Positions 1 through 46,255 of a stretch of 46,255 bases of DNA are shown piece by piece (the first letter of the stretch is position 1; each line of letters starts with the position of its first letter). Position numbers and translations under genes: made by a program. Source of the DNA: Opitutaceae bacterium (GTDB lineage Bacteria; Verrucomicrobiota; Verrucomicrobiia; Opitutales; Opitutaceae); contig NZNM01000076.1 in the NCBI GenBank assembly GCA_002694885.1, forward strand, positions 1-46,255, written 5' to 3'. Below the pieces are notes generated by a model, which did no database searches, was not told where the DNA came from, and saw nothing but the letters and a program-made list of their open reading frames with translations.

Positions 1-40
1 CTGCATTTCATTGGGTCCTGTAAAGTGTAAGAAGATTCTT

Positions 41-532
41 ATGCAGAGAGACGGTCCAAAAATTCTCCAAATACAAGTGTCGCCGGGTCACGATTTTAAG
101 GGGCGGCATGGAAAGAGTAGATTGCGAAATGAATCGATCAGCTTAAAGGAAGTTGAGTGCGTAGCCGGAAAGGGCCTGCGAGGCGATCGGTTTTTTGACT
201 ACAAAGAGGATTTCAAGGGGCAGGTCACGTTTTTCGACCAGGCGGTAGCTGATGATCTGCAGCAGCGACTAGGTTTGTCCTCCCTCGATTTTACAAGTAC
301 GCGACGAAATGTGTTGGTTGCGGGTATCGACTTGAGCAAGCTAATCGGGAAGCGGTTTTCAATAGGCGAAGTCGCCTTTATTGGGGTCGAGGAATGCGCT
401 CCTTGCTATTGGATGAACGAAGCCTTGGGACCTGGGGCAGAACAAATGATGCGAGGTCGTGGTGGTCTCAGATGCCGCATTTTGTCGGGGGGAGTGCTCA
501 GAGTTGGCGATGTGGAAATTGCTGAATGGTAA
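41..532 (+). CDS. MOSC domain protein
   Basis: A protein of about 163 residues built almost entirely of one MOSC domain, the beta-barrel fold of molybdenum-cofactor sulfurase C-termini and of YiiM-type proteins that handle sulfur or N-hydroxylated substrates. The family signature is visible: GLRGDRFFDY near residue 45, an RRNV segment near residue 90, then ECAPCYWMNEALGPG and a GRGGLRCRILSGG stretch before the terminal VGD. The Cys of ECAPC sits where the conserved MOSC Cys lies. I chose the ATG at 41; an in-frame TTG at 11 would add ten residues with no family likeness. No molybdenum-cofactor genes are nearby, so the substrate cannot be inferred. The family call is secure; the function is not known. 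Confidence 0.82.
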   Translation: MQRDGPKILQIQVSPGHDFKGRHGKSRLRNESISLKEVECVAGKGLRGDRFFDYKEDFKGQVTFFDQAVADDLQQRLGLSSLDFTSTRRNVLVAGIDLSKLIGKRFSIGEVAFIGVEECAPCYWMNEALGPGAEQMMRGRGGLRCRILSGGVLRVGDVEIAEW

Positions 533-734
533 CACGGGCGAGCTAATTTGGGCTGCCGACGAAGTTTTCGACGCTTCGGATCCTCGAGTATCGAATTCCG
601 CTAGAAAATTTTGCAAAACCCAATCGATCATTCAATATCCCCTGCACAATACGCAAACAGCCCTGCACAGCCCGAACCGATTTTCAAAGTACGTAGCCCA
701 CTCGCTATTTAGCGCAATAAATTTACAAAAAGAT

Positions 735-761
735 TAAAGTTCGTCAGAAGGGAGCCGTTTT
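735..761 (+). promoter_or_regulatory. sigma-28 (FliA)-type promoter
   Basis: TAAAGTTC at 735-742, an 11-base spacer, then GCCGTTTT at 754-761. The enterobacterial FliA consensus is TAAAGTTT-N11-GCCGATAA, so the -35 box matches 7 of 8, the spacing is exact, and the core GCCG of the -10 box is present. It lies 53 bp before the ATG of the flgM-like gene, which in other bacteria is often a sigma-28 target. The rest of the 533-814 gap is AT-rich and holds no gene that I can support. Confidence 0.6.
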
Positions 762-814
762 TAAAAAATATATAAACAAAAACTGCCTGAAGAAACCTTA
801 ATCGCATTAACGTA

Positions 815-1105
815 ATGAACATCAATAACCACCCACAAGCCAACGACGTATACACTAAAAACTTAGCAAACCAGCCTGGAGAGAAGCCCTCCAAGGCGCC
901 GATTGAAGCTGAGTCCAAAAATCCTAATGGACCAGTGGAGGACAAAGTGGATTTGAGTAAGCTGGACGCTTTGCGCGAGCAGCCTGAGATTCGTCCCGAG
1001 GTAGTTGCCAAGGGCAAGGAGCTTCTCAATGATCCCAATTATCCCTCGCAGGAAATCGTCGAATCTATCGCTAAATTGATCGTGCCATTTGACGATGAGG
1101 AGTAA
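815..1105 (+). CDS. flgM: FlgM-like anti-sigma-28 factor
   Basis: A 96-residue acidic protein. The N-terminal 45 residues are low-complexity and rich in Asn, Pro and Glu, as expected of the disordered half of FlgM. The C-terminal half (VDLSKLDALREQPEIR, then a helix ending IAKLI) resembles the sigma-28-binding helices of FlgM. FlgM holds FliA inactive until the flagellar hook is finished and FlgM is exported. Context agrees: a FliA-type promoter lies just upstream, and fliS and a coiled-coil chaperone-like gene follow on the same strand. Sequence alone is weak for this short, divergent family, so the assignment leans on context. No strong ribosome-binding site is seen before the ATG. Confidence 0.65.
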   Translation: MNINNHPQANDVYTKNLANQPGEKPSKAPIEAESKNPNGPVEDKVDLSKLDALREQPEIRPEVVAKGKELLNDPNYPSQEIVESIAKLIVPFDDEE

Positions 1106-1161
1106 GTAATGACCCTTAGTTTAAGCACGACGGGAATTAGTATTATTTCCAATCTTCTGCA

Positions 1162-1611
1162 ATGAATCAAAACGCCGCTTCTTATAAGAAAGCCGCCATT
1201 CTATCCGCAAGTCCTGAACGACTGATCTCAATGCTCTACGATGGAGCTCTAGATGCCATGCGCGATGCCAAGAGAGGCTTTTAAATAGAGGATCTGAAGA
1301 AGCGAAACGAGGCGATTAGCAATAATCTGATCAAGGCTCAGAATATTTTCAGCGAGTTGCAGCGATCGCTTCGCTTGGATAAAGGAGGCGAATTTGCCGA
1401 CCAGATATTTGGGCTCTATGGGTTCTATTCTACGAAGCTCAATGAGGCTGACTTCAAGAAAGAAGAAGAGCCCATTGATACAGTCATCCGATTGTTCACT
1501 GAGATCCGGGATGCCTGGGAAGAAATGCTCACCAAGCAAAAAGTTAAAGCGGAACCGGCTCCGGCTATATCAGGAATAGGAGTCGGGGAAGGCTTGTCCC
1601 TTAAGGCTTAG
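1162..1611 (+). pseudogene. fliS: fliS, flagellin chaperone, interrupted by an in-frame TAA
   Basis: The frame from ATG 1162 reads as FliS from end to end: an ILSASPERLISMLYDGAL segment at residues 14-31, the central LKKRNEAISNNLIKAQNIFSEL helix, the SLRLDKGGEFADQIFGLY region, and a final RLFTEIRDAWEEML helix. It is broken by a TAA at 1282-1284 (codon 41), with no frame change across it. The stop falls in the variable loop between helices 1 and 2, so an ancestral Lys, Gln or Glu codon is likely. The 40-residue product before the stop would be useless as a chaperone. Restart at an internal codon near 1357 would lose helix 1. FliS normally binds the flagellin C-terminus in the cytosol to prevent early polymerisation. 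The gene lies between flgM and a FliT/FlgN-like gene, as in flagellar operons. It is a pseudogene unless the stop is an assembly error. Confidence 0.8.
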
Positions 1612-1731
1612 TCATAGCCAAGTGTTGCTTAGAATAGAGCGACACGAGTCCGGATGGATTCCTTCGCTTGCAAATGCTCGTAGGGCTTTCATGTTTTGGG
1701 GTCGCGCGAATTGGCAAGGCAACGGATTCCC

Positions 1732-2106
1732 ATGACAAAACGGCGATTCACTCTTCTTGAAGCTTACGAACGATTCACTGAAAAGGAGACTCTGTGCATT
1801 CGTGAATCGAATTTCGAGGAAGTGCGCAGCCTCCAAGAAAAGAAAGGAAAATTGATTCGCGAGTTGGGAATCCTCGAAGACGCGGAGTTGATAGAAGAGA
1901 ACGAGCGACAGGATTTTGACCGGCGATTAGTGGAACTTGGGCGAATCGAAGAGGCGAACGGTCAGCTGCTAGATAAAATGCAGAGGCAAAATCGGTCGAA
2001 TGCTCGATCGCTAGCGAAGCAAGTTTCGGCCGTTGCTCGTATTCAAAAAGCCTATGGCGGATCGGACAGGCCCGCTGTTCAACGAGGCCTTGAAGGCAAA
2101 GCCTAG
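1732..2106 (+). CDS. coiled-coil protein, possible FliT/FlgN-type flagellar chaperone
   Basis: A 124-residue, almost entirely helical, charged protein. Two long heptad-rich stretches (about residues 8-50 and 55-95) contain many Glu, Arg and Leu, followed by a basic tail. I see no catalytic motif and no signal peptide. Its size, helical content and place right after fliS suggest a FliT- or FlgN-like export chaperone for filament-cap or hook-junction proteins. That is an inference from position; I do not recognise a diagnostic motif. I chose ATG 1732; an in-frame TTG at 1696 is possible. The 3' end overlaps the truncated end of the convergent pseI remnant by four bases, so the native end could have been affected by the deletion that cut pseI. 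Confidence 0.55.
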   Translation: MTKRRFTLLEAYERFTEKETLCIRESNFEEVRSLQEKKGKLIRELGILEDAELIEENERQDFDRRLVELGRIEEANGQLLDKMQRQNRSNARSLAKQVSAVARIQKAYGGSDRPAVQRGLEGKA

Positions 2107-2648
2107 ACGAAGGGTTGGCGTAGCTGCTCGACTATGGATTTGCCGTCCCGTAAAGTTCGAATTCCCTCTTCACTAGCCATACCCACACTCATAATCACGG
2201 GTTTACCCGTGTTGGCTATCTTCTTCAACAACGGGATATGCGTAACTTCGAATGACGATACTTTGTACAGTTCCGGTTTGATTTCGGATTCAAGAAATTC
2301 GACCGCCTCCTCATCGAAAGGCGCACTGAACAGGTCAATTCCTAGTGATCTCGCATGCTCGGCTAGCGGACGGTGCCACTCATAGGGAGTGGAGGCGATT
2401 TGGTAGAGCTCGTGCAGGCTCTTCCCTTCCCACAAGCCTTCATCGATCATGAATTCAGGATTTGTAGAAGGGAGGGTCAGTGTATCCGCAGAATAAGTCT
2501 GCAATTTCACGGCGCTTGCCCCGTTGTCAGCAGCCAATTGGATTAAGCGTTTGGCTGTATCCAAATCCTGATTGTGGTTTCATGATAGCTCGGCGACGAC
2601 AGGTGGAGGCTGTGTTGGGTCCGATATCTTTCGATAAAGCCCGTTCAT
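2103..2648 (-). pseudogene. pseI: pseI/neuB-type sialic acid synthase remnant
   Basis: Reading from ATG 2648 on the minus strand, the frame gives PPVVAELS-stop-NHNQ, then AVKLQTYSADTLTLPS, LWEGKSLHELYQ, TPYEWHRPLAEHARSLGI, FSAPFDEEAVEFLE, YKVSSFEVTHIPLLKKIA and GKPVIMSVGMAS. These match the N-terminal TIM barrel of pseudaminic-acid synthase (PseI; NeuB family), which condenses a hexose with phosphoenolpyruvate. There are two lesions. A TGA at 2580-2582 replaces the residue before NHNQ, normally Gly (GGA to TGA would be one change). The gene also ends after about 181 codons, where family members have about 340, so the end of the barrel and the antifreeze-like (SAF) domain are gone. It follows the pseB remnant with one base between, as expected of an operon for a flagellin sugar. 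Confidence 0.82.
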
Positions 2649-2649
2649 G

Positions 2650-3212
2650 CTAATCTAGCTCGGAATTCTGAAATGTTTCGATGAGAGTTTGAAGCTCTTC
2701 GATCCCAAGTCGGTCCGGATTATCTAGACTATTGTATTCAAATCCTTATGGACACTTTTCGCCCTTGTATCGAGAGCTGTCGTATTTCCAATAAGGACTG
2801 GAAGGATGAATTATGTAGCGGTCGCTTTGTCGATGCTTAGAGCGATGACTCGCCTCACGCCGGTAGCGATGGCGGCGTCTACGACATTCATAGCCCCATT
2901 TATATTGGTCTTTATAAACTCGTGGGGATTGTACTCCGCGGCGGGCACTTGCTTGAGCGCCGCTGCGTGGATGACGTAGTCGACATCGTGCATGGCCCGT
3001 TCCAGTCGTGGCTTGTCGCGAACATCGCCTAGAAAGAATCGAAATTTGCCCGAAGAGAAAGTGGGGCTGGCTGCCATTTCCGACTGCTTAAGTTCATCGC
3101 GAGAAAAGATGATGACTTTCTCCGGGTCGAACCGCCGAAGGATTTCCCGGCAGCATTGCTTTTCGAACGATCCGGTTCCTCCGGTAATCAAAATGGTTTT
3201 GCCGTTTAGCAT
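2650..3212 (-). pseudogene. pseB: pseB remnant (UDP-GlcNAc 4,6-dehydratase) with internal deletion
   Basis: The N-terminal part from ATG 3212 reads MLNGKTILITGGTGSF, then IIFSRDELKQSEMA, FFLGDVRDKPRLERA, VIHAAALKQVPAAEYNP and IALSIDKA, the SDR Rossmann core of PseB. The match stops at about residue 130, near 2820. In another frame, from about 2822 to 2650, the true C-terminus of the family appears: DRYIIHPSSPYWK, YKGEK, GFEYNSLDN and IEELQTLIETF, broken by a TAA at 2746-2748. Roughly 140-150 codons between the two parts are missing, so an internal, out-of-frame deletion is inferred. The glycine-rich loop also has Glu in GTGSFEKQ where Gly is usual. PseB makes the first intermediate of pseudaminic acid, the sugar that decorates flagellin in many motile bacteria. 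The 3213-3534 gap upstream is AT-rich with no gene seen. Confidence 0.85.
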
Positions 3213-3534
3213 AAGGATGGGAAGAGAGTTGAATTTGAGGAATCTAGAGAATTTGTAAATTAGGTTCAATCAATGCGTTAAGAGAATGCCAAAACAAGTG
3301 GTCGCACTATTGTTGAGTGAATCGCGAGACCCCATCCTGCTCCCCCGAAATGCTGCTTTAGCCTGTCAAATGCCGAGATTGAGTTGATTTTTACAAAAAC
3401 CTGTTTCCGTGGGGTTTCATTATTTCGCGATTCAACTACGTTAATGATATCGAGCCTCTTCTGACGACTAGGCCGTTTTTTTTCGACTAGATAACCGGAA
3501 CTCGTAACCCAATTAAAGCAAGAGCGACTCGTTT

Positions 3535-5049
3535 ATGACAGTGGAACGAATACTCATCCTCGATGATGAGCTGATAATCCGAAAGGCCCTCGAAGAACAG
3601 TTGCGGCGTAAGCGCTTGTCCGTTTGCAGCGTTTCGACGCTAAAAGAGGCGGAAAATCATTTGGAAAAAGACGAGTTCGATTTGCTTTTTGTCGACGTCA
3701 ATCTTCCGGACGGCAACGGGACGGATCTGCTGGATCGGATCGCTGAAATGCAGGATCCGCCTTTGGTCGTGATCATTACTGGAAATGGTTCAGTAGAGTC
3801 GGCTGTAGAATGCATGCGTTCGGGCGCCTTTGATTATATTATCAAGCCATTTTCATCTTCGCAAATCGACGTCTTGATGAAGAAGGCCAAGGACTACAGG
3901 CAATTGGTGAAGGTGAATCAGTTCTTCACGCAGGAAAGCGCTGTTGGAGCCGAGCTCATAGGGAAAAGCGCTCCGATCCAGCAATTGAGATCGATGGTGT
4001 CCAAAGTAGCTCCGACCGAAGCGACGGTGCTCATAAATGGCGAGAATGGTACGGGAAAAGAATTGGTGGCTAGCGAGCTCTATCGGTTGAGCGCCCGCAA
4101 AAACGCCCCGTTTATTAAGGTCAATTGCGCAGCGATTTCAGAGACTCTAATCGAAAGCGAATTCTTCGGTCACGAGAAGGGGGCGTTCACTGGGGCGATG
4201 CAAAGACGCGAGGGTCGATTTGAATTAGCGGATGGGGGCACTATATTGCTGGACGAGATTAGCGAGATATCGCCCAAAGTTCAGGCCAAATTGCTAAGAG
4301 TGCTCCAAGAGAGAGAGTTTGAACGGGTGGGCGGCAACAAAACGATTAAGGTAGATGTTCGTGTAATTGCCACGACCAACCGCAATTTGATGCAATCGGT
4401 TGAGAATGGCGATTTTAGGCAGGACCTCTATTATCGACTGAACGTATTCCCTCTCTTCGTGCCTGCTCTAAGGGATAGGGACAAAGACGTGGTTTTGCTC
4501 GCCAAAAGTTTTGCCCAGCGATTCAGCCGGAAGCACGGTATTAAACTGGCTGGTTTCGACGATGAGGCGACACGAGCATTGATCTCTCACGATTGGCCCG
4601 GAAATGTTCGGGAACTGCAAAACACCATTGAACGGGCGGTGATATTGACCGAGCCCGGATCGAAGATCTCTGCTATGTCGCTTGGACTGATGCCGAGCGC
4701 TATGCGAACTCAATCGGTCGCGAATGCCGAGAGTGTCGCTAGCCGAGAGCTAGTCGGCGCAGGGTCCCATTCAAATGGATTTGGCGGAACGGATTTCCCG
4801 AGCTTCAACTCGCCGATAGGGGACAATGGATTTGGCGATGAACCAGCCGTTGAAAGCCAATCTCCCGAAGACGAGGAACCGCTCCCGCTCGAGAAGATTG
4901 AGCGGCAGCACATCCTGAAAACCTTGGAGTCGACCGGAGGAAATCGAACGCAAGCTTCGAAAATCCTAGGAATTAGCATCAGGACGCTTAGAAATAAATT
5001 GTCGATTTATCGAGGCGACGGCGAGTTCATACCGGGTGAAGAATCCTAG
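3535..5049 (+). CDS. sigma-54-dependent response regulator, NtrC family
   Basis: A 504-residue transcription activator with three parts. Receiver, residues 1-120: acidic pair DD at 10-11, phosphoacceptor Asp at 54 in [11 protein letters not shown], Lys in [11 protein letters not shown]+ domain, about 145-385: Walker A GENGTGKE, the GAFTGA loop that contacts sigma-54, Walker [11 protein letters not shown], arginine-finger region [14 protein letters not shown]-terminal Fis-type helix-turn-helix in the last 50 residues ([22 protein letters not shown]). A Ser/Gly/Asn-rich linker of about 70 residues joins the last two parts. All catalytic motifs are intact. No sensor kinase is adjacent. The flagellar genes upstream make a FleR/FlgR-type role possible, since sigma-54 activators often control flagellar classes, but this is only inference. 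It is divergent from the pseB remnant. Confidence 0.93.
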
Positions 5050-5148
5050 TTGAAGAGCGATTCCTAGGCCCGGAGGCGGAGTCTAGCCCAACTGGCTTTC
5101 CCAGAGCGAACATCGAAGAGAATTCACACGATTGTCGCTTGATTTCCG

Positions 5149-5745
5149 TTGCGGGCGCCCTTCGGTAACATTTATCAGATTTTTGGCCGTCAGAGTTGGG
5201 AGTTCTACCTAAACCTTTTAGGTTATGGAACGATACTTACCTTGACCGACAAACTAAGGCACTCGACGCGGCGGACGACCCGATTCAGCAAATTAATCGA
5301 GAGCCCGCAGCTGTTTAAGAGCTTCATACCGATCGCCTTTCATGTCGACTATTGGGACCGACTTGGTTGGCGCGACCCCTTTGCATCGGGTCAACACACG
5401 CAGCGCCAATACCATTTAGGGAAGATAGGTCAGCTCGCATCGATCTATACGCCTGCCTTCGTCATCGATGGTAAAGAATGGAGGGGCTTCTTTGAGCGGG
5501 AAGCATATCCATCGACAAGCGAGGAAAAGGCGGGAACGCTTTTCGTAGATATCGAAAATCGCTCTTTAACCGCTACGCGTCCATCCCCGGAAGACAGCCT
5601 GCTTTTCGCCGCAGTGCTTGGCGTAGGATTCGAGACTCAGGTAAAGTCGGGTGAGAACAGAAACCGAAATTTAGCGCAGGACTTTGTAGCGGTTTGGATG
5701 AGTCAGTCCAATTCAGGCAGCTGCGAACTGGATCGACTAAAGTGA
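5149..5745 (+). pseudogene. DUF1223 thioredoxin-like secreted protein, degenerate 5' part
   Basis: From about 5300 the frame matches the DUF1223 family: SPQLFKSFIPIAFHVDYWD, LGWRDPFASGQHTQRQ, IYTPAFVIDGKEWRGFF, then VLGVGFETQVKSGENR and QDFVAV. These proteins normally begin with a signal peptide and a thioredoxin-like SEGCSSCPPA motif just before the segment kept here. Neither is visible: the 60 or so residues upstream in this frame look random and no Cys pair is present. A neighbouring frame shows a short ADD segment at about 5271-5281 that joins well to RFSKLIES, suggesting frameshifts at the 5' end. The tail after QDFVAV also departs from the family. The likely redox site is lost, so I call it a pseudogene. 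The 5149 boundary is the start of the open frame, not a proven start. Confidence 0.68.
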
Positions 5746-5847
5746 GCGAATTCCGCGAGCTAGTGTCACGTGATTCGTCGTAGGGGCTACGATTTTTGGC
5801 TCATGAAAAGGACATCCCAGCTGTTGAGACTCGGCCCTGACATCAGT

Positions 5848-7521
5848 TTACTTTTTTTGCTTCTTTGCCCAGGAATCGCGTAGGGTGACGGTTTGGTTGA
5901 ATACGAGAGCCTCTGTAGTTGAATCTGGGTCAACTGTGTAGTAGCCTTTTCGTTCAAACTGGAATCGATCTCCGGGTTCTGCTCCGGCTAGTTCCAGTTC
6001 ACCGTAGGCGCGTATCACTTTTTCGGATTCAGAATTGAGGTTGTCTAGAAAGGTCTGGCCTTCTCCGGCATCGTCTGGGTTGGGCTTTAGGAATAGCTGT
6101 TCGTAGGCTCGCACTTCCAGAGGAACGTTTTCAGTCGCGGATACCCAGTGGATAGTGCCCTTGACTTTACGTCCATCTGGGGTGGATCCGCCTCGCGACT
6201 CGGGATCGAAAGTGGCCTGGATTTCGACGATGTCTCCCGCCTCATTTTTAGTAAATCCGGTGCAAGTGATGTAGCAGGCATAACGGAGCCTGGCTTCTCT
6301 GCCGGGGCCCAGTCGGAAGAATTTTCTTGGAGGGTCCTCCATGAAATCGTCTCGCTCGATGAAAATTTCTTTTGTCAGAGGGACGCGACGGGTTCCCATA
6401 TCCGGATTTGCGGGATGGTTAGGCCCATCGTAGAATTCGGTCTCATCCTCCGGGAAGTTCTCAATAACGACCTTTACCGGATCGAGAACGGCCATGCGAC
6501 GAACGGCTTTTTCTTCAAGATCCTTGCGAATGCAGTATTCGAGTAGCGCGTATTCGTTGACGCGTTCCCGTTTGGCCACGCCTGCTCGATAGCAAAATTC
6601 ATTGAGGGATTCCGGAGTATACCCACGTCTCCGAAAACCAGATACGGTCGGCATTCTAGGATCATCCCATCCTCGAACGTGCCCTTCGGAAACTAGCTGA
6701 AGCAATTTTCGTTTACTAGTCAGAATGTACTCGACATTGAGTCGCGCGAATTCGACTTGTCGTGGCCTGCTGGGTACGGGTAAATTGTCGAGAAGCCAAT
6801 CGTACAATGGGCGATGAAACTCGAATTCCAGAGAGCAAAGGCTATGCGTGATGCCTTCGATGGCGTCGCTTTGACCGTGGGCGAAATCGTAGGAGGGGTA
6901 GATTTTCCAGTTGGCACCCGTCCGATGATGCTCGGTGTGAATTATCCGGTAGAGCACGGGGTCCCTCATATTGATATTCGGGTGAGCCATGTCTATTTTG
7001 GCTCTCAAAACACGTTCCCCGTCTTTGAAGGCCCCGTCTTTCATTTGCTCTAGAAGAGCTAGACTCTCTTCTGCTGGTCGATCGCGAAACGGGGAGTTTT
7101 TTCCAGGTTCGGTCAAAGTGCCCCGGTACTCCCGCATTTCTTCAGGAGACAGATCATCGACGTAAGCCAGTCCGTTTTGAATCAAGTGCACCGCCCAATC
7201 GTAGAGCTGCCCAAAATAATCGGATGTAAAATAGAGTCGATTTTCGTAGTTGGCTCCTAGCCATCTGACATCCTCTTTAATCGCTTCAACGTATTCCGTC
7301 TCTTCTCTAGCTGGATTCGTGTCGTCGAAACGCAAATTGAATTCGCCTCCGTAATCTTTGGCGATGGAGTAGGAGACCTGGATCGCGAATGCGTGCCCAA
7401 TATGGAGATACCCGTTGGGCTCGGGAGGAAAGCGCGTTACGATCTTTTCGCTCGAACCCGAGGCACGGGATTCATCGATAATATCGCGAATGAAATTGGA
7501 GGGGGTTTCGTCAGGTGTCAT
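5848..7521 (-). CDS. glnS: glutaminyl-tRNA synthetase
   Basis: A 557-residue class I synthetase that charges tRNA-Gln directly. Class I signature 1 is PPEPNGYLHIGHAFAI near residue 31. Further family landmarks are FDDTNP, the PSYDFAHGQSDAIEGITHSLC segment and GWDDPRMPTVSGFRRRGY. The KMSKS-type loop is LTSKRKL, where the E. coli enzyme has VMSKRKL, so the Met before Ser is Thr here. The C-terminal anticodon-binding beta barrels run from about residue 340 to the end. Length is as expected (E. coli 554). It lies 26 bp downstream of gltX on the same strand and is probably co-transcribed. Having glnS implies that the organism need not rely on GatCAB transamidation for Gln-tRNA. Confidence 0.97.
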   Translation of the reverse strand: MTPDETPSNFIRDIIDESRASGSSEKIVTRFPPEPNGYLHIGHAFAIQVSYSIAKDYGGEFNLRFDDTNPAREETEYVEAIKEDVRWLGANYENRLYFTSDYFGQLYDWAVHLIQNGLAYVDDLSPEEMREYRGTLTEPGKNSPFRDRPAEESLALLEQMKDGAFKDGERVLRAKIDMAHPNINMRDPVLYRIIHTEHHRTGANWKIYPSYDFAHGQSDAIEGITHSLCSLEFEFHRPLYDWLLDNLPVPSRPRQVEFARLNVEYILTSKRKLLQLVSEGHVRGWDDPRMPTVSGFRRRGYTPESLNEFCYRAGVAKRERVNEYALLEYCIRKDLEEKAVRRMAVLDPVKVVIENFPEDETEFYDGPNHPANPDMGTRRVPLTKEIFIERDDFMEDPPRKFFRLGPGREARLRYACYITCTGFTKNEAGDIVEIQATFDPESRGGSTPDGRKVKGTIHWVSATENVPLEVRAYEQLFLKPNPDDAGEGQTFLDNLNSESEKVIRAYGELELAGAEPGDRFQFERKGYYTVDPDSTTEALVFNQTVTLRDSWAKKQKK

Positions 7522-7547
7522 GAATTGGAATGCGTTTCCAGTGTGGC

Positions 7548-8927
7548 CTAATTGACTGATGCAAGGCGATCATTGATTCGGCGAACGACAAGCTCCTTGC
7601 CCAGTAGTTCGAGCATGGGCAGGAAATCCGGTCCTGAATTCGTGCCGCTAACGGCGAATCTAACAACTGGATACCACGCGAATGGCTTATCTCCCGTTTC
7701 GTTCGAAAGTTGCAAAAAAGCGTTCTCTATCGCGGATTCCGACCAATCTTCCAGGGCCTGAAGTCGCGGGGCGATCTCCACTAATCGATCTGAAGCTCCC
7801 TTTCGATTCCAGACTTTCTTCAATGCTTTCTCGTTTACAGGGAACTCGTCAGAAAAGAAGTAAGCGGAAAATCCGGGCAGATTCTCAAAACTGTCGATTT
7901 TATCGCGGCACAATTCCAGAACCGCTCGCAGGTATTCGCTGTCGACGTTCTCGTCAATGAGCTCCGATGCTGCCAAAGCTTTCTTGGCCGAATTTTCGTA
8001 CTCGTTAATAGGCAGAATCTTCATGTATACGAAATTCAGATGCGACATCTTTTTCTCGTCGAACCGAGCGCCGGCCTTCTGTATGTCTTTGATTTCGAAT
8101 CGTTCTAGGATTTCTTTGATAGAGAGAACTTCCTTGCCGTCCTTGGGTGACCACCCAAGTAGAGCGATAAAGTTGACCACCGCCTCGGGAAGAAAGTGCC
8201 GTTGCTGGTATTCTTCGATAAGGGCGCCTTTATCTCGCTTCGACATTTTGCCTTTTCCTACTTTCGGATCTTTGAGGATCATAGGCATGTGAGCGAAATT
8301 CGGAGGGGTAGCTTTGAAGGCCTTGTAGAGCTCTAAATGCTTGGAGGTGTTGGAAAGGTGATCTTCGCCGCGCAGTACGTGAGTGATACCCATGGAAATG
8401 TCGTCGACAACGTTAACGAAATGGAATCCCGGATCTCCGTTGGAGCGAACAAGTACGAAATCACGTTCTTCGCGACGAGTTACTTTGCCTCGAATCAGGT
8501 CATCTATAGTGACCGGCTCAGTCCGAACTTTTTCGATCTCGGCTTTATGATACGAGTCGTATTCGGTGTAGCGTTCGCCCTCGAGTTTGAAGAATACGGC
8601 GCCGTCCTTTTCGTAGACGCGCCCGGCATCCTCCAATTTCTTCAAGTACTCATTATAAATATCGCCGCGCTGGCTTTGGAAATAGGGCCCGAAGTCGCCG
8701 CCAGTATCGGGGCCTTCGTCCCAATCCAATCCCAGCCAGCGAAGGACTCTAAGGAGCTCGTCAAGAGCATCTTGCGTATTACGCTCCTTGTCGGTGTCCG
8801 CGATGCGCAGAATAAAGCTTCCGCCCGTTTTTCTAGCATAGAGCCAATTGAACAAGGCAGCTCGAGCTGTGCCTATATGCACTGAGCCTGTAGGGCTTGG
8901 CTCGAATCTAACGCGTACGCTACTCAT
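7548..8927 (-). CDS. gltX: glutamyl-tRNA synthetase
   Basis: A 459-residue class I synthetase that ligates glutamate to tRNA-Glu. The HIGH-type motif is PSPTGSVHIGTARAALFN at about residue 10, and the KMSKS motif is GKMSKRDKGALIEEY near 235. FVNVVDDISMGITHVLRGEDHL marks the catalytic domain, and the C-terminal helical anticodon-binding cage follows. No Cys-rich zinc knob is seen in the insert at about 100-125, as in many non-proteobacterial enzymes. The start MSSVRVRFEPSPTG fits the family exactly. It is the upstream member of a gltX-glnS pair, and this pairing of related synthetases is notable but harmless. Confidence 0.97.
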   Translation of the reverse strand: MSSVRVRFEPSPTGSVHIGTARAALFNWLYARKTGGSFILRIADTDKERNTQDALDELLRVLRWLGLDWDEGPDTGGDFGPYFQSQRGDIYNEYLKKLEDAGRVYEKDGAVFFKLEGERYTEYDSYHKAEIEKVRTEPVTIDDLIRGKVTRREERDFVLVRSNGDPGFHFVNVVDDISMGITHVLRGEDHLSNTSKHLELYKAFKATPPNFAHMPMILKDPKVGKGKMSKRDKGALIEEYQQRHFLPEAVVNFIALLGWSPKDGKEVLSIKEILERFEIKDIQKAGARFDEKKMSHLNFVYMKILPINEYENSAKKALAASELIDENVDSEYLRAVLELCRDKIDSFENLPGFSAYFFSDEFPVNEKALKKVWNRKGASDRLVEIAPRLQALEDWSESAIENAFLQLSNETGDKPFAWYPVVRFAVSGTNSGPDFLPMLELLGKELVVRRINDRLASVN

Positions 8928-8983
8928 AGGGACGACACGTTGCGCGGAAGGAGGTCCGAATCAAGGCATCTCTGAGTCCAATC

Positions 8984-10207
8984 TCACCGACGCGCCAATC
9001 GGCTGATCGGAAACAGCAGACAGATGGAAAGCGCGACGAGAATCGATCCGAATGCCGCCCATCCTTGGATGGAAAAGAACTGGATCATGTAGAAACCGAT
9101 GAATGGGGCCACGAGACCGCGGATGCCAGTCATGAAAGAATGAACAGTCATGTAATCGGCCTCCTGCCCAACTGGCGCGAATTTGGTTACCCAAAGGCTC
9201 CAGTTGACATTGCCGCCGGCCATAGCGACCCCATATCCAAGGGCTCCGAGATAAATGCCGAAAATCGAGTCGGCAAAGAAGAAAGCGACGATCGCGGTTA
9301 GTTGAATACAACTCGCAAGGCCGCGAATGAGGAAAAAATTGAATGAGTCGAACAGGTGTCCCCAAATAGAGGTGGCGATGATGCGGGCAATGCTGGGAAT
9401 GACGATCGCCGCAATGGCGATTTGCGTATTGCTGGCTTGAATACTATATTCATCGCTGGTCATGTACTCGATTTGCAGGGGCATGGTAGTTAGATTGCCG
9501 AAGCCGAGGATCATCCACATTCCCAGCATGCATCCGAAGATTTTGTCTTTCCAGGCCAGGGAAAGGTGTGTCAGCGGATTGCTCTTAGGGCTCCGTTGCA
9601 GGATTCGGGAAGGCGTCATGTAGATGCAAGCTCCGGAGAAGAAGCAGGCCACTCCCATTATTTGGAATAGGATTGGGAAATTAGAGATATCGGATTCTAG
9701 CAACTGCCCGCCGAACCAGCCGAAAATCGGGGCGAGCGCGACGCTCAAGGTGATTGCGTAGGCGACGCGCTTTCCTCGAATAGCGGAGGAATAGTTGGTT
9801 GAATAGATGTGGACTAGAAGGGGCATTTGTTGAGCAAGCAACGCGGCCGCAATCGTACCTGAACCCAAAAAGATCCACAAATTATCGACCCCAACAGATG
9901 CGAGTAGAAACAAGCAACCCGCGCAGAGATAGTTGACGCTGCAAATCGAGCTGGTTCGCATTTTCAAACGTGTAAAGTAGAATAGGGCGATTGGAGTAGA
10001 TAGCAGGCCGATCATGAATGCCGCTGGCACGAGAGCTTTGGCAAACGATGACGCATCGAAATAGCGCGTAACTACAAGCAAGGCGAAGGTTCTCCATCCA
10101 GCGTCCATAAATCCGCCGAGGCTGCTCCGCATCATATCCCAGCGAAATGTCTTTCGTGCGATGTTTTCCGCGTCGTCGTCGGAATTGGGAATTGCGGGAG
10201 AAGTCAT
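8984..10207 (-). CDS. MFS transporter
   Basis: A 407-residue integral membrane protein with about 11-12 hydrophobic segments from residue 30 to the end. It has a soluble, acidic N-terminus (residues 1-22) and a hydrophilic central loop at about 205-225 (RILQRSPKSNPLTHLS), which is the usual 6+6 division of the major facilitator superfamily. The end is basic (SRLARR). No substrate-specific motif is recognised. It lies 56 bp upstream of gltX on the same strand, but the product gives no functional link to translation. Superfamily membership is inferred from topology and from sequence character in the first half. Confidence 0.72.
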   Translation of the reverse strand: MTSPAIPNSDDDAENIARKTFRWDMMRSSLGGFMDAGWRTFALLVVTRYFDASSFAKALVPAAFMIGLLSTPIALFYFTRLKMRTSSICSVNYLCAGCLFLLASVGVDNLWIFLGSGTIAAALLAQQMPLLVHIYSTNYSSAIRGKRVAYAITLSVALAPIFGWFGGQLLESDISNFPILFQIMGVACFFSGACIYMTPSRILQRSPKSNPLTHLSLAWKDKIFGCMLGMWMILGFGNLTTMPLQIEYMTSDEYSIQASNTQIAIAAIVIPSIARIIATSIWGHLFDSFNFFLIRGLASCIQLTAIVAFFFADSIFGIYLGALGYGVAMAGGNVNWSLWVTKFAPVGQEADYMTVHSFMTGIRGLVAPFIGFYMIQFFSIQGWAAFGSILVALSICLLFPISRLARR

Positions 10208-10298
10208 GTTAGAAGTTGGATCCGTTGTCCCGACCCTATTGCGATGTTGAGTATCGATTTGGGTGGTGGAACGTGACCGACACTGGCAGGGGATACTT

Positions 10299-10667
10299 TC
10301 AGGTCGAAGACTTAATTTGTTCGACCAGATCGATAAACTCGGGAAGCCCGCGCAGGGCTTTGAGATCGCGATCTTTTTCGAGCCATTGCGCGTCGTTGTA
10401 GCCCAGTTCTACTGCTTTCTTCAATGCGCTCAGGGCTTCCCGAGTTCGCCCAGAAAGCGATAGGCTGCAAGCGAGATTGTAGCGAATCCTCGGATCCTTT
10501 GGCGACAGTCTGGCCAGCTTTCGATCAATTCGTAGCGCTTGCTGATCCATATCGTATTTTGAATAAAGACCAGCGAGCAGTTCGAGAATCTGCGTGTCGC
10601 CCGGAAGGCGTTTTCGCAGCTTTTCGTAAAAATTTATTTCGTATGCGTCCTGAGCATCGATCTCCAT
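10299..10667 (-). CDS. small TPR-repeat protein
   Basis: A 122-residue soluble protein with about three tetratricopeptide repeats. Recognisable units are LPGDTQILELLAGLYSKYDMDQQAL, then DPRIRYNLACSLSLSGRTREALSALKKAVELGY, and an ending WLEKDRDLKALRGLPEFIDLV that is typical of the last repeat in many short bacterial TPR proteins. There is no signal peptide or membrane segment, so a cytosolic scaffold role is likely; the partner is unknown. The 10668-10994 gap upstream contains no supported gene: short frames there overlap in both directions, and no promoter is convincing apart from an AT-rich TATACT just before the Sel1 gene. Confidence 0.78.
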   Translation of the reverse strand: MEIDAQDAYEINFYEKLRKRLPGDTQILELLAGLYSKYDMDQQALRIDRKLARLSPKDPRIRYNLACSLSLSGRTREALSALKKAVELGYNDAQWLEKDRDLKALRGLPEFIDLVEQIKSST

Positions 10668-10994
10668 ACGTGGCTAAATTCGCGCAGCCAGCGCGAATCG
10701 GCAAGTTCACCTTTGAGCGGATTCGGTTTCGACGGCGGCTGCGACTCTGGAATTCCTCTATGGGCGAGCTAAGCGGGATAGCTCAGTCATTGGACTCTTC
10801 TATCCATAGGGAATCTCGGAAATCCTAAGGCCCCTTTTGCTCTGGCGTCGATAGAAGCCGTTTTCTTCAAAACACCCCTTGAAGAACCCTTGAAGGAATC
10901 CGTTGGAGAGATGCGGGTCATTGATCCGATACCATATCACGTGTATCACCTATTCTCGGGCGCTGCGCTCAATACCGATTATACTATTATCGCT

Positions 10995-12222
10995 ATGAAT
11001 GCACGATTTGGCATTATCCTAATCATCTCCACTCTGTTTGCGTCATTTGCGGCAGGACAAGCGGAGGAATAAGGGGGTCATTCTTTCGCTCGAACAAGAC
11101 ACCGCGACCGGTTCGCTTGAAGTTGTTGGGAGCGTCAAGGAAGGCGATCGCGTACGAATCGATCGAATCTCTCCAGTCGCGCCGGTTCTAGAGGCCGATA
11201 TCTTGGCTTCTATTCCGGACGATAAGTTTTCGTTGTCGGATACGGTGGATGACGACAAGATCGACCGTAAGGCCTCCTTGGAAGTTTGCCGAGCAGCTTT
11301 GACCGAGTTTCCTGAAGAGCCTCGTTTCCATGCTCAGCTAGGGCGATTGCTCGAAGTGCTCGAGAAGCCTGCTAGCGCTATCTTGAGCTACGAAAGAGCC
11401 CTCGAGTTGGAGCCGAACTATCCGGTCGTTTTGCACAAGCTTGCTTCTTTGAGGTTTTTCGGACCGGAAGAATTACGTGATCTAGAAATTGCTCGCGATT
11501 TCTACCGTCGAGCTGCGGAGCTAGAATTCGATGCCGCCATGCCGGTTATCGGTTCAATGAGCCGTGACGCGTCTTGAGGTCCCCGCGACTACGAGGCAGC
11601 CGTTCATCAGTTCAAAATCGCGGCCGATAAAGGAAATCCGTATTCTCAAAACGCGCTAGCCCAGTGCTACGAAAATGCCTGGGGTATAGAACAGGACATC
11701 AGTCAGGCTCTGTTGTGGTACCGCAGCTCAGCGGAACTGGACCATGCTCCTGCCATGTGGAACCTTGGACGTGTTTTCGATAAGGGAATTGGAGTCGCGT
11801 CTAACGAAGCCACTGCCTTTTATTGGTACGGCAAGGCTGCGAAGCGCGGACATTTGGAAGCGACTGTCGCCCTAGCGGATTGCTATTTAGAGGGACGTGG
11901 AATCGAAGCGGATTCTGAAATAGCTATTGAGCTTTACAACAAGGCGGTTGAACGAGGAAACGCGGACGCGATGCGTCGACTAGCGGAAATATATCTTGCA
12001 GGAGTTATCGTAAAGAAGGACTACGATATCGCGGCTTCCTTTTACCGGAAGGCTGCTAGCAAGGGTGATCCGATCGCCCAGTTCAGTCTTGCTTCGATGC
12101 TGGAAAAAGGCCGCGGCATTACCCGGAATAAGGACGAAGCGATTGCCTGGTATCAGGATGCCGCTCGCCAAGGCCACAGTTCTTAGCAAAAGCGCCTCTT
12201 GAAACTGCAAGTAGACTGGTAA
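10995..12222 (+). pseudogene. secreted Sel1-repeat protein with three lesions
   Basis: ATG 10995 opens a good signal peptide (MNARFGIILIISTLFASFAAGQA) that hits a TAA at 11070-11072. The mature protein continues in the next frame (KGVILSLEQDTATGSLEVVG...); deleting one T at about 11070 would join them as AEE-KGVILSL. That frame carries TPR-like repeats (FHAQLGRLLEVLEKPASAIL) and then about six 36-residue Sel1 repeats such as ATAFYWYGKAAKRGHLEATV. It is interrupted by TGA at 11575-11577 and again by TAG at 12184-12186, after which QKRLLKLQVDW finishes the last repeat before TAA 12220-12222. Sel1 proteins are usually periplasmic or secreted scaffolds. One frameshift and two nonsense codons in one gene make a sequencing slip an unlikely sole cause. 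Confidence 0.83.
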
Positions 12223-12285
12223 ATGCCCTTGTTTATAGTAGGTGTGAGGCTGTCATAGGCAGCCCAAGTTTGTATGAGTGTAGTA

Positions 12286-12316
12286 TAGGCTGGCGGTTTC
12301 CGCCAGCCTATCGCTT
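12286..12316 (+). terminator. intrinsic terminator after the Sel1 gene
   Basis: A perfect 11-bp stem (TAGGCTGGCGG / CCGCCAGCCTA) with a TTT loop at 12286-12310, followed by TCGCTTTTT. The T-run suits termination of the plus-strand Sel1 gene. The same hairpin lies 8 bp past the stop of the convergent fur-type gene and could also protect that transcript's end, though no T-run follows on that strand. Confidence 0.75.
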
Positions 12317-12317
12317 T

Positions 12318-12803
12318 TTAGGCGCTCGCCGAAGATTCGATTGTCTTGTCTTTAGAGCAAAACCCTTTCGCTTGGTATTCCTGGCAAGAAGCCGTGACTT
12401 GCAGCCGTTGACTGATCGGGGTCAGCCCGAGCTTGGCAGATACCGTGCTGCCGTACCATTCCATAAACGGGGCAGGAATTTCGAAAATCTTTTGGCAGTC
12501 GTTGCAGATCACTTGGGCCTGGTGGCTGCCTTGCTCCTTGTTGGGCATGTAGTACTTTAGATTTGTCCCGATGTCCACCTCGCGAACGAGACAGCTCTCA
12601 ACCAATATCGGCAATGTGCGGTATACCGTGGCCCGAGAAACGGTACGGTCGATCAGTCGGGCCTTGTCAAGAAGCTCCTCGGCAGTGAAATGACTCGACT
12701 CCTTGAATACGGCTTCGAATATGGCCATACGTTGGCCAGTCATTCTCAGATTATGCTTTACCAGAAAGGATCGAAAACGGTCTCTGCACTCTTCGATGGT
12801 CAC
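12318..12803 (-). CDS. Fur-family transcription regulator
   Basis: A 161-residue Fur-type repressor. An N-terminal winged helix-turn-helix has RMTGQRMAIFEAVF at about 20-33 and recognition helix SRATVYRTLPILVE at 56-69. The dimer and metal domain follows. Structural-zinc Cys pairs are C100/C103 (VICNDC) and C140/C149 (ASCQEYQAKGFC). The usual His-rich HHHHxxC segment is thinned to GSHQAQVIC, so one metal ligand set may differ from classic Fur; this makes iron, zinc or peroxide sensing hard to tell apart. The start is GTG 12803. It is divergent from priA with a 37-bp gap that carries a direct repeat, suggesting autoregulation. Confidence 0.9.
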   Translation of the reverse strand: MTIEECRDRFRSFLVKHNLRMTGQRMAIFEAVFKESSHFTAEELLDKARLIDRTVSRATVYRTLPILVESCLVREVDIGTNLKYYMPNKEQGSHQAQVICNDCQKIFEIPAPFMEWYGSTVSAKLGLTPISQRLQVTASCQEYQAKGFCSKDKTIESSASA

Positions 12804-12811
12804 GTTCGAAG

Positions 12812-12830
12812 TCTCAATACGATCTCAATA
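12812..12830. promoter_or_regulatory. direct repeat between fur-type gene and priA, candidate operator
   Basis: TCTCAATA occurs twice, at 12812-12819 and 12823-12830, an 11-bp period that puts both copies on one face of the helix. It lies 9 bp before the GTG of the Fur-type gene and 10 bp before priA. It is not a classic inverted Fur box. A role as an operator is inferred only from position and repetition. Confidence 0.4.
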
Positions 12831-12840
12831 ACTGTCAACG

Positions 12841-15102
12841 ATGGAGTCGCGCTTGGATTTGCATGACGAGGTTGTCGCCGTTTGGCCGCTAGCGGGATTC
12901 GATAAAACTCTTCATTATCGAGCGAGCGCTAAACTGGCGGAAACGATAGCGGTTGGGTGTCTGGTTCGAGTCCCCATAGGACGGCGGTTTGTTTTAGGGG
13001 TTGTCGTGGAAACGGGGGCATCCGCGGACGTTGACTATTCGAAGCTTAAGCTTGTCTCGCAACTTTGCTATGATGAACCTATCCTCACGCCAGAATTACT
13101 AAAGCTTGCCGAATGGATTCGAGCCTATTACGGAGCTAGTCGCGAATCTGTATTGGAGACAATGATACCGGCTTCAGTCCGTCGAGGCATGTCGCCCAAG
13201 AAGATCAAGTATGTATCTATAAGTAATGAAGCCAACGATGAGGTTCTCGCTGAACTCGAACGGCGGGCGCCTAAGCAAAAAGCGCTTTACGATTTCCTGG
13301 TTCAGCAGATCAAGCCCCAGAGCAAAGGATTGATATTAAAGCGGCTGAAACTATCGCCAGCCACCTACAATAGTTTGTATAAGAAGGGGTTTGTCAGGGA
13401 GGAATCGCGCATTGAGGAGCGAACCGCATACGAAGACGATATTGGATCAATGGAATTCGTCGAGGAAAAGGCCTTTGAGCTAAACGAAGAGCAGCAAATC
13501 GTGGTCGAAAGCTTGCGTAAGAATTTGGACAGAGGGGATTTTCGGGCTCATCTCCTTTGCGGCGTAACGGGCTCGGGTAAAACGGAGGTTTATCTCCAGG
13601 CCATGGAGAGCGCTTTGGAGCGCGGGCAGGGTGTTTTATTTCTGGTTCCTGAAGTAGCCCTGACGCCACAGACGGTGGGGCGCATTCGGGCTAGGCTCGC
13701 CCAAATAGGCAATATCGAAGCCGTTGTTTGGCATAGCCATTTGTCGGATGGAGAACGCTTAGACGGATGGATGGCCTTGTCTTCAGGACGAGCTCGCGTA
13801 GTGGTCGGGGCTCGGTCGGCGGTGTTCGCCCCACTGCAGAACCTAGGATTGGTCATCGTGGACGAGGAGCACGAACCAGCATTTAAACAAGATGAGACGC
13901 CTCGCTATCATGGACGAGACGTGGCTGTCTATCGAGGCTACTTAACGAAATCTCTCTGCGTTCTGGGCTCAGCGACGCCGTCTCTTGAAACCTACCGAAA
14001 TGCCGTCAACGGAAAGTATGCGATCGATCGGCTAACGAAGCGAGTGGATGATCGATCGCTTCCCATGATGCACATTGTGGACATGAGGCAAGAGATCGCT
14101 CGAACGCGTAAGCCAACGCAGCTTTCAAGGATGCTTGTCGAAAAGCTTCGGGAGCGTTTCGAGCGGAAGGAGCAAAGCATTTTGTTTCTCAATAGGCGGG
14201 GATTCTCTGCGTCAATGCTTTGCCAAGAATGCGGGCATATCGAGAGCTGCGAACGTTGCAGCGTGCCCATGACTTATCATCGTAGTGATGAGACGTTGAA
14301 ATGCCATTTGTGCGGCGCGGAATCCGTGGCGCCGATGGTTTGCCCTTCATGTCGCAGTCCCAGGATTCGTTGGAAAGGGATGGGGACGCAGCGTATCGAA
14401 AACGCGGTTACAAAAGTATTGCCCAAGGCCAAAATAGTGCGCGTCGATGCGGACACAATGAGCAGGAAGCATCTCTTTCGGCAGATTCTAGGGGACTTCC
14501 GCTCCGGAAAGATAGACATCCTTGTGGGGACCCAGATGATCGCCAAGGGCTTGGACTATCCTAATGTTACCCTTGTCGGCCTAGTGGATGCCGATCTCTC
14601 CTTGCACATCCCCGACTTTAGGGCCAACGAGCGAACCTTCCAATTGCTAGTCCAAGTTTCCGGTCGGGCGGGGAGAGGGGACTTGGCAGGCGAAGTGGTC
14701 GTTCAATCTTGCACGCCTCATGCGGACCCTATCCAGTTTGCTCGTCATGGCGATGTGGATGCGTTTCTCCAGATGGAATTGGAGAATCGGGAACGGTTCC
14801 AGTATCCTCCATTTAGGCGGCTAATTAGGCAGGTGCTTCGGGGACCCAATCCAGATAAAGTGGCTTTTTTTGCGGAGCAGTTCGCCAAGCAGGTTGAGAA
14901 ACGGCTAGATGGAGTCGTCGAGATTCGCGGACCAGCTCCTTGCCCGATTGAAAAGATGAAGGACAACTACCGATTCCAAAACTGGTATTTTACGGCGGGA
15001 GTGTCCCCTGTGATGGCTGTTTTGCGGGAAATTGCCGGTGATATTTCCTGGCCTGCCGACGTTGTGCAAGTTCTCGATGCGGATCCTATGATGTTGAGCT
15101 AA
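12841..15102 (+). CDS. priA: primosomal protein N' (replication restart helicase PriA)
   Basis: A 753-residue superfamily 2 helicase that reloads the replisome at stalled forks. An N-terminal 3'-DNA-binding domain (residues 1-105) is followed by a winged helix. The helicase core has Walker A GVTGSGKTEVYL near 243, DEEH box VIVDEEHEPAFKQDETPRYH near 338, GSATPSLE near 379, and QVSGRAGRG in motif VI. Eight zinc-binding Cys lie between the helicase lobes (CQECGHIESCERC, then CHLCGA, CPSC). Length and order match the family. The ATG at 12841 immediately follows the intergenic direct repeat. All motifs are intact, in contrast to the broken accessory gene to the left. Confidence 0.97.
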   Translation: MESRLDLHDEVVAVWPLAGFDKTLHYRASAKLAETIAVGCLVRVPIGRRFVLGVVVETGASADVDYSKLKLVSQLCYDEPILTPELLKLAEWIRAYYGASRESVLETMIPASVRRGMSPKKIKYVSISNEANDEVLAELERRAPKQKALYDFLVQQIKPQSKGLILKRLKLSPATYNSLYKKGFVREESRIEERTAYEDDIGSMEFVEEKAFELNEEQQIVVESLRKNLDRGDFRAHLLCGVTGSGKTEVYLQAMESALERGQGVLFLVPEVALTPQTVGRIRARLAQIGNIEAVVWHSHLSDGERLDGWMALSSGRARVVVGARSAVFAPLQNLGLVIVDEEHEPAFKQDETPRYHGRDVAVYRGYLTKSLCVLGSATPSLETYRNAVNGKYAIDRLTKRVDDRSLPMMHIVDMRQEIARTRKPTQLSRMLVEKLRERFERKEQSILFLNRRGFSASMLCQECGHIESCERCSVPMTYHRSDETLKCHLCGAESVAPMVCPSCRSPRIRWKGMGTQRIENAVTKVLPKAKIVRVDADTMSRKHLFRQILGDFRSGKIDILVGTQMIAKGLDYPNVTLVGLVDADLSLHIPDFRANERTFQLLVQVSGRAGRGDLAGEVVVQSCTPHADPIQFARHGDVDAFLQMELENRERFQYPPFRRLIRQVLRGPNPDKVAFFAEQFAKQVEKRLDGVVEIRGPAPCPIEKMKDNYRFQNWYFTAGVSPVMAVLREIAGDISWPADVVQVLDADPMMLS

Positions 15103-15373
15103 GCCCGCTCAGGGATTGGGGGATAAATCTATTGTATTTTTGGATGTGGGCTTCGAAAGGCTTGAATTGTCCAATTTATAGCTAAAGGCGCTTATGGATC
15201 AGCCGATTTAGTAGGTAGGAAACGTTATTGCAATGTTTCTTAGTTTCATCGCCAAGGAAGATATTCGCTGTTCCTTATCCACCTGATTCAGGGGATCCTC
15301 TTCTGAATCAAAGCGAACTATCAGCCCTATTGGCGGAGAAATGAAAGACCAAATCAACGACTCTCTCTTAACG

Positions 15374-15400
15374 GGCCGGGACGACAGCCCCGGCCTTTAT
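15374..15400 (+). terminator. GC-rich hairpin, likely terminator between priA and mpl
   Basis: GGCCGGG at 15374-15380 pairs with CCCGGCC at 15389-15395, followed by TTTAT. It is the only structured element seen in the 377-base gap 15103-15479. A small open frame starting at 15341 runs across it but has no protein-like features and overlaps mpl. The short T-run makes a weak terminator; an attenuator for mpl is an alternative. Confidence 0.5.
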
Positions 15401-15479
15401 GCTAAGTATCGGCAAGCATCGTTTCGCGCGGCGGAAAGAACGTTGTTGCTGAAGGCGTTTTCCGTTCTATGGTGCTCGA

Positions 15480-16892
15480 ATGCGGATCTACTTCCTAGGA
15501 ATTGCGGGTGCAGCTATGGGGAACGCGGCCCTATTATTGAGGAATCTCGGGCACGAAGTTCTCGGTTCAGACAAGGCCGTGTATCCGCCAATGAGCGACA
15601 AATTGGCTGAGGCGAAGATTGAGCTTTTGGAGGGCTACGATGCTAACCGATTGCAGGCATTGAGCCCAGATTTGGTAATTGTCGGCAACGCCTTTTCCCG
15701 GGGAAATGAGGAAATCGAATTTCTTCTGTCTTCGAAGAAGACATCCTTTACATCCCTTCCTGAAGCCATGAACCGCTTCGTATTGTCTAACCGCAGAAAT
15801 TTGGTTGTGACCGGTACGCATGGGAAAACAACGACAACTGCTTTGGCTGCCTACTTGCTGGAGAAGGCGGGAGCGAATCCCGGCTACTTGATCGGCGGGG
15901 CTCCTATGGATCCCGAGAGTGGTTGGAATGCGGGAGTTAGCGAAGGTCTATTTGTGATTGAAGGAGATGAGTACGACAGCGCTTTTTTTGACAAGCGAAG
16001 CAAGTTTATCCATTATTCGCCTACCGTAGCTGTGGTGAACAATTTGGAGTTCGATCACGCCGACATCTTTAGAGACCTGGAGGACGTAAAGAGAAGCTTC
16101 CGCCATTTTTGCCGTATCATTCCCGGTAATGGCCATCTGCTAATCAATGGAGATGATGAAAACGCGCTATCATTGCTTCCGGCGTCCTGGACACGGGTGT
16201 ATACAGTAGGCGAAGGCGAGCATTGCGACCTTCGTATCGAACAGTACAAGACAACTCCGGCAGGTTCGCGATTTGATTTGAGTTGGAGCGGAAAACCTTG
16301 GTTAACGGTTGATTGGGGGATGGTGGGGAAATTTAATGCTCGAAACGCAGCCATGGCCTGCCTGGGAGCCGCGTTGATATTGGACCCAGAAAGCGATCCC
16401 GGATCGTTCGAGGCTGCAGGGATCGATTCCTTTCGTGGCGTAGCCCGAAGGCAGCAAGTCAAGTTGGACACGAAACCGCTAGTCGTCGTTGAGGATTTCG
16501 CTCATCACCCGACTGCGATTCGCGAAATTCTTGAGTCGTTCAGGGCACGTTTCCCGGGCAGGAAACTTGTCGCCGCATTCGAACCTAGAAGCAACACATC
16601 CCGTCTGGAAATCATGCGAGAGCGGTTGGGTGAGGCCTTGTCCGTTGCGGATACCGTAGTGATAGGAGTGGCTAGACAAGCGAATAGCGAGGGGGTGAGT
16701 CTCTTGGATACAGAGGACCTGGCTTCGGATTTGCAAAACAGGGGAATCGAGGCAAACGCTGCCCGGTCAAACGAAGACGCATTGAAAGTATTGAGAGAGC
16801 GTTGCCAATCGGGTGACGATGATCAAACCGTGGTATTTCTAACAAACGGATCTTTTGACGGAATCATAGACCGATTTGTTGAGGAAAGATAG
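15480..16892 (+). CDS. mpl: UDP-N-acetylmuramate:L-Ala-gamma-D-Glu-meso-DAP ligase
   Basis: A 470-residue Mur-ligase family enzyme that attaches recycled tripeptide (L-Ala-D-Glu-meso-DAP) to UDP-MurNAc, saving peptidoglycan fragments. It starts [19 protein letters not shown], the Mpl/MurC Rossmann loop. ATP site [23 protein letters not shown] lies near residue 110. [19 protein letters not shown], a segment more like Mpl than MurC, follows near 160. [11 protein letters not shown], the central NARNAAMA helix and the C-terminal [12 protein letters not shown] and AFEPRSNT segments complete the family pattern. It implies meso-DAP peptidoglycan and wall recycling. The gene runs with fumarase 57 bp downstream. 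Confidence 0.93.
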
Positions 16893-16948
16893 CGTTAAGC
16901 TCTGGAGTAGGCTTGCGGGGGCAGGTTAAGAGTATCAAGTTGCCCTTC

Positions 16949-18586
16949 ATGCCAACGCCACCTTTTCATTTTCAAAAGCTATTTGAGCTAGGAGAGGACG
17001 ATACGGAATACCGATTGTTAACCTCGGAATTCGTATCCACAGATTCATTCGAGGGAAAAGATATCCTCAAAATTGAGCCAGAAGGGCTCAGTCACTTGAT
17101 TCGGCATGCTATGCATGACCTTTCCTTCATGCTGAGACCCAAGCATCTAGAACAAGTCGCTTCTATTCTAGATGACCCCAAGGCTTCGGAAAACGACAGG
17201 CATGTGGCCCTTACCTTACTTAGAAATGCGGAAGTGGCCGCTCAAGGAGTGCTTCCTTTTTGCCAAGATACAGGGACAGCGATTGTCATGGCGAAAAAAG
17301 GACAACAAGTTTGGACGGGGGGTGATGACGAAGCTGCGATAGCCAAAGGCGTTTACAATACCTACAACCGAGACAATCTTCGTTATTCGCAGACCGCTCC
17401 GCTGACGATGTACGAGGAGAAGAATACCCGGACAAATCTCCCTGCTCAAATCGATATCTATGCCGATGGGGGAGCGGAATACAAATTTCTTTGCTTAGCC
17501 AAAGGGGGCGGTTCGGCAAACAAGACCTTTCTGTATCAGGAAACCAAGGCATTGCTCAACCCGGATACACTAGAGGCGTTTCTCTTGGAGAAAATGGTGT
17601 CGCTAGGTACAGCCGCATGTCCGCCGTATCACTTGGTATTCGTAATTGGCGGCACCTCGGCGGAGGCCTGTTTGAAGACTGTAAAGGTGGCGTCGACTAA
17701 GGACTTGGATAAACTGCCTACTTCAGGCAACGAGCATGGTAGGGCATTTCGGGATACGGAGCTCGAAGAAAAGATGTTGGATAGGGCCCGTGAGTGCGGT
17801 ATCGGGGCCCAATTCGGAGGCAGGTACTTCGCCTTGGACGTCCGCATCATCCGATTGCCGCGACATGGAGCGAGCTGTCCGGTGGGTATCGGAGTCTCTT
17901 GCTCGGCCGACCGGAATATCAAAGCCAAGATTAACAAAGATGGATTGTGGTTGGAAAAGCTCGAGGGTGATCCAGGCCGCTTGATCCCCGAGTCGGCGGG
18001 TGGACAGAAAGACGCGGAGGTCGTGAAGCTCGATCTCAATCGTCCAATGAAAGAACTCTTGGCTGAACTTTCGACTTATCCAGTTCAAACACGCCTGTCG
18101 CTAAGTGGAACGATCATTGTTGCCCGGGATATCGCCCACGCGAAACTCAAGGAACGCTTGGATTCTGGTGAAGGGCTGCCTCAGTATTTCAAGGACCATC
18201 CTATTTACTATGCTGGCCCGGCCAAAACCCCCAAGGGATTGCCTTCAGGATCATTTGGACCCACTACCGCGGGTCGCATGGATAGTTATGTCGAGCCTTT
18301 CCAAAAAGAGGGCGGTTCTATGATCATGCTAGCCAAGGGCAACCGTAGTCAGCCAGTCGTAGATGCCTGCAAAGAGCACGGTGGCTTCTATTTAGGGTCG
18401 ATTGGTGGACCGGCGGCCATCCTGGCCAAGGAGAATATCAAAAAGGTGGAGCTCGTTGAGTATGAAGAATTGGGTATGGAAGCCATTTGGAAAATCGACG
18501 TGGTCGATTTCCCGGCGTTCATCCTCGTAGACGACAAGGGCAATGACTTTTTTCAAATGATCCGAAAGCGCAACCTAGGGCACTAG
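16949..18586 (+). CDS. fumA: class I fumarate hydratase (4Fe-4S)
   Basis: A 545-residue enzyme that interconverts fumarate and malate in the TCA cycle. It aligns without gaps of note to enterobacterial FumA/Fum[122 protein letters not shown] and [16 protein letters not shown]. The cluster-ligand Cys candidates are those in [13 protein letters not shown] and VSCSADR. I chose ATG 16949, which matches the E. coli N-terminus; an in-frame TTG at 16913 adds twelve residues with no counterpart. The symbol is by similarity; fumA and fumB cannot be told apart here. Confidence 0.96.
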
Positions 18587-18680
18587 GGGTCTCGGTTTCG
18601 AAAATTGAATCTTGGACAGCGAGCTCGATTGGCCCATTTTCTCAACTAAACACAACCATTCATCATTTGATAATCACTCT

Positions 18681-19583
18681 ATGAAATCTCGTCGCGAATT
18701 CGTTAAATCCTCATTTGGCCTAGCGGCCGCAACTTTGGCTGTCCACCCGTCTCTTTATTCAGCTCATCACGAAAAGTGGTTCGACATTTCACTGGCCCAG
18801 TGGTCGCTCCACCGAGCCTTCCGAGGGGGCGATAAGGATGCCATGGATTTCGCCAAGATCGCCAAGAGCGAATTCGGAATCGAGGCTATCGAATACGTCA
18901 ACCAATTCTACATGGAGAATTTTACTCCAAAGGTTGTAAACGAGCTAAAGAAACGATCGAAAGGCGAGGGTGTAGACAATGCGCTGATCATGTGCGATCG
19001 CTTGGGGAGGCTAGGTGATCCGGACAAGGCGGCTCGTCTCAAAACTGTGGATAATCACAAGGTGTGGGCTGATGCGGCCAAAGAGCTGGATTGCCATTCG
19101 ATTCGCGTCAATGCGGGTTCAGCGGGCTCCTATGCGGAGCAAATGAAGCTGGCAGCCGATGGGCTAAGTCGATTGGGCGACTATGGCGATTCGATCGGAA
19201 TCAACGTCATCGTCGAAAACCATGGAGGGCTTTCTAGCAATGGCGCTTGGCTCGCGGGTGTAATGAAATTGGCCAACCATCCGCGGGTCGGCACGCTGCC
19301 GGATTTCGGCAATTTCATTATCGATCGTTCTACCGGCGAATCCTACGACCGCTATAGGGGGACCCGCGAGCTGATGCCCTTCGCCAGGGGTGTGAGCGCC
19401 AAGTCCCATGATTTCGATGACGACGGTAATGAGATCCATACGGATTTCAAAAAAATGTTGTCGATCGTAAAAGATGCGGGCTACCGTGGATACATCGGGG
19501 TCGAGTACGAGGGTAGAAAGCTCGGTGAGGCTGAGGGAATTCGAGCTACAAAAAAACTCCTCCAGAAGCTCGGCGGCCGTTAA
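18681..19583 (+). CDS. exported xylose-isomerase-like TIM-barrel protein
   Basis: A 300-residue protein. The N-terminus MKSRREFVKSSFGLAAATLA is a twin-arginine (TAT) signal followed by a hydrophobic stretch. The rest is an AP-endonuclease-2/xylose-isomerase TIM barrel: ISLAQWSLHRAF, FGIEAIEYVNQFYM, NVIVENHGGLS with the metal-ligand Glu and His, VGTLPDFGNF, a late KSHDFDDDGNE and YIGVEYEGRKLG. These proteins isomerise or epimerise sugars and related polyols; the substrate is unknown. Export through TAT suggests a cofactor or folding before secretion. ATG 18681 is chosen over 18612 because it opens the signal peptide. It converges on a second member of the same superfamily. Confidence 0.87.
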   Translation: MKSRREFVKSSFGLAAATLAVHPSLYSAHHEKWFDISLAQWSLHRAFRGGDKDAMDFAKIAKSEFGIEAIEYVNQFYMENFTPKVVNELKKRSKGEGVDNALIMCDRLGRLGDPDKAARLKTVDNHKVWADAAKELDCHSIRVNAGSAGSYAEQMKLAADGLSRLGDYGDSIGINVIVENHGGLSSNGAWLAGVMKLANHPRVGTLPDFGNFIIDRSTGESYDRYRGTRELMPFARGVSAKSHDFDDDGNEIHTDFKKMLSIVKDAGYRGYIGVEYEGRKLGEAEGIRATKKLLQKLGGR

Positions 19584-19623
19584 ATCCAGTATTTGGATTC
19601 GCTTGTAATGCCATATGAAAAAA

Positions 19624-19688
19624 GGAGGACTGAAGCCAGTCCTCCCTACCCTATCTCGCAATGGTAGGGAGGACCGGCTCGGTCCTCC
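19624..19688. repeat. long imperfect inverted repeat (REP-like) 1
   Basis: Two arms of about 26 bases form a hairpin around a 12-base loop: the left arm begins GGAGGACTG at 19624 and the right arm ends CGGTCCTCC at 19688. Each arm is itself a small palindrome (GGAGGACTG..CAGTCCTCC; GGAGGACCG..CGGTCCTCC). It lies between two convergent genes. It may also serve as a bidirectional terminator. Confidence 0.75.
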
Positions 19689-19762
19689 AATGAGCTCGCG
19701 CTCTTAATATCCGACCCAGCCACTCTACAGCCATTAGCAGGTAAACGCAGAATTTGCTAAAA

Positions 19763-19827
19763 GTAGGGCTGCTTGTCCCCAAGCCGCCGAATGGCCCTCG
19801 CGGCTGTTTGAGGACGAACAGCCCTAC
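19763..19827. repeat. long imperfect inverted repeat (REP-like) 2
   Basis: The left arm begins GTAGGGCTGCTTGTCC at 19763; the right arm ends GGACGAACAGCCCTAC at 19827. The arms pair with two mismatches over 16 bp and then continue through AAGCCGC / GCGGCTGTTT. It differs in sequence from the repeat at 19624 but has the same size and lies in the same convergent gap. Confidence 0.72.
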
Positions 19828-19849
19828 CAATGAGAAAGGTTTGCGAGCA

Positions 19850-20734
19850 TTACACATCGCAGATCTTGACGGCCAGTTCTAGTGAATTGAGCGGATCATC
19901 GCTGGCAGGGATGAATTCCTGAGCGACGTAGCCTTTGTATCCAGTTTCCACGATTGCCCGCATGATGGCAGGATAATAGAGTTCTTGTGTATCATCGATC
20001 TCGTGACGCCCAGGGACTCCTCCAGTGTGATAGTGGCCATAGTAGGTATGGAACTCCTTGATAGTATCGATTACGTCCCCCTCCATGATCTGCATGTGGT
20101 AGATATCGTAGAGCAGCTTGAATCTCTCGGATCCTACTCGGTCGCACAATTCAACACCCCAAGGAGTGTTGTCGCACATATAGTCGGGGTGGTTCCGCTT
20201 GCTGTTAAGTTGTTCCATAATCACGGTGACACCGTGTCGCTCGGCGACAGGGGCGATCCGCTTGAGTCCAATCGCGCAATTTTCAAGGCCTTGCTCCTCA
20301 CCCATTCCTTCGCGGTTTCCAGAAAAGCAAATCACATTCGGCGAGCCGCCGTTTTTGGCGAGTGGCAAAGTGTATTCAAAAAATTCGACGATAGCGTCGT
20401 GGTTTTCCAATCGATTCAGCCCGCCCTTTATCCCGCCGGGCACGCCTTTAGTCGTGGAGCACGCAAGCCCGTATTTTTTGACGGTTGGATAATCCTCCAC
20501 TCCAAGCAAATCGATGGCTTCAATTCCGATATTCTTCGCCTTCTGGCAGACTTCCTCGAGGGTTTGGTTCCTGTAGCACCACTTGCAAACGGAGTGGTGA
20601 ATGTTGCCTTTCAGGCTCCCTTTCGATTCGTGGTGGGCTGCTTTAACCGCGATGCCACTTGTTGCTGCAAGGGCAGCGCTAGAGGCCATAGTCTTTAACG
20701 CGGATCGTCTTGGAATTTCGTTATTCTCGCTCAT
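19850..20734 (-). CDS. exported hydroxypyruvate-isomerase-like TIM-barrel protein
   Basis: A protein of 294 residues from ATG 20734, starting MSENNEIPRRSALKTMASSA. The RRSALK pair followed by an Ala-rich hydrophobic run is a TAT-type signal. The barrel resembles Hyi/hydroxypyruvate isomerase: HSVCKWCYRN, IGIEAIDLLGVEDYP, VTVIMEQLNSKRNHPDYMCDN, LLYDIYHMQIMEGD, YGHYHTGGVPGRHEID and a final GYKGYVAQEFIP. The Glu and His metal ligands of the superfamily are present. An upstream in-frame ATG at 20755 is possible. The enzyme presumably isomerises a small hydroxy-keto acid or sugar outside the cytosol; the substrate is unknown. It pairs convergently with the other TIM-barrel gene. Confidence 0.87.
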   Translation of the reverse strand: MSENNEIPRRSALKTMASSAALAATSGIAVKAAHHESKGSLKGNIHHSVCKWCYRNQTLEEVCQKAKNIGIEAIDLLGVEDYPTVKKYGLACSTTKGVPGGIKGGLNRLENHDAIVEFFEYTLPLAKNGGSPNVICFSGNREGMGEEQGLENCAIGLKRIAPVAERHGVTVIMEQLNSKRNHPDYMCDNTPWGVELCDRVGSERFKLLYDIYHMQIMEGDVIDTIKEFHTYYGHYHTGGVPGRHEIDDTQELYYPAIMRAIVETGYKGYVAQEFIPASDDPLNSLELAVKICDV

Positions 20735-20843
20735 AGGCTGGGATTTGTTTCGCATCAGTGAATATCTGATTATTATTGGATTTGGCGATATTTTTCCTAG
20801 CCTAGGTAAAGTCGTCCACATTTATTTATTGGGGGGGCCGAAA

Positions 20844-21230
20844 ATGTACTCTTTCCAACCCCGTGTTCGAGTAATCCAGTATTTACGTAGCTGTAAATCG
20901 CTAAGCGTTTATACTAAATCGATTTTCAGTGACAAAGATGGAGACGCGATTGCTTCGCTGCTCGGGCTATTCGTCCAGACGGTAAATGAGAACGTAGCGG
21001 AACTCGAAATGATAGTTGGTACAGTTGGCGATTTTGAGCGAACGCGGCTACTATCTCACTCGATCAAAGGTAGCTCTGCAAACCACGGCGCTGCCAAGCT
21101 GAAATCCATTGCTGCAGAGCTGGAAGAGGCCTGCATCGAGGAAAATTCGGGCAAAGCGGCAGAGTTGTTCGAGGAGATGAAGCATCAGTCGCAGCTAACG
21201 GTAGAAGCTGTTGGCGAATACGTGACTTAG
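20844..21230 (+). CDS. stand-alone HPt (histidine phosphotransfer) protein
   Basis: A 128-residue helical protein. The HPt signature is LLSHSIKGSSANHGAAKL, with the phosphoacceptor His at residue 72; the family pattern is HxxKGSxxxxGA. Helices before it (ASLLGLFVQTVNENVAELE) and after it (IAAELEEACIEENSGKAAELFEEM) complete the four-helix bundle. Such proteins shuttle phosphoryl groups between hybrid kinases and response regulators. No kinase or receiver gene is adjacent, so the partners are elsewhere. I take ATG 20844 because the open frame upstream of it is antisense to the neighbouring gene. Confidence 0.85.
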   Translation: MYSFQPRVRVIQYLRSCKSLSVYTKSIFSDKDGDAIASLLGLFVQTVNENVAELEMIVGTVGDFERTRLLSHSIKGSSANHGAAKLKSIAAELEEACIEENSGKAAELFEEMKHQSQLTVEAVGEYVT

Positions 21231-21394
21231 ACGCTTATTCCGCTTCACACTTGTGAGCGCATATCGAGGTCCATTGGAAGCGGGGAGTGGATCGTAGAAG
21301 TTTGTCGCCGTGTCTAGGGTTTGGTAGCTAGCGAATCCTCTTGTCTTGGGTTTACCTCGAGCTTATCGCTAGCCCCTTTTTCACAGGGAGATCC

Positions 21395-24127
21395 ATGACG
21401 ACCGAATTGAGCCAGAATTACGATCCAGCGAAAGTTGAGACCAAGTGGTACAGCGCTTGGGAAGAGAACGGCTGTTTCGAGGGGAATATCGACAGCGGGA
21501 AAGAGCCGTTTACCATTATGATTCCTCCGCCGAACGTGACCGGTGTGCTGCACATGGGACACGTGCTGGATAACGCTCTTCAGGATATTTTTGTTCGTCG
21601 AGCCCGTCTTGAGGGGAAGTCAGCTTTGTGGTTCCCAGGCACTGACCACGCCTCCATCGCGACGCAAGTGAAGGTTGAGAAAGCGCTGCGAGATAAAGGG
21701 ACATCGCGTCAGGAACTCGGCAGAGAGAAGTTTCTCGAACGAGCTTGGGAATGGTCAGAGGATCATGGTGGTGTAATTTTCAATCAACTTCGCAAGCTCG
21801 GCGCGTCCTGCGATTGGCGACGATCCCGGTTCACAATGGACGATGCCTATCAGCGATCCGTCCAGCATGCATTTGTGGAACTCTACAAACGGGGATACAT
21901 TTATCGTGGAAAACGCCTCGTCAATTGGTGCCCCGCTTCGCAAACCGCTTTGAGTAATGAAGAAGTGGATATGCGTCCCCAAAAGGGCAAACTCTACAAA
22001 ATGCGTTACGAGATCGTTGAGGAACCGGGCCGCTTTTTGGAGATTTCCACGACGCGCCCCGAGACGATTATGGGTGACACGGGTGTTGCTGTTCATCCGG
22101 ACGACGAACGATATGCCGATCTGGTGGGTAAGCATTGCTGGCGGCCTTTTCCAAAAGCGGAGATCCCCATTGTCGCTGACAGGGCTGTGGAAAAAGAGTT
22201 TGGCACGGGTGTTCTCAAGGTTACACCCGCTCACGACCAGGTCGACTTCGATATCGGTAAACGCCACGACCTCCCGCTCATCGATGTAATGAATCCGGAT
22301 GGTACGCTAAATGATCTAGCGGGTGACGAGTTTGATGGTATGGATCGCTTCGATGCTCGAAAGGCTGCGGTGGCGAAACTAGAATCGCTGAACTTGCTGG
22401 TTGAAGCCGAAGACTATGATAACAACGTCGGGTTTTCAGAACGAGCTGGTGTTCCCATCGAACCACGTCTCTCGGAACAATGGTATTTGAAGTACCCGCG
22501 AGTGGAAGAGGCCAAGCGAGCGGTTGAAAAGGGGATTATTCGCTTTCATCCAAAGCGTTGGGAAAAGGTTTATCTGCACTGGCTTAACAATATCCAGGAC
22601 TGGTGCATTTCCCGCCAGCTTTGGTGGGGTCAGCGCATTCCCGCTTGGTATCGGAAAGGCGCTGATCGCAGCGATCCAGAAAATTGGCATATATCGGTGG
22701 ACGGTCCGGAGGATACGGACAACTGGGAACAGGATGAGGATGTTTTGGATACATGGGCATCGTCCAATCTTTGGCCATTCGCCACATTTGGTTGGCCAAG
22801 CGACGATCCAAAGGTCAGGGCGGAATTGGATTATTTTTATCCAACTAGCATGCTTGTGACCGGATTTGATATTATTTTCTTCTGGGTCGCCCGGATGATT
22901 ATGTCTGGACTCGAGCTTACCGGTGAAGCGAAGGAACCCCTTAGCGATGAAGAGTTAGATAGCCGGATTCCGTTTAAGGATATCTTTATTCATGGACTCA
23001 TTCGAGATTCTAAAGGTCGCAAAATGTCTAAGTCCCTTGGGAATTCTCCGGATCCCTTGGACTTGATCGAAAAGTTTGGGGCAGACGGTCTGCGTTTCGG
23101 GATCATCAATATCGCCCCAAGCGGCTCGGACATCCTTTTTTCGGAAGAACGTATCGAAATTGGCCGCAATTTTTGCACCAAGCTTTGGAATGCCTGCCGC
23201 TTTCGCCAGATGTCGGGCGATGTTTCGGGAAACGCTTCTCTAGATGCCATACTAGAACGGTTAGCGGAGACGCCACTAGAAGGATATAGCAACTGGATAC
23301 TCTTTCGGATGCTCGAGACGACCCAGGAAATAGAGAATCAGTTTGAGCGATTCGAGATGCATCAGCTAACTCATTCCTTGCATCGATTTTTCTGGGGCGA
23401 TTTTTGCGATTGGTACGTGGAGGCCGCAAAGGCTATGCTGCAATCGAAGGACGATCCGCGGCACGGTGTAGCGCTGGCTGTGTCGGACTTTGTAATACGG
23501 CAATCCTTGCTATTGCTGCATCCCGTGATGCCATTCATTACGGAAGAGCTATGGCAAGCTATGGGATTTTCGGAAGACGGCGCCTTTATTCAGGAATCCC
23601 AGCTCCCTAAGGCTGCTGATTTGCGTCAAGCAATGGTTTCCAGGGGAGTGGCTGTGGATGAGGCCGGTGCCCAGCGAATCGAAGAGGTAAACGGTCTCAT
23701 CTCCCAGGCTAGGGCTATTAAAGCGGAATACAATGTCGCTTCCAAGCGTGATGTAACTTTGTTCGTCTCCCCAGCGGACGATTCGAGTACATTGATTGTG
23801 TCTGAAAACTTGGATACAATTAAGAAGCTAGCAGGCGCAGCAACCATTGAGCTGCGAAAAGAGGTTGAGAATTTGCCTGGTGCCGTGTCGGCTTTGGGGA
23901 CTGTATATCTGGATCTGACGAGCGCTATCGACGTGGAGGCTGAAAAAGAACGTCTGAGCAAGGAGCTGGAAAAGCTCGGAAAAGCTATTCAGGCCGGCGA
24001 GGGCAAGTTGAACAACGCCAGTTTTATAGAAAAGGCTCCACCAGCTGTGGTTGAAGGCGCTCGCAAGCAACTCGCTGAAACAAAAGCCAAGCGCGAGGAA
24101 GTTGCTCGATTGCTCGAAAGTTTCTGA
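21395..24127 (+). CDS. valS: valyl-tRNA synthetase
   Basis: A 910-residue class I synthetase that charges tRNA-Val. The HIGH motif is PPPNVTGVLHMGHVLD at about residue 45, with WFPGTDHASIATQ following. The editing (CP1) domain carries STTRPETIMGDTGVAVHP. LNNIQDWCISRQLWWGQRIPAWY and the KMSKS motif GRKMSKSLGNSPDPLD follow, then the anticodon domain and a C-terminal coiled coil (EKERLSKELEKLGKAIQAGE) typical of ValRS. ATG 21395 is chosen because GGGAG lies six bases upstream and the next residues match the family. The gene is intact and stands alone. Confidence 0.98.
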   Translation: MTTELSQNYDPAKVETKWYSAWEENGCFEGNIDSGKEPFTIMIPPPNVTGVLHMGHVLDNALQDIFVRRARLEGKSALWFPGTDHASIATQVKVEKALRDKGTSRQELGREKFLERAWEWSEDHGGVIFNQLRKLGASCDWRRSRFTMDDAYQRSVQHAFVELYKRGYIYRGKRLVNWCPASQTALSNEEVDMRPQKGKLYKMRYEIVEEPGRFLEISTTRPETIMGDTGVAVHPDDERYADLVGKHCWRPFPKAEIPIVADRAVEKEFGTGVLKVTPAHDQVDFDIGKRHDLPLIDVMNPDGTLNDLAGDEFDGMDRFDARKAAVAKLESLNLLVEAEDYDNNVGFSERAGVPIEPRLSEQWYLKYPRVEEAKRAVEKGIIRFHPKRWEKVYLHWLNNIQDWCISRQLWWGQRIPAWYRKGADRSDPENWHISVDGPEDTDNWEQDEDVLDTWASSNLWPFATFGWPSDDPKVRAELDYFYPTSMLVTGFDIIFFWVARMIMSGLELTGEAKEPLSDEELDSRIPFKDIFIHGLIRDSKGRKMSKSLGNSPDPLDLIEKFGADGLRFGIINIAPSGSDILFSEERIEIGRNFCTKLWNACRFRQMSGDVSGNASLDAILERLAETPLEGYSNWILFRMLETTQEIENQFERFEMHQLTHSLHRFFWGDFCDWYVEAAKAMLQSKDDPRHGVALAVSDFVIRQSLLLLHPVMPFITEELWQAMGFSEDGAFIQESQLPKAADLRQAMVSRGVAVDEAGAQRIEEVNGLISQARAIKAEYNVASKRDVTLFVSPADDSSTLIVSENLDTIKKLAGAATIELRKEVENLPGAVSALGTVYLDLTSAIDVEAEKERLSKELEKLGKAIQAGEGKLNNASFIEKAPPAVVEGARKQLAETKAKREEVARLLESF

Positions 24128-24246
24128 AGGTTTGTCGGGCGATTCTGAATTACCCAGCGGTTCTTTTTTGGGTTTAGGCCTCAATCAGCAGCTTGACTCT
24201 GCCGTTACTGTTTCTAGTTAGTAACTGTAAATAGATAGACATTTAG

Positions 24247-24978
24247 ATGTTTAACGGAATGAGTACGGTTAGCGAACTGCAAAATCGAGATAAATTGGAC
24301 CTGGAAATCGCTGCTCCACAGGAGCGTGTGGCTTGGGCAGCGGACATGTTCGGGGACGAACTAATCATGACCACTAGTTTTGGGGCTCAATCAGCAGTGA
24401 TGCTGCATCTGGTGACCTCCGTTCTGCCTGATATTCCGGTAGTGTTCATCGATACTGGCTACCTTTTTCCCGAAACCTATCGCTTTGCGAAGGAGTTAAC
24501 GGAGAGGTTGGATTTGAACCTCAAGAAGTATCGGGCCCCCATCTCGTCAGCGGAACAGGAAGCCTTGCATGGGAGACTTTGGGAACAAGGGGAGGACGGG
24601 TTAAAGGCTTATAATTTGATGAATAAGGTAGAGCCGATGGATCGGGCGATCAAGGACCTTGGGGCCAAGGCTTGGCTGGCTGGACTTCGTCGATCCCAAG
24701 GTGAGACTCGGGCTAGCCGAAAGGTGGTCGAGAGCCAAAATAAGCTGACGAAAATCTATCCTGTTCTCGACTGGGATAATCGCGAAATGCATCAGTATCT
24801 AGAGGCGAACGAATTGCCTTATCATCCACTTTGGGAGCTTGGATATGTATCGATAGGCGATTGGCACAGTACTTCCAAGCTGGAGCCTGGGATGAGTGAA
24901 GCTGATACTAGATTTGGCGGCGTTAAGCGCGAGTGCGGGCTGCACGAGCCCTCGGGTGACGTGGATTTCCAAATCTAG
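24247..24978 (+). CDS. cysH: phosphoadenylyl-sulfate (PAPS) reductase
   Basis: A 243-residue enzyme that reduces activated sulfate to sulfite for cysteine synthesis. [15 protein letters not shown] and [13 protein letters not shown] form the nucleotide-binding core. The catalytic Cys is in the C-terminal KRECGLHEP. The Fe-S-binding CC pair found in APS reductases is absent: the region reads [13 protein letters not shown], as in E. coli CysH, so it should be the PAPS-specific, thioredoxin-dependent type. An alternative ATG lies at 24259. No other sulfate genes are adjacent. The gap 24979-25218 holds a small hairpin near 25125-25143 and the rpmB terminator. Confidence 0.95.
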
Positions 24979-25156
24979 TCTGCATGCTGAAAAGCGTAGA
25001 TTGATTTAGCCACCCTTCTTCGGAAAGGCCTTTCTAATCCCTCTGCGGCAGATCGATGGGCAATAGGCTTAGCCACTGATGAGCACAGATGGCTCGCGTG
25101 TTTCCTAGAAAAGCGGGCGGAGATACAATGCCATCTGCATTGTCCAGAGACCGCCG

Positions 25157-25196
25157 CAAAAAAAGCCGCGACCCCTAGAGTATCGAGGCGCGGCTA
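25157..25196 (-). terminator. intrinsic terminator of rpmB
   Basis: On the minus strand AGCCGCG-CC pairs with GG(T)CGCGGCT around a loop of about 13 bases, followed at once by seven Ts (the A-run at 25158-25164 on the plus strand). It lies 23 bp past the rpmB stop codon and has the form of a strong rho-independent terminator. Confidence 0.85.
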
Positions 25197-25218
25197 TTGA
25201 ATCTAAATTAAGTAATGC

Positions 25219-25449
25219 CTATGCTTTTTCGACGAGCCCGGCTTTGATCGCCTTAACGCTGACCCACATGCGCTTTACTTGGCCTGAGGGGAGTCGAACT
25301 TTGATCCGCTGAACGTTGGGGCGGAACTTGCGAGTCGTGGCTTTGGTGACGTGCGTGCCGATTCCGCCGCTCTTCTTGGATTGTCCCTTGCGGTTGATTC
25401 TGCTGCCTGTGGTGGGGCGTTTCCCGGTAATTGCGCAAATTCTGGCCAT
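25219..25449 (-). CDS. rpmB: 50S ribosomal protein L28
   Basis: A 76-residue basic protein matching L28 throughout: MARICAITGKRPTTGSRIN, a GTHVTKATTRKFRPNVQ segment, KVRLPSGQVKRMWVSVKAIK and a short C-terminus. L28 lies near the exit site of the large ribosomal subunit. Here rpmB stands alone and is not beside rpmG, with its own terminator downstream. The length is normal. Confidence 0.97.
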   Translation of the reverse strand: MARICAITGKRPTTGSRINRKGQSKKSGGIGTHVTKATTRKFRPNVQRIKVRLPSGQVKRMWVSVKAIKAGLVEKA

Positions 25450-25544
25450 GACTGAAAGTGATTGAGAACGGTGGAAGAAAGGGGAGCCTCTCTAGCTTGG
25501 CAAGCAGTTTTTTCCAAAAATTGGGCCTCTAAACTAGGCGGAAC

Positions 25545-26540
25545 TTAGGCTGTCCTGATTGCGCTGAGAGCCTGGAACTTTTGCCCCATCATTGAGGGAT
25601 GGATCAGTTGTCGGAGGGCTCCCATTTGATCATTGTCTCCTTCAAAGGCCTGTTTCACAAATGCCGGAGCCCGTTGCAGTATGAAAGATTCTTGGCTTTC
25701 TAGTTCAATCGAATCGAAGCCGCCGGTCTCCAGCCCGTCAATTATCCAGTCCCAACAGATGTGGCAGGTGATGTCTTGCTGGCCAATATTTTCCAGTAGA
25801 TCGCCAACTTGCTGATGCGAACGGTAGGCTCGCGCCGTCCCCTGCGGTGTGTCGAAAGCTAAGCTGTGCCAAGTTTTCCCGTAGTCGAAGGCTAGGAATA
25901 TACCCTTCCAGTCTTGAGCGGCGATTTTGCCGAGCAAGGCATTGGCCCCGGTTGGCAAATCGATGGTATATCCCTCGGGCGCTGGATTTGGAAGATCCGC
26001 TATCCGTTCCGTCACTTCTTCAGATGTAGGCGCACGTTCGACGAGACGGATTCCTTGATCGCGAACTTCTATGCTGCGTTCTAGCCAGGAATTGCCTCGA
26101 AAGACGACGCTTGCAAATGGCTGCGCATCGAACAACTCATTGGAGAAAACGATTGCCGGCTCGTCGATCTGCAGGATCTCGCCTAAGGCGAGGGTTGTTT
26201 GGCTTCGGAATGGATTTTCGAGGTTTTTGAAGAGCTGAGCTTCGGGTTCCGCCCCGATCTCCACCCAAGCCAGTTCTTCTGGTGGAAATGGAATGCTTCT
26301 CGCCAGACCCAAAGCGGCTTCCAAGACAATCGGGGCGAACGCTGTCTTTAGGCTGGTCGCGGTGAAGAAATCGGTTTCCGGGTTCCTGCCGATTCGCGGT
26401 CGATCGGAACGGTAATAGCCTATCTCGCGGTCATAAAGGGCGATTTCGATGAATCTTTTGAATCCAACCAGCCCGTTGGCATCGCATGCGTTTTCAAGAA
26501 TGGACCTAACCTTCGAAGATTCTATGGGCCTGAATTCCAT
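25545..26540 (-). CDS. MidA/NDUFAF7-like SAM-dependent methyltransferase
   Basis: A 331-residue protein of the DUF185/MidA family, class I methyltransferases whose mitochondrial member NDUFAF7 methylates an arginine of complex I. Landmarks in order: FKRFIEIALYDREIGYY near residue 28, DFFTATSLKTAFAPIV near 57, AWVEIGAEPEAQ (SAM-binding motif I), AIVFSNELFDAQPF with the conserved Asn-Glu-Asp run, FLAFDYGKTWHSL, and GTARAYRSHQQVGDLLENIGQQDIT. The C-terminal QKFQALSA is also typical. The bacterial substrate is unknown. It is divergent from the protease gene at 26633. Confidence 0.88.
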   Translation of the reverse strand: MEFRPIESSKVRSILENACDANGLVGFKRFIEIALYDREIGYYRSDRPRIGRNPETDFFTATSLKTAFAPIVLEAALGLARSIPFPPEELAWVEIGAEPEAQLFKNLENPFRSQTTLALGEILQIDEPAIVFSNELFDAQPFASVVFRGNSWLERSIEVRDQGIRLVERAPTSEEVTERIADLPNPAPEGYTIDLPTGANALLGKIAAQDWKGIFLAFDYGKTWHSLAFDTPQGTARAYRSHQQVGDLLENIGQQDITCHICWDWIIDGLETGGFDSIELESQESFILQRAPAFVKQAFEGDNDQMGALRQLIHPSMMGQKFQALSAIRTA

Positions 26541-26632
26541 TTATACTTTTGACTATCGTAGCTTTGCCAATCGACTGAGAAGTTGATCAAAAGGATTGAT
26601 TGCGTCCTTTAGGCAAGGGGCAATTTGCAAGA

Positions 26633-27895
26633 ATGGAATTGGCGAAGAGAACATTATTGATAACAGCGGCAGCCCTTGCCTTGGCTTTCGGATATCGCTT
26701 CTTGGGCGACGCATCCCGCCAGGGAGGCGTTCGAAACTATTGGGCGTCTCGAGAAAGCGCCGCTGAAGTTAAGAAAGCCTTAGCCTTTATCAATGCTTAC
26801 CATGTCGATGGGGAGGCTGCAGATTTGGATAGCCTGACTCAGTCGGCGATGGAGGGCATGATTTCGGAACTCGATCCTTATTCTGAATACCTCGATTTCG
26901 AGCGACTGAAGCGGCTAGACGAAGAAACGAGCCAGGAGTTTGGGGGCATCGGCGTGCAAGTGGAGATGCGGGACGAGTTTGTTACGGTTGTGGCCCCGCT
27001 CGAGGGCACGCCTGGTGAGCGAGCGGGCCTTCTGCGTGGAGACCGGATCGTCGAGGTAGATGGGCAGAGTTTAGAGGGACTGGGTTTCACGGAGGCCGTT
27101 GCCAAATTGAAGGGCCGACCCGGGACGAAAGTGGCGATTTCAGTGGTTCGAGAAAAGGAGCCGGATCGTCTGGATTTGGAGATCATTCGCGAGCTTATAG
27201 AAGTGGACAATGTTCATGGCAGGGAGATTGTTGAGGACGGAATCGGCTATCTGCGAATTTCCCAGTTCGGCAGAAGAACGGGCGAGGAATTGTCCAAGGC
27301 CATCGACTCGCTGGTCGAGAAGGGGATGCGAGCCTTGATAATCGATTTAAGGAACAACCCCGGGGGATTGCTCGATGCAGCCGTGGAGGTAGTGAGTCAA
27401 TTTCTGCCCGATGGTGAATTGATTGTATTCACAAAAGGAAGACATTATTCGATGACAGAAGAATGGCGGGCTGAGAACGATGGGTCGTACTATGAGTTTC
27501 CGTTAGTGGTAATTGTCAATCCGGGTTCGGCTAGCGCATCGGAAATTATGGCGGGAGCATTGAAGGATTCGGGCAGAGCTAAGCTAGTGGGCGAAAAGAC
27601 CTTCGGAAAAGGTTCGGTCCAAAGCATATTGCCCTTAGGCTCCGATACAGGGTTGAAGCTCACGACTGCCAAGTACTATACGCCTGGGGGCTACGTGATT
27701 CACGAAAAAGGTGTAGAACCGGACATTATCATTGAGATTTCCCCTCAAGAGGAGGCGAATCTGATCATTCAACGCAGCCGGTTGAAAACGATGCCGGTGG
27801 AGGAATTCGTGGAGCGATTTGAGTTCGAGCCCATAGAGGACGAGCAATTGAATGCGGCTATAGAATTGCTCGGCGAGATGGTCAACGAGTCCTAG
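26633..27895 (+). CDS. C-terminal processing protease (S41 family)
   Basis: A 420-residue periplasmic serine protease of the CtpA/Prc type. An N-terminal signal or anchor (MELAKRTLLITAAALALAFGY) precedes a helical region with GMISELDPYSEYLDFE. A PDZ domain follows (GGIGVQVEMRDEFVTVVAPLEGTPGERAGLLRGD), then the S41 core: LIIDLRNNPGGLLDAAV, with the catalytic Ser in PGSASASEIMAGAL and the Lys in GEKTFGKGSVQSI. These enzymes trim or degrade envelope proteins. ATG 26633 is preferred to TTG 26600 because it opens the signal sequence. It sits one base before tsaD, so the two are probably co-transcribed and translationally coupled. Confidence 0.94.
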   Translation: MELAKRTLLITAAALALAFGYRFLGDASRQGGVRNYWASRESAAEVKKALAFINAYHVDGEAADLDSLTQSAMEGMISELDPYSEYLDFERLKRLDEETSQEFGGIGVQVEMRDEFVTVVAPLEGTPGERAGLLRGDRIVEVDGQSLEGLGFTEAVAKLKGRPGTKVAISVVREKEPDRLDLEIIRELIEVDNVHGREIVEDGIGYLRISQFGRRTGEELSKAIDSLVEKGMRALIIDLRNNPGGLLDAAVEVVSQFLPDGELIVFTKGRHYSMTEEWRAENDGSYYEFPLVVIVNPGSASASEIMAGALKDSGRAKLVGEKTFGKGSVQSILPLGSDTGLKLTTAKYYTPGGYVIHEKGVEPDIIIEISPQEEANLIIQRSRLKTMPVEEFVERFEFEPIEDEQLNAAIELLGEMVNES

Positions 27896-27896
27896 G

Positions 27897-28928
27897 ATGA
27901 TTCTTGGAATCGAAAGTTCCTGCGACGAATCTGCATTGGCGCTGCTCGATCGTTCCAAAGGGATCGTTGGCGAATGGATAAGCAGTCAAGTGTCACTGCA
28001 TGCCGAATACGGAGGAGTGGTGCCCGAATTGGCAAGTAGGGAGCATTTGAAGAATTTCGCCCCTCTTCTTCGGGAGCTTCGCAAGCAGAGTAGCTTTGCG
28101 GAAATCGATGAGATCGTGGTGACTGCTGGGCCGGGACTTGCAGGATGCTTGGCTATGGGGATTGCAGTGGCGAATGCATTGTCAACATCGCTTGGTGTGC
28201 CGGTTTACGCGGTCAACCATCTGAGAGCGCATGCTCAATCCGTTTTTATTGATAGGCATTCGGATCGCCCGAGTGAATTCGAATCCGAACTTGAACGAAT
28301 GTTGCCTCACCTTTCGTTGATCGTTTCCGGGGGCAATACGCTGCTGGCTTGTATTGGCAAGGATCGGACAATTAAGTTGATAGGCGAGACGATAGACGAC
28401 GCAGCAGGTGAAGCGCTTGACAAAGGAGCCAAGCTTTTGGGTCTCGGGTATCCGGGAGGCCCGAAGTTGGAGGCTGTTGCCAAATCGGGAAATCCCAAGA
28501 AGTACGAATTTCCTAGAGCGTTGATGCAAAAAGCGAATTTCGATTTTAGCTTTTCAGGGCTAAAGACGAGTTTGCGATATCTTCTTGAAGGCATTTCGGG
28601 GTCCGATCTGGATCAGAGACTGCCCGATATTTGTTCTTCTTATCAAGAAGCTGTCGTGGATGCATTGATACGCAAGACAGCTAAGGCGTTGGGAGACAGT
28701 GACTATCTAAGTGTGGGCTTGTCGGGTGGGGTCTCAAACAATCGCTCGCTGCGGCAGCGGTTTCAAAATATGGCGAAACGATTGAATGTGACCCCTCTTC
28801 TGGCGAGGAAAGAGCATACCGGGGACAACGCGGGTATGATAGCCTTTAGCCGAATTTTTGAAGATCCTGGCAATGCGGATACAAAGATCGACATTGTTCC
28901 GGGAGCTCGCATCACCCAAAGATTTTAG
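27897..28928 (+). CDS. tsaD: tRNA N6-threonylcarbamoyladenosine transferase
   Basis: A 343-residue protein of the Kae1/TsaD family. It makes the universal t6A37 modification of ANN-decoding tRNAs together with TsaB, TsaC and TsaE, none of which is in this window. Motifs: MILGIESSCDESALAL at the start, EYGGVVPELASREHLKN, the metal-binding HxxxH in VNHLRAHAQSV, SLIVSGGNTLL, GETIDDAAGEALDKGAKLLGLGYPGG, NFDFSFSGLKT and a late GGVSNNRSLR. All ligands are kept. ATG 27897 follows the protease stop by one base. Confidence 0.97.
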   Translation: MILGIESSCDESALALLDRSKGIVGEWISSQVSLHAEYGGVVPELASREHLKNFAPLLRELRKQSSFAEIDEIVVTAGPGLAGCLAMGIAVANALSTSLGVPVYAVNHLRAHAQSVFIDRHSDRPSEFESELERMLPHLSLIVSGGNTLLACIGKDRTIKLIGETIDDAAGEALDKGAKLLGLGYPGGPKLEAVAKSGNPKKYEFPRALMQKANFDFSFSGLKTSLRYLLEGISGSDLDQRLPDICSSYQEAVVDALIRKTAKALGDSDYLSVGLSGGVSNNRSLRQRFQNMAKRLNVTPLLARKEHTGDNAGMIAFSRIFEDPGNADTKIDIVPGARITQRF

Positions 28929-28965
28929 GCCCTTACGAGGACTTGAAGCTAGTTGCTTCCTCTGG

Positions 28966-29856
28966 CTATGCGTTGCTCGCGGTTCGCTTTGCTGCCTTTT
29001 TGGCAACCTGTTTGCGAGCGGCCTTTTTCGCCGAGGCATTCTTCCTAGCTCTCTTCTTAGGATGAGGGTCGTTGCCTTTCTTGCCTGATTCTGTGGGCTT
29101 CTTTTTCGCGACTTTCTTCTTGGGGCGGGATGTCCTTTTTTTCGCAGCCGATTTTGCTATCGATCTTTTGCCCGATTGGGGCTTCTTCTCGGATTCTTGA
29201 GCTGCGGCCTTTACGGAGCTATCGGATTCGTCCGGATTCGAGTCAACTGGCTCTTCAAGAATTTTGGCCATGGGTATGTTCGGATTGGAATATCTGGCGA
29301 CCAGCTTGGTAAAAGCCCGAAATCGAGGGTGGTTTGCGGAACCCAGCAAGCTGTAGAATACGCTTTCCGAAGGAAGGACCTTACAATCGAGTTGGCGAAT
29401 CGCCTCTATCGCCAGTCGACCATCTTCTGGACGGCGGCATCCCAGGGCGTCGGATAGGAAAGTAGCGTCAATGTCCTCATCAACGGACTGGAGAGCTGTT
29501 TGGTAGATGCAGATAGGAGTTTCCAATCCAGACACCAGAACATGGTAGATCTCTTTATCGCGCAAATAAGACTCGATGCCCGGAGCGCTCAGAGCGGAGA
29601 AGCTCTTCTTGGAGAATACCTTGGGATGACGAGCTTTCCGCATTAGGGCAGTCTTCGTTGGGCCGAGTTTTTCGGGGGCTTGTTCTGTGAAAAGCGTTCG
29701 TATTCCGAGCGTTTGGGCCGCTTCTATTGTGAAAGCGATGCGACGAAGAAAAGCGTCTTTGTCAGCCAACGTAGCTATAAAAGAGTCTTGGGCATCCACA
29801 ACGAGGAGCGCTGTGGAGCGAGTTAGATCCACTGAATCTGAATGCGAGCTGAGCAT
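28966..29856 (-). CDS. isochorismatase-like hydrolase with Lys/Ala-rich tail
   Basis: A 296-residue protein in two parts. Residues 15-195 form a cysteine-hydrolase domain of the isochorismatase superfamily: ALLVVDAQDSF with the catalytic Asp at 21, Lys 83/84 in VFSKKSFSAL, and Cys 116 in SGLETPICIYQTAL. It most resembles the YcaC-like stand-alone enzymes of unknown substrate. From about residue 215 the chain becomes extremely basic and low in complexity (RPKKKVAKKKP, KKAARKQVAKKAAKR), like bacterial histone-H1-like tails. Such tails bind DNA or RNA or polyphosphate; fusion to this enzyme is unusual. No frameshift is needed to explain the join. It converges on tsaD. Confidence 0.85.
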   Translation of the reverse strand: MLSSHSDSVDLTRSTALLVVDAQDSFIATLADKDAFLRRIAFTIEAAQTLGIRTLFTEQAPEKLGPTKTALMRKARHPKVFSKKSFSALSAPGIESYLRDKEIYHVLVSGLETPICIYQTALQSVDEDIDATFLSDALGCRRPEDGRLAIEAIRQLDCKVLPSESVFYSLLGSANHPRFRAFTKLVARYSNPNIPMAKILEEPVDSNPDESDSSVKAAAQESEKKPQSGKRSIAKSAAKKRTSRPKKKVAKKKPTESGKKGNDPHPKKRARKNASAKKAARKQVAKKAAKRTASNA

Positions 29857-29994
29857 GGCGAGCAGATTGGGCTGTCTCTCGAATGAAGCGAGCCCAATTA
29901 ATGCGGTGTGTAGAGACGCAGGGCGAGATCGCCAAAGTAGGCGAAGAATTTTCTAGCCAGAAGAATCCGCATTGGGTTCACTCGTCGCTTTCCG

Positions 29995-30543
29995 ATGGAA
30001 TGGCACATTTCTCCAATTTCCCGAAGCTCCGCCCATTCAGGCGAGGCATTTGAAAAAGACGAGCGCGTAGCGAGCTTGCTCGTTCGTCTAGAAGATGAAG
30101 TCGCTCGCATCGATCTAAGGGAGTCGGAAGAATCCGACTACGAAATATCCGGCGATTTAATCTGCCGTTGGATTCAATTATTCAAGCCGCGAGACCAGCA
30201 TGAGAAAGAAGCGCAAGAAGCATTGAAGCTGACCGCGGACAATTTGTTTGTCAGCCTGTTCGAAGGTGAAAACGGTCCAAGCCAAGAGAATTCCAAGTTG
30301 AAGCGATTGTTAAGCCTGATGCTCGAGCGACGGCGATTACTGCGATTGAAAAACAAAGATTCGGGATTTTTGTGGTATATTCACCGTCCTACTAAGGATG
30401 AATTTCCCGTGCCCGACGTGGAACTCGACCTGCAATTCTTCATCGAAAATCAAGAGAAGCTGGCGTTTCTTGGCGCTTCGGATGACGATGGACCTTCGAA
30501 AATGCCGAAAGCGGAATCCGGGGCTTCTTCGACACAAGGTTAG
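29995..30543 (+). CDS. conserved hypothetical protein
   Basis: A 182-residue soluble protein that I do not recognise with certainty. It opens MEWHISPISRSSAHSGEAFEKDERVASLL, which resembles small verrucomicrobial proteins that begin with a W-x-I-x-P stretch and a short Cys-containing turn; here the turn has Ser and His and no Cys. The middle is a helical, charged region (SKLKRLLSLMLERRRLLRLKNKD), and the end is acidic and Ser-rich. There is no signal peptide or membrane segment. It is divergent from the isochorismatase-like gene, with no clear operon. Codon use and composition look genuine. Confidence 0.6.
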   Translation: MEWHISPISRSSAHSGEAFEKDERVASLLVRLEDEVARIDLRESEESDYEISGDLICRWIQLFKPRDQHEKEAQEALKLTADNLFVSLFEGENGPSQENSKLKRLLSLMLERRRLLRLKNKDSGFLWYIHRPTKDEFPVPDVELDLQFFIENQEKLAFLGASDDDGPSKMPKAESGASSTQG

Positions 30544-30553
30544 GCAATCGCGA

Positions 30554-31027
30554 TCAAACTGTATTCAAAGCTATTGGACACTCTTTGATAAACCATAGGA
30601 TGGTTGTCGATTTCATGGCTGGTTCCCCCGTAGACAAGCAGCCCAATCGCTTATATCGAACTGGTATCGTTAACAAGAAGGCGGCCCCCTTTTCGTGCTC
30701 GATGCGGATTTCAATCTGCGAACCGCTTTTACTTGGTAAGAAAGTCGCGATGCCCGCAGACGTGTATTTATTTCCGCGAGCCCGAATTATGAGGCTTTCT
30801 TCAAGTTTTTGATAGTCCAATAATCGATTCTTCTTTCTGGACCTAACCGGACCGGGAATCATCTCGATTTTTTCGAGCCGCGTCGTTCCTGCCGCCTTGT
30901 AAATAGGTCCATCTAAGCTATGGACGAAGTCCAATTTTAGCGACTCTTCTAAGTGGGAACTCAAAGACCGTATTTCCTCAGTCAGATGCTGAGAGAGCGC
31001 CCGTCTCCTTCCTAAGCAAAGATCCAT
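30554..31027 (-). CDS. hypothetical protein, start uncertain
   Basis: A possible 157-residue protein with no family recognised. The central part (KNRLLDYQKLEESLIIRARGNK, then SGSQIEIRIEHEKGAAFLLTIPVRYKR) has protein-like alternation of charged and hydrophobic residues. The frame stays open upstream past ATG 31027 (a segment reading YFSRWKIACEYDIE), so the real start may be further out, up to about 31080. It converges on the hypothetical gene at 29995. The region 31028-31403 beyond it holds two palindromes and no other supported gene. Confidence 0.4.
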   Translation of the reverse strand: MDLCLGRRRALSQHLTEEIRSLSSHLEESLKLDFVHSLDGPIYKAAGTTRLEKIEMIPGPVRSRKKNRLLDYQKLEESLIIRARGNKYTSAGIATFLPSKSGSQIEIRIEHEKGAAFLLTIPVRYKRLGCLSTGEPAMKSTTILWFIKECPIALNTV

Positions 31028-31162
31028 TTCGATATCGTATTCGCAAGCGATCTTCCATCGAGAAAAATAGCAAAAAGGGGAGGAGGAGTGTGGAAGCAGC
31101 GTGAAATATTGAGGCCGCGAAAAGAGGGAAAACGACTCTCGGCTAACTCCTTTGCGTGGCGT

Positions 31163-31206
31163 CCTGCTCGGAGCAGGATTTGTTGATGAGGCTGTGTCAG
31201 CCTCAT
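31163..31206. repeat. pair of short perfect palindromes
   Basis: CCTGCTC-G-GAGCAGG at 31163-31177 and ATGAGGCTG-TGT-CAGCCTCAT at 31186-31206, nine bases apart. A short minus-strand open frame runs through both, but its translation there is only the palindrome read as codons, so I treat this as non-coding. Two stem-loops in tandem suggest a REP-type element. Confidence 0.6.
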
Positions 31207-31403
31207 GGTCAGTGAGTATTCTCTAAGGGTTGTTTTGCGTTGATCGCTCATGACTTTGCTGATTCTCAATAAGCACGGATTCTATAACTTGTTAATTACA
31301 AGAACTTAAGCTCTCAGTATGGGATACTTCAATGCTGGCTTTGACCTTGACCTTGCCAGATTATCCGCCACCGTTTTTACATTTCCGCCGCTCTTAGGCT
31401 CTC

Positions 31404-32390
31404 ATGCAGGTACTACGATTAGCCATTTTTTTGACGCTTTTGATTGCGGGCTCCTTCTCCATTGCACTTGGCCAATCTGAAGATGCTGAGTTGAGCATTG
31501 CAGTTGTGCCCAAGGGGACGGATAGGGAACGCTGGAAAGCCATTCATGAAGGAGCCTTGAAAGCCAGTGAGGAATTGGCTAGGGAAGGCGTCCGCGTTAA
31601 GATTTTGTGGAAAGGCGATTCGGTAGATCCGAGGGAAAAGCAGATTCAAGTTGTGGATACGTTTACGGGGCAACGCTTAAGCGGAATTTTGGTTGCCTCT
31701 TTTGATGAGGATCAGTTTGCCGGCGGAATCCGAATAGATAGGGGAGCGGAATTGCCAACGGTTTACATTGATTCTGGTTTGGATGCAGACCGGCCGATTA
31801 GCTATGTGGCTACTGACAATTTTGAAGGCGGTGCGCTAGCCGCTGATCGGATTGGCCAGTTGATAGATGGAGTAGGCAATGTCATTCTTTTACGACACCA
31901 GCAGGGAGATTCTAATGCTGAAGCCCGTGAGGCTGGTTTTATCGAGCGGGTCAAGTCAGGCTATCCATCCATTCGAATGCTGTCGATCGACCAGTACGCG
32001 GGTGAGAGCAATAGTGACGCCCATCGCGCTTCTGAGTACTTGCTAAATCGATACGGTCGGAGGGTAAATGCGATTTTCGCGTCGAGCATGCAGGGAACTG
32101 ATGGAATGCTACAGGCTCTAAGGGATTTCAATCTCGCAGGACAAGTGTATTTGGTTGGCCACGATGCATCCGCGGAGTCGATTCAAGCGGTTCGCAATGG
32201 GGAAATTCAGGGATTGCTCGTAACGAATCCTTACAGGATGGGTTATCTCGCTGTGACCACGCTGGTAGACCACATTCAAGGTGGGAATATGCCGACGATT
32301 GTGGATACAGGAATAACTCTTGTGACAATGGCTAATATCGAGAGCGACGAGGTAAAGGAAGCCTTGGGCGCTGCTAGCGAATCCCTGTAA
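31404..32390 (+). CDS. periplasmic sugar-type binding protein (type 1)
   Basis: A 328-residue secreted protein. A signal peptide (residues 1-23, cleaved near SIALG-QSE) is followed by a two-lobed type 1 periplasmic-binding fold like ribose-binding protein RbsB: LSIAVVPKGTDRERWKAIHEGALKA, GILVASFDEDQF in the first lobe, YVATDNFEGGALAADRIGQLI, then NAIFASSMQGTDGMLQALRDF and VYLVGHDASAESIQAVRNGEIQGLLVTNPYRMGYLAV. These feed ABC importers or chemoreceptors. No permease or ATPase is adjacent, so it is an orphan whose partner lies elsewhere, or it acts as a sensor. The ligand is unknown. Confidence 0.88.
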   Translation: MQVLRLAIFLTLLIAGSFSIALGQSEDAELSIAVVPKGTDRERWKAIHEGALKASEELAREGVRVKILWKGDSVDPREKQIQVVDTFTGQRLSGILVASFDEDQFAGGIRIDRGAELPTVYIDSGLDADRPISYVATDNFEGGALAADRIGQLIDGVGNVILLRHQQGDSNAEAREAGFIERVKSGYPSIRMLSIDQYAGESNSDAHRASEYLLNRYGRRVNAIFASSMQGTDGMLQALRDFNLAGQVYLVGHDASAESIQAVRNGEIQGLLVTNPYRMGYLAVTTLVDHIQGGNMPTIVDTGITLVTMANIESDEVKEALGAASESL

Positions 32391-32447
32391 TAGAGGGTGA
32401 AGCGCGATGAATCGATAGATACAGCCCAGCGAATCTAGGCAGGGTTT

Positions 32448-33392
32448 ATGCTTCGGTTGCCCAAACAGATCTACTTGCTTATTGCAGCAGCGGTTGTATT
32501 GGGATTCCTGTTAAGGCAGATCGATCGGAAAACTTCCGAGGCTGGCGAGTCGATAATCGAAGCGGAGCTGATTCAAGGGATTCCCGCTATTCCGAATCTG
32601 GCCGGATGGCCTCGAAAATTTCTAGAGGAACTCAAGAGTGTCCATGCGGGTTTCCAAGAGGTGGAAGGGAGAATGGAGGCGTTGGCAAGTTTGGGAGAGT
32701 TGTATCTGGCGAATGGATTTTATGGCGAAGCCCAACAGTGCTTCTCAACATTGGTTATCCTGGATCCTGAGAATCCTCGCTGGCCCTATTTTCTAGGTAT
32801 TACGACGAGAGATTATCGTGACAAGCGAATCGCGATTGACGCTTTCGAGCGCGCCATTCGCCTGGATGATGCGTATCTAAATATTCGATATGAGCTAGGG
32901 TCGGTTTATGTGGCTTCCGGTTACATTCTCGATTCGGTAGACCATTTTAAGGCCTTAAGCCAAGACGATGTATGGAGGCCTTGGGCACACTTTGGCCTGG
33001 CGAGGGGATTTTCGGCAGAAGGGCGCTATAATGAAGCATCCGAACATTTGATTGAAGCAGTCAAGCTAGAGCCTGAGGCTCGATCGATACATGCTCTATT
33101 GAGCGAGGTGGCGTTGAATCAGGGCGATCGGGAAACGGCTTTGGAATCGCAGCGAGAAAGGGATAACCTGGGTTTCGATAAGACTCCCTATGATCCTTGG
33201 GTTCAATCGCTTGCGGATCGATGCTATGATCCGATTCGCCTGATAAAGTTAGCAAGAGCGGAAGTCTTTGGCGAAAACATCGATGCGGCCGGCGAGATGC
33301 TTGCCAGATTGGATCAGTTCTCCGGGGAGAAGGCGCAGGACATGGCGGAAGTGAAAGCTCTGAGGGAGCTGATAGAAGGCGATACCGATTAG
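32448..33392 (+). CDS. membrane-anchored TPR protein
   Basis: A 314-residue protein with an N-terminal hydrophobic anchor (QIYLLIAAAVVLGFLL, residues 6-21) and an extracytoplasmic domain of at least four tetratricopeptide repeats. Clear units are YLANGFYGEAQQCFSTLVILDPENP, then DKRIAIDAFERAIRLDDAYL, and AEGRYNEASEHLIEAVKLEPEA. It follows the binding-protein gene by 57 bp on the same strand and ends before the Pho-box-like array. It is probably a scaffold or assembly factor in the periplasm; the partner is unknown. It is not obviously part of the phosphate operon. Confidence 0.75.
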   Translation: MLRLPKQIYLLIAAAVVLGFLLRQIDRKTSEAGESIIEAELIQGIPAIPNLAGWPRKFLEELKSVHAGFQEVEGRMEALASLGELYLANGFYGEAQQCFSTLVILDPENPRWPYFLGITTRDYRDKRIAIDAFERAIRLDDAYLNIRYELGSVYVASGYILDSVDHFKALSQDDVWRPWAHFGLARGFSAEGRYNEASEHLIEAVKLEPEARSIHALLSEVALNQGDRETALESQRERDNLGFDKTPYDPWVQSLADRCYDPIRLIKLARAEVFGENIDAAGEMLARLDQFSGEKAQDMAEVKALRELIEGDTD

Positions 33393-33443
33393 CGATTGAG
33401 AATCGTCGTAAAATGAGCCGGGAAGCCTTTCGAAGGGCCTTAT

Positions 33444-33481
33444 GTTACGAACAGGTTACGGGAATGTTACAAGCGTGTTAC
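33444..33481 (+). promoter_or_regulatory. Pho-box-like array, four GTTAC repeats
   Basis: GTTAC occurs at 33444, 33455, 33466 and 33477, exactly 11 bp apart, each followed by a 6-base spacer. Pho boxes are direct repeats of about 7 bp at an 11-bp period, bound by PhoB/PhoP dimers. The array lies 117 bp before the porin and pst genes, and a possible -10 hexamer TATGCT is at 33502-33507. The geometry and target strongly suggest the phosphate-starvation operator. Confidence 0.78.
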
Positions 33482-33597
33482 TTTCCGCAACATGGTGGAA
33501 TTATGCTTGCGAGGAGGTAGCCGGGGTTCAAAGGGCTAGGTCGAAGCGGGAGTCACGCTCACGCTTTTTCCGTAATCACAATCCAATAACGACAACA

Positions 33598-34737
33598 ATG
33601 AGAAAGAACTTCACGTTGAAGCTTGCTGCGTGCGCTGTGCTCGCGTGCGTTGCAGCAGGGGCCGAGGTTTTGGCAGATTCGATTAACTACGACAAAATTT
33701 GGAACGCTCCAATAGTGAAAAAATTGGGCTTTACCGGTCGTCTGCAAGGAGACGCCCACCATTTCGATGGGGAGGACAAGTCGAACGACGACCTGGCTTG
33801 GCGCCGTTTCCGCGTAGGCTTCAAAAAGAGCGTTGAGAGCGACGTAGTGCTGCACAGCGAAATGGACCTGAACATTGACGGTATCAACAACTGGGACGAC
33901 TTTTACCTGCGCCTGACCGATACATATGTGGGATGGAACCCGTCCAGCGAAACAAAATTCAAATTCGGCAAGCAGTCTGCAGGCTTCACTCTCGATGGCT
34001 CGACCTCTTCCAAATCGCTCATCGTTCCGGAACGCAATATCGTTGCCGGAAACCTCTGGTTCGGCACCGAGTACTTCACTGGCGCTAGCGTTGGTGGCGT
34101 TATTGATGTATGGAGTTATAAGGCGGGCGTTTTTTCCTCCAGTGGCGAAGCTGAGTTTGGCCACTTCGATGCTGGCTACTTCGGCCTGTTTTCCATCGGC
34201 CAAGCGGTCGGCGAAGATGGCTCGTGGCGCCTGGACTACGTGTACAACGATCCGGATTACTCCACCGACCACCGTAACTTCAAAGGCAGGCTGGATGTAG
34301 GCACTGCTGATCACGAGCACGTACTTGCATTTGTCTACAAGCAGATGATTAACGAAAGTCTTGGCATTTGGGCCGATATCGCAACCTCCAAGGGTGTTGT
34401 GGACTCCGCTTTCGGTGTTGACCAGAGCGACCTGTTCGGTTTCAGCATCAAGCCCTTCTACAACTTCAGCGACAAGTTGCAACTCGTGGTTGAGTATGCG
34501 AGCGTTACGAGTCTGGACGACGAGCGGGATGTAAAGCTCGCCCGCTATGCCGCCAAAAACGACGCAGCCAAGGTTGAGACCGCCCACAACTTTCTGCTTG
34601 GTTTCAACTGGTACCTATATGACCACAAGCTGAAATGGCACAACGCGGTCGAGTACAACTATGGAGACAACCAGAGCGGTTCCGGCGACGACTACAGCGG
34701 CTACGGCCTAACGTCCGCCTTCCGCATCAGCTGGTAA
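33598..34737 (+). CDS. phosphate-selective porin (OprO/OprP type)
   Basis: A 379-residue outer-membrane porin. The signal peptide is MRKNFTLKLAACAVLACVAAGAEVLA. Mature features of the OprP family are an early GFTGRLQGDAHHF strand, AWRRFRVGFKKSVESDVVLHSEMDL, DDFYLRLTDTYVGW, FKFGKQSAGF, and a barrel of alternating strands ending in a terminal aromatic residue, FRISW. OprP-like porins admit phosphate or pyrophosphate, and being the first gene after the Pho-box-like array supports that substrate. ATG 33598 is chosen because it opens the signal peptide; the longer frame from 33442 begins inside the operator. The pstS start is 56 bp downstream. Confidence 0.87.
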   Translation: MRKNFTLKLAACAVLACVAAGAEVLADSINYDKIWNAPIVKKLGFTGRLQGDAHHFDGEDKSNDDLAWRRFRVGFKKSVESDVVLHSEMDLNIDGINNWDDFYLRLTDTYVGWNPSSETKFKFGKQSAGFTLDGSTSSKSLIVPERNIVAGNLWFGTEYFTGASVGGVIDVWSYKAGVFSSSGEAEFGHFDAGYFGLFSIGQAVGEDGSWRLDYVYNDPDYSTDHRNFKGRLDVGTADHEHVLAFVYKQMINESLGIWADIATSKGVVDSAFGVDQSDLFGFSIKPFYNFSDKLQLVVEYASVTSLDDERDVKLARYAAKNDAAKVETAHNFLLGFNWYLYDHKLKWHNAVEYNYGDNQSGSGDDYSGYGLTSAFRISW

Positions 34738-34793
34738 GCAGGAATTTTTCTAAACGAACTCACATCAACAATAATAGAAATCGTATAGGATTA

Positions 34794-35630
34794 ATGAACT
34801 CGACGCTACGTAAAATAACCGGCCGCATGGCATTGCTTGCAGCAGTCTGCGGATCGCTTTCTCTGGCGCGCGCCGCTGAGAAAATCGTGATAAAGGGGTC
34901 TGACACTCTGGGAGCCAAAATGGTGCCACAGCTCGCAGAGGAGTTTAAGGCCTCTCTTTCGAAAGAGGGCGTCGAGGTTATATTCGAGATTGCCGCCGAA
35001 GGCTCTTCGACGGGCATCGCAGCGGTGATCGATGGCACGGCCGACTTGGGAATGTCGAGCCGAGAGGTGAAAGGAACCGAACTTACTAAAGGTCTTTTAG
35101 CAGGCGTGAAAATGGAGTCGTTCACCGTCGCGAAAGATGGAATTGCGATTATTGTTAATAAGGGCAATCCGATGGATAAGATTCGGTCGCGGGAAGTTGA
35201 AAGGATCTTTACGGGTGACGTAGCTAACTGGGCGACGGTGAATGGCAAATCGGGGGATGTCTCCATTTATACGCGCAACACCTCTTCCGGAACCTACGCA
35301 GTTTTTCAGGACATGGCCTTGCGCAAGCGTGACTACGCTCCGTCCTCTCAAAAAATGGCGGGCAATGAGCAAATCGCTTCCGAAGTGGCTAAAAATCCTA
35401 ATGGAATCGGATACGTTGGATTGGCATACATAGGAACTCCGGGTGTTACCCCGTTGCCAGTTGATGGCATTAAACCTGACAATCCGGAATATCCGTACGC
35501 CCGACCATTGTATTTCTATCACAATGCCAACAGCGAGATGCGTCCGATCGTAAGCCGGTTCGTCGAATTCTGCCTCAGCAAGGAAGGTCAGAAGATAGTC
35601 GAGTCCGTACATTTTATACCGGTCAATTAG
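34794..35630 (+). CDS. pstS: phosphate-binding protein PstS
   Basis: A 278-residue periplasmic phosphate receptor. The signal peptide is about residues 1-26 (MALLAAVCGSLSLARA). The mature start EKIVIKGSDTLG and the EGSSTGIAAVIDGTADLGMSSREVK segment are the PstS phosphate-loop signature. TGDVANWATVNGKSGDVSIYTRNTSSGTYAVFQDM follows, with the second phosphate-contacting loop. It is the short, PstS-2-like form (E. coli mature PstS is about 320). A TAGGA ribosome-binding site lies just before ATG 34794. It is the substrate-delivery component for pstCAB downstream. Confidence 0.95.
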   Translation: MNSTLRKITGRMALLAAVCGSLSLARAAEKIVIKGSDTLGAKMVPQLAEEFKASLSKEGVEVIFEIAAEGSSTGIAAVIDGTADLGMSSREVKGTELTKGLLAGVKMESFTVAKDGIAIIVNKGNPMDKIRSREVERIFTGDVANWATVNGKSGDVSIYTRNTSSGTYAVFQDMALRKRDYAPSSQKMAGNEQIASEVAKNPNGIGYVGLAYIGTPGVTPLPVDGIKPDNPEYPYARPLYFYHNANSEMRPIVSRFVEFCLSKEGQKIVESVHFIPVN

Positions 35631-35868
35631 AGCGATCGGGCCTCTAGGGGTTTTCGATTGAATCGACTTGCTCCCTGAATGACTGATGAGCCATAAGTCG
35701 ACGCGATGTTTTCGCATTCAGGAACCAGGTTTCCGCGAAGAGCTCGAGCAATTTGGGTTGACGCGGGTAGTCTTTCGGAGAAGTTTCATAGCCGAATGCC
35801 TTCCAGACGAGGGATTTTGATAATGCCTTTCGCTTTGCTTAAAGAAGCGGCGTTTCAGCATTGCCTCC

Positions 35869-37461
35869 ATGGATAAGCGCAGTTTCAAAAGCCGCTACCA
35901 GCTAGCGTGTAACCGAAAGTCATTCTTGGGACTAACCAGGGAAAGCGCGCTCAAGGGATTGTTCGGCGGCAATGCGTTCGTTTCGATTGTCGTGCTCGGC
36001 CTCATCACATTGTTCCTGTTCAAAGAAGGCGCGGGATTTTTTGGCCAGTATAGAGATAGTCTATTGCTCTACAGGCAATCGGGCCTCGAGTATGTAGAGC
36101 TGATGCGGGGGCAGCAAAATGCGCTTTCAGCGCTGACCCGCTATCTGAATTCCATTCGTTCTCGGCAGGTTGAAAAGCTAGCGGAGGAGGGTTACGACTT
36201 TCAAGAATCGCGAGCGATCACGGAAGAGAGCGAGGATTTTTTCTATGATTTCGAAGACCTCGCTGTTCCCTTGAGGGAGCACGTTATCGAGGCAAATGAA
36301 ATTCTTTCTGCTGCCCGCGACTCCTACCAGGAGATGCAGAACTTGTCTGAGCATCGGAAAAGTTTGCTCGAGTCGGGCAGGCAAGACGAAGCCGATGCAT
36401 TGGAAATCCGAGAAATCGACTTCGCCCTCTTTTTTGACATCGTGAAGTCGCGCGAAAGCGAATACATTGAGATCAATGAAAACCTCATCCGAGGGATAGA
36501 GGAGATTCTGCCGTCTGTGCCCTATTTTGGCGATGCGGAATTGCAGGCCAAGACGGAGCGATTCAAAGAGCTCGCGGAGATGTTTATCGAGGAGGTTTCA
36601 AAGTTCGAAGAGAATGTTCTCGCTTGGGAACGCGCGAGATCGGTGCCGATTAGCGAAGCATTTACTTCGTTTATATTCGGGAAAAAATGGGTAACGAATA
36701 GTTCGATACAAGATTGGTACGGGCTGATTCCATTAATGTCCGGATCCTTTCTGGTGGCTTTGGTAGCCATGTTTTTCGCGGTTCCCTTAGGTATCGGAGC
36801 GGCCATTTACGTGAATCAGGTTGCGCGATCCCTTGAGCGCGATCTCATTAAGCCCTACATTGAGTTTATATCCGCTATTCCGTCAGTAGTGATAGGTTTC
36901 TTTGGTATCGCTGTGTTTGGAACATTGATACGAGAAGTCTCGGGATGGGAGTCGCTCGCGTGGATAGACTTTTTTCCGATAAGCGAGCGTTTGAATGCCT
37001 TCACGGCTGGCGGGCTATTGGCTCTAATGGCGATCCCGACTATTTTCACGCTCGCCGAGGATGCACTCAATAACGTCCCGCTTTCGTACAAAGAAGCATC
37101 CATGGCAATGGGTTCGACGCGGTTGCAAACAATCTTGAGAATCATCGTTCCCACGGCTCTGTCAGGCATCATATCAGCGGTGTTGCTGGGATTTGGTCGA
37201 GTGATTGGGGAAACGATGGTCGTGTTGCTTTGCGCTGGCAACCGGATCGAGATTCCAAGATTCGCTGAGGGCATAGGAGTCGTTTTTGAGCCTGTCCATA
37301 CGATGACAGGGATAATCGCCCAGGAATTAGGCGAGGTAGTCCATGGAAGCATGCATTATCGAGCATTGTTCATGGTTGGCCTCGTTCTTTTTCTCATCTC
37401 CTTGTTGATCAACTATTTTGCGCAGAAGATAGTGATGAAGTTCCAGATCTCCAGAGGTTAG
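35869..37461 (+). CDS. pstC: phosphate ABC transporter permease PstC, with large periplasmic insert
   Basis: A 530-residue permease, where PstC usually has 290-330. TM1 is at about 34-51. A hydrophilic, strongly helical and acidic region of about 205 residues (about 60-265) follows before the usual FIFGKKW entrance to TM2 at about 286. After that the normal PstC core resumes: PLGIGAAIYVNQ, FISAIPSVVIGFFGIAVFG, and the ATPase-coupling EAA loop NNVPLSYKEASMAMGSTRLQTI with ISAVLLGFGRVIGETM. The insert should lie on the periplasmic side and may contact PstS or a sensor. It contains no stop or frameshift. The gap 35631-35868 before it shows no gene. It is the first permease of the operon. Confidence 0.93.
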   Translation: MDKRSFKSRYQLACNRKSFLGLTRESALKGLFGGNAFVSIVVLGLITLFLFKEGAGFFGQYRDSLLLYRQSGLEYVELMRGQQNALSALTRYLNSIRSRQVEKLAEEGYDFQESRAITEESEDFFYDFEDLAVPLREHVIEANEILSAARDSYQEMQNLSEHRKSLLESGRQDEADALEIREIDFALFFDIVKSRESEYIEINENLIRGIEEILPSVPYFGDAELQAKTERFKELAEMFIEEVSKFEENVLAWERARSVPISEAFTSFIFGKKWVTNSSIQDWYGLIPLMSGSFLVALVAMFFAVPLGIGAAIYVNQVARSLERDLIKPYIEFISAIPSVVIGFFGIAVFGTLIREVSGWESLAWIDFFPISERLNAFTAGGLLALMAIPTIFTLAEDALNNVPLSYKEASMAMGSTRLQTILRIIVPTALSGIISAVLLGFGRVIGETMVVLLCAGNRIEIPRFAEGIGVVFEPVHTMTGIIAQELGEVVHGSMHYRALFMVGLVLFLISLLINYFAQKIVMKFQISRG

Positions 37462-37470
37462 GTTGACGTT

Positions 37471-38532
37471 ATGAGCCCCTCCAAAACAGTCGTCCGTGAA
37501 TCCATGGAAAAGTCTCTTTTCGGAAAATCCACGAAGAGCAAGGTAGTGGAACGCCTGGTATTCGCTCTTTTCCGTTTGAGCACGTATTTTGTGCTCCTGT
37601 GCGCGGCAACTATATTCGTAGACATCGTCTACAAAGGTGGTAAAACAGTTTTCCGCAGTGAGTTTCCATTCTTGAATGTGGAATTCCTTTCGGATTCTCC
37701 ACAGACGTTACACGTATTTGAGCATCAGGGTCGCAAATATGAAATGAGCGATTCTAAGTTCAGGAGTTTCCGGGAAGGAATCGACGAACCAATCGTAACA
37801 GAGACATACGCCTATTCAGGGGGAGGCATTTGGCCCTGTATTGCCGGAACGTTGCTCCTCGTTGCTGGGGCGATGATAATCGCAATGACTTTGGGTGTTC
37901 TCAGCGCGATTTTCTTGAGTGAGTATTCGCGCCCCGGGAAAATCTTGAACGCCGTCAGGCTGTCCATTCTGAATCTGGCAGGAGTCCCGTCCATTGTATT
38001 TGGTATTTTCGGTATGGGGATGTTCGTATTGGCCTTTGGCTGGAACGTTTCCTTAATCGCGGGCTGGTTTACTTTGGCCTTCATGGTGTTGCCGATAATC
38101 ATTTCCGCTAGCGAGGAATCCATGAGGGCTATTCCGCAAGGCATGCGCGACGCCTCTTTTGCCCTGGGAGCCACCCAATGGACTACGATTAGAACCAATG
38201 TCTTGCCCTACGCCATGCCCGGTATTCTGACATCTTCGATCATTGGCGTCGCTAGAGTAGCTGGGGAAACGGCTCCAATCATGTTCACCGCGGCCTACGC
38301 TCTTCGAGATCAGCTGCCATGGGAAGGGCTCGAGCGTTGGTACGATCTGTTTTTCCAGGGTGTTATGGCTCTCCCTTACCACATTTACGTAGTCAGCGCC
38401 AAAATTCCTCAGAATGAATACACTTCAAGAATGCAGTATGGCACGGCTTTCGTGTTTTTATTTATCATCGCTGCCATCGCCTTGAGCTCCATTTTGCTAA
38501 GAATCCGTATGAGAAAGAAATATCGCTGGTAA
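37471..38532 (+). CDS. pstA: phosphate ABC transporter permease PstA
   Basis: A 353-residue permease, longer than the usual 280-300. After TM1 (about 34-52) there is an extracytoplasmic stretch of about 70 residues ([20 protein letters not shown] and beyond) before the standard core: [52 protein letters not shown], and the coupling loop [22 protein letters not shown] with [14 protein letters not shown]. It pairs with PstC to form the channel. It begins nine bases after pstC and its stop overlaps an alternative pstB start, consistent with one transcript. Confidence 0.95.
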
Positions 38533-38570
38533 TGTCCTTAGTATCGCTCAGACTTCAAAAGGAAATAAAG

Positions 38571-39368
38571 ATGGATACTCCTGCAGTTGATTCCCAGAGG
38601 GTGGATAGAAACCGGCCGTTGATACGGATTTCCGATTTCGATTTTTCGTACGGCGATAAACAAGCGCTCTTCGATATTAACATGGATATCGCTGAGCATA
38701 AAGTTACCGCTTTTATTGGCCCGTCGGGCTGCGGCAAGAGCACTCTACTTCGTTGCTTAAACCGCATGAATGATCTCATCGAATCTGCTCGAATAAATCG
38801 TGGAAAAGTAGAAGTTAATGGGGTCGATATTTACGATGAACGCGTGGATGCGACGGAATTGAGAAAGCGCATCGGCATGGTTTTCCAGAAATCGAATCCG
38901 TTTCCCAAGAGCATTTACGAAAACGTGATTTACGGTTTACGAATTCAAGGGATCAAGAAAAAGTCTCAACTCGATGAAACTGTGGAGCGTTGTCTCAAGG
39001 GAGCCGCTCTTTGGGAAGAGGTTAAGGACCGATTGGATACAAGCGGATTAAGCCTTTCAGGCGGGCAGCAGCAGCGGCTTTGCATAGCTCGGGCGATGGC
39101 GGTAGGGCCGGAAGTTTTGTTGATGGATGAACCTTGCTCTGCATTGGATCCAGTAGCCACCGCGAAAATCGAGGAACTCATTCATGAACTTAAGAATGAT
39201 TACACAATCGTAATTGTTACGCACAACATGCAACAAGCTGCCCGCGTTTCTGATCAAACGGCCTTTTTTTACATGGGAAATTTGATCGAAATGAATGCGA
39301 CCGACCAGATTTTCATGAGTCCGGATAAGGAGCAAACAGAGGCTTATATATCCGGGCGCTTTGGATGA
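38571..39368 (+). CDS. pstB: phosphate ABC transporter ATPase PstB
   Basis: A 265-residue ATPase that drives phosphate import. Walker A is [21 protein letters not shown], a typical PstB spelling. The Q-loop is [20 protein letters not shown], the signature [16 protein letters not shown], Walker [14 protein letters not shown] and the switch His in [13 protein letters not shown] 38571 is chosen because AAGGA lies eight bases upstream and MDTPAVDS gives the usual length. An earlier ATG at 38532 overlaps the pstA stop and would add thirteen residues. PstB also takes part in signalling to PhoU and the PhoR kinase, which is not in this window. Confidence 0.97.
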
Positions 39369-39423
39369 ATAGGCGTGTTTATTTGCTATTTCCGCAATTG
39401 AAGATATCAATGGAATCCTAGAG

Positions 39424-40098
39424 ATGGAACGTTACTTTCACGAAGAGCTCGAAGCGGTCCGTTCGCACCTCATGGAAATGGGCGAGCGAGCGGTGGAAAG
39501 CGCTAATCTCGCCTTGAGAGCCTTAGAGCAACGGGATCTCGACATCGCTGACAGCGTTATAGAAGGGGATGACATAATCGACGCGATCGAAACCCGGATC
39601 GATGAGGAGGTCGCGCGCTACATCAGCTTGAGAGCCCCGGTCGCGAAGGATCTGCGATTGCTTTTCGTTGCCGTGAAGGCGAGTCACGATCTCGAGCGTG
39701 TTGGTGATGAGGCGACAAGTATCGCAAAGAGGACCAAGAAGATCTTAGCCAGCAATGAGACCTATCGGGGATTGGGGCGTGTGCCTGACATGTGTGAACT
39801 TGCGATAAGTATGCTGAAAGAGGCTTTACTTAGCTTTATTCAGGAAGAAGAGGACATCGCCCACCAAATTATTAGACGAGATAAGGAAGTGGACGCGTTA
39901 AACCGCGAAAATTTCAAAGAATTCGTGGAACTGATGAAAGACGATCCATCCAAAGTAGACGTATATGCGGAAATGATTTTCATTTCGAAATCGTTCGAGC
40001 GAATTGCGGACCACGCCAAGAATATATCCGAAGAGGTATACTTTCTCCTGACATCCCAATCTTTGAAGCAAGTGATCAAAGAAGAGACTAAATCCTAG
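39424..40098 (+). CDS. phoU: phosphate signalling protein PhoU
   Basis: A 224-residue cytosolic protein of two three-helix PhoU repeats. The N-terminal repeat has HLMEMGERAVESANLALRALEQRDLDIADSVIEGDDIIDAIETRIDEE, with acidic metal-binding clusters; the second has DVYAEMIFISKSFERIADHAKNISEEVYFLL, the family's ERIADHAxNI motif. PhoU lowers pst transport and Pho signalling when phosphate is plentiful. It is the last gene of the porin-pstSCAB-phoU block, 55 bp after pstB. No phoR or phoB follows. Confidence 0.96.
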   Translation: MERYFHEELEAVRSHLMEMGERAVESANLALRALEQRDLDIADSVIEGDDIIDAIETRIDEEVARYISLRAPVAKDLRLLFVAVKASHDLERVGDEATSIAKRTKKILASNETYRGLGRVPDMCELAISMLKEALLSFIQEEEDIAHQIIRRDKEVDALNRENFKEFVELMKDDPSKVDVYAEMIFISKSFERIADHAKNISEEVYFLLTSQSLKQVIKEETKS

Positions 40099-40179
40099 AT
40101 TGAGGTGGATAAGAATCGCTAGCCATTCCTGACAAGAGCTTGTAATTGCCAGGCGAATTTCCAGAAGGATCACTTTGCT

Positions 40180-40950
40180 TTGAGAAGCTTTCAAGCGCAT
40201 GTGATTTCGTGTTTGCTCGCGGAGATAGAGCGGCGAGCTGCCTTGCTGGGCAATTCGGATCCGATAAGGATCCTGGATGCCGGTTGCGGTAGGGGAGACC
40301 TTATCTCGGAATTAATGCATATTTTGCGGGAAAGGGGAAAGTTAGCGGGAAGGTGCGAGCTTTACGGATTTATCGCTACAGATCGGATGGCTGGCAAAAC
40401 AACTTCTTGCGACGACCTCGTTGAGTCGCTAAAGGCTCGTCACCCTGAGGTTGGATGGAGAGGCAGGATTCGCCTAGTTCCTTCAGGGGGACCCTGGCCG
40501 TTTGAAGACCGATATTTCGATATTACCATCTCGAGCCAAGTTCTTGAACATAGTCGCCAATTGGGCTGGTACTTCGAGCAATGTTATCGAGTTCTTCGGC
40601 GATCAGGTATTGGCCTTCACTGCTTTGAAGCGAGCGAGATGTCCAGGGCTATTGGAATTTTCCCTTCTTTGGCGGCAGGATCCGGACTCGTCGATTCCGG
40701 CAACGACCGACCAGGTAGCGATGGGATCTGTCAAGTAATCCCTTCATGGAAACGCGTCTTGGACATAGGAGAACGGGTAGGTTTCAAGGTAAGTCCTAGA
40801 TACAATGGCTGCTTGTTACGGAGAAAGTTGAGTGGAGATTCAACGGCGTACCGCTACTCTCGAAGCCTATTCGATAATTTTGCCATCCGTTTGCTGGCTC
40901 TTTGGTCGCCGGTGACGCTGATTTCGGAGAAGGTGCAGAGAGACAGTTGA
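40180..40950 (+). CDS. class I SAM-dependent methyltransferase
   Basis: A 256-residue protein with motif I IRILDAGCGRGDLI near residue 29, a motif II-like RIRLVPSGGPWPFEDRYFDITISSQVLEHS near 95, and VLRRSGIGLHCFEA as motif III. This is the methyltransferase_11 type. The start is TTG 40180, with AAGGA about 12 bases upstream. The C-terminal third departs from relatives that I can recall, ending in a hydrophobic ALWSPVTLI segment. The substrate is unknown. It follows phoU by 81 bp on the same strand but is not part of known pst operons. Confidence 0.8.
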   Translation: MRSFQAHVISCLLAEIERRAALLGNSDPIRILDAGCGRGDLISELMHILRERGKLAGRCELYGFIATDRMAGKTTSCDDLVESLKARHPEVGWRGRIRLVPSGGPWPFEDRYFDITISSQVLEHSRQLGWYFEQCYRVLRRSGIGLHCFEASEMSRAIGIFPSLAAGSGLVDSGNDRPGSDGICQVIPSWKRVLDIGERVGFKVSPRYNGCLLRRKLSGDSTAYRYSRSLFDNFAIRLLALWSPVTLISEKVQRDS

Positions 40951-41022
40951 AAATCGCGATTGGCGAGGCTGCGCGAGTTCAGTCTTGAACGCTTTGGCTA
41001 CGGAGGTTGCAATCTGGACCTC

Positions 41023-43335
41023 ATGTCAAGAGCCCCTTCAAAGTCATTTCCTGAAAATTGGTCAGCGCCTGCCAAGGGATTTCTGGCTCTAGTGGGCCTC
41101 GTTGGAGGGCTGATTTCGCTGGCGAATGCCCAGACTGAAGAATCAGCGGACATTCAAGCGAAGCGAGAGCAGAGAGATGCGACCGTCTGGAAAGCGGAAG
41201 TCGCTGCCGAAGCTTACGGAGAATCCATTGTTAAGTTTTGGGATTCGCTTAGAGAAGCGGAATCACCGCTGCAGGTGTTTCGTACATTTTCCCTGGGGTC
41301 TGTTGAAAAGCCGAATTGGACCCTTAATCAGAGGCATCCCCAGGGTGTTTTCGAATTTATCCATCTAGCGCCACGATCCGGAATTCAGCTTCTCAAAAGC
41401 TATCAGCTGCAAACGATGGTTAACGATTTCGAGCAGCAAGGGTATGAGCTAGACCAGTTCGATTTTCGCCATTCCGGATTCGAGCTTCAAGGCAACGGGA
41501 TTGCTATCTCAGAGATAGAATTCGAAATAAATGTCAGCGGTCCGAGCCATACCCTTTACCGACGCTCGTTTCGAGGGATCGCTCGAATTCAATGGGATCC
41601 GGAGGCTGATGAGGAGGGGATTCACCATCCTTCATCGATTACCTTCCTCGAACTCAAGCAATTCAGAAGGACGGGAAAAAAAGGATTTGTTACCCGGGAT
41701 TGGCTAGATAGCGGCGTTTCAAATTCCCCTTATCGGTACATCATGGTGGAAGACGTCGATCTAGATGGAAAGCCCGATATCGTGTTTCCTCAAGAAAACA
41801 TGGTCTACCGGAATTACGGGAATTTCGAATTCGATCCGAAGCCGCTTCTCGAAAGCCCGCCCGCTCTAAGCGTTATTGATTCCGCCTTGCTCGTCGATTT
41901 GGATTTGGATGGAAAACGCGAATACGTCGTTTGCCTTCGAGGCATCGGTGTTCTCGTCTTTGAACAACATAGGAAAACAGGAGCGTATAGCAGAAAGCCC
42001 AAGATAATTTGGGAGCCAAAGACGCTTTATGGAGCGGTGTCTCTAACAGCGGGGGATATTAACAGTGACGGATTGCCAGATCTATTTATCGGTCAAAATG
42101 TCGAGTCGCATACTCGGGGAGTTCTACCCAAGCCGTATTATGATGCCAACGACGGATTGTCATCGTATTTGCTGATGAATAGAGGGCGTCTCAAATTTCG
42201 AGAAATGTCGAAGGAAACCGGGTTGGCGGAAAGGTCTAATCGACGCAATCGAGTCGCTTCCATCGCAGACATCAACGGAGATGGTCTTCAGGACCTGTTG
42301 ATGAGCAGCAATTTTTCTGGTGTGGACGTCTATTCGTCTAGCGAAAGTGATTTGCTCGCTGGTGTCGCCGACGATTGGCTGGAGTCGCCCCAAATGTTTG
42401 GCTCAACGCAATTGATCGCGGATTTCGACCGCGACGGAGCCCTTGATATCTTTGTCGGCGGTGCGGCTTCAGAGGTAGGGCGTCGGATGAGCGCGATGGG
42501 CTCGCATCGGGAAGGTTTTGAGGAGAGCGAAGCCATAAGGCCTGTCGTAGCTAGGGGAAGTCGGCTTTGGCGGGGTGGCGAGAATGGCTTTTCTCTCTTT
42601 GAAGATGGAGGTGTGTTCGAGAGGGCCGGATGGGTGTGGAGCGGTATTGATATCGACTTTAACAACGATGGCTATTTGGATTTGTATTTGAATAATGGTA
42701 ATATTAGCCGGGCAACCGCGAAAAATTACGACGAGATTTTTTGGCGACATGACCTCTACGATATCGAGGGGGAGGAGATCCAGGATATGCTTAGGTTCTT
42801 TGGGGAAAACGATCCCGGGAAAATGTTTTCTGAAGATGAATACAGCTGGGCTCCCTACCAAAAAAACCGATTGCTGGCCAATTTCGGTGAGAGTGGGTTC
42901 GTCGATATCGCCTATCTGATGGGAGTTTCGCTCGAGGTGGACGGGCGCGCTGGCGTATCGGAAGATTTCAATATAGATGGAAAGCCCGACTTGATTGTGC
43001 TCGAAAGCGATCTAGTTGAAGAGAAAATCCAAGTAAGGATTCTTGAGAACGACCTGGTTGGCGTTGGCAATTGGGTGGGCGTTCAATTGCAGCCCGCTCC
43101 GGATCATTCTGTTATTGGAGCAACGACTCGAGTTTTTGGCGAAGACTACGAATCCGCGCGAGTGAATGCTCGCGGGCAAATCCGCAATTCCCAAACATCT
43201 TCCTTCATGAGATTTGGTATAGGAGAATTGGATTCAATTGACAGAATCGAGATAACTTGGTCGGATGGCCAAGCTACTGTACTGTCAAACCCGGCCATAA
43301 ACCAGTATCACGCTGTCAAGGCTGGGCAGAAATAG
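41023..43335 (+). CDS. exported FG-GAP/VCBS repeat protein with ASPIC-like end
   Basis: A 770-residue secreted protein. A hydrophobic segment at about 17-37 (GFLALVGLVGGLISLANAQT) is the signal sequence. A unique N-terminal domain of about 190 residues follows. Then come at least seven calcium-binding FG-GAP loops: DVDLDGKPDI, DLDLDGKREY, DINSDGLPDL, DINGDGLQDL, DFDRDGALDI, DFNNDGYLDL and DFNIDGKPDL, which build a beta propeller. The last 80 residues resemble the ASPIC/UnbV domain (GATTRVF, a QIRNSQTSS stretch, IEITWSDGQ). Such proteins are common on the surface of Verrucomicrobiota and Planctomycetota; the role is unclear. ATG 41023 is chosen over 40960 because it directly precedes the signal. 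Confidence 0.87.
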   Translation: MSRAPSKSFPENWSAPAKGFLALVGLVGGLISLANAQTEESADIQAKREQRDATVWKAEVAAEAYGESIVKFWDSLREAESPLQVFRTFSLGSVEKPNWTLNQRHPQGVFEFIHLAPRSGIQLLKSYQLQTMVNDFEQQGYELDQFDFRHSGFELQGNGIAISEIEFEINVSGPSHTLYRRSFRGIARIQWDPEADEEGIHHPSSITFLELKQFRRTGKKGFVTRDWLDSGVSNSPYRYIMVEDVDLDGKPDIVFPQENMVYRNYGNFEFDPKPLLESPPALSVIDSALLVDLDLDGKREYVVCLRGIGVLVFEQHRKTGAYSRKPKIIWEPKTLYGAVSLTAGDINSDGLPDLFIGQNVESHTRGVLPKPYYDANDGLSSYLLMNRGRLKFREMSKETGLAERSNRRNRVASIADINGDGLQDLLMSSNFSGVDVYSSSESDLLAGVADDWLESPQMFGSTQLIADFDRDGALDIFVGGAASEVGRRMSAMGSHREGFEESEAIRPVVARGSRLWRGGENGFSLFEDGGVFERAGWVWSGIDIDFNNDGYLDLYLNNGNISRATAKNYDEIFWRHDLYDIEGEEIQDMLRFFGENDPGKMFSEDEYSWAPYQKNRLLANFGESGFVDIAYLMGVSLEVDGRAGVSEDFNIDGKPDLIVLESDLVEEKIQVRILENDLVGVGNWVGVQLQPAPDHSVIGATTRVFGEDYESARVNARGQIRNSQTSSFMRFGIGELDSIDRIEITWSDGQATVLSNPAINQYHAVKAGQK

Positions 43336-43366
43336 CCACAACGCTAGTTAAAGGCGCTTGTCGGCG

Positions 43367-44449
43367 TTACCAGGCTAGCTGCCAACCTGCTGTAACTACA
43401 GATTTCGTAGAGAGCTGAAATCCATTCAGGTCTTCCATTATCGGAGTCGAGAGCTCGATCGCGAATCGATTTCCCTTAAAGCTGCCTTCGGTTGCGATGA
43501 AGTTTAGGCCGATCGCCGCGTCGATTCGCTGACCGCCATCGTTTTCCGAGAACGCTGTGGTTACTGTTCTTCTGGAGGGGGCGAACGGTGGATTAAATCC
43601 TATGTCGGATTGCGTTCCCCTCATTTCGCTAGCCCGATTGTATCGGAGTCGCCCGGATAAGCTGAAATGGCTAGAAAGATTCGTGGAAATCCAGCTGGAC
43701 ACATCAATTTGATTCCCGAGGCGATAGTTGTGATGGTTCTCGTTTAGGCGGGCGATGGCCCGCGCCTGCCACCCGAAGGACCAGGATTCCTTTTGCCTTA
43801 CATAGGTCACTGACGGCATCAAGTCTATGGTACCGCTACCTAGTTGCATAGGGGCAGGCATTTGCCGCGACAGCAGCCCTCCGGGACCGGGAATGAGGTC
43901 CGTTTCGCCGATTGATCCAGTAGGCAGGCTAACTCCAAGACCGAAATGGGCCCGTGCCTCTTCGGATCGATGGAATGGGAAAAGCCCTGCAATTTTCAAG
44001 TCTCCCCATCCGCTGCTGCGTGTTGTGAATTGCCTCGATCCGTTGTTGAGGGCGATCAACGGCGCTGCCATGGGAAAAATCTCGTGGTCCATTTCCGTAT
44101 CGATATAAGGAATCATGGCCATTAGGGTAACCTTGTCGTTTGGGGCACTCATGAGCCCGATCATGGTCATGTCCATTGTCATGTTTGAGGGCGTGACGGT
44201 GTAGTTGGCGGAGAATACCTCCTGCGAACTGCGGTTGGTTTCCGAACTTCGCATACCCTCCATATCCATTCGCATATGACGAACTGAAACCATCCATTCG
44301 CCCGCGCGGTGAGTATGGTCTCCCATCACCATTATAGGGGCATGTCCATCGGGTCTGCTGCCATCTTACTCGTGGGCTTCACTCGTTAGAAAGGCAGCGG
44401 CGAGATAAGTTAGGATAAGAAATGTCTGTGGTAAAAAGCGTTGTTTCAT
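43367..44449 (-). pseudogene. Met/His-rich outer-membrane transporter-like gene, stop after signal peptide
   Basis: ATG 44449 opens a signal peptide (MKQRFLPQTFLILTYLAAAFLTSEAHE) that ends at a TAA at 44366-44368. The same frame then runs on (DGSRPDGHAPIMVMGDH) for 333 more codons of a well-kept beta-barrel protein: GDHTHRAGEWMVSVRHMRMDMEGM, TMDMTMIGLMSAP, FGLGVSLPTGSIGE and a final aromatic strand GWQLAW. It resembles the COG4313-like 'transporter' outer-membrane proteins found near copper-handling genes; the early part is rich in Met and His. Codon 28 is the only lesion. Without the stop the gene would be normal. Restart inside would lack a signal. It is a pseudogene unless an assembly error is found. 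Confidence 0.8.
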
Positions 44450-44621
44450 CGTAGAAAAAACAAAGTGTAGATAAAATTGGATACGTAAGAATTATCAGTG
44501 AACTACTAATATAGTTACAGGAAGACTACGCCGCTTTCAGATGCAGCGTGTTTCGCTTGAAAGTGAGCCTACGCCCTCAACTGAAAATGGGGCGCCTTAG
44601 ATAGTTTATCAAGCGATGGGA

Positions 44622-44642
44622 GGTGGCGTTGCCACCCTTTTT
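44622..44642 (+). repeat. GC hairpin with T-run
   Basis: GGTGGC-GTT-GCCACC at 44622-44636, followed by CTTTTT. On the plus strand this has the form of a terminator, but no plus-strand gene precedes it. It lies 24 bp past the stop of the minus-strand Cys protein gene, so it could be a structured 3' end. The rest of 44450-44665 shows no gene. Confidence 0.5.
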
Positions 44643-44665
44643 GTCCAAGCCACCAAATGGCGCGA

Positions 44666-44992
44666 TTAGCAGGCAATCGAGGTCCAAATGGCAGGAGGTG
44701 TGAGTGTGGCTTGCGAATAGCTAGGAAGGCAGATGGGCAATTTGGGCAAAGTATCCAGCAAGTTGATTTCTTCGCTCCCGCAATTTTGCTCTTCTACAAA
44801 ATGGCATATTTGGCACTTGCTCTCGGTGTCGATAGCCTTGCCCAGAGCGGCAGTAAAGGAACGATTGCTGTCCATTTTCTCAATGGCCATCGTCGCCCAG
44901 CCGAACGTTTGAACAGGAACCAGGTGCCAGCCATTGAGGAACGCGATGACTGCGACTCCAATTACTCCTAAGCACCTTTTTTGCCAGCCCAT
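44666..44992 (-). CDS. small exported CxxC protein, hypothetical
   Basis: A 108-residue protein. MGWQKRCLGVIGVAVIAFLNGWHLVPVQ is a signal or anchor segment. A short helix (WATMAIEKMDSNRSFTAALGKAID) then precedes KCQICHFVEEQNC, a possible metal or redox site with Cys at C-x-x-C and a third Cys. The Pro-rich end (LPICLPSYSQATLTPPA) completes a form I associate with small exported proteins placed beside copper-related outer-membrane transporters. That pairing is seen here with the broken barrel gene downstream. I chose ATG 44992; a further in-frame start lies at 45031. The function is not known. Confidence 0.6.
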   Translation of the reverse strand: MGWQKRCLGVIGVAVIAFLNGWHLVPVQTFGWATMAIEKMDSNRSFTAALGKAIDTESKCQICHFVEEQNCGSEEINLLDTLPKLPICLPSYSQATLTPPAIWTSIAC

Positions 44993-45065
44993 GATTCTAG
45001 TCTTGAAGTGGAAAAGCCTTGGCGCTGTCAAGTTGTATGTTGAGCGTAATCCAACAGATCTTTTC

Positions 45066-45791
45066 TCACGCTCGTCCGGTGGCTTTAAAGCCTATTATTG
45101 GGGCATCCGGGCTCTGGGGATCCCCAATCAGGTAGATGCTGAATCTGCCTGCCGTTTTGCCCGTTTTTGGGTTGTAGTAGCGGAATTCATATAGGCAGGA
45201 TTGATGATCGGGCGAATCAGATTTCAAGAATTCCGTGGGTTGGCCCATCAATTCTACAACACTACCTAAGGAAGGCGGGGACAGCTGAGAGAGCGTGGAG
45301 GCATCGATCGATAGAGTCACGCTGCGCCGAAGCTTATTGACTTTAGCGTGGCCCATGCGACTCACAATTTCTTCAGTGAAGTCCTTGCCGAAAAGCTCGA
45401 CGAAAGCGTTGTCGAGCATCAGGCGATTGAGGAGATTGTCTCGGAAGCGGGCTTGGAACTTCATTTTGAAAGGGCGGTCCTGGTCCTTCCCTTTCCGTTT
45501 CTGGAAATGCCAAGTCCAGAGCTCCTCTTGCCCGGTAGAGTCGATGTTTTCGATGCGGCTAGGTTGAGATCCAGTCAGGAAAACGAAATCGGAATTCTTT
45601 ACGATTGGCTTGGCAAACTCGAATGTCAGCTGGGTATTGGGCAGCACAGAGACATTCTCCTCAAACGCTTTGAGCTGGTTTTTGAAGTGAAGCAGGCGCA
45701 GGTATACGCATCCGGTTAATGCCGGGAGGGTCAGAAGGAGCGTGAATGCGATTCCTAGGCGCTTTGCTCGATATGAGGGAGCGAATCTCAT
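45066..45791 (-). CDS. putative lipoprotein
   Basis: A 241-residue lipoprotein. The N-terminus has a charged start (MRFAPSYRAKRLG), a hydrophobic core and the lipobox LPALTGC at about 22-28, so signal peptidase II should cut before Cys 28. The mature protein is rich in beta-strand pattern (TLPNTQLTFEF-like and FSIYLIGDPQ) with a central basic stretch (WHFQKRKGKDQDRPFKMKF). No domain is recognised. The 45792-46001 gap to the divergent edge gene holds overlapping short frames and a hairpin, with no supported gene. Confidence 0.75.
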   Translation of the reverse strand: MRFAPSYRAKRLGIAFTLLLTLPALTGCVYLRLLHFKNQLKAFEENVSVLPNTQLTFEFAKPIVKNSDFVFLTGSQPSRIENIDSTGQEELWTWHFQKRKGKDQDRPFKMKFQARFRDNLLNRLMLDNAFVELFGKDFTEEIVSRMGHAKVNKLRRSVTLSIDASTLSQLSPPSLGSVVELMGQPTEFLKSDSPDHQSCLYEFRYYNPKTGKTAGRFSIYLIGDPQSPDAPIIGFKATGRA

Positions 45792-45966
45792 TTTTTGGAT
45801 GGAGTGTTTCCTGTTTTTGGCTCAGCGACGTTTTCGAGCTGCGAGGCGATTTGCGTGTAGCGGAGCTAGGAAAGAGAGTCTGGGTTTCGCCCTTCTCCGA
45901 AGTATCTCGCTTTCGCGGGACTCGACAAATCGGAATCCGTTTATTGAAGTGTTAGCGAATAAGAAT

Positions 45967-45988
45967 GGCTGGAATGGCAATTCCAGCC
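45967..45988. repeat. short hairpin, GGCTGG/CCAGCC arms
   Basis: A perfect 9-bp stem (GGCTGGAAT / ATTCCAGCC) around GGCA at 45967-45988, 13 bp before the ATG at 46002. The outer six bases of each arm match the terminator at 12286. It is too close to the start codon to terminate that gene, so it may influence its translation or end a minor transcript. Confidence 0.45.
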
Positions 45989-46001
45989 GATAGCGGTCCC
46001 C

Positions 46002-46255
46002 ATGCAACATTTTTCCAAGTCAATTCTCTGTCACGGGCTCTGGGCCCTGTTCGCTGTTGTGGTTGGTTGCTCGGCAGCAAAGGGAGCGGAAGCTTGGGAG
46101 GTAGAGGCCCTTCTGTTGTACAATTCGGGTTCTCCTGAAGTAAATGACTTGCGAGCTAGAAGCACGGGGAATGTTCGCCTTGGCAGATACGCCCAAGCGT
46201 GAGGGCACCATGGTGCTTGTTGCGGACTACCAGGTTCTCACTGATCGAGATAAGC
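46002..46255 (+). pseudogene. edge-truncated exported protein, possible frameshift
   Basis: ATG 46002 gives a signal peptide (MQHFSKSILCHGLWALFAVVVGCSAAKGAEA) and then EVEALLLYNSGSPEV. Past about 46141 this frame becomes unconvincing and stops at 46200-46202. In the next frame a protein-like run begins at ATG 46144 (MTCELEARGMFALADTPK and on, past the edge). Shifting by one base in the GTAAATG at about 46139-46145 would join SPEV to MTCELEARG, so a one-base indel is inferred. The alternative is two genes, the second starting at 46144 right after an in-frame TAA. The window ends here, so neither reading can be settled. No family is recognised. Confidence 0.45.

Follow-up and report, generated by a model that had tools for sequence, protein, structure and literature searches.

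A conserved, lineage-specific periplasmic domain between TM1 and TM2 of the phosphate permease subunit PstC in Verrucomicrobiota

What might a phosphate permease subunit do with a domain-sized segment on the periplasmic side of the membrane? The question is raised by the pst operon in a stretch of 46,255 nucleotides from an Opitutaceae bacterium (contig NZNM01000076.1; the whole stretch is hereinafter the window). A preliminary description of this DNA had assigned about 205 extra periplasmic residues to its PstC and proposed that they form, together with an enlarged loop of PstA, a dock for PstS or a sensor of periplasmic phosphate. Here we examine the site, fold, distribution and relatives of this segment (hereinafter the insert) and weigh the functions that it might have.

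The pst operon and the extra segment of PstC

Open reading frames and family profiles give the gene order porin, pstS, pstC, pstA, pstB and phoU on the + strand (Table 1). Judged by profile and operon context, the window PstC is a phosphate permease subunit: its TIGR02138 score exceeds the curated threshold of 196.45 bits, and pstS, pstA, pstB and phoU all adjoin it. The window PstS scores slightly below the TIGR02136 cut-off of 206.6 bits, and the genome contains no further match to that profile. As the porin gene is placed directly 5′ of pstS, the genes for outer- and inner-membrane phosphate uptake adjoin each other. Further 5′ of the porin (31404–33392) are genes for a periplasmic binding protein of the sugar type (PF13407) and for a TPR protein, an arrangement also seen in one related locus (L066).

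Table 1. Features of the pst locus in window coordinates, with residue numbers of the respective protein
Feature	Residues	Position	Strand	Basis
Phosphate-selective porin (OprO/OprP type), 5′ of pstS		33598..34737	+	PF07396, E=1.2e-10; start codon inferred
pstS, partner substrate-binding protein	278 aa	34794..35630	+	TIGR02136, 196 bits; start inferred from signal peptide
pstC, with TM1–TM2 insert	530 aa	35869..37461	+	ORF; TIGR02138, 245.8 bits; PF00528 at residues 305–517
TM1 of PstC	31–49	35959..36015	+	hydropathy; in the model a single helix (24–71) from membrane into insert
Insert, all-helical periplasmic domain	56–260	36034..36648	+	AlphaFold2 models; no Pfam/NCBIfam match
Insert helices	~52–71, 73–106, 111–130, 133–168, 185–193, 196–216, 223–252		+	model
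Conserved motif YRxxGLEYVE (family YRxAGLEYVD), invariant R69, G72, E74	68–77	36070..36099	+	77-sequence alignment
TM2 of PstC, start of permease core	295–313	36751..36807	+	hydropathy
pstA	353 aa	37471..38532	+	TIGR00974, 240.9 bits
Enlarged first periplasmic loop of PstA (80 aa)	49–128	37615..37854	+	loop-length survey
pstB		38532..39368	+	TIGR00972, 410 bits
phoU		39424..40098	+	TIGR02135, 207.9 bits

The canonical PstC (E. coli, 9k3s/9k3x/9k3y; TIGR02138) shares with the window protein the permease core, the six-TM layout and the operon with pstS, pstA, pstB and phoU. However, TIGR02138 covers only residues 265–525 of the window PstC, and the alignment of the E. coli protein (9k3x) is likewise limited to residues 266–525. 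By hydropathy, the TM1–TM2 loop of the window PstC, which holds the helical domain, spans 245 residues, as compared to 33–45 (median 41) in each of 30 loci with a short PstC from the same phylum, a comparison set that leans to canonical forms since it comprises the top-scoring profile matches. This difference amounts to about 205 extra residues. The first 30 residues of the protein contain eight K/R against two D/E, which places the loop in the periplasm, and the model of the whole PstC aligns with E. coli PstC across residues 22–526 (Z 22.4, rmsd 4.5, 285 residues aligned). Loop length, charge bias and model alignment thus agree with the segment first described. Its earlier placement at 36046–36660, equivalent to residues 60–264, falls in the right region, although the boundaries are better set at residues 56–260.

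A conserved domain of single origin

Modelled alone with AlphaFold2 (residues 51–276, 71 sequences), the insert yields an all-helical structure with a pLDDT of 92.0 and a pTM of 0.84. The model of the whole PstC has a pLDDT of 79.2 and a pTM of 0.63, with ten-residue blocks of residues 61–260 ranging from 83 to 95, and in it TM1 and the first insert helix are continuous up to residue 71. Across 77 relatives (the window sequence and 76 of 80 loci, L080, L121, L131 and L142 being excluded as shorter than 500 aa), the insert is 205–207 residues long in 57, with a full range of 181–274; the 71-sequence set used for modelling omits L097, L128, L138, L140, L144 and L145, which have longer inserts. 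F57, R69, G72 and E74 occur without exception in the 77 sequences, Y68 and W253 are kept in 76, and L93 is also nearly invariant. At the same time, the mean pairwise identity of the insert is 0.375 as against 0.756 for the core, indicating that the insert evolves faster, and relatives tolerate further extra segments within it. The initial characterization of the insert as acidic and helical holds for the helices and, with a net charge of −22, for the window protein itself, but the acidity is not conserved, the median over the 77 sequences being −4 (range −22 to +5).

No Pfam or NCBIfam family matches the insert (for the window insert, no Pfam family at E≤1), and Foldseek recovers no PDB structure at E≤0.001 with its model. 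The literature that we searched on PstC periplasmic domains, DUF3708, DUF3333 and the terms Verrucomicrobi and Opitut, which included few subscription papers, does not describe it. Hence, within the libraries searched, the insert-bearing PstC represents a hitherto undescribed form of an otherwise well-known transporter.

Used alone as a query, the insert finds matches in 26 of 38 close relatives. When named genomes are scanned with an alignment covering residues 30–345, the best 80 of 382 confirmed loci are all titled as Verrucomicrobiota or subgroups thereof. Across this phylum, the insert profile is present in 62 of 387 genomes, including 35 of the 37 from the window's own family, and lies in open frames of 506–682 aa. 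In a tree built from the PstC core only (79 rows), all 37 insert-bearing proteins, i.e., 36 chosen loci and the window, lie on one side of a branch with an SH-aLRT of 100, with no loss of the insert among them. These results show a single origin of the domain in one large group of Verrucomicrobiota. The preliminary description would have given way had the insert been a common, non-conserved spacer devoid of a fold; instead, it is a conserved, folded and lineage-specific domain.

In L175–L184 (families f10 and f14), the PstC loops reach 353–377 residues, more than 100 longer than that of the window, and the insert profile matches them as two pieces. In L158 (genome G184), the first TM helix of a 621-aa PstC frame begins only at residue 329; its start codon may be misplaced, and its first 300 residues have no Pfam match.

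Strict pairing with one PstS clade

Relatives of the window PstS at an identity of at least 48% occur in 62 of the 387 genomes, and these are exactly the 62 genomes with the insert; in the other 325, the best PstS passing a limit of 1e-40 has 37% identity. In a PstS tree of 52 rows, the 31 sequences taken from insert operons all group in a single clade with an SH-aLRT of 100. Where pstC has no related pstS upstream in its locus, a related pstS with 54–66% identity was found elsewhere in all five genomes searched, two of the five being partial matches. The insert is thus strictly paired with one PstS clade across the 387 genomes. This pairing fits a matched pair of proteins; it could also arise by co-inheritance of the whole cassette, the order PstS, PstC, PstA, PstB, PhoU being kept in 55 of 80 related loci. 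In three loci with pstS elsewhere (L117, L125 and L141), pstC directly follows two genes that, named from their first residues only, look like those for a response regulator and its likely kinase.

The first loop of PstA is indeed enlarged, as had been noted, with its 80 residues exceeding the 3–38 found in 28 of the 30 short loci (the other two have 188). Over 89 loci, the lengths of the PstC and PstA loops are correlated (Spearman 0.69, Pearson 0.88), with contrasts giving an r of 0.53 from only about three independent changes. The addition of 20 loci lowers the Spearman coefficient to 0.58 over 109, and several lineages part company: nine PstC loops of 353–363 residues go with PstA loops of 82–83 (L175–L183), whereas three of 241–249 go with PstA loops of 332–376 (L185–L187, from genomes of family f28). 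The PstA loops of L185 and L187 have no Pfam match above cut-off. Given this divergence of lengths, a joint PstC–PstA structure, and with it that element of the original proposal, is not supported by the loop correlation, which we do not use as evidence.

Known relatives and the function of the insert

Enlarged PstC proteins are known from other lineages. Pseudomonas-type long PstC proteins have about 680 aa. The DUF3708-type PstC (PF12501) of Alpha- and Gammaproteobacteria is likewise long (~460–500 aa), and its partner, the DUF3333-type PstA (PF11812), likewise has an enlarged loop of ~160–183 residues; PstA with DUF3333 and such a loop is also present in Vibrio. However, DUF3708 in the Shinella PstC (residues 7–171) is a TM-loop-TM extension ahead of the classical TM1, and the TM1–TM2 loop of that protein is short. 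Such an N-terminal extension is found in Shinella, NT-25, Vibrio and Acinetobacter, with the Pfam match run on Shinella and NT-25. The window PstC has no match to PF12501 at E≤1, and the sole hit in its genome falls on a different contig (E=0.289); since the insert also lies between TM1 and TM2 rather than before TM1, we reject its assignment to DUF3708. Bacteroidota PstC proteins from Phocaeicola (L064) and Parabacteroides (L149) do have additional domain sequence between TM1 and TM2, but in a loop of ~140 residues with a partial PBP_like_2 match (PF12849; E of about 4e-7, with a score exceeding the gathering threshold). This binding-protein fragment is unrelated to the helical insert, and these proteins branch elsewhere in the core tree. 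The insert itself is not a captured piece of PstS, showing no homology to it (hhalign P 0.73).

Two further systems offer functional precedents. The permease subunit MalF of the maltose transporter likewise has a domain-sized periplasmic loop, P2, after its first core TM helix. Placed between TM3 and TM4, P2 adopts a beta fold, unlike the all-helical model of the PstC insert; the analogy is one of site and role and probably does not extend to a shared domain. The maltose-binding protein MalE reportedly contacts both MalF P2 and MalG P1. The second precedent comes from the HBM and four-helix sensor domains of CtpL, TorS and McpS, which are likewise long helical periplasmic domains beside a TM helix, but belong to chemoreceptors or kinases rather than to a permease. 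The sensor domain of CtpL is reported to form a 1:1 complex with Pi-loaded PstS (KD 3.7 uM; PMC4926252), CtpL carries an HBM domain, and TorS binds TorT (both PMC6321045). The top PDB-chain sequence match of the insert profile is the McpS sensor domain (E=0.0049), and the insert model aligns with McpS 2yfa_B (Z 8.2, 110 residues, rmsd 3.1) and TorS 3o1j_A (Z 9.4, 128 residues, rmsd 4.6), values that are middling for helical bundles; that a family is missing from these match lists does not speak against a relationship to it. When the insert profile is compared with three HBM domains, the result falls short of significance (hhalign probability 3.4%, P=0.013), its alignment falls on another part of the insert than the McpS match, and PF16591 (HBM) has no match in the genome at E≤0.01. 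Accordingly, we do not accept the insert as an HBM domain, and its likeness to the helical sensor domains of McpS, TorS and PilJ is suggestive but not significant.

By analogy with MalF P2, we regard docking of PstS as the best-supported candidate function of the insert and give it about an even chance, based on its position in a MalF-type docking loop and its presence in exactly the 62 genomes with one PstS clade. Of the earlier alternatives of a PstS dock or a sensor, it is the dock that site and pairing favor. Beyond the co-inheritance discussed above, the faster evolution of the insert and the independent lengths of the PstC and PstA loops in several lineages speak against docking; with its charge unconserved as well, any docking surface would need to be confined to a small patch of conserved residues. 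The strict pairing also bears on the idea that the insert is a structural or anchoring domain, which stabilizes PstC–PstA or makes contact with some other component of the periplasm or cell wall: it points to PstS instead, though co-inheritance explains it too. Such an anchor would suit a conserved fold with few invariant residues, a loop that varies by lineage (whole loops of up to 377 residues beyond the 77 aligned sequences) and the enlarged loop of PstA itself; on balance, we find this reading doubtful.

A sensing or signaling domain, which would inform PhoU/PhoR via TM1 of phosphate in the periplasm or of the occupancy of PstS, appears rather unlikely. In its favor, TM1 is continuous with the first insert helix in the model, as is typical where helical sensor domains adjoin the membrane, and the McpS and TorS matches as well as the regulator-like and kinase-like genes preceding pstC in L117, L125 and L141 are consistent with it. 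Against it, the HBM comparison fails to reach significance and the Z-scores fall within the chance range for helical bundles. Finally, the low identity of the insert relative to the core and the extra segments tolerated inside it could be read as signs of a lineage-specific filler with no specific function, but the confidently predicted fold, a length that hardly varies, the invariant residues and the absence of loss among the 37 tree members already largely contradict this, making it very improbable.

For docking, we envisage that the PstC of this lineage gained the ~205-residue all-helical periplasmic domain once, between TM1 and TM2. TM1 would run out of the membrane as one helix into this domain, which would return to TM2 via the conserved segment preceding the core. 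The insert would stand beside the translocation mouth and hold or orient Pi-loaded PstS, as MalF P2 does MalE, and could relay PstS occupancy down TM1. The insert may thereby contact PstS and affect transport or PhoU/PhoR signaling. We consider improbable the more specific version, in which the insert recognizes the Pi-loaded form of one PstS clade and signals its occupancy via TM1 to the PhoU/PhoR switch. If true, the permease itself would be the receptor for its binding protein, this Pst transporter would have a built-in extracytoplasmic sensor, and the insert would represent a previously undescribed helical domain family with a receptor role.

More generally, the loop after TM1 of PstC accepts unrelated extra domains in different phyla, a helical one here and part of a binding protein in Bacteroidota. 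The way in which the Pst transporter informs PhoR about external phosphate is presented as an open question in PMC5775613. Since its periplasmic domain is separable and goes with a single PstS clade, the PstC described here offers a setting in which docking, transport and signaling might be separated.
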